Shown here one piece after another: positions 1 through 64,000 of a stretch of DNA of 64,000 bases. A program made the position numbers and the translations under genes. The notes below the pieces were generated by a model. That model had not been told where the DNA came from, made no database searches, and was given only the letters and a program-made list of their open reading frames with translations. Origin of the DNA: Spirochaetota bacterium (GTDB taxonomy: Bacteria > Spirochaetota > UBA4802 > JAFGDQ01); assembly GCA_034190085.1 (NCBI GenBank), contig JAXHTS010000050.1, positions 1 through 64,000 of the forward strand, in the 5' to 3' direction. Every line of letters begins with the position of its first letter. Positions within the stretch are counted from its first letter, which is position 1.

Positions 1-373
1 TGATATTGGCATGATGAATCTCACTTAGAGCCTTTGTAAGCTGAATGGCAACAAAAAGAAACTTGATAATATCATTATGCAAAATATTTATATTTTTATA
101 AAGCGGTTCACCTGGGAAGTCCTCAAGTATGAGAGCAAGACCATCTCTGAAGTTTTGAGTGTCATACGACTTAATAAAACCTTCAGATTTAAGGTTTTTG
201 ATAATCGAGAATTCTTGTCTGAATTGTGCAGCCTGAATAGGTGTATCAAATTCTGTAAGGAATGTTTCTATTAGAACCGGTTTGTTGTCGCTTTTCCTTG
301 TCCCTCTGTATAGAAAGGAATGATAAGCCTGAAAAATCTCTTCATTTAATTTATAATCTGGGAGTTCAATCAT
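1..373 (-). CDS. Ser/Thr kinase-like signalling protein, N-terminal part (3' end outside window)
   Basis: Reading the minus strand from an ATG at 373 gives 124 open codons to the window edge, so this is the amino-terminal part of a longer gene. A GGGGAGA ribosome-binding site precedes the ATG. The protein resembles the kinase domain that opens very large kinase/AAA/GAF/histidine-kinase sensors: RGTRKSDNKPVLIETF (strand beta2-3), FRQEFSIIKNLKSEGFIKSY (helix C region), LALILEDFPGEPLY (hinge), then ALSEIHHANI just before the expected HRD loop. The usual beta3 lysine (VILK in relatives) reads VLIE here, which suggests a pseudokinase. The catalytic loop lies outside the window, so activity cannot be judged. 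The protein at 53330-58330 has a related layout. Confidence 0.75.
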   Translation of the reverse strand, partial: MIELPDYKLNEEIFQAYHSFLYRGTRKSDNKPVLIETFLTEFDTPIQAAQFRQEFSIIKNLKSEGFIKSYDTQNFRDGLALILEDFPGEPLYKNINILHNDIIKFLFVAIQLTKALSEIHHANI

Positions 374-766
374 AATTATCTCCCCATGTTTATAATTAAA
401 CAGGTGGTATCTTAATTAGCAGATTTAGAATGGTATTATTTATTTAATCTCCTCAACTTGACTCTATTTTTATTATCATCTATAAGGAAATAGCGCAACA
501 ACCGATGAAATAGGCAATAAACCAATATTTTATAGGTGTTATTGCACTTATGTTCAAAATCCACCTTCCCCTTCCTTGCTGGAGAATTATTGCTCTTTGA
601 AATTTGTTGTTACCATTACAAATATTATAGGTTAATATATTAGTATTTTTTTTCTGGAAGTTATAGTATTATATTACTTTTAATTATATTGACAATAAGA
701 ATTTCAACTGCATGACGGTTTTTATACTTCAATGAGAGGGTTGGCGGGAACTGGGGATAGGTAGTA
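374..766. other. Intergenic region upstream of IS remnant
   Basis: AT-rich stretch between the divergent kinase-like gene and the transposase remnant. It should contain the kinase-gene promoter and the left end of the insertion element. I could not define a terminal inverted repeat or a target-site duplication by eye. No gene-like reading frame is visible. Confidence 0.5.
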
Positions 767-1598
767 ATGAAAAGAATAAAAGAAAATCAGAGTGAGCAAG
801 GGATACTTTTCCCAAATCATTATGTAGGAGATCGCCTTTGTTGGGGTGATGAAGTTTTTCTATTCAAAGCGTTATTAGAGAAATTAGATATAGGTTCCAT
901 AACAGGTAGTTACAGCAGCGAGGGAGGGAAGATGTTTTCTCCTCAAGATCATTTAAGTGTTTTATTGTATGCATTTTATAAGGGTATAACCAGCAGTGTG
1001 AAGATGTCAGAATTAGTGAGGACTGATTTACGTTTTATATATTTAGCTGGTGGTCATATAATAAAACGCAGGATAATCTGTGATTTCAGGATAAGGCATC
1101 GCGAGGAGATTAGAAAGTTATTTGAATCTTTAATATCCTTAGCCGTGGATGCTGGGATCGTAAGAACTAATAGCTTATTCGCATTGGACGGTAGCAAGAT
1201 TGAGGCACAGGCGAGTTTTAGTAAGAAGCGGAAGAAGTCTGAATGGATCAAGAGGCAGAAGGAGATAGTTGAACACGTTGACAGATATTTAAGAGAATGG
1301 GAGGAGCGAGATGAATTGAAAGAGGATATTGAAGAGAGGAAGAAAAAAGAATTTGAGAAGATCAGAAAGAGACTAGATGTCATAAAGGATGGCCAATATA
1401 GATGTAAAGAAGAGACATATGCTGAAGGTAGTGGAGATAATGATAAAGGAACTTCCTCTTTAGATGACAAAGAAGATGTTTCTTTTTAAAAGGAAAGTAA
1501 AGCTTGAGTTTCTAATAATGGCAATAGCATATAATCTGGGGAAAATAATGAAATATGTTAATGGTAATAAGACTAGTCTATGTAAAAAAGTAAAATAG
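767..1598 (+). pseudogene. IS1182-type transposase, internally deleted and frameshifted
   Basis: The first 240 codons match the amino-terminal half of IS1182/IS5-superfamily DDE transposases: SPQDHLSVLLYAFYKGITSS, then FRIRHREEIRKLFESLISLA, then LFALDGSKIEAQASFSKKR, followed by a charged helical linker. The frame stops at 1489. A second frame, shifted by one base, then gives KLEFLIMAIAYNLGKIMKY and stops at 1598, which is the typical carboxy-terminal tail of the same family. The intervening catalytic region (about 200 residues in full-length members) is missing, so the element cannot move by itself. The ends of the IS were not resolved. Confidence 0.8.
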
Positions 1599-2034
1599 AA
1601 GAAAGTCTTACACTTGTACATCAATAAGAGATCTTTAGAATATTTACATTGCATTGTAGGGTTGATATGTTAGAGTAAATAAAGGATTGGCCAAATTAAA
1701 ATTCAGTTTTTAAGAGCTATTTCGATTGCTCATCACTTCACAAAAAGTCAGTCAGGTTGAGTAATTTATTGTTTATTACTTGAGCAAATAATACCGAATA
1801 TAGAATATAGATTAAATTCGATTATATGTAAATCCTATTGTCAATACACTCACAACCTTTATTATAATAATCCAAAATTGCAAATCTTTTCATAAACTGG
1901 TTGGTTATCTAATCATATTCTATTTTGTGATCATTATTTAAATCTATTAAACCTAATAGTATCATATTAACTCGATTTTATTGAAGTAACTGATATGAAA
2001 AATTGAGAGTTATTTATTGATTTGAGGTCTTATT
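1599..2034. other. Intergenic region, IS remnant to TRAP operon
   Basis: 436 bases of very AT-rich sequence without a recognisable gene. It probably contains the right end of the IS remnant and the promoter of the TRAP transporter operon. No convincing -35/-10 pair or hairpin stood out. Confidence 0.45.
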
Positions 2035-3522
2035 ATGAGAAATGGAAGATATGAGAAGAAATCATTATCGTTTCTACTATTATTTCTAATACTAACAATA
2101 ATCTTATTTCTACTACCAATCACTTCTTTTGCCCAAAAGAAGAAGGTTTTTACTTTTAATCATAAACAACTTAAGCCCCTGCTTGAGTTGAAGGTGCCTT
2201 CTAAATATCAAGTGTTGTGGAAGGAACTCTTGAATTCAAAAAGGGAAAACGTTGATCCCAATAAAATTTTTCGAAAATATAGGATTGATGTTGATTTAAT
2301 GTTAGATGATATGAAGATAAAGAATAAGCAAAAAGTCTATTTAAAAGAACTTGTATTGGGTAATAATCCAGTTATAGCGATTGTTCAGAAGGGATCAGCG
2401 ACTGCACCTAAGGGAACAGTCCAATACGATATTGTCTATGGTATTCGCTATGATTTTGATAGGATAATTAGCAAGTATACAAATAATATCAAATTAAAAA
2501 TTGTTTTTTATCCAGGCGGAGTATTAGGGGATGAGCCTGATTTTATAAGAAAGATCAAACTTGGGGAATTGCAGTGGTGTGGCGGACAGATGATCATGGG
2601 TCAGATGGTAGCACCTGAGCTTTCAGTTTTTGATTTCCCCTTTCTTTATGACTATGAGCCAAATCTTTATTGGGATGAATTAAAGTACTGTCAGATTGAT
2701 TGGATATGGGGCAAAGCAGCACCAACAATAAATAATTTTTTGAATAAGAGAGGATTTGTACTAGGCGGCATCAATGATGGAGGATGTTGGTATGCTATCG
2801 CTTCCAGACATTTTCCTGTAAAAACTGCAGAGGATCTCAAAAAACTAAGCTTTCCCATATTTGTAGGATCACGTATTGCGTCAGAAATCACAAAGGCATT
2901 AGGATTTAGAAAGGTAATAGTCAGCAGGGTTTGGGATCTTACTCCGAATTCTGCCACTGGAATAATTGATTCAATGATATGCGCCTATTATTGGCAGGTT
3001 CTGCTTCAAACCACCCCATACTATAATTATGTTACCGACTATCCCTTAAGTGGATTTTCTGCGGGCATTCTTATTATTGATAAATCCTTTTTTAGTACAA
3101 TTGTAGGTATAATTAACAAGTATGGAGGTCTTATGGGACTCCAGAGTAAGGATGGGATTGCTATTTGTAGGGATCTTTTATTATCGATGAATAAAACCTT
3201 AAAGGAAATCGGCCGAAAGGTTATTAGAAAGGCTGAGGGTGAAGCAAGGCAGAGGCTTATTAGTTCAGGGAAATTGGAGTTAATCCATTTCCCCAGAAAG
3301 GAAATAACAAAAGTAAAGGGAAAAATTTTGCCTTTATATAGCACTCTCGCTGATAGAGAAGATACATATCCTCAATGGTTTCTTGATGATATTCTCAAAT
3401 ATCGGGAAGAGTATAGGGAAGCAAAGAGGAGCGGCAAGGTGAATAGATGGCTGGATGATGGAATTTATCCCGATGGTTATGACGAATGGTTATGGATTAG
3501 GGAATGGACACCCTATGAATAA
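2035..3522 (+). CDS. TRAP transporter substrate-binding protein, DctP family
   Basis: Periplasmic solute-binding protein of a TRAP transporter, which captures an organic acid or similar ligand and delivers it to the membrane subunits. The first ~35 residues form a signal peptide (FLLLFLILTIILFLLPITSFAQ). The DctP fold runs from about residue 130 to 400, with YPGGVLGDEPDFIRKIKLGE, then FDFPFLYDYEPN, then the domain-crossover segment WYAIASRHFPVKTAEDLKKL. At 495 residues it is about 150 longer than ordinary DctP proteins, with extra sequence before the domain (residues 36-125) and a long carboxy-terminal tail. DctQ, DctM and TatT genes follow in order. The ligand cannot be told from sequence. 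Confidence 0.85.
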   Translation: MRNGRYEKKSLSFLLLFLILTIILFLLPITSFAQKKKVFTFNHKQLKPLLELKVPSKYQVLWKELLNSKRENVDPNKIFRKYRIDVDLMLDDMKIKNKQKVYLKELVLGNNPVIAIVQKGSATAPKGTVQYDIVYGIRYDFDRIISKYTNNIKLKIVFYPGGVLGDEPDFIRKIKLGELQWCGGQMIMGQMVAPELSVFDFPFLYDYEPNLYWDELKYCQIDWIWGKAAPTINNFLNKRGFVLGGINDGGCWYAIASRHFPVKTAEDLKKLSFPIFVGSRIASEITKALGFRKVIVSRVWDLTPNSATGIIDSMICAYYWQVLLQTTPYYNYVTDYPLSGFSAGILIIDKSFFSTIVGIINKYGGLMGLQSKDGIAICRDLLLSMNKTLKEIGRKVIRKAEGEARQRLISSGKLELIHFPRKEITKVKGKILPLYSTLADREDTYPQWFLDDILKYREEYREAKRSGKVNRWLDDGIYPDGYDEWLWIREWTPYE

Positions 3523-3583
3523 TATGGGAATGTGTAATCTTTGTAAAAAAATAGGTATATTACCAATTCAATAATCAATTGCT

Positions 3584-4159
3584 ATGAATCTTAACAGGGC
3601 AGATAGTTCAATCGGATATAAGCTGGCATTCCATTTGAGGAAGATTGAGACCATTTTCTCTATTTTAGAGAGATATATCATAATTGCAATTATCCTACTT
3701 ATTTTGACGTTGAGCTTCGGGAGTATTATTTTACGAAATGTCGGTTTTTCTATCCCTCCATGGGTAAGTTCCATTCTTCAACAGGCTGTTTTATGGGTCG
3801 CATTCCTGGGAGGTGCATTAGCATCCAGATACAATAGACAGGTTAATTTCAATATCCTTTTTCACATCTTTGAGAAGCGAGCATACATAAATAGAATATT
3901 GATCATTTTAATAAACCTATCCATTGTCCCAGTTGCGGTATTATTCTGTATTGGTGTATTCAATTATGTGAGATTTGAAAGGGAATGGGGAATAGATATC
4001 CCATCTCTTGGGATAAAGAGTTGGTATTTTGCTACAATACTCATCTATGTATTTGCTATGATTGCATTTAGATATTTTGTTCGGTTTCTTGAGGCTGCAA
4101 AAGGAATACCTTTTCCTGAAGAGAAAGAAGAAGCGAAGAGCGGGGGAGAAGAGATTTAA
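3584..4159 (+). CDS. TRAP transporter small permease, DctQ family
   Basis: Small membrane subunit of the TRAP transporter. It is 191 residues with four predicted membrane spans: residues ~27-47 (IIIAIILLILTLSFGSIILR), ~60-82, ~100-122 and ~140-160. The motif QQAVLWVAFLGGALASRYNRQ matches the second/third span region of DctQ proteins. It lies 61 bases after the binding-protein gene and before the DctM gene, the usual TRAP order. The tail (EEKEEAKSGGEE) is charged and presumably cytoplasmic. Confidence 0.85.
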   Translation: MNLNRADSSIGYKLAFHLRKIETIFSILERYIIIAIILLILTLSFGSIILRNVGFSIPPWVSSILQQAVLWVAFLGGALASRYNRQVNFNILFHIFEKRAYINRILIILINLSIVPVAVLFCIGVFNYVRFEREWGIDIPSLGIKSWYFATILIYVFAMIAFRYFVRFLEAAKGIPFPEEKEEAKSGGEEI

Positions 4160-4279
4160 TTATTCAAATCGATTTTCGCAACTTTTCAATTAATTGGTAT
4201 AAGTATATATTTTTACTCCCATAGTAAGACTACCTTTTTTAAGTAAGATTTAATCATCAATAAACTGCGTGAGGATATT

Positions 4280-5575
4280 GTGGAGTATTTTTTGTTAATA
4301 ATCCTTTTAATTATAATATTATTCTTCCTCATTGGGGCTCCCATCTTTGCCGTTGTAGGGGGGGTGGCATTACTAGGTTTTCTACATGATGGAGAGAGCC
4401 TAACCATTGTAGCTCAGGATATCTATCGACTCGCTTCAGCCCCTGGTTTTATTGCGCTTCCGCTATTTATCCTTGCTGGATATTATATAGCTGAAAGTAA
4501 TTTTGCAACACGGTTATTAAGATTTTTTGAGGCAATCGCGGGATCAATAAAGGGAGGAACCATTTTAGCAGTTCTCTTGTCAGCCTCAATATTTACAGCA
4601 TTCACTGGGGCTTCAGCAATAACCGTAATTGTGATCGGGGGGATAACACTTCCCATTTTAAAAAAATTACATTATTCCGATAACTTTTCACTTGGATTGG
4701 TTGCTATTTCCGGCAGTAGCGGAATACTCTTTCCGCCTTGTTTTGCAGTTATTCTTTATGGAATAATTGCAAAGACTAGCATCCAAGGAATCTATGTAGC
4801 TGGTTTTATCCCCATACTTCTAGTAATAACATCCTTTTTTGTATATTCTATGTTTAAGAGCAATAGGGAGGATATCCAAACAAAACCATTCTCCATGAAG
4901 GAGTGCATAAAAGCGACATATAATATACGATGGGAAATGCCATTATTGATAGGTATAGTGATTAGTATATTTTGGGGAATCATCACAATTGAGGAGGCTG
5001 CTACAATAACCGTTATAGGATTTATAATAATTGAGGGATGTATTTTAAGGGAGATCAAGTGGGGTATTTTGCCAAATATAATATGTGAAAGCATGATGAT
5101 GCTTGGAGCAATATTTCTCATAATGGGAAGCGCTCTGGCGTTGTCTCACTATATGGTCATACACGAAATCCCTCAGAGTATAATGGATTACTCAGAGGTA
5201 TTCATAACCCATAAACTGCCCTTTTTGATTTTTCTTAATGCCTTTCTGCTTATCGTTGGGATGATAATGGATCTCTTTTCAGCAATACTAATTGTAATAC
5301 CCCTAATAATCCCTGTCGCAAAGCTATACGGGATAGATCCACTTCACCTATCTGTAATATTCTTTATCAATTTGGAATTGGGATATGTGACACCGCCATT
5401 TGGGATGAGTCTTTTCATAGCCAGTCTGCGGTTTAAGAAACCTATTATTGAAATACTTAAGGGAGTGTTGCCATTCTTTTTAGTTGGAATAATATGTCTA
5501 ATAATCATTACCTATTGGGAGGGATTAAGCTTGTGGCTTGTAAGATTTCTTAATATTCAAATATTTTCCTTATGA
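4280..5575 (+). CDS. TRAP transporter large permease, DctM family
   Basis: Large permease subunit (431 residues, about 12 membrane spans) that carries solute with sodium or protons. Family segments include LIGAPIFAVVGGVALLGFL, ALPLFILAGYYIAES, FTAFTGASAITVIVIGGITLP and GYVTPPFGMSLFIASLRFKKP near the end. The start is GTG at 4280, preceded by a GAGG ribosome-binding site seven bases upstream; no better ATG lies nearby. The TatT gene follows 32 bases after the stop. Confidence 0.9.
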   Translation: MEYFLLIILLIIILFFLIGAPIFAVVGGVALLGFLHDGESLTIVAQDIYRLASAPGFIALPLFILAGYYIAESNFATRLLRFFEAIAGSIKGGTILAVLLSASIFTAFTGASAITVIVIGGITLPILKKLHYSDNFSLGLVAISGSSGILFPPCFAVILYGIIAKTSIQGIYVAGFIPILLVITSFFVYSMFKSNREDIQTKPFSMKECIKATYNIRWEMPLLIGIVISIFWGIITIEEAATITVIGFIIIEGCILREIKWGILPNIICESMMMLGAIFLIMGSALALSHYMVIHEIPQSIMDYSEVFITHKLPFLIFLNAFLLIVGMIMDLFSAILIVIPLIIPVAKLYGIDPLHLSVIFFINLELGYVTPPFGMSLFIASLRFKKPIIEILKGVLPFFLVGIICLIIITYWEGLSLWLVRFLNIQIFSL

Positions 5576-5607
5576 TACAACGAATCGATATTACTAAGGA
5601 GGTAATA

Positions 5608-6501
5608 ATGCTTAAGAGAGTTATTCATCTTCCAGTTTTTGCTCTGCTTTTACTTTCAGGCTGTGCCGGTAGTCATTATATACAGAAGAAGGCATTAAAT
5701 ATGATAGGTCCAGCAGTGCCTGACCTGATAGATTCAATGTTAAAACAGAGAAGCGGAAGCGTTGCCAAAGAAGGAATTGCCGGGAATATCCTGCTTTTAG
5801 CTGCCATGGCAGAGATGACACCTGATAATAAAACCTACCTTGTTGCGGTTAGCATGGCTTACACATCCTATGCGATGCTTATAGAGGATGAGAATGAGGA
5901 ATTTTCAGTTGAACTCTACACCATTGCTAAGGAATTTGGTTTGCGTGCCCTAATGACAGATGATGATTTCAAAGAGGCCTATGAAAAGGGAGGCATCGAG
6001 GCGACAAAGGAGGCTATTGAAGATATGGGGAAGGATTATGTCCCTGCCCTCATTTGGACCGCCTTATCATGGGGGATGTGCATGCTTAAGACAATGAGCA
6101 AGGATGCAATGGCTGTTCAGCATCTCCATAATTTAGAGCATATGATTAAACATGCTATTGAAGAGGATGAAAAATATTTTTATGGCATATCCCATCTGTT
6201 CCAAATGGTAATAGCTGCCTTTATGCCCCCTATGATGGGCGGAACACCGGAAAGGGTTGAGGAAGAATTCAAAAAAGTGATGAAAATAAGCAATTTTTCA
6301 CTACACCTAGCCTATGTCTATTATGTTGAATTCTATGCCATCCCCTATGAATTAGAAGATAAATTTGACGAGATGTTAGAAATCGTAATAAATACTCCGA
6401 CTTCTAAATATCCCAATATAGCTCTGCTTAATGAGATATCAAAGATGAAGGCTAGGAGACTTCTTAATAATAAAAGCGAATTCTTCTATTGGGTAGACTA
6501 G
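5608..6501 (+). CDS. TRAP-associated TatT-type lipoprotein
   Basis: 297-residue lipoprotein. The chosen ATG at 5608 has a strong AAGGAGG site seven bases upstream and starts a lipoprotein signal peptide with a lipobox ending LLLSGC; the frame is open further upstream but has no such signal. The rest is helical and matches the TatT family (TPR-like protein first described in Treponema pallidum): YTIAKEFGLRALMTDDDF, ALIWTALSWGMCMLKTMSKD, FHGI/FYGISHLFQMVIAAFMPP-type segments. In Treponema, TatT binds the DctP partner TatP, so this gene as the fourth member of the operon probably helps deliver a hydrophobic ligand. That function is inferred from the family. Confidence 0.85.
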   Translation: MLKRVIHLPVFALLLLSGCAGSHYIQKKALNMIGPAVPDLIDSMLKQRSGSVAKEGIAGNILLLAAMAEMTPDNKTYLVAVSMAYTSYAMLIEDENEEFSVELYTIAKEFGLRALMTDDDFKEAYEKGGIEATKEAIEDMGKDYVPALIWTALSWGMCMLKTMSKDAMAVQHLHNLEHMIKHAIEEDEKYFYGISHLFQMVIAAFMPPMMGGTPERVEEEFKKVMKISNFSLHLAYVYYVEFYAIPYELEDKFDEMLEIVINTPTSKYPNIALLNEISKMKARRLLNNKSEFFYWVD

Positions 6502-6700
6502 GCAGCGTTCCTTGAGAAAAAAATAAAAAAAATCAATTATTATGTGACATAAATATAGATTGACAATTTTTTATTATTATTTAGTAATAATGTTCATAAT
6601 GTCTACAATTCAAAGGGTTTACATAGCTGAATATGTGGGAAGTAACTTGGGAATTATCTATAATACTGATTATATACAAATATTTTAAGAGCGGAGAAAT

Positions 6701-8920
6701 ATGATGATTTGGAATTTATTAACACTTATTTTATGTTTATTTACAATTCTATTCTTTAGAAGACTTGACCGCTCTAATCTAAGAATGATAAAATTAAAAA
6801 GGTACTCAACAAAGATTTTTAACGACTTTAAAAAACTCGCTGACCTTGAAAACAGAAAGTATAACGATGCTACCATAGAAATGGATATCCTAATCAAAAA
6901 GGCAAACTCTCAAATTGCAAACTTAAGAGAGTCTATAAGCGAATTAGAGAATAGACTTGAAGGATTAAATAATGAAAAGACAATGTTAAAGAAGGCTGAA
7001 CAGGACCTTCATGTTATTTCAAGCGCTGCAAGGGATGTAAATAAACAAATTGAGTTCATTAGTGCATCAAGTCTTAGCTTTAACGAAATAGAAAAGAAAA
7101 TATGCTCATTAACAGAGAGGTTGCCAAAACTTGAAAGTGAAAGTTCTATAATAATTCAGGCTTTTAACGACAGGGTTCGCAGGAGATCAAGTGAACTTAC
7201 TGAGGAAACATCTAATCAGATCAATCAAATTAGAGAGTCAGTGAAAAACGAGTTAAATGAAATACTTATTTCAGCTAGGGAAAAAATAAATTTTTTGAGT
7301 ACGGATTATTCTGATTCCATTTCGAATATGGAACAGAGGATCACTGACACAGGCGATGCGCTTTTAGATAATATACAGTATAAGATCGATATAACAGCAA
7401 AATCTATAAACACCCTGGAAACTAAATTGGAGACAACAGAACAGAAGGTCATCTCGGAGTTAAATATTAAGGTATGTAAGTTTGAAAAATCAATAGCAGA
7501 TGTTGAAAAGATTGATATCAATATAGAAAGGATGAATGTTAGGCTAAGGAGCATGGAAGATAGCATATCCGAATCCAAGACAAGGCTGATTGAAACATTT
7601 GAGGAAGAGGTTAATAGGGCTAGAGCTGAGATAGATAATCTGGATATCCACACAATCTCAAAGAAGGATGAAATTGTAAAGGCAACGAGAAAAGAGGCTG
7701 AAGAGATCAGGTTAAAGATTGATGCTTTTGAAAAGAAATATATTGAACTGGAAAAAGGCATAACAGAAACGATTGATGAAAAATTGGGAAATATAGTCAC
7801 AGAGTATCAATCTATTGAAACCAGGTTCAATAATCTCATTGGTCAGATGTCAACCCTTGAGGAACAATATAATGGCTATAGCAATCATCAAATGGAAAGG
7901 ATTCAAAATGAGTTCTCCTCCATGGAACAACGACAAAGGAATATTATGAATGAAATACTACAATACGAGGAGGATCACAAAATATTCTCAAAGAGTGAAG
8001 AGATGTTCAGGAAGGTCAATAAATCTGTTGAGAATTTTCAAAGGATTTTGGATGAGGCAGGTGATAAATCAGAAAGACTCGAAAGATTACTGGAAAATAT
8101 TGAGAGCATGGAGGACTTGAGGATTACTGTTGACCGAGAACTAAAGGCATTTGAATCAAAGAAGAGTAAAATAAAAAATTTTGAAGCCGATATTAAGGCG
8201 CTTATGGAGGTATCAGAATTTGCTACAAACAAATCTCATCAGTTGGATGATAACATAATAAAAATTGATCAAGTAAATATGAGAATAGACGCTCTAACTG
8301 ATAGTTATTCTAATCTGGAGTCAAGGATAGCAGAGCTTCACGAATATGATGACATTATCTCTAATAACCTTGAATCCATATATAAAACTGAAATGACATC
8401 AAAGAGTATTGAAGGAAAGATTGCGGCCTTCAAGGGCACAATCGATAGATCAGAAAAGAGAATCCAGAAGCTAACAGAGTACCTGCGATCTACTGAAGAA
8501 AAAACCCTGATTTTAAAATCAAGGGAACAGGAGATACAGGTAGTGGAGGATAAATTCGCTGAATTAGAGGGATTGACCCTTCACATAGAGAAGAGAATTG
8601 ATCAGATTCATGCTATGTTTCAAAAAGTAGAGTCAATACGGGAAGAGGTTAACCAAACAGATAATAAGCTTCAAAAGATGTTTAATGAGACAGACCAAAA
8701 GATCAGACAGTTTGCAGATTTTCTTCAGGCAGTAGAGAACAATAATCCAATTGCTAAACAGCTAAAGGGGGATATTCCTTTGGGGAATAACATTAATGAT
8801 AATATTATTAAAACTGTAAGAGAACTCTCCATGAAGGGATGGTCTTCCTATGACATATCCCAGAAGCTTTTAATTGATGAAAATGCTGTTAGATTGATTA
8901 TTAATACTTCATCCCTTTAA
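6701..8920 (+). CDS. Membrane-anchored coiled-coil protein, SpiroCoCo-like
   Basis: 739 residues. A single amino-terminal membrane span (about residues 2-22, IWNLLTLILCLFTILFF) is followed by about 650 residues of almost uninterrupted heptad-type coiled coil rich in E, K, I, L, N and S (for example ISELENRLEGLNNEKTMLKK). The last ~45 residues form a small separate domain (TVRELSMKGWSSYDISQKLL) that looks helix-turn-helix-like. This architecture matches the long coiled-coil proteins of spirochaetes called SpiroCoCo, thought to be structural or cytoskeletal; the function is not established. A GCGGAG ribosome-binding site precedes the ATG. The gene stands alone, convergent with the lipoprotein gene downstream. 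Confidence 0.7.
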   Translation: MMIWNLLTLILCLFTILFFRRLDRSNLRMIKLKRYSTKIFNDFKKLADLENRKYNDATIEMDILIKKANSQIANLRESISELENRLEGLNNEKTMLKKAEQDLHVISSAARDVNKQIEFISASSLSFNEIEKKICSLTERLPKLESESSIIIQAFNDRVRRRSSELTEETSNQINQIRESVKNELNEILISAREKINFLSTDYSDSISNMEQRITDTGDALLDNIQYKIDITAKSINTLETKLETTEQKVISELNIKVCKFEKSIADVEKIDINIERMNVRLRSMEDSISESKTRLIETFEEEVNRARAEIDNLDIHTISKKDEIVKATRKEAEEIRLKIDAFEKKYIELEKGITETIDEKLGNIVTEYQSIETRFNNLIGQMSTLEEQYNGYSNHQMERIQNEFSSMEQRQRNIMNEILQYEEDHKIFSKSEEMFRKVNKSVENFQRILDEAGDKSERLERLLENIESMEDLRITVDRELKAFESKKSKIKNFEADIKALMEVSEFATNKSHQLDDNIIKIDQVNMRIDALTDSYSNLESRIAELHEYDDIISNNLESIYKTEMTSKSIEGKIAAFKGTIDRSEKRIQKLTEYLRSTEEKTLILKSREQEIQVVEDKFAELEGLTLHIEKRIDQIHAMFQKVESIREEVNQTDNKLQKMFNETDQKIRQFADFLQAVENNNPIAKQLKGDIPLGNNINDNIIKTVRELSMKGWSSYDISQKLLIDENAVRLIINTSSL

Positions 8921-8941
8921 TTTGTAATTATAAATTGCTAT

Positions 8942-9472
8942 CTATCGCCTATCTCTCTTCTCTCTGATCCTTTCCCTTACTTCCATCATTATCTCCTCAT
9001 CGGATTGTCTCTTTCGAAGGATAATTCTATACTTAATATCAAAGAAGGCTGGTTCAACCACCTCTTCAGGAAAATCAAAGTTCCATCTCTTTACGTCTTC
9101 AACTATAAGATTATCAATCTCCATTAGATATGTAAGAACCTTTGGTCTAACCTTCATCAATTGTCCGGAATCAGGGAACAGCCACACAGTAATAACACCA
9201 TCCCTCTTCTCATCAATTTTATCGAGTTTCCTTAACTCCTCACAGATGCGTTGATCACCATCAGCATCATTCAAACGCCTGATAGTGCTTAAAGACTTCA
9301 TCTGAGACAAGTGATATCCATCAGAGCTTATGAGAACCCTGAATAACTCTTCAGATTCAGGATCAATCCTTAAAAAGCCATTATTCTGTAATAATACTGG
9401 GTCCTTCTGTGCTGAGGAACAGGCCATTATAATCATTAAAGATAAACTAGGTATTAGCCTAAAAATCCGCAT
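8942..9472 (-). CDS. Small lipoprotein of unknown function
   Basis: 176 residues. The ATG at 9472 follows a perfect GGGAGGGAG ribosome-binding site and begins a lipoprotein signal peptide (MRIFRLIPSLSLMIIMAC) with the cysteine at residue 18. The mature part has no motif I recognise. It is rich in charged residues, with a repeated theme of leucine-spaced acidic segments and a very basic end (MMEVRERIREKRDRR). It is likely attached to the inner or outer membrane facing the periplasm. It is convergent with the coiled-coil gene, so probably a single-gene unit. Confidence 0.65.
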   Translation of the reverse strand: MRIFRLIPSLSLMIIMACSSAQKDPVLLQNNGFLRIDPESEELFRVLISSDGYHLSQMKSLSTIRRLNDADGDQRICEELRKLDKIDEKRDGVITVWLFPDSGQLMKVRPKVLTYLMEIDNLIVEDVKRWNFDFPEEVVEPAFFDIKYRIILRKRQSDEEIMMEVRERIREKRDRR

Positions 9473-9852
9473 TATCTCCCTCCCAATAATCAAAACAATA
9501 TTGGATTGTTCTTGCAATATTATATAATTTGGAAGAAAATAATTTTCAATAACTTTTTCTGTCTTAATAATCAGGAAACTACCTATTTATACCTTTTCAG
9601 GGGTTGTCCTTATTCAGATTTCAATTCCAGGGGTCTGGATATTTTCAATTGACTCCTTCCCATTATTATAGGATGAAGAGGTGTTATGATTTTATCGAAA
9701 TATTCAATTAGCGGCAAAATGAGCCATGGAGGGCTTATTTTATGCATTAAATGATAATTTGTTACATGAACTCTTTGACTCAAAATGGTTGTCCTTTTAT
9801 GTAATTAGAAAAATAAGAATGCTCCCATTTTAATGATTTAGAAACAAATACA
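9473..9852. other. Intergenic region between divergent lipoprotein and DedA genes
   Basis: 380 AT-rich bases holding the promoters of two divergent genes. I see no gene-like frame, no strong -35/-10 pair and no notable hairpin. Confidence 0.4.
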
Positions 9853-10473
9853 ATGGCAAACCTATTGAACAGGATACTGGAATTCATACTGCCTGCTAAT
9901 GACTTGATTATATATCTCTTTCTATTCCTTAGCGCAATTATTGAAAATCTTTTTCCGCCCATTCCCGGTGATACAATAACCGTCTTTGGGGCTTTTCTTG
10001 TCGGTACAGGCAGATTAGATTATCTGCTTGTATACCTCACTACTACTATTGGCAGCGTTATAGGTTTTATGATTCTATTCATAATAGGCAAGTCTATCGG
10101 AAGAGACTATTTCCATAACAAGGATTATAAGTTTTTCTCAGAAAAGAATATCAATGCTGCTGAGGGGTGGTTTCTTAAATATGGTTACCTTGTTGTTTTG
10201 GGGAATAGATTCCTTCCAGGAATAAGGTCAGTGATTTCAATCGTTTCTGGCTTTTCAAAACTAAAAACAATCAAGGTGTCTCTTTATGCCCTTATCAGTT
10301 CCTCTATCTGGAATCTCATATGGATACATACAGGATTTCTTCTTGGTGATAATTGGGAAATCGTACGTGGGAAAATAGGAAAAATTTTAAATAATTACAA
10401 TATAGTCATTACTATCTTCATTATTATTATTATTATTGTTATTATTCTAATATACAAGCGTAGAAATAAATAG
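9853..10473 (+). CDS. DedA family membrane protein
   Basis: 206-residue integral membrane protein of the DedA/SNARE-associated family, whose members act as lipid (undecaprenyl phosphate or phospholipid) translocases or affect membrane homeostasis. Family motifs are present: ENLFPPIPGDTITVFGAF near residue 35, FLKYGYLVVLGNRFLPGIRS near residue 112, with the GxRFxPGxRS motif and its conserved arginines. The last span is an unusual run of isoleucines ending in a basic tail (LIYKRRNK), encoded by an ATT repeat. Which lipid it handles cannot be said. Confidence 0.88.
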   Translation: MANLLNRILEFILPANDLIIYLFLFLSAIIENLFPPIPGDTITVFGAFLVGTGRLDYLLVYLTTTIGSVIGFMILFIIGKSIGRDYFHNKDYKFFSEKNINAAEGWFLKYGYLVVLGNRFLPGIRSVISIVSGFSKLKTIKVSLYALISSSIWNLIWIHTGFLLGDNWEIVRGKIGKILNNYNIVITIFIIIIIIVIILIYKRRNK

Positions 10474-10891
10474 ATAGGGTTGTGAATATATAATTTTTCG
10501 TCGTTTAGAAAGTGAAGAATAGCGTATAGATATATCTTCACACACTTTGGAGGATCAGCAAATGAGGATAATCCCCATAGTAATAAATGAGAATCCCTAA
10601 AAAAGCTATTGGGTAAATTAAATAGTTGATTAAGCTGAGACTTTAGTATAATCTTGTTTTATCATATGCAATGGTGTGGGAATTGAAATCTATTCATTTA
10701 TCAACAAACATATGCAAAATGATTATTTGTTGAGTGAAGGAGGATTTAGGGATTCTGAGATTATAAATCCCTTAGGAGTAAATATTCACTATAATTCTTT
10801 GTTGCGAAGTATCTTTTCTTATTGCCAGCCTAAAACAACAGGATATGATTGTTTTTTTAGCTTATATTATAATACACAAAGAGGAAAATAA
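10474..10891. other. Upstream region of lon
   Basis: 418 bases. It contains a possible promoter (10626-10652) and a long leader before the lon ATG. A 71-codon frame (10676-10891) fills the leader but starts at an unsupported GTG and resembles no known protein. No CIRCE-type heat-shock operator was seen. Confidence 0.4.
10626..10652 (+). promoter_or_regulatory. Possible lon promoter
   Basis: TTGATT at 10626-10631 and a perfect TATAAT at 10647-10652, separated by 15 bases. The spacing is shorter than ideal, so this is only a candidate. It would give a leader of about 230 bases. Confidence 0.35.
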
Positions 10892-13327
10892 ATGGATATT
10901 GATGAGATAATAACAGACGATAGAATCCAGATTGACACTGATATATTTGAGAGTGATCTTATTTCAATAGATCATTTCCTTCCTGATAAGTTATACATCA
11001 TACCAATTCGATATAGACCCATCTTTCCTGGAATAGTAACACCTCTAATTATTTCCCAAGGCAAATTCTCTGAATCCATTGATATGGTTCTCAATTCTTC
11101 AAGGACTATAGGACTTATCTTATTGAAAGATGACGATATCGAATCGATCAAGGTTGATGATCTGTATCGATATGGAACCGCTGCAAAAATTCTTAAGAAG
11201 ATTAACCTTCCTGATGGCGGGATAAATGTTTTAATTAATAGCATTAAAAGATTTAAAATAAACGAGATAACATCAGAAAAGCCACATTTCATTGCAGGGG
11301 TGGAATACCTTGAAGATGAGGCTAATAAAAAGAATATTGAGATAAAGGCATTAACAAGATCTGTCTTAAGCCAGCTTAAACTGTTATCTGAGAACAATCC
11401 TCTCTTCACTGAAGAGATGAAGCTTACTATGGTAAATGTTGATGAACCTGGCAAAATTGCTGATTTTGTTACCTCAATACTAAATTTGGAGAAAAAGGAA
11501 TATCAAGATATCCTTGAAACGATAAATGTCAAGAAGCGACTAGAAAAAGTGCTGCAATTCCTGCATAAAGAGATGGATGTGCTTGCGCTTCAGAAAAAGA
11601 TTCAGAACCAAATAAATGAAAAAATAGACAAGCAACAGAGAGATTTCTTCTTAAGGGAGCAGCTAAAGGTAATAAAAAATGAGTTAGGGATGGAAGGGGA
11701 TGAGAGAACCCGAGAAATCAATGCGATGAAGGAAAAGATAGAGACGCTCTCACTCAAGGGAGAGGCTAAGGACAAGGTAAAAGAGGAAATAGAGCGACTC
11801 TCCTTAATGGATCCAAATACATCAGAGTATTCTATTAGCAGAAACTATATGGAAACAATACTATCCCTTCCTTGGAATAATTTGACTACGGAATCAATTG
11901 ATCTTGAAAAGGCGGAACGGATATTAAACAAGGATCATTATGGCCTTGAGGATGTTAAGAAGAGAATATTAGAATTTCTAGCGGTTAGAAAATTGAAACC
12001 CGACGCTAGGGGTTCAATCATATGCCTGGTGGGACCACCAGGAGCGGGTAAAACATCGCTTGGGAAATCAATCGCAAAGGCATTAAACAGGAAATTTTTT
12101 AGGATGTCCCTAGGAGGCATCAGGGATGAAGCAGAGATCAAAGGTCACAGAAGGACTTACGTCGGAGCCATGCCAGGCAAAATAATACAGGGATTGAAAA
12201 TCTGTAAATCAAGGAATCCTGTTTTCATGCTTGATGAAATAGATAAACTTGGACAGAGCTTTCAGGGAGACCCAGCCTCAGCTCTGTTGGATGTTCTGGA
12301 TCCTGAGCAGAATTATGAATTCAGGGATCACTATCTTGATATCCCTTTTGATCTATCAGATGTGCTTTTTATAACAACAGCAAACGCTCTAGATACTATC
12401 CCTAGGGTCCTGGCAGACCGGATGGATATCATAAGACTATCCGGATATATACATGAGGAGAAATATCAGATTGCAAAGAAGTACATTCTCCCAAGGCAGA
12501 TGGAAAAGCATGGACTTATGAAGAATTCATTAAAGATCGACAAAAACGGTTTCTTATACATAATAATTAACTGGGCACGTGAATCAGGAGTGAGAAATTT
12601 AGAGAGACAGATTGAAAAAATATGCAGAAAAGTCGCTACTCTTATTGTAAAGAATGAAAAGCCTCCCACTGGCTTCTTAAGCAATGAAAAGATAAGGGAA
12701 TATCTTGGACCTGAGATCTACCCCGAAAAGGAGGTTTATAAAATAAGTAAGCCAGGTATGGTCAATGGCTTAGCATGGACATCTTTAGGTGGCACTACGC
12801 TAACGGTAGAAGCCATTGAGGTTGAAAATTCTAAGGGTGAAGCTCTCAAGATAACGGGACAGATAGGAGATGTGATGAATGAATCAGCCAATATCGCCTA
12901 TACATACATTCAGCATATATTATCAAAGAATGAAAAAACAAAAGATACCCTTTTTAAAAAGGGTATCCATCTCCATGTGCCTGCCGGAGCCACACCAAAA
13001 GACGGCCCCTCAGCTGGTATAACAATGGCGTCCTCGCTCTTCTCTCTGATCACCGGCAAGGTAATAAAATCTGATATTGCAATGACCGGCGAACTAACCC
13101 TCAGCGGCAGGGTTTTGCCAGTTGGCGGTATTAAAGAAAAGATTATTGCTGCAAAGAGAGCAAACCTGAAAGAAATTATCCTTCCAGCCCCGAATAATAA
13201 AGATTTATCAGAGATACCCGACTATATAAAAAAAGGCTTAAAATTCTACTTAATCAACGAAATGGATGAGGTTATAAATATAGCCTTTAACAATAAAAAA
13301 AAGGAATCTGGAAGAGATGGGAATTAA
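10892..13327 (+). CDS. lon: ATP-dependent protease Lon
   Basis: 811-residue cytoplasmic AAA+ serine protease that degrades misfolded and regulatory proteins. Order of domains: amino-terminal LON substrate-binding domain (about residues 30-220), helical linker, AAA+ module with Walker A GPPGAGKTSLGKS (near residue 382) and Walker B PVFMLDEIDKLG, and a carboxy-terminal protease domain. The catalytic dyad is visible as the serine in PKDGPSAGITMA and the lysine in GRVLPVGGIKEKIIAAKRA. Length is normal for LonA. The ATG follows AAAGAGGAAAATA. The end overlaps the next gene by 11 bases, so the two are translationally coupled. Confidence 0.97.
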   Translation: MDIDEIITDDRIQIDTDIFESDLISIDHFLPDKLYIIPIRYRPIFPGIVTPLIISQGKFSESIDMVLNSSRTIGLILLKDDDIESIKVDDLYRYGTAAKILKKINLPDGGINVLINSIKRFKINEITSEKPHFIAGVEYLEDEANKKNIEIKALTRSVLSQLKLLSENNPLFTEEMKLTMVNVDEPGKIADFVTSILNLEKKEYQDILETINVKKRLEKVLQFLHKEMDVLALQKKIQNQINEKIDKQQRDFFLREQLKVIKNELGMEGDERTREINAMKEKIETLSLKGEAKDKVKEEIERLSLMDPNTSEYSISRNYMETILSLPWNNLTTESIDLEKAERILNKDHYGLEDVKKRILEFLAVRKLKPDARGSIICLVGPPGAGKTSLGKSIAKALNRKFFRMSLGGIRDEAEIKGHRRTYVGAMPGKIIQGLKICKSRNPVFMLDEIDKLGQSFQGDPASALLDVLDPEQNYEFRDHYLDIPFDLSDVLFITTANALDTIPRVLADRMDIIRLSGYIHEEKYQIAKKYILPRQMEKHGLMKNSLKIDKNGFLYIIINWARESGVRNLERQIEKICRKVATLIVKNEKPPTGFLSNEKIREYLGPEIYPEKEVYKISKPGMVNGLAWTSLGGTTLTVEAIEVENSKGEALKITGQIGDVMNESANIAYTYIQHILSKNEKTKDTLFKKGIHLHVPAGATPKDGPSAGITMASSLFSLITGKVIKSDIAMTGELTLSGRVLPVGGIKEKIIAAKRANLKEIILPAPNNKDLSEIPDYIKKGLKFYLINEMDEVINIAFNNKKKESGRDGN

Positions 13328-13985
13328 AAATCTTATGGAGGATATAATAATATCCGTAGTAAAGGAGGTCTTATCTAAAGAAGATAAGGAGTTACTACAT
13401 TCAAATACATATAAACAAGATATAATTACATATGTATTAAATAGGGTACCTCCTATATATTACACCAGCGAAAGGGGGGTTCTTCATGGAAAGCTCAAAT
13501 CACAATTTGCCTTCCAACAGAGAATTGACATATTATTTTTAACACATGAAGCCATAAAAGTAATCAAAAATCGACGGGCTTCCGAGATACACTCAGATTA
13601 TATGAAGATCGATAAAATGATATATTTTATTCCGCATATAATTGGCGAAGTCCTTGAGGAGACATCATTCTCAATAATACCTGATGTAGAGGCGCTTCTG
13701 CTATTCAAGGGAGAACCTGCCTTGATGATAGATTCAAGCTGGAAAAATCCTTACATCACTAACAACGCCACTAAAGGATATTATCATTTTTGGCCTGAAT
13801 TTATTGAAGGTGAGATGGATAAAGAAAATGAAATTAATTTCCAAATAATCTTCAATCATCCTAACTTTCAATTGAAGAAAATTGAATTAGTTGTAAATGT
13901 AGTTAAGAACTTTACATTTTATAAATCATACATTATACCAATCGCTCTACTCGAAACAAAAAAGGAGGTTGACTTCTCATTTTAA
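13317..13985 (+). CDS. ComFB-domain protein
   Basis: 222 residues. The first ~75 residues match the late-competence ComFB domain: NLMEDIIISVVKEVL, then DIITYVLNRVPPIYYTSERG, which fits the family pattern of D-x-x-x-Y-x-L-N-R-L-P-P-x-Y. The cysteines that some ComFB proteins carry are absent. The remaining ~145 residues are not recognised. Some cyanobacterial ComFB proteins bind cyclic dinucleotides; whether this one does is unknown. The start codon lies inside the last codons of lon, and the outer-membrane gene follows 13 bases after the stop, so lon, this gene and the barrel gene may be one operon. Confidence 0.65.
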   Translation: MGIKNLMEDIIISVVKEVLSKEDKELLHSNTYKQDIITYVLNRVPPIYYTSERGVLHGKLKSQFAFQQRIDILFLTHEAIKVIKNRRASEIHSDYMKIDKMIYFIPHIIGEVLEETSFSIIPDVEALLLFKGEPALMIDSSWKNPYITNNATKGYYHFWPEFIEGEMDKENEINFQIIFNHPNFQLKKIELVVNVVKNFTFYKSYIIPIALLETKKEVDFSF

Positions 13986-13998
13986 ATGAATAACATTC

Positions 13999-15426
13999 AT
14001 GTTTATTAGACTATTAACATATTTTTTTATATATTTGATTATATTACACTTAACAACAGATCTTGCCTTAGCCTCTGGAAAAGCGACATCAATGGGATTA
14101 CTCACTTCAATTGCCTCTGACGGCCCCTTTGATGTTGTAAGAAATCCAGCCCTTTTAACCCTACAAAAAAAAAATAATAGCACAGGTATTTTCTCATCCT
14201 TTACATCACATCATACCAGCTATTCATCAACACTGAACAATATTTACTCATATAATTCATACATGTCTAGCAATGAAATTATAGATTTTCAGATGTATAA
14301 TAACTTTGGCAAACCTGATCTATATAGCATGAATATTCAACTTGCTTATACCGCTGTAATAGGAAAGTCTTTCTTCGGACTATCCCTCACAGGAATAGAA
14401 TCAGAGATATACACCTCATCCAAGAGAAGATATATGTCAGTATCGAACGTGACTATGACGGAACAGAATTCATTAAATACAACATCTGCACAAGAACTTG
14501 TGCATGCTATTGAAAAAATTAAGGGACTTGCACCATCTTTTATCTCTGCAGTAGGATATAATATTACAAAGAAAAATTCAATTGGTTTCCAATTATCCTT
14601 GGGTTATTTACAGAAAGAGATGGAAATAATCACAAACTCAATATCCATAACCGAGTCTAATGAATACTATGAAGAGACAAAGATCCAGAAAGATACTTAC
14701 GCTTATTCAGCGGAAATGGGCTTTGGATATCTATATAAAGAGAGTGGAACTCATGTCGGCATATTATTAAGATCCGGGGATTTTACATTGAAAAGGGAGG
14801 AGATGGAGTTCAGCAAAAGCTCTACATATTCAATCTATCCTGACTCCTCTCCCTTTGGAAAATCTGATTATTCATATATTGGCAGGTATACGAAGGGCGC
14901 TGCTCTATCAGCGGGGTGTTATAAGAGAATAAACCCTCTCTTTGCTATTGCAATTGAGGGAACACTCAAATTTGAAAATGTCTATAATGATAAAGGGTTG
15001 GAATTTTCTGATATATATACCCCATCAATAGTTAATGCTTCTTCTTATATTACTGAAGAGTCCTATTATCAAAAAACCAAAAATTCGATATTTATAAAGG
15101 GAGGAGTCGAATTCAATCCCATCAGTAGGCTGGCATTTTTGCTTGGTATGGGATATACATCATACAATAATGAAAGATATCGGAATGACAATACTTACTA
15201 CACAGATGAGACTCTTAGCGACAGTCAAACTGATTATTATCTTTTCACATCAGGAATTGACTTCAGACTTTCCAGTAACCTTAAATTGAATTTAATTTCA
15301 GTTTTAATCAACTATAATAATACTACTCACATCAGGATTCGAAATGAATACATGATTTTACGAATGAAAGATCATGTTCATGGTTATATGATCGAATTAG
15401 GATTAGGAATAACATCTTCCATATGA
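13999..15426 (+). CDS. Outer-membrane beta-barrel protein
   Basis: 475 residues with a signal peptide (cleavage after LALA, near residue 25) and a mature region of alternating polar/aromatic strands, many Y, S and G residues, ending in an amphipathic strand (HGYMIELGLGITSSI). The segment GLLTSIASDGPFDVVRNPALL resembles the start of OMPP1/FadL-like and spirochaete UPF0164-type barrels, where an A/S-x-x-NPA motif is common. It is predicted to sit in the outer membrane. The transported or bound substrate is unknown. Confidence 0.6.
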   Translation: MFIRLLTYFFIYLIILHLTTDLALASGKATSMGLLTSIASDGPFDVVRNPALLTLQKKNNSTGIFSSFTSHHTSYSSTLNNIYSYNSYMSSNEIIDFQMYNNFGKPDLYSMNIQLAYTAVIGKSFFGLSLTGIESEIYTSSKRRYMSVSNVTMTEQNSLNTTSAQELVHAIEKIKGLAPSFISAVGYNITKKNSIGFQLSLGYLQKEMEIITNSISITESNEYYEETKIQKDTYAYSAEMGFGYLYKESGTHVGILLRSGDFTLKREEMEFSKSSTYSIYPDSSPFGKSDYSYIGRYTKGAALSAGCYKRINPLFAIAIEGTLKFENVYNDKGLEFSDIYTPSIVNASSYITEESYYQKTKNSIFIKGGVEFNPISRLAFLLGMGYTSYNNERYRNDNTYYTDETLSDSQTDYYLFTSGIDFRLSSNLKLNLISVLINYNNTTHIRIRNEYMILRMKDHVHGYMIELGLGITSSI

Positions 15427-15747
15427 TCCGACGATGGCGTAGAACGCTTCGCACTCTTTTCAAATTAAATAATCTATTGCAAAAGGCATCGCTGAGAATA
15501 GGGGCCATAGCCTTATCAAATGCCATACCTCTTCACATTCAGTCTGTAATTTTCGGTGACTCCGGGATAGGTCCTTTTTTTATCATAAACACTTGGCAAT
15601 ATTAAAAAAATATCAAATGATACTTGCATTCAATTTTTGCTTAACTTATACTCTTCCAGTCCTTCATGGATTTACTCCTTTGGTAGCCTCCCCTCAGAGG
15701 ACATCCACAGGTTTTGCCAGTAAAACCGGAGCTTGGTCAAGGTAATT
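15427..15747. other. Intergenic region before the M1/ChaN fusion gene
   Basis: 321 bases. Two short frames (15423-15605, 60 codons; 15617-15745, 42 codons) have no family resemblance. A hairpin GGTTTT/AAAACC with a six-base loop lies at 15710-15727, shortly before the next start codon; it has no T-run, so it is not a standard terminator. Confidence 0.4.
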
Positions 15748-18700
15748 ATGAAATATGTACAATTACAAATTATAATCTTTATATTTCTATTTTTCACTAA
15801 AGATATTCATGCGACTGATCCTTTGCCCAAATATCACATATCAGTATCAATATACCCAATCGAAAACCGTATTAAAGGGAGGGTTAATATATCTAATCCT
15901 AGCCAAAAAGAGATTAAAATTTCAACAGGATTGCTGAGGATTTTATCGATCAAAGAGAAGGGCGCGGTTCTTAATAAAAGAATAAGTACTGATACAATAT
16001 CATTACAGGGTGGCAACGCCATAGATATAGAATACGAAGGGCTGTACCCTAAAATCATGGATGAAGACAACCCCAATAATCCGGGCGTTATTAACAATAA
16101 TATAGTATCAGCAGATGGAATATCTCTAACCAGAGGGTGGTATCCGGAAGTACAAGGCTATGCGAATTATAAATTAAGCGTAACAATACCCAAAGAATTT
16201 ATAGCCATCTCCGAAGCAGAACATATAACCCAATCTCAATCTAGCGAAGGAAAAACATACAATTTTAAATTTATCTACCCCATTGATGGGATTAATCTTG
16301 TCGCAAATAGGTATACAGTAATTCATGACACCCTAGGGGATGTCGATTTGTACGGTTACTTTACAAAACAGAATTCGAGTATAGCTCCTGAATACATAAA
16401 TTACACAAAAAAATATATTAAGATGTATGAAAGGCTATTAGGTGAATACCCATTTAAAAGATTTTCAATTGTGGAAAATGTTCTGCAAACAGGTTACTCA
16501 ATGCCTACCTTCACGCTTCTAGGCTGTGATGTGCTTCGTCTCCCTTTCATCGTAAAGACGTCGCTGGGTCATGAGATTCTTCATCAATGGTTTGGGAATT
16601 CGGTATACATAAATTATAAGGAGGGCAATTGGGCTGAGGCCCTTACAACATACCTCTCAGATCATTATTATAAAGAGAAGGATAAAAAGGGATGGATGCA
16701 TAGGAAAAAAATCCTTCAAGATTACCAGAGTTATGTAAATAAGTCGAATAACTCAAGCCTTATTGATTTCAAATCAAGAACTGATAAGGCATCCAGTAGC
16801 ATAGGGTATGGCAAGGGCGCCATGCTCTTTCACATGCTGCGAAATCGGATTGGAGATGAAATATTTTTTGATTCCCTGAGATATCTCTATAAAATGAATC
16901 GTTTCAAGCTAACCTCCTGGTCTGATATTCAAAGGGTCTTTGAAGATAAATATCAAAAATCACTGAAAATCCTTTTCCGCCAATGGCTGGACAGGGGCGA
17001 TATTCCTTCATTTAAAATCGGGAACACGGGTGTGGAGTATTTGAATGGAACACCCAATGTAAAATTTACCATAACACAAATGACAAAACCATATGTTTTG
17101 GACCTCAAAATAGTAATTGATACCCTTAGCAGCAAGCATAGGGAAATTATACATGTCTCGAAACCAAAGGAGTCCTTTGAGATTGCGGTTAATGATACAC
17201 CCAAGTCCATAACCATTGATCCAGATTACGATACCATGAGAAGGCTTGCGGCTGATGAGTTTCCGCCAACGATCTCCAGATTGCTTGGGGATGACTCAAA
17301 ATTGATAATCACAGAAGCCGATATGAGTAATTACAAAAAATTAGTGGATATATTTAAAACCAGGGGTTTTAAGGCCATATCCGTAAAGGACATCAACGAT
17401 AAAGAAATCCTATTCTCTTCAATGATTTTAACTGATATTAAGGGTAAATTATTCAATAGGCTCTTTGCAGGGAATGAAAAATATAGAATTGATAATAATA
17501 GAGGATTCGAGATTAATATAATTAATCATCCCTTAACACCGGGAAGTGTTGTAGCTTTAGTTAAGGCATCAGCAAAGGAGGAAGTCGATTTAGCCGCAAG
17601 AAAGATCTTCAGATATGGAGGGTATTCCAACCTCCTGTTCAGAAAAGGGAAAAATATACGCAAACGCATCGCCCCTTCAGAAAGGGGGATAATTATTAAC
17701 CTCATTCACAAAGTGAAAGGCATCATACCTGCAAAGGCCATCACGCTTGATGAGATTATAGAGAATATTATTGAAAAGCCCATCATCTATATTGGGGAAT
17801 CACATTCAAACTATGAGGATCACAAGGTACAGTTTGAGGTCATTAGAGCGCTAAATGAGAGAGGGAGGAAGTTCGCCATTGGCATGGAGATGTTTCAGAG
17901 GCCTTTCCAGGATTCTATAGATGAATATCTATCCGACAAAATCGATGAAATAGAATTCCTAAGGGCGACAGAATACTTTTCAAGGTGGAGGTTTAATTAT
18001 CACCTTTACAGGGAGATTGTAAATTATGCAAAGGCAGAGGGTATACCCATATTAGCATTGAATGCTGATTCTAACATTATTAAAAGGGTCTCAAGGGGCG
18101 GTCTTGATGCATTGACTGATGAAGAGAGGGATAAAATCCCCTCTGATATGGATATGTCAGATTCGGATTATGCTCAAAGGCTTAGGGATGTTTACAGGCT
18201 ACATCCCATCGATGCTCCAGATGACTTCAATAACTTTTATCAATCACAAATTATCTGGGATGAGACAATGGCGCATACTATTGCTGATTTTATGAAAAAA
18301 AATCCTGACCATCAGTTCGTTGTGCTTGCAGGGATTGGACATATAATGTACGGTTCAGGCATTCCTCAAAGAGTTAAAAGACTAAACCGGAGGGATTATA
18401 CCATATTGATAAACTCAAATATTAAAACCCTTGATAACAACATTGCAGACTATGTGCTTTATCCAACTCCCTTAAGGGCTCCTGTGTCTCTGCTATTAGG
18501 TGTAATGGTTAAATCAGTCAAGGAGGGTGTGAAGATTGATCAAGTAAACCCAGCCAGTATCGCTCATAAGATGGGTCTTAGAAAAAATGATATTATAACC
18601 CATCTTAACAAAATTAAAATAAACTCAACGAGTGACCTGAAACTAACCCTTTTTGATAAAAAAAGTGGGGATAGGCTGAAGGTTCAGGTTTTAAGGGAAG

Positions 18701-18750
18701 GCCTTCTCTTTGGTAAAAATAAACATGAATTTGCGTATATTATACCCTAA
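15748..18750 (+). CDS. M1 peptidase-like / ChaN-like / PDZ fusion protein
   Basis: 1000 residues, secreted: residues 1-23 are a signal peptide ending at IHA. Residues ~30-470 resemble gluzincin M1 aminopeptidases, with the zinc site HEILHQWFGN and a downstream glutamate in GNWAEALTTYLSDHYY, one residue closer than usual; the exopeptidase GAMEN motif is not conserved. Residues ~480-640 are not recognised. Residues ~670-900 match the ChaN/DUF399 haem-binding-like domain (IYIGESHSNYEDHKVQFEV, then AIGMEMFQRPFQ, then VVLAGIGHIMYG). Residues ~905-1000 are a PDZ domain. The ATG at 15748 is preferred over an upstream TTG because it starts the signal peptide directly. The combination suggests a periplasmic or surface enzyme; the substrate is unknown. 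Confidence 0.75.
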   Translation: MKYVQLQIIIFIFLFFTKDIHATDPLPKYHISVSIYPIENRIKGRVNISNPSQKEIKISTGLLRILSIKEKGAVLNKRISTDTISLQGGNAIDIEYEGLYPKIMDEDNPNNPGVINNNIVSADGISLTRGWYPEVQGYANYKLSVTIPKEFIAISEAEHITQSQSSEGKTYNFKFIYPIDGINLVANRYTVIHDTLGDVDLYGYFTKQNSSIAPEYINYTKKYIKMYERLLGEYPFKRFSIVENVLQTGYSMPTFTLLGCDVLRLPFIVKTSLGHEILHQWFGNSVYINYKEGNWAEALTTYLSDHYYKEKDKKGWMHRKKILQDYQSYVNKSNNSSLIDFKSRTDKASSSIGYGKGAMLFHMLRNRIGDEIFFDSLRYLYKMNRFKLTSWSDIQRVFEDKYQKSLKILFRQWLDRGDIPSFKIGNTGVEYLNGTPNVKFTITQMTKPYVLDLKIVIDTLSSKHREIIHVSKPKESFEIAVNDTPKSITIDPDYDTMRRLAADEFPPTISRLLGDDSKLIITEADMSNYKKLVDIFKTRGFKAISVKDINDKEILFSSMILTDIKGKLFNRLFAGNEKYRIDNNRGFEINIINHPLTPGSVVALVKASAKEEVDLAARKIFRYGGYSNLLFRKGKNIRKRIAPSERGIIINLIHKVKGIIPAKAITLDEIIENIIEKPIIYIGESHSNYEDHKVQFEVIRALNERGRKFAIGMEMFQRPFQDSIDEYLSDKIDEIEFLRATEYFSRWRFNYHLYREIVNYAKAEGIPILALNADSNIIKRVSRGGLDALTDEERDKIPSDMDMSDSDYAQRLRDVYRLHPIDAPDDFNNFYQSQIIWDETMAHTIADFMKKNPDHQFVVLAGIGHIMYGSGIPQRVKRLNRRDYTILINSNIKTLDNNIADYVLYPTPLRAPVSLLLGVMVKSVKEGVKIDQVNPASIAHKMGLRKNDIITHLNKIKINSTSDLKLTLFDKKSGDRLKVQVLREGLLFGKNKHEFAYIIP

Positions 18751-18799
18751 TCCTGCTGAGCCAAGTCAAGCTTATGGGTTAGCTTAGGTATCACCGGGT

Positions 18800-20989
18800 T
18801 TATGAATTAAAATGATTTTTTAAAAATTCATTAACCATTGCAAAAATTTTATGAGAACCATTGCCTCTTACTATTACATGCCTATTGGCATATACCCTGG
18901 ATAACTCCTTTCTCTCTGTCCCGATTTTATCATAAATCTCCTGCCCGCTTTCTGGATTTACTATAGGATCGTCAATGCCCTGAATAATGAATGTGGGAAC
19001 ATCAAGCTCTTTCAATCCCTTCCTCACAGCATCCATAACCTTTTCCAGTTCCCTTACCCCACTTACAGGGTTCCTGAAATAATTGATATGGGGATTCTCA
19101 GGCTGATTATCAACAAAATCCATCTTTCCCTTTTTAATGTGAATTTTTTCCAGAAGTTCATTCCAGAAGACAACTACAGAAGCAAAATTCGAGGCAATAT
19201 TATTGAGCTTTAAGGGGGCATTGATTGAAATTACGCTGCAAAATCTATCCCTCTTCCTTATAGCCTGAAGCAGTGCAAGGCCAGCGCCAGTCGAGAATCC
19301 AACTATCGCTATCTTTCTTGCTGTATTTTTCATTACTACATAGCCCCTGTTTACTGAGTCATACCATTCATTCCACTGAATTTGCGAGAGATCCTCGGGT
19401 GCCGTTCCATGTCCGCGCATTCTTACACCATATACTGCATGCCCTGTATGATAAAGGTAATCAGCAAGTTCCCTCATCTCCTCAGGTGCAGACATATATC
19501 CATGAATAAGTATGACTCCTCGTCTACTATATATGCCAAATGGTCTTTTCAGGAAAAAGGGCCTGCCGATCTCCTTCGGTTTGGTCTCTCCCTCAATATA
19601 GTATTTCTCATAATCTCTGTTAAAAATATCATTATCCAGTTTCACAAATCGGTCTCGTATTATCTTTCTTACAATAAAATTCGGCAGCCACATAAGTTTG
19701 TTTATATCCCTTACAAGATGTCTAATCGGCTCGATCTCATTTTTTAAAACTTCAACAATATTATCCTTCCTAATACTATGAAAGCCATATATATTTGAAA
19801 ACTTATCCCTGTTTTTAATAATATACCCATCTTCAACTGATATTAATCCATCAGATTTAGCAGCTTCAATAAAGCTATCATATCCTCGATGCCCATCATC
19901 AGTTAACATAGAATCCTGGTTTAGCTTCAGGTTTGAATGACAATACTCTAACTCCGTTTTATTCATCCGATCAATTGCCAGATATGCCCTGTTGATAAAA
20001 TCTGCTTCATCAATCCTATTAGCCTTATACTTGGCTAAAATAAAGGAGAATACATGGTCGTGATTCACTGTTGTCATATCGTAAATAGAATCCATATATC
20101 TGCACATAAGACTTAAAGCCTCTTTCCTGAAATGAAGGCCCTTCTTCACCTCACTATCCATCAGATATTTACAGTTATCCTGACTCTTCTTAATTATGCT
20201 GCGCCTGTTAAGATATGGCCTTATAGGAATCGGATTGCCAAAATTTATATCAATATCAACGCCATCTATGATCATTGAGCCTTCAACTTCCAACTCCTCT
20301 TCAATTCTCTCGGACACATTATCAACAAAGAGATTAGCTATCTTATTTATTATATTCTCCCTCGCTCGCACAGGGAAATAGGAGATATTTACAGGCAGTA
20401 TGATAGTCTCCTGCCTTATTATGTCATCAATACCCTTGTCGGATTCGATCTCAAAGTGCTTCAGGTATGCATCAAGCTCATCGGTTAATCCCTTCTCATT
20501 ATAATACCTCATCTTCTCTCTGTAAAATTCGGTTCGAAGGGCTATCATAGCAGCTCCTGTATGAGGTGGTCTTCTTATCCCAGAATTATACACCATAAAT
20601 TTGCCCTTCTCTATTAGTTTCTTATCCTTGATCATCTGCCCTTCTGGGAAAATTAGACATGGCATATCCCCCTTTAAGAGAGCACCTATCATAATTCTAT
20701 CTCTATCCGGCGCATTAGTTGGAATCGCTCCAAGCCTCTCCAAAAACCTACCGAATCCTCCCCCAAAAAGATCCTTAAATGCCAGGGAGAGAACATCCTT
20801 GCCAGTAATCTTCTTAATTACATAGGGCAAGAAAAAGGTTTCCATCCTTGTAAAGTGATTGATAACATATAAAACAGGTTGATCAGGGATGTTCTCCTCC
20901 CCATGTACCTTAATCTCTGCATTAGTAGCCTTGAAAAGCGCATCCAGGGCAATCTTAGTTAGATTTATTAAAAATCCGGATACCTGCAT
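18800..20989 (-). CDS. PlsC-type acyltransferase fused to an alpha/beta hydrolase
   Basis: 729 residues. Residues ~20-240 are a glycerolipid acyltransferase domain: VINHFTRMETF is the catalytic block (normally H-x4-D; here H-x4-E) and CLIFPEGQMIKD is the FPEG block. Residues ~250-440 are a helical linker. Residues ~480-729 are an alpha/beta hydrolase of the monoacylglycerol lipase/carboxylesterase type: ILIHGYMSAPEEM (oxyanion region), GFSTGAG (nucleophile serine), GIDDPIV (acid) and GNGSHKIF (histidine). It could remodel phospholipids by removing and adding acyl chains, which is inference from the fusion. AAGGAGG precedes the ATG. It is last of three genes on this strand. Confidence 0.8.
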   Translation of the reverse strand: MQVSGFLINLTKIALDALFKATNAEIKVHGEENIPDQPVLYVINHFTRMETFFLPYVIKKITGKDVLSLAFKDLFGGGFGRFLERLGAIPTNAPDRDRIMIGALLKGDMPCLIFPEGQMIKDKKLIEKGKFMVYNSGIRRPPHTGAAMIALRTEFYREKMRYYNEKGLTDELDAYLKHFEIESDKGIDDIIRQETIILPVNISYFPVRARENIINKIANLFVDNVSERIEEELEVEGSMIIDGVDIDINFGNPIPIRPYLNRRSIIKKSQDNCKYLMDSEVKKGLHFRKEALSLMCRYMDSIYDMTTVNHDHVFSFILAKYKANRIDEADFINRAYLAIDRMNKTELEYCHSNLKLNQDSMLTDDGHRGYDSFIEAAKSDGLISVEDGYIIKNRDKFSNIYGFHSIRKDNIVEVLKNEIEPIRHLVRDINKLMWLPNFIVRKIIRDRFVKLDNDIFNRDYEKYYIEGETKPKEIGRPFFLKRPFGIYSRRGVILIHGYMSAPEEMRELADYLYHTGHAVYGVRMRGHGTAPEDLSQIQWNEWYDSVNRGYVVMKNTARKIAIVGFSTGAGLALLQAIRKRDRFCSVISINAPLKLNNIASNFASVVVFWNELLEKIHIKKGKMDFVDNQPENPHINYFRNPVSGVRELEKVMDAVRKGLKELDVPTFIIQGIDDPIVNPESGQEIYDKIGTERKELSRVYANRHVIVRGNGSHKIFAMVNEFLKNHFNS

Positions 20990-21011
20990 ATCCTACCTCC
21001 TTAATGCCTAT

Positions 21012-21437
21012 TCAAAACCTAAGATTTCTATAATCATCGATTATTAAAGCATGATCAAATGCCATATCTAATGGTAAATCATTTAGACTAAAAATCCCAG
21101 CCTTTTTTGCATCATCCCTGCCGATTGGATTACCTCTTGCCTTAGTAAGGTAAACGGTTGTAATTGTATGCTGCCTCGGGTCTCTTGATGGATCAGAGTA
21201 GGTATGGAACTGTCTGATTATCTCAACATTTAGTGAGGTCTCCTCATATGCCTCTCTTAGAGCAGCCTCCTCAAGAGACTCTCCATAATCCACAAAACCG
21301 CCAGGCAAAGCCCAACCAAGGGGAGGATTTTTCCTTAATATGAGAACTATCTTTTTATCTAGCAAATTCCCATGATCATCCTCTATCTCAATAATAATAT
21401 CCACTGTGGGTACCGGATTCCTATACATAGGTGCCAT
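21012..21437 (-). CDS. Nudix hydrolase
   Basis: 141 residues. The Nudix box is clear: [20 protein letters not shown] followed by ET, matching G-x5-E-x7-R-E-U-x-E-E-x-G-U except that the second E-E glycine position carries S/L (EETSLNV). The family hydrolyses nucleoside diphosphates linked to another group; ADP-ribose-type or NTP substrates are possible. The ATG at 21437 is chosen because AGGAGG lies eight bases upstream, inside the end of the LysR gene; the frame remains open slightly further. It lies between the LysR gene and the acyltransferase fusion, all on the minus strand and probably co-transcribed. Confidence 0.85.
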
Positions 21438-21438
21438 G

Positions 21439-22353
21439 TCAGGCCTCCTGATCAATATTATTCATACTCAACAAAGCCTCTATAAACAATTGGACAGGGA
21501 TGGAGATATGCTTATTCTTTTGGTATACAACAAAAAAATCCCGGATTAACCTTAACCCTTTTATTTCAATTACTTTCAGGGTCTTTAAATATAATTCATT
21601 CTGGATTGCTAATCTCGAGATAAATGAAACCCCTATCCCTGATAAAACTGATTCCTTGATACTTTCTGATGTTGAACATTCAACAATAATCCTCAAATCT
21701 GATGGTGATATCCCATGTTGATTTAAGTTAGTCTCATAGGTATCCCTGGTGCCGGATCCGCTCTTCCGTGAGATAAAGGGTATATTAACTATATCATCAA
21801 TCATAATAAAGTCAGGGTATTTAGGTAGACCGATCAATACAACCTCATCGCTGTAAACAGGTTTATATGTGAGGGATGGATGCTTGAGTTGTTTGCCCAC
21901 AATCCCAACATCAGCCTTTCCCTCCTTGACCATTTCCACTGCTTCACGACTATCAAATATTTCAATGCTATAAAAGAAATCGTGATGCTCTTTATTTAAT
22001 TTGAAGATTATATTCGGAAGAATGTATGTGGATGGGATTGTGCTGCTTGAAATCTTTGCAATTCCACCAAATATCCCTTTATTAAAATCTACCTTGAGTC
22101 TCTCAATCTCCCTGAATAAATTTTCACAAAAGGTTTTAAATACCCTGCCCTCGCGAGTTATTGAGAATTCCTTGCTTGTCCTATGTATCAATTTTATGCC
22201 CAACATGTCCTCAAGCAACTGGATATGATGGCTAATGGTTCCCTGTCCAATTTTTAGCCTTCGCGATGCCTTGGTAAAGCTATTTTCATCTATAATTGCA
22301 AGAAATGAACGCAGCTGTTTAAGATTAAAATCAAATTCACTTTTTCTTCTCAC
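21439..22353 (-). CDS. LysR-family regulator, selenium-metabolism-associated type
   Basis: 304 residues. Residues ~8-67 are the winged helix-turn-helix ([20 protein letters not shown], then [17 protein letters not shown]). Residues ~95-300 are the substrate-binding-like sensor domain. The sensor sequence ([40 protein letters not shown]) closely fits the LysR group that accompanies selenium genes in anaerobes, in line with tRNA-Sec, selA and selB nearby. The start is GTG with AGAGGG upstream. It is divergent from the double-cubane gene, so it probably controls that promoter and itself. The effector is unknown. Confidence 0.8.
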
Positions 22354-22474
22354 TGGTGTGATCCCTCTTATAATATCACAATGAATTACTGATATAATAT
22401 GAATTCAATATTGTAAAGTAAAATTAAGACTGACTATTTGTTATATAAATATTGAGTATTTGTATTATAAATGT

Positions 22475-22502
22475 TTGACAAATGGGATATGCTCACTAGT
22501 AT
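22475..22502 (+). promoter_or_regulatory. Candidate promoter of the double-cubane operon
   Basis: TTGACA at 22475-22480, then 16 bases, then TAGTAT at 22497-22502. It is oriented toward the double-cubane gene and would give a leader of almost 200 bases. Confidence 0.4.
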
Positions 22503-22514
22503 TAGTCCCTAATA
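22500..22514. promoter_or_regulatory. Palindrome, possible LysR operator
   Basis: TATTAGTCCCTAATA is a perfect palindrome of five-base arms around GTCCC. It overlaps the candidate -10 element in the divergent region beside the LysR gene and includes T-N11-A patterns as in LysR sites. Binding is inference. Confidence 0.35.
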
Positions 22515-22591
22515 ATACTCGATTATTGAGATTATGGATGATTTATGAATAATACCGCATATTTAAAACGCTTAATTTGAAATAATTACCT

Positions 22592-22704
22592 GAAACCTGT
22601 TTGGTTTCTTGGTGTTATTTGCCCACCTGCTCGCCCAGCTTGATGTGTAACCCTTAACATCTTGTAGCGGACAAGCAGGCTACTAAGATGTTAGGAGGAA
22701 TAGC
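22592..22704 (+). promoter_or_regulatory. Structured leader RNA before the double-cubane gene
   Basis: Two hairpins are visible. The first is GAAACC/GGTTTC with a five-base loop (22592-22608). The second is a 13-base-pair stem with one bulge, 22656-22668 paired with 22679-22692, ending directly before the AGGAGG ribosome-binding site. Its loop contains AGCAG (22674-22678), which can pair with CTGCT at 22627-22631 to make a pseudoknot. GATGT at 22642-22646 can instead pair with ACATC at 22657-22661 and would break the main stem. Competing folds beside a ribosome-binding site suggest a regulatory RNA. I do not recognise a known riboswitch class. Confidence 0.45.
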
Positions 22705-23985
22705 ATGTCAGAAGACTATCGAAAAATGTGGTCAGATCTAGAAATTGATCTAGAGGTGCATGATGCATTACTCGATGCTGTGAGCTCGGGATACAATGAG
22801 GTTTATCTGTCCCAGGAAAATAGACCCGAGGGGATGGGATATTTCAACTTTGTTGTTAGCGAGGTGCATGGATTACGGATCAAGGAGCTTGTGGATGCCA
22901 AGAGGGAGGGAAGAAGGATAATCGGTTCTTTCTGCACATTTGTTCCAGAGGAATTGATATTAGCGGTGGATGGCATTTCAATTGGACTCTGTGCTGGGGC
23001 TGAATTTGCCTTTGAGGAAGCCGAAAAGTATCTACCCTCAAATACGTGCGCCCTAATAAAATCCGCCTTTGGATTTAGGCTTGGCAAGGTTTGTCCCTAT
23101 TTAGAAGCGAGTGATCTTGTCGTAGGTGAGAATACCTGCGATGGGAAGAAGAAGTCCTACGAACATATGGATACCCTAATAGATAATCTATATATTATGG
23201 ATCTGCCACAGATGAAGAGTGAAGAGGGTAAATCCCTTCTTAAAAAGGAGTATATCAAATTTGCGCAAAAGCTTGAGGATATATCTGGAAAAAAGATCGG
23301 GGTATCAAAGCTTAAGGAATCAATACAATTAGTCAATAACAAGCGTAAAGCAGTGCATAGGATCTCTGGTTTGAGAAACGCTGATCCCGCTCCTATCTCT
23401 GGTCTGGATGCATTGCTTATAAATCAAATATTCTTTTTCGATGATCCGATTCGATTCACAAAATCAGTCAATCAAATTGCGGATGAACTGGGAGAGCGGG
23501 TCATAAGGAAAATCGGTGCAAAAACGCAAGGCGCCACACGTATTTTGCTTTCAGGATGCCCAATGGCTTTACCAAACTGGAAGGTTCCACACATTATTGA
23601 AACCAATGGTGCAGTAATTGTTGGAGAGGAGTCCTGTGTAGGAGAGAGGGGGACACACTGGCTCACAAAAGAATCCGGCGATTCAATTGAGGACCTTATA
23701 GATAATATTGTTGACAGGTATTTTGAAATTAACTGCGCTGTATTTACGCAAAATTCATCACGATTGGAGAGGATAAGGGAATTGTATAAGAGATACAATG
23801 CGGATGGCATTATTCATTACAATCTTCAATTCTGTCAGCCCTACCAGATAGAGAGCAATCTCTTTGAAGGTCAACTCGAAAAAGAGGGGATACCCTTTCT
23901 CCGAATCGATACTGATTACAGCCAGGAGGATTCCGGACAGTTGACAACCCGCGTTGAGGCATTTATAGAGAGGTTGAAAGGCTGA
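22705..23985 (+). CDS. Double-cubane-cluster reductase, 2-hydroxyacyl-CoA dehydratase-like
   Basis: 426 residues, homologous to HgdB/BcrC subunits and to E. coli YjiM. Visible landmarks are IIGSFCTFVPEELILAVDGI, GLCAG, and the cysteine-rich TCALIKSAFGFRLGKVCPYL followed by VVGENTCDGKKKSYE. This pattern fits the double-cubane [8Fe-9S] proteins, which reduce small substrates at very low potential using electrons from an ATP-dependent activase. The physiological substrate is not known for most members. AGGAGG lies seven bases before the ATG. The activase gene follows after six bases, making a two-gene operon next to the selenocysteine genes. Confidence 0.85.
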   Translation: MSEDYRKMWSDLEIDLEVHDALLDAVSSGYNEVYLSQENRPEGMGYFNFVVSEVHGLRIKELVDAKREGRRIIGSFCTFVPEELILAVDGISIGLCAGAEFAFEEAEKYLPSNTCALIKSAFGFRLGKVCPYLEASDLVVGENTCDGKKKSYEHMDTLIDNLYIMDLPQMKSEEGKSLLKKEYIKFAQKLEDISGKKIGVSKLKESIQLVNNKRKAVHRISGLRNADPAPISGLDALLINQIFFFDDPIRFTKSVNQIADELGERVIRKIGAKTQGATRILLSGCPMALPNWKVPHIIETNGAVIVGEESCVGERGTHWLTKESGDSIEDLIDNIVDRYFEINCAVFTQNSSRLERIRELYKRYNADGIIHYNLQFCQPYQIESNLFEGQLEKEGIPFLRIDTDYSQEDSGQLTTRVEAFIERLKG

Positions 23986-23991
23986 AGGTCA

Positions 23992-24732
23992 ATGATAAAA
24001 GCTGGCATTGACATCGGTTCACGCACCGTAAAACTGGTTCTGGTTAAGGGTGGAGAGATCATCCATTCTCGAATGGAGCCCAATAACTATGATCCAATAA
24101 GCGTTTGCGATGAGATTCTTTATGATATTGAATACGATATGATAACCGCCACTGGATATGGGCGAAACCTCTTTAGCCAGAACTATGATTGTGGTACGAT
24201 CACTGAGATAAAGGCCTTTGCAATTGGAGCAAGGCTGATCTTTCCGAGTTGTCGGACAATCCTCGATATAGGCGGTCAGGATACTAAGGCAATATCAATT
24301 GACGAGCAGGGTGGCGTTAAAAAATTTGAGATGAATGACAGATGCGCGGCTGGGACTGGGAAGTTTCTTGAGATTATGGCCACAGCATTGGGATATACCA
24401 TGAAAGAGTTCATAGAGGCTAGCCTCTCAACCGAAAGGGGTGAGAAGATAAACAGCACATGCACTGTGTTTGCAGAGTCAGAGGTGATCTCTCTACTGGC
24501 AAGGGGGGCTGACCGGTCTAGGCTTGCCTATGGGATACATGAGACAATCGTAAAAAGATCAGCAGCGATGCTTCAAAGGATTTCATTAATCAATGACATA
24601 GCCTTTGTTGGTGGAGTCGCGATGAATCCCTGCATCCATAGATTGCTTGAAAGAAAGATAGGGAAGCGCATATCAATCCCTGATAATCCTCAACTCATCG
24701 GAGCGATAGGTTGTGCTTATTATGAGCAGTGA
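23992..24732 (+). CDS. ATP-dependent activase of the double-cubane protein
   Basis: 246 residues, ASKHA-fold activase of the HgdC/BcrD/YjiL family. It hydrolyses ATP to drive an electron from a [4Fe-4S] cluster, bridging its dimer, into the partner reductase. Seen are the phosphate loop GIDIGSRTVKLVLV, the second loop DIGGQDTKAISI, the cluster motif DRCAAGTGKFLEIM, the second cluster cysteine in INSTCTVFAESEV and the adenosine-site segment VGGVAMNPCIHRLLE. The start is six bases after the reductase gene with a GAAGG ribosome site. Confidence 0.9.
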   Translation: MIKAGIDIGSRTVKLVLVKGGEIIHSRMEPNNYDPISVCDEILYDIEYDMITATGYGRNLFSQNYDCGTITEIKAFAIGARLIFPSCRTILDIGGQDTKAISIDEQGGVKKFEMNDRCAAGTGKFLEIMATALGYTMKEFIEASLSTERGEKINSTCTVFAESEVISLLARGADRSRLAYGIHETIVKRSAAMLQRISLINDIAFVGGVAMNPCIHRLLERKIGKRISIPDNPQLIGAIGCAYYEQ

Positions 24733-24747
24733 ACTCGCCAAAACTTA

Positions 24748-24777
24748 TTGACATATATTGTGACCATCCGCTATACA
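24748..24777 (+). promoter_or_regulatory. Candidate promoter of tRNA-Sec-selA-selB
   Basis: Perfect TTGACA at 24748-24753, an 18-base spacer and TATACA at 24772-24777. It lies 45 bases before the tRNA gene and 15 bases after the activase stop, so the selenocysteine operon seems to have its own sigma-70-type promoter. Confidence 0.55.
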
Positions 24778-24822
24778 ATATATTATAGAAAGGGTTAAAA
24801 TAGTCTAAATCTCAAAGGTAAT

Positions 24823-24912
24823 GGAAGTGGATGAGATCTGGTGGTCTCCGCGGTCTTCAAAACCGTTGACTGTAATTTATTGCAGCGGCAGGTTCGATTC
24901 CTGCCCCTTCCG
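24823..24912 (+). tRNA. selC: tRNA-Sec (UCA anticodon)
   Basis: 90-base gene with features special to selenocysteine tRNA: eight-base acceptor stem (GGAAGTGG with CCCCTTCC; one T-C mismatch at pair six), five-base T stem around TTCGATT, D arm GAGA/TCTC, anticodon loop CTTCAAA with TCA, and a long variable arm CTGTAA/TTGCAG with a four-base loop. The discriminator base is G, as in E. coli selC. No CCA is encoded. It reads UGA as selenocysteine. The selA start codon lies only 12 bases after its 3' end. Confidence 0.95.
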
Positions 24913-24924
24913 AATGTTAATAAT

Positions 24925-26316
24925 ATGCGTAAGAACAAAAATGAATTAAGGGATATCCCACAAGTAGAAAAGTTACTCCAAATTGATGAAATTGACAGGT
25001 ACATCCCCCTCATTGGTCGAAGTATTGTCATTAAGAGCATCAGGGAGGAGATTGAGCTTTTCCGTGAGGGGTTAAAAGAGAATAAAAATCTTGAGACATC
25101 GGATCTAATTTCATCAATATCTAACAAATTAAACAGAAAAAAATCAGAAAAGCTTCAGAGGGTAATCAATGGCACTGGCGTTCTCATACACACAAATCTT
25201 GGCAGGGCTCCCATATCGAAAAGAATTCTGGAAAACCTTCAGGATGCCCTTTCTGGATACTGTAATCTGGAACTCAACCTCCCAACAGGCAAAAGGGGGA
25301 ATCGGGGTGGATTTGCTGAAGAGTTAATCTGTGATTTGACTAATGCGGAGGATGCCCTAATCGTCAACAATAACGCTTCCAGTCTCTTCTTAATCCTTAG
25401 TGAATTTGGCAAGGGTAAAGATGTTATAATATCAAGGGGCGAACTCGTCCAGATAGGCGGAGGGTTCAGGATACCCGATATCATGCGTCAAACTGGAGTA
25501 AACCTTGTTGAGGTTGGAACAACCAACATCACCGAGTTGGATGATTACAGAAGAGCTATCACTGACAATACTTCCATGATCCTCTCCGTTCACCCATCGA
25601 ACTATAAAATTGAAGGCTTTAGCCGATCGCCATCCCTTAAAGATCTTTCAACACTAAAGAACTCCTCTATTCTGTTTGTTCGAGATCTGGGTAGCGGCAA
25701 CCTCTTTGTTGATGCAAGATTTCCGAAAACCTTTGAACCTACAATCTCATCTGAATTATCTCAGAATCCTGATATTATATGCTTTAGCGGTGACAAGATG
25801 TTAGGCGGATGCCAGGCAGGAATAATAGTTGGCCGAGGTGATCTCATCAGAAAACTCAAGAATAATCCATTGATGAGGATGTTTAGGGTTGATAAGATAA
25901 CATATCACATACTGCAGGAGTCCTTTATTCAGTATTCTAACAAAAATTTAGAAGAAATATCATTATGGAACATTATTTTTCAGAATAAAAAGATTATAGG
26001 TAATAAAGTAAATCGTCTCCTGAAAAAGATTAAGGTTGAAGATAAAAAAACGATATTCACCAGGGTCCCGTTAAAGAGCATTTTTGGAGGTGGCGCTCTG
26101 CCTACGGTGAAGATAGAGAGCATGGGATTACAGATATCCATACCGAATGTTAAGGGAGAGGAGATTTATAGAAAGCTAATCTATGATGATGTGCCTATAG
26201 TTGGATATATACTCGATGATAAATATACATTAGATTTCAGGGCAATCTTTGATGAAGATATCCCCATTATTGCAGAGGCTCTAGGCCAACTGATTGAATT
26301 TTATTCAGGGTGTTAG
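24925..26316 (+). CDS. selA: L-seryl-tRNA(Sec) selenium transferase SelA
   Basis: 463 residues. PLP-dependent enzyme that converts seryl-tRNA-Sec to selenocysteyl-tRNA-Sec with selenophosphate. Typical segments are RVINGTGVLIHTNLGRAPIS near residue 85, NNNASSLFLIL, and the PLP lysine in FSGDKMLGGCQAGIIVG. The ATG at 24925 is used because upstream codons in the same frame lie inside the tRNA gene; the ribosome-binding site is weak. selB follows directly. selD (selenophosphate synthetase) is not in the window. Confidence 0.95.
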   Translation: MRKNKNELRDIPQVEKLLQIDEIDRYIPLIGRSIVIKSIREEIELFREGLKENKNLETSDLISSISNKLNRKKSEKLQRVINGTGVLIHTNLGRAPISKRILENLQDALSGYCNLELNLPTGKRGNRGGFAEELICDLTNAEDALIVNNNASSLFLILSEFGKGKDVIISRGELVQIGGGFRIPDIMRQTGVNLVEVGTTNITELDDYRRAITDNTSMILSVHPSNYKIEGFSRSPSLKDLSTLKNSSILFVRDLGSGNLFVDARFPKTFEPTISSELSQNPDIICFSGDKMLGGCQAGIIVGRGDLIRKLKNNPLMRMFRVDKITYHILQESFIQYSNKNLEEISLWNIIFQNKKIIGNKVNRLLKKIKVEDKKTIFTRVPLKSIFGGGALPTVKIESMGLQISIPNVKGEEIYRKLIYDDVPIVGYILDDKYTLDFRAIFDEDIPIIAEALGQLIEFYSGC

Positions 26317-26318
26317 CC

Positions 26319-28139
26319 GTGTATATTGTAGGAACATCCGGACATATAGATCATGGGAAAACCAGCTTAATTAAGGCTCTTACTGGGATTGATTGTGATA
26401 GATTGCCCGAAGAGAAATCGAGAGAGATGACCATTGATATTGGATTTTCAAGGATTGAATACGCAAAATTTGGAACTGTTGGAATTGTTGATGTTCCTGG
26501 TCATGAAAGATTCATAAGAAATATGGTTGTTGGCGCTTGGGGGATTGATTTAGCAATACTTGTGATTGCCGTTGACGATGGTTGGATGCCACAAACCGAG
26601 GACCACTTCCGGGTCTTAGATCTATTGGGCATTGAGAGGATTATTGTAGCTCTCAATAAGATTGATATCTGTGATGAGGAGATGGTGGAGATCGTAACAG
26701 AGGAGGTAGAGGAACGATTGCAGAATACAAGGTTTGAAGGCGCTGATATTATCAAGGTATCCTCAAGGACAGGGGATGGTATTGAGGAGCTAAGGGGCAA
26801 GATCCTTGAAAATTTAAGAAAACTCTCGAAGGTATTTGATAAGGGTAAACCCTATCTCTTCATAGATAGAATTTTCGGCTCCAAGGGGCATGGTACAGTT
26901 ATAACGGGAACATTAAAGAACGGCAACTTCAGGGAGGATGAATATGTAACAATTCTCCCCTTACAAAAAGAGGCTAGAATTAAGAAAATCGAAAGCTACT
27001 ATCATACACTCCCTGAGGGAACTGGTTCACAGAGAACCGCTTTGAACCTTTCAGGAATAACCGTGGGACAGATAAAACGGGGGGATATAATCGTAAGGAA
27101 TAATTTTTATACAAAATCCAATGACATCATTGCTAGAATAGTGCTATTGGAGAAGAGGAATATTAGAAATAATCTCGGAGTCGAAATTCTCATCGGGACA
27201 TCGAGTCAGAAGGGGAAGTTGATCATCATAGATGATGCAAATACCCAGGAGAATGCCTTCCCAATTCGAATCAAGTTTGATCAACACTGGTTTTTTTATC
27301 CAGGAGAGCCTTTCATACTAACTAATCCAGGCGGATATAGAGTAATTGGCGGCGGAGTTGTTGTATTGCCCGCTTACATAGGAAGAAAATACAAGCATAA
27401 TCTTAGGAATAATCTAAGTCTTTTGAAAAATTATTCAAAGGAAGAAATAGTAGAATTCATAATAAAGATGAATAATCTTGTGAGGTTGAATGATATCATT
27501 GAGACCCTTCCAGAGAGCAGATCGGGCATAAATAAGATTTTAAAAAGGCTTATAGAAGAAAAGGCCATTATTCAAATTGATGACTTTCTTGTTGATAAGC
27601 ATTATTATGAGAAGACCTTGAAGGATATTTTTGATGCAATAACCAATAATATTGGATTAAACTTAAAGGAGATCTCCGATATTTGCAGAATCGAGTTGGA
27701 ATTTATAAAAATTATAATTGATAGGGTTCTGCAGGATAACAGGATTATAGAAAAGGATGGCAGATATTTTGCGGGTAATTCAATAACAGAGAATACCCTT
27801 TCAGATGAGAAAAAGAGCACATTATCAGAAATTCACAAAAGGGGAAGCGGGGGGATTGAGTTGGAGAAGATGGAGAATAGCGCTCATAAGAAAAGAGTAA
27901 AAGAGTTGATAAGGCTGGGCTTTTTAGTCACTCTTGATGGGAATATAGTATATCATAAAGAGATCTACGAAAAATTAAAGTCCGACATCATGATCCTATT
28001 TAACACTAGGGATAAGGTAACGATCAATGATGTCAAGGAGACAACAAATCTCTCCAGAAAATTCACAATCCCACTTTTGAATAAGATCGAGAATGACGGG
28101 CTAATCAAGAGAATCGGAGATTTCAGGATAAAGGCATAA
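26319..28139 (+). CDS. selB: Selenocysteine-specific elongation factor SelB
   Basis: 606 residues. GTPase that carries Sec-tRNA to the ribosome and reads the SECIS hairpin. The G domain has GHIDHGKTSLIKAL, DVPGHERFIRNMV and ALNKIDI; the SelB beta-barrel domains follow, and the carboxy-terminal part (~residues 380-606) shows winged-helix repeats such as DVKETTNLSRKFTIPLL. GTG at 26319, three bases after the selA stop, gives the family-like start MYIVGTSGHIDHGKT; GTG at 26310 overlapping selA is an alternative. Confidence 0.95.
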   Translation: MYIVGTSGHIDHGKTSLIKALTGIDCDRLPEEKSREMTIDIGFSRIEYAKFGTVGIVDVPGHERFIRNMVVGAWGIDLAILVIAVDDGWMPQTEDHFRVLDLLGIERIIVALNKIDICDEEMVEIVTEEVEERLQNTRFEGADIIKVSSRTGDGIEELRGKILENLRKLSKVFDKGKPYLFIDRIFGSKGHGTVITGTLKNGNFREDEYVTILPLQKEARIKKIESYYHTLPEGTGSQRTALNLSGITVGQIKRGDIIVRNNFYTKSNDIIARIVLLEKRNIRNNLGVEILIGTSSQKGKLIIIDDANTQENAFPIRIKFDQHWFFYPGEPFILTNPGGYRVIGGGVVVLPAYIGRKYKHNLRNNLSLLKNYSKEEIVEFIIKMNNLVRLNDIIETLPESRSGINKILKRLIEEKAIIQIDDFLVDKHYYEKTLKDIFDAITNNIGLNLKEISDICRIELEFIKIIIDRVLQDNRIIEKDGRYFAGNSITENTLSDEKKSTLSEIHKRGSGGIELEKMENSAHKKRVKELIRLGFLVTLDGNIVYHKEIYEKLKSDIMILFNTRDKVTINDVKETTNLSRKFTIPLLNKIENDGLIKRIGDFRIKA

Positions 28140-28212
28140 TTCTACAGCTTTTTGAAGATGGGGATACCAATTAAATACTTTGTTTTAAATCTATAGAAAA
28201 TTATTCTAAACC

Positions 28213-29004
28213 ATGTCATACATTATTGGATTTGATATAGGTAATACCAACACAACACTTGGGATATATTGCGAAAACGAGACAGCACCGCTAAGAACCT
28301 TCAGATATAGGACTGAAAAGGGCATAACCACTGATGAACTCAGTCTTCAGGTTGAGGCTTTCATCAAGATTTTTAATAACTCTATAAGTAATGAGATAGA
28401 TATTGCAGGAATAGCCTTTTCGAGTGTAGTCCCTGAGATTGATCGCCTCTATAAAGAAATATCAAAAAGGTGTTATGGCCTTTCACCCCTTGAGATAGGT
28501 TGTGACCTAAATCTCGGATTAAGGATTCGTTATGATAATCCTGAACAACTCGGAGCGGATAGAATAACAAATGCAGTGGCGGCCTTTTATGAACATGACA
28601 GGGATTGTATAATAGTCGATCTTGGAACTGCAACCACCTTCTGCGTATTACACAAGAGTGGAATCTTTGATGGCGGTCTCATCGGTCCTGGAATTGGAAT
28701 CACAATCGAAGCATTAATGAATAAGACCTCAAGGTTAAAAGCAGTCAATTTCGAAAGGGTGGATAAAATTATCGCTAGAAACACAACTGATGCAATTAAA
28801 TCAGGTTTCTACTTCGGTTGGCTTTCAATGATTGAAGGGATATTAGATAGAATCGAAGGGCATTATAACAAAAATTTTTTAATAATTATCACCGGCGGAT
28901 ACTCTGAGATAATAGGGAAAAATATTTCAAAGACGAGTATTGCTGACTCACTCCTAACTATGAAGGGCATCAAATATATATATGATCTTAATTCTCACAG
29001 ATAA
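28213..29004 (+). CDS. coaX: Type III pantothenate kinase
   Basis: 263 residues. Catalyses the first step of coenzyme A synthesis, phosphorylating pantothenate. The three conserved ASKHA motifs are present: FDIGNTNTTLGIY at the start, EQLGADRITNAVAAFYEH and IVDLGTATTFCVL. Length is normal. It lies 73 bases after selB and may be read through from the selenocysteine operon. The ribosome-binding site is weak. Confidence 0.95.
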   Translation: MSYIIGFDIGNTNTTLGIYCENETAPLRTFRYRTEKGITTDELSLQVEAFIKIFNNSISNEIDIAGIAFSSVVPEIDRLYKEISKRCYGLSPLEIGCDLNLGLRIRYDNPEQLGADRITNAVAAFYEHDRDCIIVDLGTATTFCVLHKSGIFDGGLIGPGIGITIEALMNKTSRLKAVNFERVDKIIARNTTDAIKSGFYFGWLSMIEGILDRIEGHYNKNFLIIITGGYSEIIGKNISKTSIADSLLTMKGIKYIYDLNSHR

Positions 29005-29500
29005 ATTATTGAAACAGAATGTGAGATATAATAATCAGTAAAAATAATTGGTTATCCATATGAATTATCCACAAAGTTATCCACGTTATCCACAATGCGA
29101 TATCCTCCCTACAACCCATGGATAATAAGATTACACCCTCATTTCGTTATTAGAAATAGGTTTAAATGTGACACGATCAAAGCTTATGAGACATAATATA
29201 TATCAACCTCAAGGGTAAACCTTTACAGAAAAAACTATTTTTATAGATTATATTTCTTAGTTAGTTTTATTTACTTTTCGTCCTGTTCAAAGAGAGATAC
29301 GCCTAATCAATATTCATTGTTAATAAATTGTGAATATTTTTTTAATAACAGGTTATCTAAAATGACTTGCAATGTCTCTATTGGTTTGCATTAATTATGC
29401 TATTCACTTTGCATCCCAATATGTATTAAATGGAATCCAAAATACTAATCAAGGGTGAAAATATTTCACCTTCAGGAGAATATAGGGCAATGAGGTTAAT
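29005..29500. other. 496-base intergenic region with DnaA boxes and an AT-rich flank
   Basis: Contains the DnaA-box cluster (29052-29125) and then a strongly AT-rich stretch (about 29205-29360, for example AAAAAACTATTTTTATAG), which together resemble an origin region. No gene-like frame is visible. The last 50 bases contain the leader of the CheX-like gene. Confidence 0.5.
29052..29125. other. DnaA-box cluster, candidate origin or DnaA-control site
   Basis: Four boxes in direct orientation: TTATCCATA (29052-29060), TTATCCACA (29065-29073), TTATCCACG (29077-29085) and TTATCCACA (29086-29094). Two match the consensus TTATCCACA exactly, and the last two abut. A fifth, inverted, TTATCCATG lies at 29117-29125. 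dnaA, dnaN and gyrB are not in the window. It may be oriC, a secondary DnaA-binding site or a regulatory site. Confidence 0.6.
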
Positions 29501-29968
29501 ATGAATAATTACAACAGGTATTATCGCTGTATTGTCAAATCAGTTAATCATATATTTCACAATTTCCTACAGGATGACTCTATTGAGGAGGCTTTCGAGA
29601 GTCAATCAACCAAGAAAAGCCAGATGGTATCGATTGAGATAGATGGCACTATCTCGGGTGAATTGATACTCAATTTTCCGATTAAGACAATTAATCTCCT
29701 AACAAAGAGGTTCATTCCCAATGCTAACTCTCGCTCTACAAAAAAGCAACGGGCGGATGTGGCTGGAGAACTGGCTAACATGATTACGAGTTCCTTTGCT
29801 AATCAACTTCAATTTATTAAGCATGATATTCATATCTCAGCGCCTGAATTTGATGATGACCCTATTCAAGTAAAGGCATTATATGAAAATGTAAATGTCT
29901 CATTCACATCACGATTTGGGGGATTTGATTTAGATCTATACTATAAGAAAAATAAACATAAGACATAA
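29501..29968 (+). CDS. CheX-like chemotaxis phosphatase family protein
   Basis: 155 residues, matching the CheX/CheC fold. The signature helix ADVAGELANMITSSFANQL contains the E-x-x-N pair used by these phosphatases to act on phosphorylated CheY. An amino-terminal strand region (VSIEIDGTISGELILNF) precedes it. It may dephosphorylate a response regulator, but no chemotaxis genes are nearby, so the partner is unknown. A GAGG site precedes the ATG. The symporter gene starts three bases after its stop. Confidence 0.7.
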   Translation: MNNYNRYYRCIVKSVNHIFHNFLQDDSIEEAFESQSTKKSQMVSIEIDGTISGELILNFPIKTINLLTKRFIPNANSRSTKKQRADVAGELANMITSSFANQLQFIKHDIHISAPEFDDDPIQVKALYENVNVSFTSRFGGFDLDLYYKKNKHKT

Positions 29969-29971
29969 TTT

Positions 29972-31735
29972 ATGATTTGTGGCATTGATATTCTGCTGAT
30001 TGTTTTATACTTCCTTTTCAGCTTCCTTATAGGCATCTATTTTTCTAAAAGGGCTAGCAAGAGTACTGTGGACTTCTTCTTATCAGGGAGGAGGCTGCCC
30101 TGGTGGCTTGCGGGAACGGCTATGGTTGCGACAACCTTTGCCGCTGACACGCCACTTGCTGTCACTGAGCTAGTCACGACAAAGGGGATAGCCGGAAATT
30201 GGCTTTGGTGGAATATGGTGGCAGGCAGCGTCTTAACAGTATACTTCTTTGCCAAGCTATGGAGGCGGGCAGGTGTTTTGACGGATGTTGAGTTCATTGA
30301 GATAAGATATTCAGGAAAATCCGCATCATTTCTCAGGGGATTCAAGGCTATCTACCTCGGCGTATTTATGAACTGTATTATTATGGGTTGGGTCAATGTG
30401 GCATTAGCCGAGATTCTCAAGAATATCTTTGGGATAAGCGAGTTGTATGTCATCTATGCTGTGATAGCATGCATGCTGATTGTTGGCTTCTATTCAGCCC
30501 TCTCCGGATTGTGGGGTGTTGTTGTAACCGATTTCTTTCAATTTATTATAGCTATGAGTGGCTGTGTTGTCCTTGCCATAGTTGTGTTAGATCTCCCTCA
30601 AATTGGCGGAATTGAGGGACTCAAGGTCTCACTTCCCGATCATGTCTTCAATTTTTTGCCCAGAATAGCCCCTATGCCATCGGCTCACATAACATCCATA
30701 GCAACTGGTGTGATGGCGCTATCATTCAGCGCCTTCACAGCCCACATCCTTGTGCAATGGTGGTCATCATGGTATCCTGGGGCAGAGCCTGGGGGTGGTG
30801 GGTATATTGCCCAGCGGATGATGTCCACAAGGGATGAAAGGCATTCCCTTCTCGCTACCCTCTGGTTCTCCATAGCTCACTATGCAATAAGGCCATGGCC
30901 GTGGATAATTGTTGCCCTCTCATCGCTGATCCTATATCCTGACCTTGAGGTGGATGCCAAAAAGACCGGTTTTATCCTTGCTATGAGAGATTTTCTCCCT
31001 CCTGGTCTTCTCGGGCTTCTCGTTGCAGCCTTTCTGGCTGCATACATGTCTACAATTTCAACACACCTGAATTGGGGCACCTCTTACCTGATAAACGATT
31101 TTTACAGACGTTTTATAAGAAAGGATGAAGGGGAGGCACACTATATAAAAGCATCTCGAATAGTAACATTTTTTCTGGTTATAGTGTCCAGTCTCCTTAT
31201 TTTTATAATAGAATCTATCTCTGGGGCATGGGCCTTTATAATAGAATGTGGTGCTGGTCTTGGGCTGGTGCTTATCCTGAGGTGGTATTGGTGGAGAATA
31301 AACGCCTGGTCAGAGATCGCTGCAATGATAGCTCCCTTTATTGGTTATCTAATAAACAAAAATTTTTTGCAGATTGCCTTCCCTGAAAGCCTTTTTGTAA
31401 TTGTCTTATTTACATCATTATCATGGATTATGGTAACCTTTACAACCCTTCCTACTGAGATGGACAAATTGATAGGATTTTACAAAAGGGTGAGACCAGG
31501 AGGGGTGGGTTGGAAGAGAATAATAAGAATGGGGGGGATTGATCTAAAGCCTGAGCCTATCTCCCATCTCTTTGTTGACTGGTTTTTGGGTATTTTGCTA
31601 ATCTATTCATCACTCTTTTCCATAGGGAAGATTATACTTCAGGAATATTTCGCAGGCTTGATATTGATGGTGATATCGATTCTATTGATTTCAGCTCTTC
31701 TATATAGATTAAGGAGATATAAGTATCTTTCGTGA
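29972..31735 (+). CDS. Sodium:solute symporter family transporter
   Basis: 587-residue membrane protein with about 13-14 spans. SSS-family landmarks are DFFLSGRRLPWWLAGTAMVA, then TFAADTPLAVTELV near the sodium site, GFYSALSGLWGVVVTDFFQF and VAAFLAAYMSTISTHLNWGT. Sodium-coupled uptake of an organic solute is the family role; the solute cannot be inferred. It is three bases downstream of the CheX-like gene, so the two are probably co-transcribed. Confidence 0.88.
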   Translation: MICGIDILLIVLYFLFSFLIGIYFSKRASKSTVDFFLSGRRLPWWLAGTAMVATTFAADTPLAVTELVTTKGIAGNWLWWNMVAGSVLTVYFFAKLWRRAGVLTDVEFIEIRYSGKSASFLRGFKAIYLGVFMNCIIMGWVNVALAEILKNIFGISELYVIYAVIACMLIVGFYSALSGLWGVVVTDFFQFIIAMSGCVVLAIVVLDLPQIGGIEGLKVSLPDHVFNFLPRIAPMPSAHITSIATGVMALSFSAFTAHILVQWWSSWYPGAEPGGGGYIAQRMMSTRDERHSLLATLWFSIAHYAIRPWPWIIVALSSLILYPDLEVDAKKTGFILAMRDFLPPGLLGLLVAAFLAAYMSTISTHLNWGTSYLINDFYRRFIRKDEGEAHYIKASRIVTFFLVIVSSLLIFIIESISGAWAFIIECGAGLGLVLILRWYWWRINAWSEIAAMIAPFIGYLINKNFLQIAFPESLFVIVLFTSLSWIMVTFTTLPTEMDKLIGFYKRVRPGGVGWKRIIRMGGIDLKPEPISHLFVDWFLGILLIYSSLFSIGKIILQEYFAGLILMVISILLISALLYRLRRYKYLS

Positions 31736-31901
31736 TTTATCAAGAAGGACTGCGCCATTCTTAATTCTTGGATTACCAATATCATTAGCAATGTCCACTT
31801 GATATTTACAATGGAATACTCAATTGAGTGATGTTTCAGATTCCTTTTCCCCTGATTATTGCTTTGAATAGACTAACGACTTAAATAGAAACTGATAAAT
31901 C

Positions 31902-32861
31902 CTACACTGTGAGATCCTGGAAGTAATCGACAATCTGTTCTTGTAATCTTATGCCCTCTAGTCTGTTAATCTGTTGTAACCCAGTTGGACAGGTTATATT
32001 GATCTCTGTAAGATATCCATCAATCACATCAATCCCTGCTAAGTAAATCTTATTGGATGTCAAGAATGTTGAGAAAGAATTGATCATCCTTATCTCGTTT
32101 TCTGTGATAGTCGCCCTTTGTGCCTCCCCTCCCTGTCCAAAGTTTGCTAGATAAGAGCCCTCCTCCGGTACTCTGTTAACAGCTCCTATTGGTTTTCCAC
32201 CCAGAATCAGTATTCTCTTATCCCCCCTCTTCACATTTGGGACAAACTCCTGCACCATTACTGGGACTGACTGATTATGAGTAGATTCGTCCAATAATGC
32301 TCGTAAATTTGGATCATCTGCAGAGATCTTTTTTACTCCCCTGCCTTGATATGAATTAAGATCCTTCAGTATTGAGATACCTTTATTCTGTCTAATAAAT
32401 TCGATTATTCTTGAATTATCGGAGCTTACTATAGTTTTTGGAATAAATGTTGGAAAATTGAATATTATCAATTTCTCATTAAAGTCGCGCAATGCCTTAG
32501 GTGAGTTGACAACCAGCGAGCCAGTTAGGGATAGCATTTGAGTTGCATAATGGAAATTATAATCATATGGCGGTTCCTTCCTCATAAAGATCATATCAAA
32601 GGAATCTAAATCGCTCTCTTGTTTATTTCCTAAATGAAATTCATCACTATCAAAATATACTCGTGATGATAACGTGCATACAACAGTGCTATTAAAAAAG
32701 AGATCCTGAATGGTACAGCAATATGTTTGAATGTCCCTTCTGAATACCTCTAACATTATTGCATAGGTAGTATCTGTGGAAGGATTCAATGATTCTATGG
32801 GATCAATAACAAAGAGCCATTTTAATTTAGAACTCAATTTCTTTATTTTGCTTATGCTCAT
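31902..32861 (-). CDS. gshB: Glutathione synthetase-like ATP-grasp enzyme
   Basis: 319 residues. Joins gamma-glutamylcysteine with glycine. Family landmarks are FVIDPIESLNPSTDTTYAIM (start of the GshB fold), FMRKEPPYDYNFHYATQML, the ATP-grasp loop ILKDLNSYQGRGVKKI (the usual ILKPLDGxGG is altered), VQEFVPNVKRGDKRILILGG and the metal-binding EINITCPTGLQQINRLEG. Its start lies inside the end of the glutamate-cysteine ligase gene (35-base overlap), so the two are coupled. Confidence 0.9.
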   Translation of the reverse strand: MSISKIKKLSSKLKWLFVIDPIESLNPSTDTTYAIMLEVFRRDIQTYCCTIQDLFFNSTVVCTLSSRVYFDSDEFHLGNKQESDLDSFDMIFMRKEPPYDYNFHYATQMLSLTGSLVVNSPKALRDFNEKLIIFNFPTFIPKTIVSSDNSRIIEFIRQNKGISILKDLNSYQGRGVKKISADDPNLRALLDESTHNQSVPVMVQEFVPNVKRGDKRILILGGKPIGAVNRVPEEGSYLANFGQGGEAQRATITENEIRMINSFSTFLTSNKIYLAGIDVIDGYLTEINITCPTGLQQINRLEGIRLQEQIVDYFQDLTV

Positions 32862-34098
32862 AGGCTATAGCGATGTTGGCTATATCAGCCAATATTGCAT
32901 ATAATGATAGATCTGAGTCGTCAAATTGTTGTTCAATAATAGGCCTTGTGATATTGCCTTCTAACAATATATCGAACTTCATCCCAGGAGCATTAAGGGA
33001 TGTCCTGTTATCCTTTTCCGAGTGAATTCTCATAAAACCTCCAACAACAGCGCCCCCGACACTATATAAAACAGGCTCAGCTGGGTATGATTCAACGCTA
33101 TGAATTGTGTGTATGCCCTCCTGTATTAAAACACTATTGATTTGGGCTTTCTGTTTCCCAAAGACCATCCTATTTCTTTTTCTGTTATTGAGGTTTAGAA
33201 TCTCTTTTCCATCTGAGACTGAGATGATGCCCATGCCATATGTTCCTGAGTTGTCTTTAATAAATACATAAGGAACGCTATCGATGTTATATTCATCGTA
33301 TTTTTCCTTTATCCCCTCAATAACCTGATCAACCTTCTGTGAAACATAGGAGAGTGTCTCATTTGTTCTGAAATCAACATCGTCAACCACTGTGTATATG
33401 GTCTTTAATAACCAGGAGTCAACATGAAGCATCTGAGAAAACTCTTCAATGAGTTGATTGTAATACATGAAATGTGTGCTTTTCCTTCTATGATGCCATC
33501 CCAGAAAGAGCGGAGGTGTAACTAAATGACATATATCATCCAGCAGGTCAGGATTTTTAACAGAAAAATCATTGTTTAATAAAATCAATCCGTCATCAAA
33601 GGATTTTGTTTGCAATTTGCACCCATCCCTTCTCATCTTTTCAAGCATAATGATATGACCATTGCTATCCTCAACATTTATGCCATCACCAGTAATGTCA
33701 TCCCTTAAGCTTCCAATTACTACATTGTAACCAGCTTTCATTAATATATTCTTTAAGGCGCATAAGTTGCTTAGGTAGAACTTATTTCTTGTATGGGCTT
33801 CTGGAATAATGAGAATCTTATGCCCATCGAAGATTTTGGGGATATACTCTTTAAATGCAGAGATTGATTTTGCTCTGGCCTGGGGATCTAGATTGTTGAA
33901 ACCAGCAGGGAAGAGATTTGAATCCACAATTGCTACTTTAATGCCATTATCCCTAATATCAAAGGAGGAATAAATAGGCAAAAGCTGTCCTTCCTCCTGA
34001 AGAATTAACCTTTTACTCTTTAACCATTCAGTAACCCTCTCTTTCTCCTGGTTTACCTTTAGCTGGAGTTCCTCTATTGTTGTTAATGATATATTCAT
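32827..34098 (-). CDS. gshA: Glutamate-cysteine ligase, ATP-grasp type
   Basis: 423 residues, fitting the glutamate-cysteine ligase family first defined in Acidithiobacillus and also found in Leptospira, distinct from E. coli GshA. It makes gamma-glutamylcysteine, the first step of glutathione synthesis. Recognised segments are VAIVDSNLFPAGFNNLDP, IIPEAHTRNKFYLSNL, VFIKDNSGTYGMGIISV (ATP-grasp loop) and SVGGAVVGGFMRIHSEKD. It overlaps the gshB start. The ribosome-binding site is weak. Confidence 0.88.
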   Translation of the reverse strand: MNISLTTIEELQLKVNQEKERVTEWLKSKRLILQEEGQLLPIYSSFDIRDNGIKVAIVDSNLFPAGFNNLDPQARAKSISAFKEYIPKIFDGHKILIIPEAHTRNKFYLSNLCALKNILMKAGYNVVIGSLRDDITGDGINVEDSNGHIIMLEKMRRDGCKLQTKSFDDGLILLNNDFSVKNPDLLDDICHLVTPPLFLGWHHRRKSTHFMYYNQLIEEFSQMLHVDSWLLKTIYTVVDDVDFRTNETLSYVSQKVDQVIEGIKEKYDEYNIDSVPYVFIKDNSGTYGMGIISVSDGKEILNLNNRKRNRMVFGKQKAQINSVLIQEGIHTIHSVESYPAEPVLYSVGGAVVGGFMRIHSEKDNRTSLNAPGMKFDILLEGNITRPIIEQQFDDSDLSLYAILADIANIAIAYEHKQNKEIEF

Positions 34099-34721
34099 AA
34101 ATATAAGGTAAATTGTTAGAAATAATATTTTTTTTGCAATAAATACTTAAAAGGGAATGTAGTTGCCTGTAATCCGTTATAACCTTCAGAAATCGCTATA
34201 AATCAGTGTTGATTATTGGAAATCATCTCATTGCGGGTATAATATTGTTGAATAAAAGCATCTTCAATCCGAAAATAATAAGATTAAAACATGTAATAAT
34301 CTTTGACTAATGATCAATCTATTGTCATACTTTTATAAATATACTGTCACTTTTGTCAAGTACATATATTTGATATTGCAGACAGTTGATGTCGCAATAA
34401 TAAAAACCCTTGGGAGAATTGATAGAGATCGTATAATTTTTAAATATATGGTTTTCATGAAAGTAGATTTCACCTAAACAAATATATTTAGGCTACATTG
34501 TTGAGGGGTTGCGCAATTTTTTATATAAAAAAAGCAGATAAGTAAAAAAAATATTGCATCTAATCAATATATATTGAAAATGTACGAAATCCCTTCTTTC
34601 TAATGCAAGACAAAAAAAACTTGTATATGCTTAATTTCAGAAAGGTTGTCGTTATTGTTTAAACGTAGTGGGATTATAGAGGCACTGTCATGTAACAGAT
34701 AAAAAGATGAGGGGGAGAGCA
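34099..34721. other. Intergenic region between gshA and the subtilase gene
   Basis: About 620 very AT-rich bases with divergent promoters on either side. An eight-base palindrome TTGCGCAA (34509-34516) followed by a T-run and a small hairpin ATATTG/CAATAT (34551-34570) are present; neither is compelling. No gene was found. Confidence 0.4.
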
Positions 34722-37700
34722 TTGAAAAAATCAATCACTAGTCTAATGCTTTTGTTTATGGGGATATTCTTAACGGTGTCAGCATTTACAATACAAAAAA
34801 ATCCATTCATAAATAATCATGCTTTAACGGAGTTCGTTCATGGGGATATGTTGATTAAATTTAAGGACAATATTGACTTTCGTGCTGAAAAACATATGAA
34901 TACTGTTTCAACAAACAAGGCAAGCATCAATACGCTTAACGCTAATTTCGGGGCTGTAAAAATAGAAAGAGTATTTAATCCTGCCATGAATATGTATGCC
35001 AAAAGAGTAAATAAGCGAAAATATAGAAGAGTAAAACTGCAGCATCTTGAGAATGTTTACAAAATAACTTTTAGCACTGATGTGGACATATTGTCAATCA
35101 TTGATAGATATAAAAGGGATGCAAATGTGGAATATGCAGAACCAAATTACATCTATCATACGTCGATTGTCCCCAATGATCCTTATTATACTCTTCAATG
35201 GGGATTATCCCAAATTCAGTCTGAGCAAGGTTGGGACATAGAGGTCGGAGAAAGCTCAGTAGTCATTGCAGTTATAGATACGGGGATTGATTGGAACCAT
35301 CCAGATATGGATGCCAATATCTGGATCAATTCCGGTGAAGATGCCTGGGCTGATCCCAATGATCCAAATAGCGGTAATGGAATAGATGATGATGGGAATG
35401 GGTTTATCGATGATTACAAGGGGTGGGATTTCGTTACAGTTAGCTCAGATTCAATATTTCAGGGGGAAGACCCGGGTCCCGAAGACAATAATCCGATGGA
35501 TTTTTGTGGTCATGGCACACATGTCTCAGGTATTGCTGGGGCTGTTACTGATAATGAAACAGGCATAGCTGGTGTTTCATGGCATTGTAGAATCATGGCC
35601 TTAAGGGCAGGGTATAAAAATGCTAGTGGTAATGGAGCGCTTAGAAGCTCAGATATTGCTAATGCAGTCTATTATGCTGCAAACATGGACGCCAATATCG
35701 TTAATATGAGCTTTGGAAGCTATTCACCCTCTAATATACAGAGGGATGCATTAGATTATGCATATTCCCTAGGAATCCTTCTGGTTGCTTCTGCTGGGAA
35801 TAACGGGATTGAAGTTGATCATTATCCCTCAAGCTTTGAAAATGTTGTCTCAGTTGCTGCTACGGATAAGAACGATCAAAGAGCTCTATGGTGGGAAGCA
35901 TATAGCTCAAATTATGGTATAGATATTGATTTTGCTGCTCCAGGGAGTGGAGTTTATAGCATCTATTTTGATAATACCTATGCTTCAAAGAGTGGAACGA
36001 GCATGGCAGCGCCTTTTGTTTCTGGTTTGGCTGGTCTTATTCTTTCAAACAACCCTGCCTTTACAAACCAGGATGTAAGAGAGGTTCTCTTTTCAACTAC
36101 TGATCCGGTGCACTCGGACGTGTATATTGGTAGTGGACGAATAAATGCATATGAAGCACTGAAGATGACATCTATCCCGTTGGCTGTAATATCCTATCCC
36201 TTAGAAGGGGATGTGATCCATGGAAATATTACAATAAATGGTTCAGCAGGTGGAGAAAATTTTCAGAATTATATGATCGAATATGGAAGAGGTATTTATC
36301 CCTCAGATTGGACAACTGTTATTGATTCAAGCAGTCCTGCTATTGATGGAACTCTTGCAACTTGGGATGCCAGTTCTATCGATGATGGAATATATACATT
36401 GAGATTGCTCGTATTTGATAGTAATGGCAATATTAATAAAAAACGAGTTACTATTTATGCTGGTGGCTCATGGGTCATTGAAAGAGTTGACAAAGACACA
36501 AGTGACGAGATAGGCGGAAATACATCTATAGCCATTGACTCAAGGGATCATATCCATATTAGCTATCATGGTGGAAGTAATAATGATCTCAAATATGCAA
36601 CAATTGAAACAGGTAAATGGGAGTTGAAGACAGTAGACAGCGAAGGGAGGGTAGGTAAATATAGCTCGATAGCCATAGACTCAGAGGATCATGTTCATAT
36701 AAGCTATCTTGATGATACCAATACTAATCTTAAATATGCAACAAATGCGTCAGGAGAATGGGAGGTAGAGACAGCGGATAGCAATACATATGTAGGATGG
36801 TATACCTCCATCGCTATTGACTCAAAAGATCACGTTCATATTAGCAATTATGAGGCTAACCTTCTGAAACTAAAATACACAACGAATGCTTCTGGCTCCT
36901 GGGAGTCTGAGATAGTTTGCAGTGAAGATAGAGCTGGATTATTCTCTTCAATAACCCTTGACTCTAGAGATCATGTCCATATTAGCTATTATTCTATATT
37001 AAATCAGTGTCTAAAATATGCATCGAATCTCACAGGTGAATGGCAGATAATGACACTGGACAATGACGGGGATGTAGGATATTATAGTTCAATCGCTATA
37101 GATTCAATGGATAATATTCATATCAGTTATCAAAATGGTTCTAAAGGTGATCTTAAATACGCTACAAATTCCACTGGATCCTGGATTTGTGAGACACTGG
37201 AGAGCAATGGATATGTGGGAGGTTATACATCAATTACTATAGATAAAGAGGATCATGTTCATATTTGTTATAGGGATAACACAAATAACGACTTTAGATA
37301 TACCACGAATAGATCTGGATCTTGGGAAACAGAGATTGTGGATATGTTTAGTAATACAGGCTCGTATAATTCCATAGCCATAGATACAATGGATAATGTA
37401 CACATAAGTTATTATGATAGCAATAGTAATGACCTGAAATATGCTACTAATGTGCTTTCAACTTTGCATCCAATTGCTATTGCTGGGCCAGATGTGACTC
37501 ATCATGTTGGCAGATTAGTTACTTTGGATGGTTCTGGAAGCTATGACCCTGATATGAATTATCCCCTTGATTATGCTTGGGCTACTATCTCAAAACCCGA
37601 GGGAAGCATAGCAGCCTTAACCAATGCTAATACTGTTAATCCTATATTTACACTTGACTTAGAAGGGGATTATACTATCCAGTTAGTGGTCACAGATTGT

Positions 37701-38285
37701 TATGGGTTGGTAAGCATTCCAGATGAGGTTCTTGTGAGCACATATAATTCAATACCAGTTGCAAATGCAGGTGCAGATCAAACTCTTACTGAGATTGGTT
37801 CAATCGTCGAGCTTGACGGAACTGATAGCTACGACGATGATGGGGATGAAATAACCTACTCATGGGCATTTATTACCAAACCATCTGGAAGCTCAGCCAC
37901 TCTGTCCGATCCAAATTCAGCTACTCCAACATTTGAGTATGATAATTATGGCGATTTCATAGTAGAGTTATCTGTAAGTGATGAGTGGAGTCATAGCGAA
38001 CCTGATTCAGTGATCATTAGTATTGATACTGATACATTCAATGATCTTGAGGAAGAAGAAATTAGTGAAGTGGGAATTTCTTCAGAAGAAGACACAAATG
38101 AATCGCCTTGGCAATTGTTTCCAGATTCATCATCTGATGATGGCTGTAATTCAATTGCTAACGCTTCGTCAATTAATGATAAGGACAGAACGATTTTATA
38201 TGGCTTAACCCACAACTTGATAAATATGCTTTTCCCCTTTTCTCTTGTATTATTATTAAGGATATTTAGAAAAAAGAGCCGATAA
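34722..38285 (+). CDS. Secreted subtilisin-family (S8) protease with propeller-like repeats and PKD domains
   Basis: 1187 residues. TTG at 34722 is chosen because GGGGGAGAG lies just upstream and it begins a clean signal peptide (MKKSITSLMLLFMGIFLTV); ATG at 34707 has no such site. Residues ~35-150 are a prodomain. The catalytic domain (~155-480) has all three residues: VIDTGIDWNHPDMD, GHGTHVSGIAG and SGTSMAAPFVSGLAG. Next come an Ig-like segment (~490-580), seven 47-residue repeats (~585-910), and two PKD-like domains (GSGSYDPD, DGTDSYDDDGDEITYSWAF). The end is a DDGCNS motif, a membrane-spanning stretch and RKKSR, resembling a protein-sorting tail. Probably secreted and surface-attached. 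Confidence 0.9.
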   Translation: MKKSITSLMLLFMGIFLTVSAFTIQKNPFINNHALTEFVHGDMLIKFKDNIDFRAEKHMNTVSTNKASINTLNANFGAVKIERVFNPAMNMYAKRVNKRKYRRVKLQHLENVYKITFSTDVDILSIIDRYKRDANVEYAEPNYIYHTSIVPNDPYYTLQWGLSQIQSEQGWDIEVGESSVVIAVIDTGIDWNHPDMDANIWINSGEDAWADPNDPNSGNGIDDDGNGFIDDYKGWDFVTVSSDSIFQGEDPGPEDNNPMDFCGHGTHVSGIAGAVTDNETGIAGVSWHCRIMALRAGYKNASGNGALRSSDIANAVYYAANMDANIVNMSFGSYSPSNIQRDALDYAYSLGILLVASAGNNGIEVDHYPSSFENVVSVAATDKNDQRALWWEAYSSNYGIDIDFAAPGSGVYSIYFDNTYASKSGTSMAAPFVSGLAGLILSNNPAFTNQDVREVLFSTTDPVHSDVYIGSGRINAYEALKMTSIPLAVISYPLEGDVIHGNITINGSAGGENFQNYMIEYGRGIYPSDWTTVIDSSSPAIDGTLATWDASSIDDGIYTLRLLVFDSNGNINKKRVTIYAGGSWVIERVDKDTSDEIGGNTSIAIDSRDHIHISYHGGSNNDLKYATIETGKWELKTVDSEGRVGKYSSIAIDSEDHVHISYLDDTNTNLKYATNASGEWEVETADSNTYVGWYTSIAIDSKDHVHISNYEANLLKLKYTTNASGSWESEIVCSEDRAGLFSSITLDSRDHVHISYYSILNQCLKYASNLTGEWQIMTLDNDGDVGYYSSIAIDSMDNIHISYQNGSKGDLKYATNSTGSWICETLESNGYVGGYTSITIDKEDHVHICYRDNTNNDFRYTTNRSGSWETEIVDMFSNTGSYNSIAIDTMDNVHISYYDSNSNDLKYATNVLSTLHPIAIAGPDVTHHVGRLVTLDGSGSYDPDMNYPLDYAWATISKPEGSIAALTNANTVNPIFTLDLEGDYTIQLVVTDCYGLVSIPDEVLVSTYNSIPVANAGADQTLTEIGSIVELDGTDSYDDDGDEITYSWAFITKPSGSSATLSDPNSATPTFEYDNYGDFIVELSVSDEWSHSEPDSVIISIDTDTFNDLEEEEISEVGISSEEDTNESPWQLFPDSSSDDGCNSIANASSINDKDRTILYGLTHNLINMLFPFSLVLLLRIFRKKSR
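36471..37451 (+). repeat. Seven tandem 47-residue repeats in the subtilase
   Basis: Seven copies of about 141 bases each, starting at a tryptophan and containing SIAIDSxDHVHISY and LKYATNxSG. Seven copies of this size with BNR/sialidase-like strands suggest a seven-bladed beta-propeller. The copies are diverged at base level, so the array is old. Confidence 0.85.
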
Positions 38286-38673
38286 GCGATCTACTATCTC
38301 GCTACATAAGAAGCAACAACACTATAAATTGACTTATTGTCACTTTATATCAATAGAGCCTGAATACATAATAACATTGATAATGAAAATTGTTGTACTG
38401 ATAGAATGCTCTATTATTATGAAATCATCGTTTATAGTGATGATATAATTTAAATAGAGTTAATGAATTATTTCTTATCAATAGTTTCTTCATTCCAATC
38501 TACCTGTTGAGTTGCTACGTACTTTTTTGTCAAATTCATTAAAAAAGATATTGACGCAGTCCGTTTTGTTATTAATCTATACTCAAAACCAGCCAGACGG
38601 TTAATGGGTTTCCGCATCATTTGGTCTACTTTAGATTATAAATACCTATAATCCTACTACTTGGAGAGAAGCC
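38286..38673. other. Intergenic region upstream of the NuoG-like operon
   Basis: 388 AT-rich bases. TTGACG at 38551-38556 could be a -35 element with a poor -10 about 16 bases on. No molybdenum-cofactor or tetrahydrofolate riboswitch pattern was recognised. No gene is visible. Confidence 0.4.
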
Positions 38674-41202
38674 GTGGATGAAATTAATTTTTCAATCGAC
38701 GGACAAAGAGTAAAGGGATATTCTGGTAATACAATCATTGAAGTAGCACTTAAGTATAACATACCTATTCCCACCCTTTGTCATGATCCCTTCCTCGATT
38801 CCATTGGAGCATGCAGGATATGCCTTGTCGAAAATGAGGAGAGGGGGAATCTAATTGCTGCCTGCGTAACCACGATTTCCAAGGATTTATCAATCTTAAC
38901 TAACACAGAAAAGGTGCTCGAAACGAGGAAGGTGATTGTGAAACTGATGCTCGCAAGCCATCCTGATTCATGCATTGTATGTGAAAAGGGGAATAGATGT
39001 AAATTAAGGCAGATTGCCGCAGATCTTGGAATCGGCTTGGTAGAATACTATCCTATGCCGCATTATTCCGGCACACAAGAGGTAAATTCATTTCTGCTTA
39101 GGGATTTGAGCAAATGCATTCTCTGCGCAAAGTGTATCAGAGCGGATCAAGAACTGGTTGTAGAGGGCGCTATTGATTATATCGACAGGGGGTTTGAGGC
39201 AAGACCCTCCACACTTACAGACGGGCCGCTTGAATCATCAGGATGCACCTTCTGCGGCACATGCGAGGAGGTGTGTCCCACTGGCGCTCTCTTTAAGAAA
39301 GACAATCGATCCCTTGGCACTCACAATAAGAGAGTAGCCACTACTTGTTCTTTCTGTGGATGCGGGTGTTCATTCTGGCTTGAGGTTGCGAAAAATCAGG
39401 TTGTTGGAGTTCGTCCAGGCATTTCAGGATCAGTAAATGGAAAAACCCTCTGCGTAAAGGGACGCTTCGGCTTCGATCATATCAACCATCCTGAACGCTT
39501 AAATAATCCTCTAATAAGGAAGGAGGACGCTTTAGTTGAAGCATCCTGGGATGAAGCGTTGGAGATTGCGTCGAAAGAGATAAAAAATATAAATCAAAAA
39601 ACCAAAGGAGAGCAGAGCCTTGCAATAATCACTGGGCCACATTGTACAAACGAGGAAGCCTACTTGACCAATGAGTTTGCTACCAACGTTTTGAAAACTA
39701 ATTATGTCGCATGCATGAGTAGTAGTTACATATTTAATCTCATTGAGGGTATGGAAGATTCTTGCGGTTTTGCCGGACCAACCGCCACCATAGAAGATAT
39801 TGAAGAAGCAGAGGTGATTCTTTTAATTGGGGCCAATCCAACTGAAACGGCGCCTATTGTTGGGTATAGCATAAAGAGGTGTGTTCGCAGAAGGCAGACG
39901 AATCTGATTGTAATTGATCCTGTAGAAATTCAACTCTCTAAATTCGCTTGCCTTTGGCTTAGACCAACAATAGGAAGTGATGGGATTTTGCTATCTGCCA
40001 TCCTGAGATTAATGATCGAACATCAAAATTATAAAGAGGCATTGGACGATGAAAGGATTCAGATATTAAAAAACATTAAAAATCTTTCGCTGGATATTGA
40101 TATAATAGAACGAGAAACCGGAGTCACATCCGAAAGTCTCTTTAAAGCAGTGGACATCTTCATCTCTAGCAAGAAGAGGGCCATTGTCTTTGGGAATGGA
40201 ATCATACAACAGCCGAATGGTAAAGAACTTGTAAAAATCCTCTGCTCAATCAGTCAACTTACACAAGAGGAGACAATAATCTTTCCATTAGTCAAAGAGA
40301 GCAATGTAATTGGATGTTATCATTTGGGTCTTATTAAGAGTGAAATGCCTGAAAGAGTATTCAAGGAAATCCTGAGAGGTAACATCAAGGGGCTTTGGAT
40401 TATGGGGGATGATCCAATGACCAGTCTGCCTGGCAATGGTGAAATTCAAAGGGCGCTGGATAAACTTGATCTCCTCATAGTCTCTGATACATTTCTCTCC
40501 AATACTGGAGAAAAGGCTCATGTTGTGTTCCCTTCAGTTACCTTTGCAGAAAAATCTGGCACAATTACCAATATGGAGGGGCGTGTCCAGAGGATTAGAC
40601 CAGCAATTGAATGTGTCAACAATAGTATTTCAGATTATCTAACGATACTCAATATCGCCAAATTGCTTGGATCTTCTTTCAGTTATAAATCAGAACTGGA
40701 GGTCACAGAAGAGATAATAAATCGCGTTCCATTATATTCGAAAATGAATATGAATAATGAGGATGATGGATATTTTTCTTATCTTCTCCCCGTATCATCG
40801 TTAAAGGGGAAGGCATCCCTATTTATTCCAGGAGAAATTACATCTCCCCTAGATAAAGACGATAAATACCCATACACACTCATGTTGGGGAGCATCCTAA
40901 AACATCTTGGCACCGGTTATCAGACTAAGCATTCCCCAAGACTCTGTGGGGATATTGAGGAGGGGTACGTTGAGATAAATCCGAAGGATGCCTCACGGGA
41001 AGACATTAAGGATAGGGATATAGTAAAATTGATTTCCATTGCTGGTGAGAAAAGAATCAGGGCTCACCTGACTCAGAAGATTCCGATGGGATGTCTATTC
41101 CTGCCATTGCCATTTACTGAAGGTTCAAATATTTTCACCAACATCAGCAATGGGAACACACAGAAGACCATAAATGTTAAAATTGAAAGGACTATTATAT
41201 GA
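38674..41202 (+). CDS. NuoG/formate-dehydrogenase-alpha-like iron-sulfur molybdopterin-family subunit
   Basis: 842 residues. Residues 1-85 are a [2Fe-2S] ferredoxin domain (CHDPFLDSIGACRICLVE); 100-130 a His-Cys cluster region (HPDSCIVCEKGNRCKLRQ); 140-220 two [4Fe-4S] sites (CILCAKCIRAD, CTFCGTCEEVCPTGAL); from 225 the molybdopterin oxidoreductase fold with its own cluster (CSFCGCGCSFW, TLCVKGRFGFDH) and a carboxy-terminal dinucleotide-binding domain. Formate dehydrogenases carry Sec or Cys followed by His after C-A-R; the matching segment here reads NYVACMSSSYIF, with tyrosine 352 at that place. Catalysis of formate oxidation is therefore doubtful. GTG start with GGAGAG upstream; four-base overlap with the next gene. 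Confidence 0.85.
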   Translation: MDEINFSIDGQRVKGYSGNTIIEVALKYNIPIPTLCHDPFLDSIGACRICLVENEERGNLIAACVTTISKDLSILTNTEKVLETRKVIVKLMLASHPDSCIVCEKGNRCKLRQIAADLGIGLVEYYPMPHYSGTQEVNSFLLRDLSKCILCAKCIRADQELVVEGAIDYIDRGFEARPSTLTDGPLESSGCTFCGTCEEVCPTGALFKKDNRSLGTHNKRVATTCSFCGCGCSFWLEVAKNQVVGVRPGISGSVNGKTLCVKGRFGFDHINHPERLNNPLIRKEDALVEASWDEALEIASKEIKNINQKTKGEQSLAIITGPHCTNEEAYLTNEFATNVLKTNYVACMSSSYIFNLIEGMEDSCGFAGPTATIEDIEEAEVILLIGANPTETAPIVGYSIKRCVRRRQTNLIVIDPVEIQLSKFACLWLRPTIGSDGILLSAILRLMIEHQNYKEALDDERIQILKNIKNLSLDIDIIERETGVTSESLFKAVDIFISSKKRAIVFGNGIIQQPNGKELVKILCSISQLTQEETIIFPLVKESNVIGCYHLGLIKSEMPERVFKEILRGNIKGLWIMGDDPMTSLPGNGEIQRALDKLDLLIVSDTFLSNTGEKAHVVFPSVTFAEKSGTITNMEGRVQRIRPAIECVNNSISDYLTILNIAKLLGSSFSYKSELEVTEEIINRVPLYSKMNMNNEDDGYFSYLLPVSSLKGKASLFIPGEITSPLDKDDKYPYTLMLGSILKHLGTGYQTKHSPRLCGDIEEGYVEINPKDASREDIKDRDIVKLISIAGEKRIRAHLTQKIPMGCLFLPLPFTEGSNIFTNISNGNTQKTINVKIERTII

Positions 41203-41669
41203 AATATGAAGAGATAGACATAGGGAAACTTGCTCCGATTATAGAGGAATATAAGAATGAGAAGTGGCCACTTATTCCTCTGCTTCAGAGGGTGCAGGAT
41301 GAGTTGGGGTACATACCAGCAGAAACGATTGAGCCAATCGCTAAGGAGCTTGACCTCTTCCCCAGCGAAGTGCAGGGAGTAATAACATTCTATTCTCAAT
41401 TTTCTCTCGAACCTAGGGGCAAGTACATTATAAGGGTCTGCAAAGGCACAGCGTGTCACGTGCGTGGTGGACGGAGCATTCTAAAAATTGTTAAAAGGGA
41501 ACTGGGACTGGAGGAGGGGCAAACCACAGAAGATTATCAGTTTACTCTTGAGACTGTGGCGTGTCTTGGAGCATGCTTTCTTGCCCCCACAATGGTGGTC
41601 AACCAAAACTATTATGGAAAGCTCTCACCTCCTAAGATTAACTCTATTATAAAGCAATATGACAAATAG
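41199..41669 (+). CDS. NuoE-like [2Fe-2S] subunit
   Basis: 156 residues, thioredoxin-fold [2Fe-2S] protein like NuoE, HndA and HydC. Cluster cysteines are in RVCKGTACHVRGG (C-x4-C) and VACLGACFLAP (C-x3-C). The helical amino-terminal bundle has PLIPLLQRVQDELGYIPAET. It passes electrons between the NuoF flavin subunit and the NuoG-like clusters. Its ATG overlaps the stop of the preceding gene (ATGA), and the NuoF fusion gene follows after 15 bases. Confidence 0.93.
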   Translation: MKYEEIDIGKLAPIIEEYKNEKWPLIPLLQRVQDELGYIPAETIEPIAKELDLFPSEVQGVITFYSQFSLEPRGKYIIRVCKGTACHVRGGRSILKIVKRELGLEEGQTTEDYQFTLETVACLGACFLAPTMVVNQNYYGKLSPPKINSIIKQYDK

Positions 41670-41684
41670 CAAAGGAAGAATCCA

Positions 41685-44600
41685 ATGACAAATCCTCTCA
41701 CATTTAGAGGTATGGAAATCTTTCGAGAGGAGTGCGCCAGTGAATTAAATGCCAAAAAGTACTGTATCCGAATCTGCATGACTGGATGCAAGGCCTATGG
41801 CGCGGAGGAGGTAAGGGATGCGCTTCAAAGAGAAATCAGTGTGCGTGGCTTGGCAAAGACAATAGAGATTCGTGAAACTGGGTGTCAGGGATTCTGTGCG
41901 AAGGCTCCTGTTTTGACCATCGATCCTATGGGAATATTCTATCAGGAGGTATCTCCAGCTGATGTGACTGATATAATTGTCAATACAATTCAAAAGGGGG
42001 ATATTATCGGACATCTCCTCTATGAGGATGTTAAGACCGGCATAAAGATGCCCACCGTTAGTCAGATTCCATTTTTCAAACTGCAGAATCGAAGGGTATT
42101 AAAAAACTGTGGGGTAATAGATCCGAAGAGGATTAAGCACTATATTGGAATGGACGGTTATGGCGCACTCGCCAAAGCGCTTAGTGGATTTACTCCTGAT
42201 GAGATAATCAAGGAGGTAGAGGACTCTGGTCTTAGGGGAAGGGGTGGGGCAGGATTCCCTACAGGGAGAAAGTGGAGGTTTGCTCGTTACTCGCCCAATG
42301 AGCCAAAGTATATAATCTGTAATGCCGATGAAGGCGATCCCGGCGCATTCATGGACAGAGCTGTGCTTGAGGGCGATCCTCATAGGGTTATTGAGGGTAT
42401 GATTATTGGCGCTTATGCAATAGGCGCTCGTTTCGGATATATTTATGTCAGAGAGGAATATCCCATAGCTGTTGAGCATCTGAGTATTGCAATTGAAGAG
42501 GCAAAGGAGCTTGGAATTTTGGGCGATAGTATTTTTGGTTCAAATTTCAGTTTTGATCTTCGATTAAAGAAGGGGGCCGGCGCCTTTGTATGCGGGGAGG
42601 AGACAGCTCTCATGGCCTCTATTGAAGGGAAGCGTGGAATGCCGCGCACCCGTCCGCCATTCCCTGCACAGGCTGGTTTGGATGGAAAACCCAGCAACAT
42701 CAATAATGTTGAAACCTTTGCCAACATTGCCATGATTATCCAGAATGGAGCACAATGGTATTCAGAAATCGGCACAGATAAGAGCAAGGGGACTAAGGTC
42801 TTTTCATTAGCTGGGAAGGTCAACAATACTGGGCTCGTAGAAGTGCCTATTGGCATTCCAATTAGGGATGTAATATTTAATATTGGGGGTGGAATACCAA
42901 AGGGTAGGAAATTTAAGGCAGTCCAGATGGGTGGTCCTTCAGGGGGTTGTGTCCCTGAAAAGCATCTAAATATGGATATTGATTACGAATCCCTTCAATC
43001 TATTGGATCCATTATGGGCTCTGGCGGTATGGTGGTAATGGATGAGAATAATTGCATGGTTGAGATAGCACGCTTTTTTCTCAATTTTACTCGCACCGAA
43101 TCATGTGGAAAATGTTCACCCTGTCGTCTTGGCACAAAACAGATGCTCGAAATATTGACAAGAATTACTGAAGGTCGTGGCCAGGGGAGAGACATCGAGA
43201 TGCTGATTAAGATGGGAGATGCTGTGATGAGGAGCGCTCTATGCGGACTCGGGCAAACCTGTCCAAAACCGGTCCTCTCCACTATAAAATATTTTAGGGA
43301 TGAGTATGAGGCGCATATAAATGAAAAGAGATGTAAAGGGGCAGTGTGCGAAGCTTTGGTTATATCGGCATGCCATCATACCTGTCCAGTTGGCATCAGC
43401 ATCCCAAAATATATCGCAGCCATTGCAGAAGGGGACTATTTAAAGGCTGCTGAGGTTATCAGAGAGAGGAATCCCTTTCCTGCCATCTGTGGTCGCATTT
43501 GTCATCACCCTTGTGAAATCAAATGCCGCAGGGGGGAGCTTGATGATCCGGTAGCAATACGTTCGCTAAAGCGGTTTGCAGCGGATAGATATTATTCATC
43601 TGATCACGATCAACCACTTCCCTTTTCTAAAACAAAGAGTCAAAAGGTTGCTGTCATAGGAGCAGGTCCAACTGGACTCACCTGCGCCTTTTATCTGGCA
43701 AGAATGGGTTATCCTGTAACGGTTTTTGAAGCCCTTCCTGTTGGCGGGGGGATGTTGATGGTAGGAGTTCCAGAGTTTCGTCTGCCTAAGGAAGTTGTAC
43801 AGAAAGAGATTGAATACATTGAGCAGCGTGGAGTTGAGATTCAGTATAATACACCAGTAAACATCAACTTCACTCTTGAAGATATAAAGGAACAGGGACA
43901 TGATGCAATATTTATCGCCGGAGGGGCTCAGAAGAGTCAAAGAATAGGCATTCCCGGAGAGGATGAAGGCATTAAGGGTTTTTATTATGGTCTATCATTT
44001 TTACGAGATGTTAAACTGGAAAAGGAGATATATGTTGGAAGGGTAGTGGTTGTCATTGGTGGGGGTAACGTTGCATTTGACGTAGCGCGATCGGCATTGA
44101 GGGTTCCTTGGTATGGGGATGGGCAGCGGGAGGTTCATGTAATCTGTCTTGAGTCACGCGAGGAGATGCCGGCCTTTGATGAAGACATTGAAGAGGCCAT
44201 AGAGGAGGATATCCTGATACACCACTCACTTGGAGCAAAGAGGATTATATCAAGGGATGGGAGCTTAACAGGTGTTGAAACGTTGGCTGTTGCTTCTATC
44301 TTTGATGAAGAGGGTAAATTTAACCCAACCTTTATTCCTGATAGTGAGGGTTTCTTTGGCGCAGATACGGTTATTATGTCAGTTGGGCAGGCTCCTGATT
44401 TATCTTTTTTGCCACCAGATAGCGAGCTGGAAAGAACCAAGTGGGAGACTCTAGTAGTAAATTCGAATACACTTTCAACAAATATTTCAGGCATTTTTGC
44501 TGGAGGTGATTTTGTCACAGGACCGACCTTTATTATTGAATCCATTGCAGCAGGCAGGAGGGGTGCTGTAGCAATTGATAAATATCTGCGCGGAGATGAT

Positions 44601-44816
44601 ACTCCCATCTTTTTTGTTGATGCCAAAGAGGATACCCCCTTAGGAATAATGGAGGAGGAGCTTAGTGATGTTGAGGATGAGAAGCCTAGAGTAAAAATGC
44701 CCACAGCACCTCCTGAGGATCGCATCCATGATTTTCGTGAAATTGAATTAGGTTTTACTGAGGAGAAGGCTGTAGAGGAGGCCAAACGTTGTCTGCGGTG
44801 TGATTTGGAAAAATGA
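41685..44816 (+). CDS. NuoF-like NADH dehydrogenase subunit fused to GltD-type NAD(P)H oxidoreductase
   Basis: 1043 residues. Residues ~1-105 are a [2Fe-2S] thioredoxin-like domain (CIRICMTGCKAYG, ETGCQGFCAKAP). Residues ~135-540 are NuoF: GRGGAGFPTGRKW, NADEGDPGAFMDRAVLEGDP (FMN/NADH site) and ESCGKCSPCRLGTKQM ([4Fe-4S]). Residues ~545-640 are the GltD-type cluster domain (ACHHTCPVGISIPKY, CGRICHHPCEIKCRRGELDD). Residues ~655-1043 are a two-dinucleotide flavoprotein (VAVIGAGPTGLTCAFYLARM, VVVIGGGNVAFDVARSA, AGGDFVTGP). Two flavin sites and many clusters are what an electron-bifurcating or NADH/NADPH-coupling enzyme would need, but that is inference. Confidence 0.9.
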   Translation: MTNPLTFRGMEIFREECASELNAKKYCIRICMTGCKAYGAEEVRDALQREISVRGLAKTIEIRETGCQGFCAKAPVLTIDPMGIFYQEVSPADVTDIIVNTIQKGDIIGHLLYEDVKTGIKMPTVSQIPFFKLQNRRVLKNCGVIDPKRIKHYIGMDGYGALAKALSGFTPDEIIKEVEDSGLRGRGGAGFPTGRKWRFARYSPNEPKYIICNADEGDPGAFMDRAVLEGDPHRVIEGMIIGAYAIGARFGYIYVREEYPIAVEHLSIAIEEAKELGILGDSIFGSNFSFDLRLKKGAGAFVCGEETALMASIEGKRGMPRTRPPFPAQAGLDGKPSNINNVETFANIAMIIQNGAQWYSEIGTDKSKGTKVFSLAGKVNNTGLVEVPIGIPIRDVIFNIGGGIPKGRKFKAVQMGGPSGGCVPEKHLNMDIDYESLQSIGSIMGSGGMVVMDENNCMVEIARFFLNFTRTESCGKCSPCRLGTKQMLEILTRITEGRGQGRDIEMLIKMGDAVMRSALCGLGQTCPKPVLSTIKYFRDEYEAHINEKRCKGAVCEALVISACHHTCPVGISIPKYIAAIAEGDYLKAAEVIRERNPFPAICGRICHHPCEIKCRRGELDDPVAIRSLKRFAADRYYSSDHDQPLPFSKTKSQKVAVIGAGPTGLTCAFYLARMGYPVTVFEALPVGGGMLMVGVPEFRLPKEVVQKEIEYIEQRGVEIQYNTPVNINFTLEDIKEQGHDAIFIAGGAQKSQRIGIPGEDEGIKGFYYGLSFLRDVKLEKEIYVGRVVVVIGGGNVAFDVARSALRVPWYGDGQREVHVICLESREEMPAFDEDIEEAIEEDILIHHSLGAKRIISRDGSLTGVETLAVASIFDEEGKFNPTFIPDSEGFFGADTVIMSVGQAPDLSFLPPDSELERTKWETLVVNSNTLSTNISGIFAGGDFVTGPTFIIESIAAGRRGAVAIDKYLRGDDTPIFFVDAKEDTPLGIMEEELSDVEDEKPRVKMPTAPPEDRIHDFREIELGFTEEKAVEEAKRCLRCDLEK

Positions 44817-44975
44817 TATCGTTCATGTTATAACACTGAATCGCAGATATCGATTTAGCAATCCCTTTGAGTTTGTTTTAAAGCGTTCATATATTCTCAC
44901 ATCCAAATAATTTAAAGACTCACAGCAAGCTTGAATCAATTATAATATTCGAGAAATAAACATAAGGAGAAGATC

Positions 44976-45662
44976 ATGATTCGTTCCATTACCAGGCAGA
45001 AACCACTTGAAGAGATTGAAGGGCTTCTTGAAAAGACATCAAAGATTTTTGTAATTGGTTGTGGAACCTGCACTACCATGACTCGAACAGGTGGTCAGCC
45101 CGAGGTTCAGCAGATGATTGATCAACAGCTGAATTCAGATAAGAGCATAACGGGTTGGATGATGATTCCTGTCGCCTGCGATGAATTGACGGAAGTTGCT
45201 TTGGAGGAGAATAGAGAAGCAATTATGAATGCCGATGCGCTTCTAATTATGACATGTGCCTTTGGTGTCCAGACAATTGCTATGAATCTTGACAAGCCGA
45301 TAATACCAGCCCTTGATACGTTATTTATAGGCAAGGAGAAGGAACCCGGGGTTTTTGATGAGGCCTGCCTGCAATGTGGGGAGTGTGTCTTGGCTGATAC
45401 TGGAGGGATATGCCCAGTAGCTGGATGTCATAAGGGTCTTGTTAATGGTCCCTGTGGAGGAACAGACAAGGGTAAGTGTGAAGTCGATTTTAATAAGGAT
45501 TGTGTTTGGACACTCATCTATAATAAACTAGAAAGGATGGGGAGGCTTGAATATATGCGGAAATATCAGCCACCTAAAAAGTATCATGTTGAGCCTAAAC
45601 CTGGAAAATCGATCATCCCTTTTTATGAAGAAAGGAGTAATAAAGATGGGACACAGATTTAG
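44976..45662 (+). CDS. metV: MetV-like zinc/iron-sulfur partner of methylene-THF reductase
   Basis: 228 residues, matching the family annotated as methylenetetrahydrofolate reductase carboxy-terminal domain (MetV of acetogens). Cysteine motifs are VIGCGTCTTMTRTGG, CLQCGECVLADTGGICPVAGC and GPCGGTDKGKCEVD. In acetogens MetV pairs with MetF and lets it take electrons from iron-sulfur carriers. An AAGGAGAAG site precedes the ATG. The metF start codon lies inside its last codons. Confidence 0.88.
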   Translation: MIRSITRQKPLEEIEGLLEKTSKIFVIGCGTCTTMTRTGGQPEVQQMIDQQLNSDKSITGWMMIPVACDELTEVALEENREAIMNADALLIMTCAFGVQTIAMNLDKPIIPALDTLFIGKEKEPGVFDEACLQCGECVLADTGGICPVAGCHKGLVNGPCGGTDKGKCEVDFNKDCVWTLIYNKLERMGRLEYMRKYQPPKKYHVEPKPGKSIIPFYEERSNKDGTQI

Positions 45663-46548
45663 GGAAGCACTTAATTCGGGGAAATTTGTTATAACTAGCG
45701 AAATAGGACCACCTAAGGGTACAAATCTTGATAAGATGTATCACCATATCGATCTTTTAAAAGATAGGGTAAACGCTATGAATGTCACTGATCATCAAAG
45801 TTCTGTAATGCGTTTTCCTTCAATTGGAGGTGCGCTGGCAGTTCAAGAGCGGGGAGGAGAGGCTGTTTTGCAGATGACCTGCAGGGATAGAAATAGATTG
45901 GCCCTACAGGCAGAGCTTCTATTTGCATATTCACGGGGAATAAAAAATGTCCTCTGTCTAACTGGTGATGCCATTACTGTTGGTGATCATAAGATGGCAA
46001 AGGGCGTTTTTGATCTGGATTCCAGCCAACTTTTGCGTACAGTACGTCTTCTTGAATCAGGTAAGGATTTGGGGGGGAATGAGCTTGACGGCTCAGTTGA
46101 GTTCTGCGCTGGGGCTATTGTAACCCCAGAGGCTGATCCGCTTGGACCTCAGCTTGTCAAGTTTGAGAAAAAGATTGATTCAGGGGCTGAGTTTTTTCAG
46201 ACCCAGGCTATATATGATATGGATAATTTCCAGCGCTTCATGGACTATGCAGGAGGGTTTAATGTTAAGATGATTGCAGGCATTGTGCTGTTGGTGTCAG
46301 CACGCATGGCACAATTTATGAATAAAAATGTTCCTGGAATATTCGTGCCACAAAACCTGATTGATGAACTCGCAAGCGCTCCCAAAGGGACTGCCCTTAA
46401 AAAGGGCATTGAGATTGCCGGGCGTATGATTAAAAAGCTTAAGGAGGAAAGAATTTGCGATGGGGTTCATATTATGGCAATCGGCAAAGAGGAAGTAGTA
46501 CCTGATATACTGGAGGAGGCTGGTATCGATGGAAGGCCCAATGGATGA
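45646..46548 (+). CDS. metF: Methylene-tetrahydrofolate reductase MetF (copy 1)
   Basis: 300 residues, FAD-dependent TIM-barrel enzyme that reduces methylene-THF to methyl-THF. Visible are VITSEIGPPKGTN with the catalytic glutamate, MTCRDRNRLALQAELLFAY, VLCLTGDAI and the late barrel strand KMIAGIVLLVSARMAQFMNK. The ATG at 45646 has AAAGGAG upstream and overlaps metV by 17 bases; an earlier in-frame ATG lies deep inside metV. Together with MetV and the NuoEFG-like genes it suggests a methyl-branch C1 reduction or oxidation pathway. Confidence 0.9.
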   Translation: MGHRFREALNSGKFVITSEIGPPKGTNLDKMYHHIDLLKDRVNAMNVTDHQSSVMRFPSIGGALAVQERGGEAVLQMTCRDRNRLALQAELLFAYSRGIKNVLCLTGDAITVGDHKMAKGVFDLDSSQLLRTVRLLESGKDLGGNELDGSVEFCAGAIVTPEADPLGPQLVKFEKKIDSGAEFFQTQAIYDMDNFQRFMDYAGGFNVKMIAGIVLLVSARMAQFMNKNVPGIFVPQNLIDELASAPKGTALKKGIEIAGRMIKKLKEERICDGVHIMAIGKEEVVPDILEEAGIDGRPNG

Positions 46549-46751
46549 AAACTGATAAATTTTTATATAGCCCTGAATGAGTAAATCAACTAAATTTTAT
46601 TAATATTGATTGAGTATCATGAGAAGAGGTAATGACCTAAAAGAATCCCTATTTTATCATTAGCCTATGGAAAGTAAAATTTTTTCTGTTTGTTAGGGAA
46701 AACATTGGTAGTCATATAGTTATAGCAGGAGAAAGAGGATAGGGGGGAGTC

Positions 46752-48623
46752 ATTTCAAGGAAAAAGCTTTCATCATCTGAAGAGAGATATAGGGATCTAT
46801 TTGAAAGGGTTGGACATGGTCTTATCATAAGCACAAGGGAAGGAAGTGTTGTAGATTGTAATCAGGCTCTTCTCAATATGTTAGGTTATGATACCAAGGA
46901 AGAGTTTCTATCCATAGATATTGAAAAAGATCTATATGAGGATCCTGAGGACAGGAAAAAATTCCAGCGTGAGATTGAGGAACAGGGTTATGTAATGGAT
47001 TATGAGTTAAATTTTAGGACCAAGGGGGGAGATAAAGTTTCAGCATTAATGACAGGTAATTCACGATTTAATAATCGGGGACAGATAATAGGATACCAGG
47101 GATTGATAATTGATATTACTGAGCGGAAGACAATGGAAAAGAGGGTGCGAGAAGCCACCAGGAGGTTTCAGAAGATTGCTGAAATGGGGGATGATGGAAT
47201 AATTGTGTTTGATGAAAACTATAGGATTGAGTTTGCTAACACAATGGCTACGGATATTACCGGATTTCAGGCGGAGAAACTAATTGGAATGGACTTCAAC
47301 CTTTTGTTAAATAAAACAGAGAGGAAATTTCTAGCTGATATGCATTCAGAGGTTGGAGAGGATGAGAATAGAAGGGTATGTGTTGAAATGGAGATGAATA
47401 CTGCCACAGGTAAAAGCAAGGAGGTTGAGGTCTGCATCACAATAGCCAAAGGAGAAGAGGGGGGTGTAAAGACCTATGCATATACAAGGGATATTACACA
47501 TAGAAAAAAGATGGAGAGGGAAATCCGAGAGGTGAATCAATTTCTATCTAAGTTGATTGAGAGTTCATTAGATTCAATTATTGTGACTGATATGGAAGGT
47601 AATATTCTCATCTTTAACAAGGGGGCAGAGGAGCTTTTGGGATACAGAGCGGACGAAGTGATAGGTAGAATGAACATCAGGAATATTTATCCTCCTGGTG
47701 TTGCGAGGGAGGTAATGCAAAAGATGAGAAGTGAGGATTATGGGGGAATCGGTAGGCTCAAATTTCTCCCAATGATACATAAAAACAAGTGGGGAGAGAT
47801 GATTGATGGCAACCTATCAGCATCGATCATCTATGATGATAAGGGGAATGAGATAGCAACCGTAGGAATTTTTGTAGATTTGAGGCCTAGAATTAAAATG
47901 GAAAAGCAGTTGCGCGACATACAGCTTCAATTGTTGCAATCAGAAAAACTGGCAGCCATGGGAAGACTTACTTCTCAGATAGCTCATGAGTTAAATAATC
48001 CTATCTATGGGATTATGAATACCCTAGAGCTTTTGAAAACTGAAATTCAACCCAATAGCAAGAGAAGAAAAATTCTTGATATGTCACTCTCTGAAACTGA
48101 GAGGGTATCTGAGATGTTGCGAAATATGTTAAGTTTCTCCAAACCCCAAGAGGAGGAGAAAAGGAATATTGATATAAATAAATTACTTGAGGATATATTG
48201 CTCATCCTTGAAAAGCAGCTATGGGAGTCAAACATTGAAATAAAGACTAACCTCAACCAAAAGCTAACACCTATTCCAGCTTCCCCCAACCAAATAAGAC
48301 AAGTAATCCTTAATATCATTACCAATGCCAAGGATGCTATGCCAAATGGAGGGGAACTGAGCCTAGAAACATTGGCTGACAAAAACCTTGTGATAATAAA
48401 TATACAGGATACCGGCGTTGGCATTCCACTCGCAATAAGAGATAAAATATTCGACGCCTTTTTTACTACAAAGCAGGAGGTAAAGGGTGTAGGTTTAGGA
48501 CTATCAGTCTGTTATGGCATAATTAAGGATCATGGCGGGGATATCAATGTTAAAAGTGAGGTTGGCAATGGTTCTACATTTTCTGTTGTCCTTCCTATAT
48601 ATCCACTATCCCACATTGAATAA
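46752..48623 (+). CDS. PAS-domain sensor histidine kinase
   Basis: About 624 residues. Three PAS domains are seen (YRDLFERVGHGLIISTREGS; FQKIAEMGDDGIIVFDENYR; LSKLIESSLDSIIVTDMEGN), then the dimerisation/phosphorylation helix EKLAAMGRLTSQIAHELNNP (His acceptor) and an ATPase domain with NIITNAKDAMPNGG, DTGVGIPLAIRDKIFDAFFT and GVGLGLSVCYGII. No membrane span, so a cytoplasmic sensor. The first PAS domain needs codons before the first ATG (46878). In that extension there is no ATG, GTG, TTG or CTG; ATT at 46752, after AGGGGGGAG, is the best start. A frameshift is the alternative. Confidence 0.8.
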   Translation: MSRKKLSSSEERYRDLFERVGHGLIISTREGSVVDCNQALLNMLGYDTKEEFLSIDIEKDLYEDPEDRKKFQREIEEQGYVMDYELNFRTKGGDKVSALMTGNSRFNNRGQIIGYQGLIIDITERKTMEKRVREATRRFQKIAEMGDDGIIVFDENYRIEFANTMATDITGFQAEKLIGMDFNLLLNKTERKFLADMHSEVGEDENRRVCVEMEMNTATGKSKEVEVCITIAKGEEGGVKTYAYTRDITHRKKMEREIREVNQFLSKLIESSLDSIIVTDMEGNILIFNKGAEELLGYRADEVIGRMNIRNIYPPGVAREVMQKMRSEDYGGIGRLKFLPMIHKNKWGEMIDGNLSASIIYDDKGNEIATVGIFVDLRPRIKMEKQLRDIQLQLLQSEKLAAMGRLTSQIAHELNNPIYGIMNTLELLKTEIQPNSKRRKILDMSLSETERVSEMLRNMLSFSKPQEEEKRNIDINKLLEDILLILEKQLWESNIEIKTNLNQKLTPIPASPNQIRQVILNIITNAKDAMPNGGELSLETLADKNLVIINIQDTGVGIPLAIRDKIFDAFFTTKQEVKGVGLGLSVCYGIIKDHGGDINVKSEVGNGSTFSVVLPIYPLSHIE

Positions 48624-48710
48624 GATTTTAGCAAAGTACTCTACATCCAGTCTTGTATAAAAATATTTAACTCAAACCTATGAAAATACAAATTATTAGA
48701 GAGGGATTTT

Positions 48711-49289
48711 ATGAAAATGTATACTGTTTCACGTGCAAGCAAATACTGTAATGTCTCTCCTGATACCATTCTCCAATGGATCGAGGCTGGAGATATCAAT
48801 GCTGAGACAACGGTAGGTGGTCATCGGCGAATAAATAAGGAGGAACTTGACCGCTTTTTAAGGGAACATCAGATGCCAGCAGCCCAATATTCTGCAGGGG
48901 AAGATACAAAGAAGATACTTGTTGTTGATGATGATAAAATTATTGTAGAGACAATTGTTCAATCATTAGAGGAAGATGAATATGATTATGAACTGGTGTC
49001 AGCTGCTGACGGTTTTGAGGCTGGAATCCAGGAGAAGCGTTTCAAACCAGACCTAATAATTTTAGATGTCATGATGCCGGATATCAATGGTTATGAGGTA
49101 TGTAAGAGGATAAAATCAGATCCTGAGACTAAGGAAATTAAGATTATAGTTCTTTCTGCCTATCTGAATGATGAAAGCTGTAAACAAATGAAGGATTACG
49201 GAGCAGACGCCTGTTTTGCAAAGCCGCTTCCCTTATCTGAGCTAAAGAATGAGGTCGCGGTGCTATTGAAATTGAAAGATAAAAAGTAG
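48711..49289 (+). CDS. Response regulator with amino-terminal excisionase/MerR-type HTH
   Basis: 192 residues. Residues ~1-55 are a small DNA-binding domain of the excisionase/BldC type (TVSRASKYCNVSPDTILQWI, TTVGGHRRINKEELDRFLRE). Residues ~65-190 are a receiver domain with the acidic pair in VVDDDKI, the phosphorylated aspartate in LIILDVMMPDINGYEV, and the lysine in FAKPLP. The order is the reverse of most regulators. It is 87 bases after the kinase gene, which is the likely partner, and 12 bases before a second metF-like gene. Confidence 0.88.
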   Translation: MKMYTVSRASKYCNVSPDTILQWIEAGDINAETTVGGHRRINKEELDRFLREHQMPAAQYSAGEDTKKILVVDDDKIIVETIVQSLEEDEYDYELVSAADGFEAGIQEKRFKPDLIILDVMMPDINGYEVCKRIKSDPETKEIKIIVLSAYLNDESCKQMKDYGADACFAKPLPLSELKNEVAVLLKLKDKK

Positions 49290-49301
49290 AGGAAAGGAAA
49301 T

Positions 49302-50174
49302 ATGGACTTACAGGAATCATTAAAAAAGAATAGATTTGTGGTTACCTCTGAAATTATGCCACCAATTGGCAGCGATATAGAAGAACTCTACGATAACATC
49401 CATAAGATTAGGGGAAGGCTAGATGGAGTAACAGTCCCTGAATTTGAGGTTGAAGGAGTAGTTGCAGATTCTATTTCAACATGCAATATATTAAAGGAGA
49501 ACAGATTTGATCCCATCCTTCAAACGACATGTAGGGAAAAGAATAGATTGGATATTCAATCAAATTTAATTAAGGCCTATGAGCAGGGGGTAAAAAACAT
49601 ACTTGCCTTTACTGAGGACTATCGCATTACAGGGGACAGCCTACAGGAAATAATGTTTTTTCACGTTGATGCTGGCAAACTCTTCTCTGTAGTTGATAGC
49701 CTGAAGGAAGGGCAGGATGTGGCGGGAAGGGAGATTGAAAATCGAGCAGAGTTCTTCGTTGGGTCTGGTGTTGATGCTGGCGTAGGTAATAATGTGCCTG
49801 ATCTTGAGTTAAAAGAGATGGAGGAGATGGTTAAACTTGGCGCAGGGTATTTTCTGAGCACGCCAGTTTTTGATGTGGATAAATTCCAGAAATTTATGAA
49901 AAGGGTGGAATCCTTTGGCATTCCTGTAATAGCTGAAGTGATTTTATTGAAAACCGCAACTACTGCACATTTTATAAACAGGCATCTAAAACAAGGTATT
50001 GTGCCGGATTATATTATTCAAAAATTAGCCAAAGCTCCACAAAAGGAGAAGGCAAGCATCGAGATCTTCACGGATATTATAAAGGGCCTAAAGGACATCT
50101 GCCAGGGAGTGCATCTCATACCACTTGGATGGGAGAAGAATATACCAAAATTTTTGGATGCTGCTAAGTTGTGA
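49302..50174 (+). CDS. MetF-like methylene-THF reductase paralogue (copy 2)
   Basis: 290 residues, clearly homologous to the MetF at 45646-46548: FVVTSEIMPPIGSD (glutamate kept), TTCREKNRLDIQSNLIKAYE, AEVILLKTATTAHFINRHL. Differences include AFTEDYRITGDS where copy 1 has CLTGDAI, so the flavin or folate site may differ. It lies 12 bases after the response-regulator gene with AGAGGAAAGG upstream, so it is co-transcribed with the signalling pair. It may be a second reductase or a sensor-like paralogue; sequence does not decide. Confidence 0.82.
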   Translation: MDLQESLKKNRFVVTSEIMPPIGSDIEELYDNIHKIRGRLDGVTVPEFEVEGVVADSISTCNILKENRFDPILQTTCREKNRLDIQSNLIKAYEQGVKNILAFTEDYRITGDSLQEIMFFHVDAGKLFSVVDSLKEGQDVAGREIENRAEFFVGSGVDAGVGNNVPDLELKEMEEMVKLGAGYFLSTPVFDVDKFQKFMKRVESFGIPVIAEVILLKTATTAHFINRHLKQGIVPDYIIQKLAKAPQKEKASIEIFTDIIKGLKDICQGVHLIPLGWEKNIPKFLDAAKL

Positions 50175-50445
50175 ATATTAATATGTAGGTCGATACAGCA
50201 ATCATCACTATACTTATTCTACTGCAAACTCACCCCTTTAATCTACTTGCCATTATTTAATTTCAGATTATCAGTTAAAATCCTTTTTTATTATTAGTTT
50301 ATATTCATACTTATAAATAATGATGTTACTTGGAAATGTTAAATTAATAATAAAATTTGCTTGAAAAGGATTTTCCCAAGCTAATTATTGGTGAAGGATA
50401 AGAAGTTTTTAGTAGTAGCGTTATTATTTATATTTGGGGGAAAAG

Positions 50446-50835
50446 ATGGAAGAAATTCTAAAAAAGGCTAACGAGCTTGGCTTAATGATCAAAGGTACGG
50501 AAATATATCAAAGATTTGAAGAGCTTACAAAGAAATTGGAAATAGATAATGAAGCCAAAGGCATTCTTGAAGAATATGCAAAGGTTAGTGAAGAGATGAG
50601 CAAAAAGGAGAAAGAGGGTGGTGTAATAGAAGTAGAGGAAAAACAGAACTTGCAGGATCTGGTTGAGAAGGTGTCCGAAAATCAGTTAATAAAGGAATAT
50701 ATTGCGACACAATCCTATTACCTGAATATGATAATGCAGATTCAGAATGCTATCAGTGAGCCGGATGGGGACGCTATTCAGGAATCTAAAATAATCAAAC
50801 CGACCGGTTCTGGTAAAATAATAACTGATATTTAA
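50446..50835 (+). CDS. YlbF/YmcA family protein
   Basis: 129 residues. ATG at 50446 with GGGGGAAAAG upstream; an in-frame TTG twelve bases earlier is less likely. The helical sequence ILKKANELGLMIKGTEIYQR, then LEIDNEAKGILEEY and MIMQIQNAIS, fits the YlbF/Com_YlbF family, in which E. or Bacillus members support RNase Y-dependent RNA processing or competence. The role in this organism is not known. The transporter gene follows 44 bases later. Confidence 0.7.
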   Translation: MEEILKKANELGLMIKGTEIYQRFEELTKKLEIDNEAKGILEEYAKVSEEMSKKEKEGGVIEVEEKQNLQDLVEKVSENQLIKEYIATQSYYLNMIMQIQNAISEPDGDAIQESKIIKPTGSGKIITDI

Positions 50836-50879
50836 TTTTGTATAGTTTTCATGCCTAAACAAGATTAAGATTTCTATAA

Positions 50880-52124
50880 TTGGAAAAATCAATTTCACTT
50901 AATAAACAAATATTAATAGGTACAGCGATTGGAATTATCATAGGATATATTCTAAATATTATTGGGACTGATACAAGTAGTGCTTCAAGCATTCTTTACT
51001 TTGCGGATATAATAGGCTCTCTATTTATCAGCATTCTCAAGATGATTCTTATCCCACTGGTTTTCACATCAATCACAGTAGGGATAGCTAATTTACAGGC
51101 ACATTCACAGATGAATAGAATCTGGAAATTGGCTCTGATTTATTTCCTATCCACAACCTCCCTTTCAATTATAGTTGGTTTGGTTATAGTTAACGTTTTT
51201 AAACCAGGACAAGGATTAGAAATAACGCTATTTCAAGATGCTATGGACTCATTTGAAATCCAGAGCATGGGATTATCGGAATTTATTAAAACCTTTATTG
51301 CAGGTCTTTTTATTAATCCAATTAAGGCAATGGCTGAGGCAAAAATTTTGCCAACAGTAATATTTGCTATTTTTTTTGGCATTGCTGTCATCATCTCAGG
51401 CGAGAAAGCTAATAGGGTGAAAGAACTTTTAATAGAGTTGTTTGAAATTGTAATGCTTTTAGTAACATGGATTATGAAAATAGCGCCTTTAGGGATAATG
51501 GCTCTACTAATAAAGCTCGTAGCAATTCAGGATATCGAGGTTTTATCACAGTTAGGAATATTTATAAGTGTTGTCTTGTTAGGGACTCTTTTCCATGGCA
51601 TAATAGATTTGCCAATTTTGTTAAAGGTATTCACTGGCATCGGACCAAAGAGGTTGTTTGCTGGAATTAGCAAGGCACTTATAACAGCCTTTTCAACGAG
51701 TTCAAGTTCAGCCACACTTCCAATCACAATGGAATGTGTAGAAAAGAATCTTGAAGTTGACAAGGATATAGCTGGATTTGTCCTTCCTCTCGGTGCTACA
51801 GCAAATATGGATGGAACCGCGCTTTATGAAGCTATGGCTGCTCTGTTTATCGCGAACATAGTCGGAATTGATCTAAATGTTGTTCAACAGATTGTTGTTT
51901 TTTTTATGGCCATAATTGCAGCTGTTGGGGCTCCGGGAATACCAAGCGCAGGAATGGTAACAATGGTAATGGTTCTCCAGTCCGTTGGATTGCCGGCAGA
52001 AGGGATTGCCATTTTGCTTCCAATAGATCGTTTCCTGGATGCCTTTAGAACTACTGTTAATGTTGAGGGGGATGCTATTGGGAGTTGTATTATTTCAACA
52101 ATAATTATGAAATCTAAAGAATAA
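50880..52124 (+). CDS. Dicarboxylate/amino acid:cation symporter (DAACS family)
   Basis: 414 residues, sodium- or proton-coupled glutamate/aspartate/C4-dicarboxylate transporter with eight spans and two re-entrant loops. Diagnostic are the serine-rich loop AFSTSSSSATLPITMECVEK and the NMDGTALYEAMAALFIA motif, plus PLGIMALLIKLVA and FLDAFRTTVNVEGDAIG near the end. The start is TTG at 50880; a clear ribosome-binding site is not obvious, and no ATG lies nearby in frame. It is a single gene or follows the YlbF gene. Confidence 0.92.
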   Translation: MEKSISLNKQILIGTAIGIIIGYILNIIGTDTSSASSILYFADIIGSLFISILKMILIPLVFTSITVGIANLQAHSQMNRIWKLALIYFLSTTSLSIIVGLVIVNVFKPGQGLEITLFQDAMDSFEIQSMGLSEFIKTFIAGLFINPIKAMAEAKILPTVIFAIFFGIAVIISGEKANRVKELLIELFEIVMLLVTWIMKIAPLGIMALLIKLVAIQDIEVLSQLGIFISVVLLGTLFHGIIDLPILLKVFTGIGPKRLFAGISKALITAFSTSSSSATLPITMECVEKNLEVDKDIAGFVLPLGATANMDGTALYEAMAALFIANIVGIDLNVVQQIVVFFMAIIAAVGAPGIPSAGMVTMVMVLQSVGLPAEGIAILLPIDRFLDAFRTTVNVEGDAIGSCIISTIIMKSKE

Positions 52125-52245
52125 TTCCTTAGGAATCCCTCTTGTATGTTTATATTATAAGATAAGGAGATCCTTTCCTATAGATAAATATGTTGGTATG
52201 ATTATTTATCATCTGCATAACCAAATTTATAGCAGAAAATTGATA

Positions 52246-53073
52246 CTACTTCGTGACTACAGATGACAACAAGACCTTATGTTTCAAAGTTGGCATCATT
52301 TTTCTATACTCTTTTATAGATAATATATCTATATCGGAATAGATAATCTCTTCTCTTTGTCCTGATCCACGGGATAGTATTTTACCCCAGGGATCAATAA
52401 TCATGCTGTTGCCATAAGCAGCGGTGCCGCGTTCATCCTTTCCTGTTTGATTGGGAGCCAACACAAAGCACAGGTTTTCAATTGCGCGAGCCCTTAAGAG
52501 TATTTCCCAATGAGCTTGGCCGGTCTGCTTTGTGAAGTTGGAAGGAATGCATAATAGGGAAACCCCTTTGGACGAATAGTTATTATATAGTTCAGGAAAA
52601 CGTACATCATAACAGATCGATAAACCTGCTTTAATCCCTTTAATAGAAGTAATGGTAGGCTGTTCTCCTCTTAAAAATGAATTTGATTCTTTAATAATCC
52701 TGTTATTGACTACCGCATCGAAGAGATGAATTTTTCGATAGGTTGCTTGAATTATTCCCTTGTCATTTATGAGGACTGAGGTGTTATAAGTCTTTTTAGA
52801 CGATTTCACACGTTCATAGATTGAACCAGCGAGAATATATACCTTGTTCTGTCTGGCTATTTCCTTAAAGGGGATAATCGAGTCTCCTGGAATTGGTTCA
52901 GCAATGCAATGGATATTTTCAATATTAGTCATCCTTCCCCTGTAATTAAAAACCTCTGGAAGCAAAATAAATTCAGCTTTATGTTTAATAGCACTCAGTA
53001 TAAAATCTATAGACTGAGCAATGTTCTTTTTCTTAATTGGACCTGAGTTTAACTGAATTACAGCAACCTTCAT
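52246..53073 (-). CDS. Carbon-nitrogen hydrolase (nitrilase superfamily, omega-amidase/Nit-like)
   Basis: 275 residues. The nitrilase catalytic triad is present: glutamate in FILLPEVFNYRG, lysine in YRKIHLFDAV and cysteine in GLSICYDVRFPELYN. The sequence best resembles Nit2/omega-amidase and deaminated-glutathione amidase members, which repair side products of amino-acid and glutathione metabolism. The gshA/gshB genes are in this genome, which fits but does not prove it. It is convergent with the symporter gene. Confidence 0.88.
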   Translation of the reverse strand: MKVAVIQLNSGPIKKKNIAQSIDFILSAIKHKAEFILLPEVFNYRGRMTNIENIHCIAEPIPGDSIIPFKEIARQNKVYILAGSIYERVKSSKKTYNTSVLINDKGIIQATYRKIHLFDAVVNNRIIKESNSFLRGEQPTITSIKGIKAGLSICYDVRFPELYNNYSSKGVSLLCIPSNFTKQTGQAHWEILLRARAIENLCFVLAPNQTGKDERGTAAYGNSMIIDPWGKILSRGSGQREEIIYSDIDILSIKEYRKMMPTLKHKVLLSSVVTK

Positions 53074-53266
53074 TTTAATAATTTAATTTATATTACTTAC
53101 TGAAGAATTAATTACTATCCACTGTAGATATAATACGATAAAGCTTCATTCTATCCTTCGTTGCTTTGAGCAGAAGAAGAATTAAGTATATTTTATACTA
53201 TTAGCATAGGACTATGTATATTGTTGTCAATTAATATATTGGGATAAGGTAAAGCATGATTATTTT

Positions 53267-53295
53267 TTGACAATATTATAATATATAGGTATTTT
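53267..53295 (+). promoter_or_regulatory. Candidate promoter of the pseudokinase-GGDEF gene
   Basis: Perfect TTGACA at 53267-53272, a 17-base spacer and TATTTT at 53290-53295, about 35 bases before the start codon. The stretch is generally AT-rich, so chance matches are possible. Confidence 0.35.
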
Positions 53296-53329
53296 ATAAA
53301 GGATATGCAAATCCTGGAATGATAGTGAT

Positions 53330-56300
53330 ATGGAACTTTCTGGCAAAACAATAAATCAACGTTATAGAATAGTTGAAAAGATCGATGAGGACCTCCTCAG
53401 CATCTATTGGAGGGCAACAATGGTCTCCTCCAATGATGAGGTTGCCATAAGATTATTAAAACACGTAAATTCGACATATAGAGTTGAAGACCTCATCCGA
53501 TTAAAAAAGGAAATAGAAATTATTTCCAAGATTGACCATCCCTGTATCACTAAAATTATCGATATAGATGAATATACAGAATCTCCCGATAGTGTAAACT
53601 ATACCTTTATAGTAACAGAGTCCATTCAAGGTATAAGCTTATATAGTTATTTAATAAAAAACGCAATGCTCACTGATCCTTTTGAAGCGCTTGAAGAGGA
53701 TAAGGCATTGGAAATAATAGCAAATATCAGCGAAGCTCTTCAGATTGTTCATGAAAATGGCATAGTGCACAGGGATTTAAATCCTGAGAACATCTGGTTA
53801 ATTCCAGGAAATGGGCATATTTCTCAGATTAAGATTTCTGGATTCGGGTTGATGGAACTAAAGGAATTATCAAAGATAAAGAGGTCTGAGGATATAATTA
53901 CTACCTTTAGTTATATGTCTCCTGAAGCAAGCGGGATAGTGAACAAGAAGATAGATGAACGAAGCGATCTCTATTCTCTGGGTGTATTATTTTATCAACT
54001 ATTGACAGGCAAACTCCCCTTTATCGGAAATGATGTGAACACAATCTTGCATAAGCATATTGCAATGGAGCCGTCTTCTCCTTCCATGATTAATAGAAAA
54101 ATTTCTCATGAGCTTGATGCAATAATATCAAAGCTTTTGAAAAAGGATCAGGATGAACGATATCAGAGCGCCATGGGGCTACTGGTTGATATACACAAGG
54201 TCTGGTATGGCGAAAGAGGGTTTGAGCTTGGCACAGCGGATAGAAGACTTCGATTGAGTTTTCAAACTGGGTTAATTGGTAGAGATAAGGAATTAACCTT
54301 ATTAAAGGAGTTATACAATAACGCGAGTGAATCTAAAGGGAGCATCTGCCTCATAGGTGGAGAAGCAGGAAGTGGAAAGACTAGATTGGTGGAGGAATTA
54401 AGGGGAGAGGTCTTTGATAAGGGTGGAATATTTATTTCAGGGAAATGTTTTGCAGGAAGAAACAAAATGCCATATCAGGTCTTTCATGATGCATTGAATG
54501 AATATCTGGATTCCTATAATAAACTAAATGATAGGATCAAGATAGAAATAAGAGATGGGATAAGAGGGGTTACAGGCGAGCTTGGGGAGATTATTCTAAA
54601 TCTCAATCCATCTATGCAGAATATCCTGGGGGATGTAAAACCCATTATTAGATTGGATGGCGACATTGAGAATGAAAGGTTTATGAATGTAGCATCAAAT
54701 TTGTTTTGTTCATTAGGAATAGATGGAACGCCAATAGTATTATTTCTGGATGATTTACATTGGGCAGATGAGAGTAGTTTATTATTACTTATAGAGATTG
54801 CTGATAAGATTAAAAGATCTCCATTACTCATTTTAGGGACTTACAGGGACAATGAAATATCAGAAAAACACGGATTAAATAGAATTATAAAAGATTTTCA
54901 TGGAATATCAAAGGTAAAGGTGAACCTGTTCGATTCACTGCAATTAGAGAGTCTTGTGACAAGCATTCTTGGTATAAAGGGATCGGATCTTCCACATGAA
55001 GTGATTGATTATATTTTTGAGAAGAGTAAAGGAAATCCTTTTTTTGGCATTGAATTATTAAGACAATTATTGGACGAGGAAGTTATAATCCGTGGAATTA
55101 CAGATTGGACAATTGATAATGACAAGATTGAAATGATTGAAGTTCCTGACTCAGTAATTGAGATAGTTTTAAAGAGGATCAAGTTATTGGGAGAGGAGGA
55201 GAGGGATTTAATAGCATATGGCGCAATTATTGGTTCAAAATTTGATATCGATTTATTATTTAAACTTAGTGAGATTAATCAGGAGAGAATTTTAACTATT
55301 ATTGATAAGGCTATAGATTTACAATTATTGGAGAAGAGCCCCTTTGATCAGAGGAAGTTGCTCTTTGTTCATGACAGGGTACGTGATGCCTTTTGTCATG
55401 AGTTAAGTACAGAAAGGGAAAGGATGATTCATCTTAAAATTGCACAAGCATTAGAGGTTCAAGGTAGAAATGATGATGTAATATTTTCTTTAGCGCGTCA
55501 TTATACTGAGGCTGAGGAGCATGATAAATCGCTCAAATATCTAATTCCTGCAGGTAATATTGCGAAAGAGAGGTATGCTAATGAAGAAGCAATAAGATAT
55601 TATAGATTAGCGTTAAAATTATTAGAAGAAAAATGCCAGGATGGCATCAATGAATGGGTAGAGACTAGTAACAATTTGGGTGAGGTCTTTTCTACGATTG
55701 GTAATTATGATGAAGCGATAGAGATCTTTAATAGGTTACTTCCATATACGGATACTCCAAATAGTAAGGCCAATATTTATAATCAAATTAACAGGGCCTA
55801 TTTTAAAAAGGGTAATTCGAAAGAGTGTGAAGAATTTGGGAGAGAGGGATTACGGTTATTAGATGAATATTTGCCAGTGAACACATTTCTGGTAATTGTT
55901 AGTATTATAAAAGAATTTTTAATACATCTATTCTTTAGTCTGTTCCCAGGATTATATAATCGCAATAAAGAGAATCCTCAACTCGAGAGGGATAGACTAA
56001 TAATAAATATTTATCATTCTTTAAATTGGTCATATGCTCTTAATGATGTTTTAAAATTTGTCAGATCTATCTTAAGAATGCTTAATGTATCTATGAGCAG
56101 AATAGGGAAATCCAAGGAACTTGGGTTAAGTATGGGAGGCTTTGCTAGCCTATGCATGGTAATAGGCTTATTTAAAAGATCTATAGAGTACAATGTAAGA
56201 AGTCTTAAACTCAAGGAAGAATTAAGCGATCAGTGGGGTATTGCACAGTCTCTTCAGTTTATGGGATTTTGTTATCAATGGATGGGTGAATACATAAAGA

Positions 56301-58330
56301 GTATTGATTGCTTCAATAAGAGTATAACTAAATTTGAGATAATGGGCGATAGCCGAGAAATCGTGATGTCAATTAATTGTCTGATCAGTAATTATATTTA
56401 TCTTTGTGATATTGATCGAGCTACAGCATTAATTGATCAATATATCGAGATTATAGAAAAGTCAAATGATGATTTTCAAATATGTTTTATCCGATGGATC
56501 AATTCTGAGTTATATTTTAAAAAGGGTGATTATGAAGAGAGTGAAAGATGGGGAATTAGATGCTGTAATCACAGTTTTGATAAAGAATTATGGGTGGTAT
56601 ATTGCAGAGCAAAAATATCCCTATGTGACCTGTTTTTAGAAAAAGGGGATATAAAAACAGCTTTTAAGCATGTAAAAGAAGCAAAGGAGATTTATAAAAG
56701 GAATAATCTACCTAGGGAGTATACCATTTCTTTATATACATATTTGGCGGAGATTACTATTGCTGATTATTTGAGTAATGAGGGAATTACATCAGGTCAA
56801 AGGAAATCATACTTAAGAAGGATAAAAAAGATATGCAAAGGAAGTTTACTAAAAACCAGAAGATGGCCGAATCATTATGGGATTGCTCTGAGAGTATACG
56901 GTAAGTATTATGCCTTAATTGGCAAAAACAGAAAAGCAGAGGCGCTATTTATACAAGCAATAGATCATGAGAAACGACTTGGAAGGCGTTATGAATTGGC
57001 AAAAAATTATTATGAGTATGGATTATATTTTAATAATAAAGGCAATCCTGAGTCTGCAAGGACAAATTGGCAAAAGGCTTATACCCTATTTAAGGAAATA
57101 GATTCCAAGATATATTTACAACGGATTTCTAATCTTCTCGGTATTACAGATGGTGAGGATTCCTATAAGGATAGATTTCTTGATAAAAGAAGATTGTCAT
57201 CAATTATAACTGTAAGTCAGCAGATAAGTTCAATCCTAAACATCAAGGAATTATTAGAGAGTATTGTTGCTAATGCAATTGAAGTTGCTGGCGCGATGAG
57301 AGGCTTTCTGTTCATTTATGATGAAGAGAGCAATTATCTGGAGTTACGAGCATCTAAAAGTGTGGAACAAGGGAAGATAGAATCAGATGAGTTGTTATAC
57401 TCTAAGGAAATTGTTGATGATGTCTATAATAAAGGCCAAATTATAATGACTCAAGATGCAATGGAGGATGATTCTTTTACTAAATATAGGGATTTGGAAT
57501 CAAAAGATTTAAGATCAATTCTATGTATGCCCATTAACCATCGTGACAAGAGAATAGGGGTTTTTTATTTAGACAATCGTTTATCGAAATCTGTCTTTGA
57601 TGAAAATGACATTGAGCTTTTAGGCGTATTCATCTCCCAGGCTGCTATATCAATCGAAAACGCCAGTCTATATTCGAATCTTGAAAAAAAGGTTAAAGAT
57701 AGGACTGAGCAACTTCAAGCGCTAAACAAAGAGTTGGAAGAGAAGAGTCGATTTTTTTATGAATTTGCACAGCGAGACAGTTTAACGGGTTTATTGAACC
57801 ATAGCGCGGTTCATGAGAGGCTGAGGGAAACCTTTAATGAGTCGCAACGTCACAAATTCCCGATGAGTGTTGTAATGATTGATATAGATTATTTTAAAGA
57901 ATTTAATGATAATTACGGCCATCAAGCTGGCGATGAAATTCTTATCAAGGTATCCATGATTTTTAAGGCAGGATTGTTGGGTAGTGAAATTAAAGGTAAA
58001 TTTGCACAAGAGGAGTATGATTCCCTGAAAGAGGAATTAAGAAAGTATGATATTGCTGGTAGATATGGCGGTGATGAATTTATTCTTGTTTTACCCTATT
58101 GTGGGGAAAGGGAGACACTAATTGTTTCTGAAAGGCTGCGTAAAAAGGTTGAAGCCATTAGGCTATCCCAAATAGATGAGGCATGTATCACTTCCACACT
58201 GGGTGTTGCTATTTTGGATGAGAAAACATCCTGTAATGACAGTACGGAGCTGGTTAGCCTGGCTGATAAGGCCCTTTATGAAGCAAAGATGAAGGGTAGA
58301 AATCAGATTTGTTTAAAGAAATATGAATGA
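53330..58330 (+). CDS. Pseudokinase-AAA ATPase-TPR-GAF-diguanylate cyclase protein
   Basis: 1666 residues. Residues ~10-290 are a protein-kinase fold: HRDLNPEN is intact, but the glycine loop is absent, the beta3 lysine is arginine (AIR, residue 41) and DFG reads GFG (171-173), so it is probably a pseudokinase. Residues ~310-690 are an AAA/STAND-like ATPase (GGEAGSGKTRLV; LFLDDLHWADES). Residues ~720-1270 are helical TPR-like repeats. Residues ~1295-1450 are a GAF domain, then a short coiled coil and a GGDEF domain (GRYGGDEF, with RKYD five residues upstream as inhibitory site). It likely makes cyclic di-GMP in response to a signal. Confidence 0.88.
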   Translation: MELSGKTINQRYRIVEKIDEDLLSIYWRATMVSSNDEVAIRLLKHVNSTYRVEDLIRLKKEIEIISKIDHPCITKIIDIDEYTESPDSVNYTFIVTESIQGISLYSYLIKNAMLTDPFEALEEDKALEIIANISEALQIVHENGIVHRDLNPENIWLIPGNGHISQIKISGFGLMELKELSKIKRSEDIITTFSYMSPEASGIVNKKIDERSDLYSLGVLFYQLLTGKLPFIGNDVNTILHKHIAMEPSSPSMINRKISHELDAIISKLLKKDQDERYQSAMGLLVDIHKVWYGERGFELGTADRRLRLSFQTGLIGRDKELTLLKELYNNASESKGSICLIGGEAGSGKTRLVEELRGEVFDKGGIFISGKCFAGRNKMPYQVFHDALNEYLDSYNKLNDRIKIEIRDGIRGVTGELGEIILNLNPSMQNILGDVKPIIRLDGDIENERFMNVASNLFCSLGIDGTPIVLFLDDLHWADESSLLLLIEIADKIKRSPLLILGTYRDNEISEKHGLNRIIKDFHGISKVKVNLFDSLQLESLVTSILGIKGSDLPHEVIDYIFEKSKGNPFFGIELLRQLLDEEVIIRGITDWTIDNDKIEMIEVPDSVIEIVLKRIKLLGEEERDLIAYGAIIGSKFDIDLLFKLSEINQERILTIIDKAIDLQLLEKSPFDQRKLLFVHDRVRDAFCHELSTERERMIHLKIAQALEVQGRNDDVIFSLARHYTEAEEHDKSLKYLIPAGNIAKERYANEEAIRYYRLALKLLEEKCQDGINEWVETSNNLGEVFSTIGNYDEAIEIFNRLLPYTDTPNSKANIYNQINRAYFKKGNSKECEEFGREGLRLLDEYLPVNTFLVIVSIIKEFLIHLFFSLFPGLYNRNKENPQLERDRLIINIYHSLNWSYALNDVLKFVRSILRMLNVSMSRIGKSKELGLSMGGFASLCMVIGLFKRSIEYNVRSLKLKEELSDQWGIAQSLQFMGFCYQWMGEYIKSIDCFNKSITKFEIMGDSREIVMSINCLISNYIYLCDIDRATALIDQYIEIIEKSNDDFQICFIRWINSELYFKKGDYEESERWGIRCCNHSFDKELWVVYCRAKISLCDLFLEKGDIKTAFKHVKEAKEIYKRNNLPREYTISLYTYLAEITIADYLSNEGITSGQRKSYLRRIKKICKGSLLKTRRWPNHYGIALRVYGKYYALIGKNRKAEALFIQAIDHEKRLGRRYELAKNYYEYGLYFNNKGNPESARTNWQKAYTLFKEIDSKIYLQRISNLLGITDGEDSYKDRFLDKRRLSSIITVSQQISSILNIKELLESIVANAIEVAGAMRGFLFIYDEESNYLELRASKSVEQGKIESDELLYSKEIVDDVYNKGQIIMTQDAMEDDSFTKYRDLESKDLRSILCMPINHRDKRIGVFYLDNRLSKSVFDENDIELLGVFISQAAISIENASLYSNLEKKVKDRTEQLQALNKELEEKSRFFYEFAQRDSLTGLLNHSAVHERLRETFNESQRHKFPMSVVMIDIDYFKEFNDNYGHQAGDEILIKVSMIFKAGLLGSEIKGKFAQEEYDSLKEELRKYDIAGRYGGDEFILVLPYCGERETLIVSERLRKKVEAIRLSQIDEACITSTLGVAILDEKTSCNDSTELVSLADKALYEAKMKGRNQICLKKYE

Positions 58331-58358
58331 TAGATGAATATTGAATTGGAGAATGGGA

Positions 58359-60155
58359 CTATTCGATCTTTAATGCAGTCAGAAAAGCCTCCTGTGGAAT
58401 CTCGACTGATCCGATTATCTTCAATCTCTTTTTACCCTTTTTCTGTTTTTCTAATAGCTTTCTTTTCCTGGTTATATCTCCACCATAACACTTAGCTGTT
58501 ACGTTTTTACGAAGAGCGCTTATATCCTCCCTCGATATTATCTTTGATCCAATTGCCGCCTGAAGTGGTATTTTGAATTGATGTCTGGGAATTATCTCCT
58601 TAAGCTTTTCAATAATATCCTTTCCTCGCGAGTAGGCTTTATCCTTATGAACAATAAAGGAGAGGGCGTCTACCTGCTCACCATTAACCAGGATGTCCAC
58701 CCTTGTCATGTCAGATGGTCGGAAATCCTTGAATTCATAGTCAAATGAGGCATATCCGCGAGAGCATGATTTAAGCTTGTCATAAAAATTGAATACAATT
58801 TCAGATAGTGGCATATCATAAAGCAAGTGAACGCGGTTGGTGTTTATGTATTCCATATTTTTATGGATTCCTCTGCAGTTTGTCACTAAAGCCATTATAT
58901 TGCCCACAAACTCAGTAGGAGTGATGATGCTTGCTTCAACATAGGGTTCTTCAATTTTTTCAATTATGCCGGGTGAAGGCATTTTTACTGGATTGTCAAT
59001 TGTCAGGATTTCTCCATTGCGTGTGAAGATCTTGTACTCCACGCTTGGGGCTGTAGTAACAAGAGGAAGACCATATTCCCGTTCAAGTCTTTCTTGAACT
59101 ATCTCCATATGCAATAGACCTAAATATCCGCATCTAAAACCGAAACCCAGGGCATAGGAGTTGTCTGGCTCAAAAATAAGCGCAGCATCATTCAATTGAA
59201 GTTTAAATAGCGCATCAGTCAAAACTTCATAGTCATCACTGTACATGGGATAGAGACCTGAAAAAACAAAGGGTTTCACCTCCTTGAATCCCTTTAATGG
59301 CACTTCTGTAGGACAGTTGGTATGGGTTACTGTGTCTCCGATTTTAGTATCAACAACTGTTTTGATACCAGCAATAATATAGCCGACGTCTCCAGATTTA
59401 AGTAAATCCCTCCGTTCCCTTTCTAACCGAAAAACCCCAACCTCAGAAACACGATACTGTTTTCCAGTCGAGTATAATGTAATTTCATCATCCTTTTTTA
59501 TACAACCATCGAATATTCTCACCATAATAATAGCCCCCACATAACGATCAAAGAATGAATCAAAGATAAGCGCCTTTAGCGGTTTTTGGGGATCACCTTC
59601 CGGAGGTGGAATAATTTTAATTATGCTCTCTAGTAGATCATCAATGCCCAATACCTTAAGCGCGGAGGTCGGAACTGCATTCTCAGGCTTAAGATCAAGA
59701 CTATCCTTGATGCTGGCCAATACCCTCTCTATATCTGCATTTGGCATATCAATCTTGGTTATAACAGGAATTATCTCAAGATCATTTTCAAGAGCAAGGT
59801 ATAGATTGGCTATGGTCTGTGCCTCAACCCCCTGTGTTGAATCTATCAGCAATAGCGCTCCATCGCAGGCGGCTAACGCTCTTGAAACCTCGTATGTGAA
59901 ATCCACATGTCCGGGAGTGTCAATAAGATTGAGGATATACTCCCCGCCATCCTCAGCCTTATAATCAAGAGTAATGGCATTTGATTTTATTGTTATCCCT
60001 CTTTCCCTCTCTATATCCATCGTGTCGAGGAGTTGTTCCAGATGCTTCCCTGGGTCAACTAAACGACATTTTTCTATGATGCGGTCTGCCAGTGTGGATT
60101 TACCGTGATCAATGTGAGCTATTATTGAAAAGTTTCTTATATTCTTTTGGTTCAT
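58359..60155 (-). CDS. lepA: Elongation factor 4 (LepA)
   Basis: 598 residues, ribosome back-translocase GTPase. GTP-binding motifs are [27 protein letters not shown] and VITKIDMPN; the LepA-specific carboxy-terminal domain starts near residue 490 and ends [20 protein letters not shown] at 60155 gives the family-like start [20 protein letters not shown]; an upstream in-frame ATG would add 30 residues not found in LepA. Length is normal. Confidence 0.97.
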
Positions 60156-60259
60156 AATATTTCTTAAATAAGTAACGTTTATAGTGTATGTAAAGTGAGC
60201 TTTTCCTAAGTCCATTTCACATATGCGAGGTTTGACCTGTTTCAACTCCCTATATCGTT

Positions 60260-60982
60260 TCAGACAGAAAATATTTTTTCTTCATTTATTATTCCTAGGC
60301 ATTGTAAATTTTCAATACAATTAATTGCATAGTTATTATATTTAAACTGCAAAGCATTACCCCGATAAGTCTTTCCGAAGAAAAGTCCTGCCCCAATGTA
60401 TTTATCTTTTGTTAACTTGAAATCAAATTTGAAAAGATATAATTTTTTATCATCTTCCTTGATCGGAGTAATATATTGTGGTATAAAATATTTTTGGTGA
60501 GCATCAATTAAATTTTTTGGTTTTTCAATTCCACACCAACGCCCATGTGATCTATTTTCCCAAATAGTATCAATTTCATCATCTTTCTGATTTGAGAATA
60601 TAATTTTAAATTGATATAACAAATTATATTTTGGGTCCATTTCAATTATATCTTTATATGTTTTTAAAAAACTTAATGCTAATGATTTTTGTGGTTCTTG
60701 ACTTGAATTTGCAATATTTTCTAAAGATTTACATCTAGATTTTATAAGATGTTCTGAATTTGGTTTTAATGTTTTTTTTGATTTAATGAGCTTTTCGATG
60801 AATAAATCATTCTCCTTTTTTTCTAATTTTTGATTTATCATTTCTTTTGCAATGTCACCGAAATCAATTCTATAAAATGGACCATAAACTTTTTTCATTT
60901 CAAATTTTATAAAACCAATATCACCCTCAAAAGCTCTAATTGTATCATCTGTTAATATATTCTTTATATCTTTATAATTCAT
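60260..60982 (-). CDS. Hypothetical protein
   Basis: 240 residues, no recognised family. It is lysine-, asparagine- and isoleucine-rich and more AT-rich than its neighbours. No signal peptide or membrane span. The central region is helical ([18 protein letters not shown]), and the carboxy-terminal part has alternating strands ([40 protein letters not shown]). It lies 104 bases upstream of lepA on the same strand. Composition and isolation suggest a lineage-specific or acquired gene. Confidence 0.6.
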
Positions 60983-61268
60983 GAAATAACTAATGACGAA
61001 AACGAGTTAAAATTGTGTCTAATTATTATATTTCAAAACTTATTGCAGTAATTAATAATCGATTATCAATTGTTAATTGTCAACAGTTAATTATTTATGT
61101 GCATAGAATAATACTTTAAGGTGTAAAGAAACAATTTTATCTTAATTTTGATAATATACCAATAATGGAGTTACAAAAATATTGTATCAATGCAAAAAGT
61201 TACAGAATTTGTATTATTAAGAGATGATTTACTCAAACCTCTATCAGATTTCATAATAGATTAGACTG

Positions 61269-61315
61269 ATTCATTATTCCTGTAAAATTTGAATAATCCA
61301 TTTTACAGAATGAAT
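61269..61315. repeat. Inverted repeat, possible terminator or operator
   Basis: CTGTAAAAT (61280-61288) and ATTTTACAG (61300-61308) are perfect nine-base arms around an 11-base loop. Outer arms ATTCATT (61269-61275) and AATGAAT (61309-61315) extend it with a small bulge. It is AT-rich and without a T-run, so it is not a classical terminator. Confidence 0.6.
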
Positions 61316-61489
61316 GATTTATTCAAATTTATTAGAAGTCAGACTAGGCTCTTGATCGGAACATTATTAGAACAAGCGTTCCAAGAGTGAATATATAATA
61401 AATAAAGATTAAGTGTGAGATGTATCAGAGAATCATCTCTATTGAACAGGAGACTAATAAGGAGGGTCCATCTTTGTCTATAACCATAC

Positions 61490-61558
61490 TGCTCAGCATT
61501 GCTTCGCGCCACAACTGAGCAATTTGCCTGAAATCAATAAATATAACGCGAAGCAATG
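61490..61558. repeat. Two interleaved inverted repeats
   Basis: Repeat A is TGCTCAG (61490-61496) with CTGAGCA (61515-61521). Repeat B is CATTGCTTCGCG (61497-61508) with CGCGAAGCAATG (61547-61558), a perfect 12-base pair. The order A-B-A'-B' means the two stems compete or form a strained pseudoknot. It lies 36 bases beyond the stop of the minus-strand carboxylase gene and may form part of its 3' untranslated region. Confidence 0.7.
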
Positions 61559-61593
61559 ATCAAGGAATAGAGAAAGTTCCAGATACTAATTGA

Positions 61594-63165
61594 TTACATG
61601 GGAATATTGCCATGTTTTTTAGGCAGCCTCCTGTCTACCTTTTTTGTGGATAACAGCTTGAAAGCCTTTATTAGAGTACGCCTTGTCTCTCTTGGCTCAA
61701 TCAAATTATTAAGATATGCATTATCTGATGCACCACGGATAGGATTGCCGGCAAGTTTCTGATACTCAGCAAGTTTTTCTTCCCTAGTTTGTTCAGGATT
61801 ATCGGAATTCATTATATCCTTTACATAAAACAGGTCCACTGCCTGTTTGGGACCCAGCACACCGGCCTCTGCGATTGGCCATTGAAAGACCATATCTGTA
61901 TTCATTCCTGGAATTGTGCCCATACCTAAATTCCCGCCGCCATAGGCCTTTCTTATTACAACAGATATACGGGGCACAGAACACTCACACAGAGCATATA
62001 GCACTTTTGCCCCATGACGGATAATCCCGGCATGCTCCTGAGCGCTTCCCGGACAGTAGGCTGATGTATCTAACAAAAATACCATCGGAATATTAAAACA
62101 ATCGCAAAATCTTATAAACCTGCATTGTTTATCAGAGCCATTTACTGTCATGCTCCCAGCCATAGACATTGAATTGTTGGCAACTACCCCAACTGTATAC
62201 CCATCAAGACGCCCGAATCCTGTGATCATCTCCCGTGCAAATTCATGCTTTATTGGAAAGAATTTGCCATTATCTAAAATTACCTCGATTACCTTATGCA
62301 TATTAAAAACCTTGGTAGAGTCGGAAGGTACTATATCAGCTAAAATATCATCCAGCCTGTTAGGATCATCTCCAGTATCAACTCGCGGTGGGGGCACATC
62401 ACAACTTGGAGGTAAATAGCCTATTAGCTCCCTTATTCCTTCAAACAATTCATCTTCTGTTTTATACCTTCCATCAGCAACACCGCTCTTTTGACAATGG
62501 ATCTTGGCTCCACCCAATTCATCACCTGTAATATCCTCATGCATAACCGATTTCACCATCCGCGGACCTGTTATATACATGTTGCTCTTTTCTGTCATAA
62601 AGATGAAATCAGTCAGCGCGGGAGAATAAACAGATATCCCTGCACAGTTGCCAAAAATGCCGGTTATCTGTGGAACAGATCCGGATGCATAGGTATTTGG
62701 CAGAAATATTGATCCCCCATGTTTTTCACCTATAACCCTAGCGCTTATTAAAGCGCTAATTGCACCCTCATCCAGCTTTGGCATTCTCGCTCCTGGCGAA
62801 TCATTAAGACCAATAAAGGGCACCCTCATTTCCATCGCTTTTTCAACTGCCATATACATCTTAAATCCATGAACCATGCCTATGGACCCTCCTTTAACTG
62901 TTGGATCCTGACAGTAAAAACATACAACTTGACCATTTATCGTGCCATAACCGGATATACACCCATCCCCTGGCTCATTATCAAGATGACCGATTAAAGG
63001 ATTAAATTCTACAAAACTCCCTGAATCCAGCAATCTGTCCACCCTCTCTCTAGCGGAAAGTTTTCCCTTTTCATGAACCTTTTCGATCTTATCTTTCAAG
63101 CCTTCCTCAACCTTTTCCTTTACATCTCTTAACTCCTTTATCCTTCTATCCATCAATTCATCCAT
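61594..63165 (-). CDS. Acyl-CoA carboxylase, carboxyltransferase (beta) subunit
   Basis: 523 residues, matching propionyl-CoA/methylmalonyl-CoA carboxyltransferase subunits: KLSARERVDRLLDSGSFVEF, the oxyanion-hole segment GNCAGISVYSPALTDFI, MVFLLDTSAYCPGSAQEHAG and RKAYGGGNLGMGTIPGMNTD. ATG at 63165 is used because GGGAGG lies seven bases before it; a TTG two codons earlier is too close to that site. It transfers CO2 from biotin to an acyl-CoA, or the reverse in sodium-pump decarboxylases. No biotin carboxylase or biotin carrier gene is next to it. Confidence 0.93.
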   Translation of the reverse strand: MDELMDRRIKELRDVKEKVEEGLKDKIEKVHEKGKLSARERVDRLLDSGSFVEFNPLIGHLDNEPGDGCISGYGTINGQVVCFYCQDPTVKGGSIGMVHGFKMYMAVEKAMEMRVPFIGLNDSPGARMPKLDEGAISALISARVIGEKHGGSIFLPNTYASGSVPQITGIFGNCAGISVYSPALTDFIFMTEKSNMYITGPRMVKSVMHEDITGDELGGAKIHCQKSGVADGRYKTEDELFEGIRELIGYLPPSCDVPPPRVDTGDDPNRLDDILADIVPSDSTKVFNMHKVIEVILDNGKFFPIKHEFAREMITGFGRLDGYTVGVVANNSMSMAGSMTVNGSDKQCRFIRFCDCFNIPMVFLLDTSAYCPGSAQEHAGIIRHGAKVLYALCECSVPRISVVIRKAYGGGNLGMGTIPGMNTDMVFQWPIAEAGVLGPKQAVDLFYVKDIMNSDNPEQTREEKLAEYQKLAGNPIRGASDNAYLNNLIEPRETRRTLIKAFKLLSTKKVDRRLPKKHGNIPM

Positions 63166-63171
63166 TCCCAA

Positions 63172-63603
63172 ACCTCCCTTGAAATTAGTTAATGTTACTA
63201 ATAAGAGAATACACCCTTATGATTTTATTTATATGGAAAAGCATTATACATGCTTTCCAAAAAAAAGCATTTCAATTGAAAGGTAGTTTAGAAGAAAGTG
63301 GTATAGCAATTCAAGGATAATTTGGGAATTAGGTGGTGTCTCCAAGATCATTATTAACAATAAATATTTATATGTAAAGTAAATATTAACTTAAAAGAAA
63401 ATCATCCCCACATCCACGTTAGTCGAAATTATACAGCATGATAGCAATACGTTAACGAGTATACAGGAACATAAACTGTTTCTTTATTGGCAATACACTT
63501 TGACTGAGAAATAACTTGTGCTGAAGTACAAATGAGTAGAAATAAAATCGAAGAAAAAATAATTCCTTGTCTCATTTTAACCACTATAAACAAATTGATG
63601 GAA
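63172..63603. other. Intergenic region between carboxylase and antiporter genes
   Basis: 432 bases. Apart from the possible decayed gene at 63429-63576 it is AT-rich sequence without other visible features; it should hold the promoter of the carboxylase gene. Confidence 0.4.
63429..63576 (-). pseudogene. Possible decayed secreted-protein gene (DUF3124-like start)
   Basis: From ATG at 63576 the frame gives MRQGIIFSSILF and then shifts. Removing one base from a T-run restores LLICTSAQVISQSKC, which completes a signal peptide, then NKETVYVPVYS, which resembles the opening of DUF3124 proteins (VYVPVYSHIY). The corrected frame ends soon after at 63429. This looks like a remnant of a secreted protein gene with a frameshift and a truncation. 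The match is short, so the call is tentative. Confidence 0.3.
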
Positions 63604-64000
63604 TTATTGTATCATTGTATTTTCAAATAGTGCGATATTTTCCGGTAGACCAATAATCGCCATATAATCATTTTCTTCAAAAATAAAATTTACATCAGGA
63701 TTTGGTATTAATTTACCCTTTCTGAGAATACCAACAATAGAAATACCAGTTCTGCTGCGTATTTCTAATTCCTTAATCGATTTTCCAATCAATAGACTGG
63801 TCTTTGTAACTTCTATCCAGTTCAGCTCAAGGAAAAAAGGTGTTTTCTTTATCTCTGATAAAATAGAGTGATCTAATTTATCTATTTTTATATTGGTGTA
63901 GTTCTCCTGTCTGATTGAATCTGTAAAGCTATAAATATTCTTAAGTGGAACATCAAGAACCACAAGTGACTGTCTAACAATTTCAAGACTTGCTTCAAAT
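63604..64000 (-). CDS. Kef-type monovalent cation:proton antiporter, C-terminal part (5' end outside window)
   Basis: 132 codons open to the right window edge, so only the carboxy-terminal part is seen. SLEIVRQSLVVLDVP, then FTDSIRQENYTNI, resembles the segment after the nucleotide-binding RCK domain of KefB/KefC/YbaL antiporters. It is followed by a TrkA-C domain (SLLIGKSIKELEIRSRTGIS, then FIFEENDYMAIIG). Such proteins exchange potassium or sodium for protons under nucleotide or glutathione control. A Trk- or channel-type protein with the same regulatory domains cannot be excluded. Confidence 0.7.
   Translation of the reverse strand, partial: FEASLEIVRQSLVVLDVPLKNIYSFTDSIRQENYTNIKIDKLDHSILSEIKKTPFFLELNWIEVTKTSLLIGKSIKELEIRSRTGISIVGILRKGKLIPNPDVNFIFEENDYMAIIGLPENIALFENTMIQ

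Follow-up and report, generated by a model that had tools for sequence, protein, structure and literature searches.

The DnaA-box cluster and its setting

Does a dense cluster of DnaA boxes lying in a gap between two genes, away from dnaA, mark a replication origin or a site that controls DnaA? The question is raised by a 64,000-nucleotide stretch of DNA (the window, analysed here as a whole) from a member of an uncultured order of Spirochaetota. The gap between coaX and cheX (29005–29500) is 496 bp long, gene-free and 71% A+T, and carries four direct DnaA boxes on the + strand, at 29052, 29065, 29077 and 29086, with a total span of 43 bp (29052–29094). Two of the boxes are perfect and two have one mismatch, with the box at 29086 abutting the one at 29077, and the boxes lie where a first-pass annotation of the sequence had placed them. 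The inverted fifth box that it also reported is present at 29117 but weak (two mismatches), while its A+T-rich flank is real but mild (71–76% A+T), the peak of 76% at 29200–29360 being modest against a genome value of ∼62%. The features of the locus, with offsets counted from box 1, are as follows.

28213–29004, + strand: coaX, type III pantothenate kinase, upstream neighbour (PF03309, 2e-56)
29052–29060, + strand: DnaA box 0, TTATCCATA, one mismatch; an extra box outside the conserved trio
29065–29073, + strand: DnaA box 1 of the conserved trio, TTATCCACA, perfect
29077–29085, + strand: DnaA box 2 of the conserved trio, TTATCCACG, one mismatch; +12 from box 1
29086–29094, + strand: DnaA box 3 of the conserved trio, TTATCCACA, perfect; abuts box 2, +21 from box 1
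29113–29131, no strand: palindrome position (+48 from box 1); palindrome absent in the window, the weak inverted box at 29117 lying there instead
29117, − strand: weak inverted DnaA box, TTATCCATG, two mismatches
29184–29196, no strand: TTATGAGACATAA dyad, which many relatives also have downstream of their boxes
29200–29360, no strand: A+T-rich stretch (76%), including the far weak inverted boxes
29318–29337, − strand: two weak inverted DnaA boxes, TTATTAACA at 29318 (+253) and ATATTCACA at 29329 (+264)
29501–29968, + strand: CheX-domain gene, downstream neighbour (PF13690, 6e-10); not constant among relatives

Single boxes occur at chance level in the window (TTWTNCACA, 7 seen against 6.8 expected), so it is the clustering alone that is unusual. 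Order-2 Markov sequence totalling 19.2 Mb contained no group of at least three same-strand boxes (at most one mismatch each) within 43 bp, and a chance origin of the cluster was rejected on this ground. Close direct TTATCCAYR pairs number three at the window cluster and are otherwise found at one place only in the 4.27-Mb draft genome, where this is the densest DnaA-box cluster found. Elsewhere, the window holds a partial IS1182-family transposase (767–1489) and a 1666-aa fusion protein in which a TOMM-kinase-like middle part is combined with a Ser/Thr kinase and a GGDEF domain (53330–58330).

Conservation and geometry of the module

Boxes 1 to 3 form a core, TTATCCACA-N3-TTATCCACA-TTATCCACA, that is a lineage hallmark of the order. 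With three mismatches allowed, this trio was present in exactly one copy in 33 of 39 relatives, whose records are metagenome bins, and a reversed control pattern gave zero matches in the same 39. Across a phylum-wide sample, the core occurred exactly once in 36 of the 46 genomes of the order versus 3 of 347 other Spirochaetota; since these three matches were weak, the presence of the same element elsewhere in the phylum was rejected. A sequence profile (R1) that covers the trio plus the flank to its right raised the coverage of the order to 40/46, with G004, G009, G022 and G207 gained. All genomes of the order that are at least 90% complete carry the module, the six with no match all being less than 90% complete. 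Three further profile matches were examined, of which one (G115) was weak and unlinked and two (G260 and G044) lay at dnaA, as considered below. The module is real and is conserved across families of the order (labelled f1 to f7 below); the literature that we searched held no description of a comparable site in Spirochaetota.

The register of the trio is rigid, with box 2 at +12 and box 3 at +21 in every aligned copy, and no other module copy has a counterpart of box 0 at −13. A 19-bp palindrome, ATTAATTTA(C/G)TAAATTAAT, sits exactly +48 from box 1 in 19 of 34 copies and at +49 in one. Its halves co-vary symmetrically, the middle reading TTGA(C/G)TCAA in f3 and TTTCCGAAA in G204. Most palindrome-bearing genomes have no occurrence outside the module; the exceptions include genomes with single extra near-matches and G035, in which three overlapping copies (G035:C1:340386–340430; L210:386–430) lie upstream of a 293-aa open reading frame, 72 kb from the module. 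This reading frame could encode, or be controlled by, a palindrome-binding protein. The palindrome is missing from the window copy, from all of f1, f2 and f4, and from the sampled g12 members of f7, which makes the trio the constant part of the module and means that a protein partner recognising the palindrome would not be universal.

Further downstream, 18 of 31 module copies carry stronger inverted boxes between +250 and +279, a place occupied in the window by the weak inverted boxes at 29318 and 29329. The TTATGAGACATAA dyad is present in 10 of 31 copies, against 0.004–0.016 expected per 300 bp. A long conserved intergenic stretch with dyads could also be a structured RNA or an element of an untranslated region, which we consider very improbable: five module loci gave no Rfam match, on which basis an RNA element was rejected, and conservation is highest in the DnaA boxes and in a near-perfect DNA palindrome centred on a single base, a form that suits protein dimers better than a hairpin.

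Neighbouring genes and the site of replication initiation

The genes beside the module change among relatives. Upstream, coaX is the neighbour in f1, f2, f5, f6 and some of f7, and is lost in f4 and several f7 genomes. Downstream, cheX follows in the window's own genome (f1) and in f2, f3, f5 and f6; in two genomes of the window's family (G001 and G002) the place is taken by an NlpC/P60-type lipoprotein gene and coaD, in many f7 genomes by rpiB, and in f4 by other genes (the names coaD, NlpC/P60 and rpiB were read from protein sequences, without profile tests). The CheX-domain gene at 29501–29968 is strongly matched in 38 of the 39 genomes sampled from the order, besides a weaker paralogue, and 34 residues are invariant among 14 CheX-domain sequences.

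DnaA is also a known transcription factor, and the position of the module ahead of cheX in these families would suit a DnaA-regulated promoter region for the downstream gene. We judge this unlikely, because the downstream gene differs as listed above, a cheX with another upstream neighbour does not have the module boxes adjacent to it, and the trio lies ∼400–600 bp from the cheX start codon. The neighbours vary while the module stays, so the module does not follow one gene; regulation specific to cheX or coaX was rejected for this reason, and the independence from neighbours argues for a chromosomal cis function over promoter control.

The first-pass annotation had offered two readings, a replication origin distant from dnaA and a site that titrates or controls DnaA, and the evidence favours the second. 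As the check on dnaA position that it called for now shows, dnaA, beside which (with dnaN) an origin usually lies, is on another contig (C32) of the same draft. Its GC-skew check gave a partial answer within this genome: the window's contig has no negative-to-positive turn at the site, and the dnaA contig, 20 kb long with mostly positive skew on both sides, has no clear switch either. This contig being short and lacking a clear switch, the origin of the window genome was inferred from relatives. There, six genomes representing four families (G003, G004, G006, G012, G029 and G035; f2, f3, f5 and f7) show a negative-to-positive turn of GC skew at dnaA, and a switch at dnaA is suggestive in the f1 relatives G001 and G002. 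No negative-to-positive switch was found at the module in G000, G003, G004, G006, G010, G012, G015, G027, G029 or G035. Furthermore, dnaA has recurring DnaA boxes of its own on either side, for the most part of the weaker TTATCAACA type, a bipartite arrangement that is also seen at the Bacillus subtilis origin (PMC5295017).

Several observations would fit a chromosomal origin displaced from dnaA, namely the single copy, the strongest box cluster of the genome, the A+T-rich flank, the own dnaA contig with no clear switch, and the profile matches at the dnaA locus of G260 (dnaA–dnaN gap, E 1.9e-5) and G044 (beside dnaA, E 0.006), by which the trio resembles an origin element. Against them stand the skew of the relatives, which switches at dnaA and keeps one sign over the orthologous module, the orientation of the module relative to skew, which varies among genomes, and the boxes that dnaA has of its own. 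The displaced origin suggested by the first-pass annotation was rejected on the skew in relatives; the module is probably not a replication origin, and we give that reading little credence. An origin of a second chromosome or plasmid was likewise rejected, as the module and dnaA share one contig in G003, G012 and G004. The distances between them are 320, 357 and 21 kb, respectively, a sample of three genomes only that is biased toward proximity because both loci must share one contig.

In G260, a member of another spirochaete family, a close-packed, module-like DnaA-box trio lies between dnaA and dnaN (L235:1500–1572). In this the module resembles the oriC of other spirochaetes, in the dnaA–dnaN intergenic region, but the module trio is not beside dnaA and has no skew switch. 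The profile matches at the dnaA loci of G260 and G044 hint, though they do not prove, that the trio shares its descent with an origin element which was relocated or duplicated elsewhere.

A putative control site for DnaA

Sites away from the origin that control DnaA are well characterised in Escherichia coli and less closely so in Bacillus and Streptomyces, and direct-repeat DnaA boxes allow head-to-tail assembly of DnaA. Among the E. coli sites, datA speeds ATP hydrolysis, while DARS1 and DARS2 speed ADP release (PMC5742627, PMC4585315). A conserved, fixed geometry away from the origin indicates that the module most likely controls DnaA and thereby the timing of replication, and the control-site reading of the first-pass annotation fits the single copy, the order-wide conservation, the fixed geometry and the independence from neighbouring genes. 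Our preferred reading, held with reasonable but far from full confidence, is that of a non-coding, single-copy, off-origin, putative DnaA control locus that would lower initiation-competent DnaA as datA does.

Starting from the observed boxes, geometry, single copy, conservation and absence of a skew switch, we infer four elements of such a mechanism: DnaA binding, an oligomer, a partner protein and a loop. DnaA would bind next to one another at the three near-consensus boxes, all of which face one way, and form a short head-to-tail oligomer on the trio. Across much of the order, the palindrome at its fixed distance would be occupied by a further DNA-binding protein, a dimer, that would shape the complex, perhaps together with the far inverted box via a loop. 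After its own replication, the locus may then lower initiation-competent DnaA through DnaA binding, stimulated ATP hydrolysis, or both, as at datA. A variable orientation relative to skew fits a binding site acting by dosage. No Hda-like protein was seen in the window's own draft, and a further brake on DnaA would therefore be useful. The sole other PF00308 match there, a DnaC/IstB-type AAA protein (C35; L095:8615–9433), has an N-terminal cysteine-rich stretch and is possibly a helicase loader; similar PF00308 side matches occur in sampled relatives.

The likeness to datA lies in a non-coding, off-origin, single-copy locus of ∼260–290 bp with direct DnaA boxes and surrounding elements (PMC5742627). 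Every box essential for datA activity faces one way (PMC5742627), and the module is likewise an off-origin cluster of same-facing boxes. datA lies ∼470 kb from oriC, compared with 320–357 kb between module and dnaA in two genomes. The module differs in its three abutting or near-abutting consensus boxes, in the 19-bp palindrome that many copies carry rather than a shown IHF site, and in belonging to another phylum; we claim no sequence homology.

Inactivation, as opposed to reactivation, of DnaA is the least certain element of this explanation. In the DARS-like alternative, the trio would assemble ADP-DnaA and aid ADP release, raising ATP-DnaA before initiation. The cores of DARS1 and DARS2 consist of exactly three DnaA boxes with regulatory protein sites (PMC4585315, PMC4245941), strictly spaced and flanked by protein sites, and the module is likewise a trio, adjoined in many copies by a protein-type dyad at rigid spacing. 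This likeness concerns the number of boxes and the constancy of their spacing only. The module trio is purely direct and close-packed, and there is one locus per genome here versus two DARS loci in E. coli, where DARS2 and datA sit on opposite replichores at characteristic distances that draft genomes cannot match. We regard a reactivating site as rather unlikely, though the strongest of the alternatives, and favour a datA-like brake, a choice that the sequence does not decide. Membership of the module in either class is not claimed, as the biochemical definitions of both datA and DARS rest on activity.

The box clusters of B. subtilis and the cluster of Streptomyces are also off-origin boxes that restrain early initiation (PMC5295017, PMC4585315). 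In B. subtilis, six clusters act jointly and one alone matters little, whereas each genome here has a single module, whose geometry is the same from family to family.

More tentatively, and as a possibility we would not yet back, the module may be a lineage-specific DnaA switch, with one locus per chromosome where the ATP/ADP state of DnaA would be set by a DnaA trimer, joined across much of the order by a dedicated palindrome-binding dimer at the 48-bp register. Such a switch would have arisen independently of datA and DARS, possibly from a displaced origin element.

For origin-prediction tools the module is a caution, as the skew places the origin of these genomes elsewhere than at their best box cluster. 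It also offers a ready DNA target for finding the partner protein of the palindrome. A single, rigid, neighbour-independent module across a spirochaete order suggests that DnaA control of this kind arose more than once.
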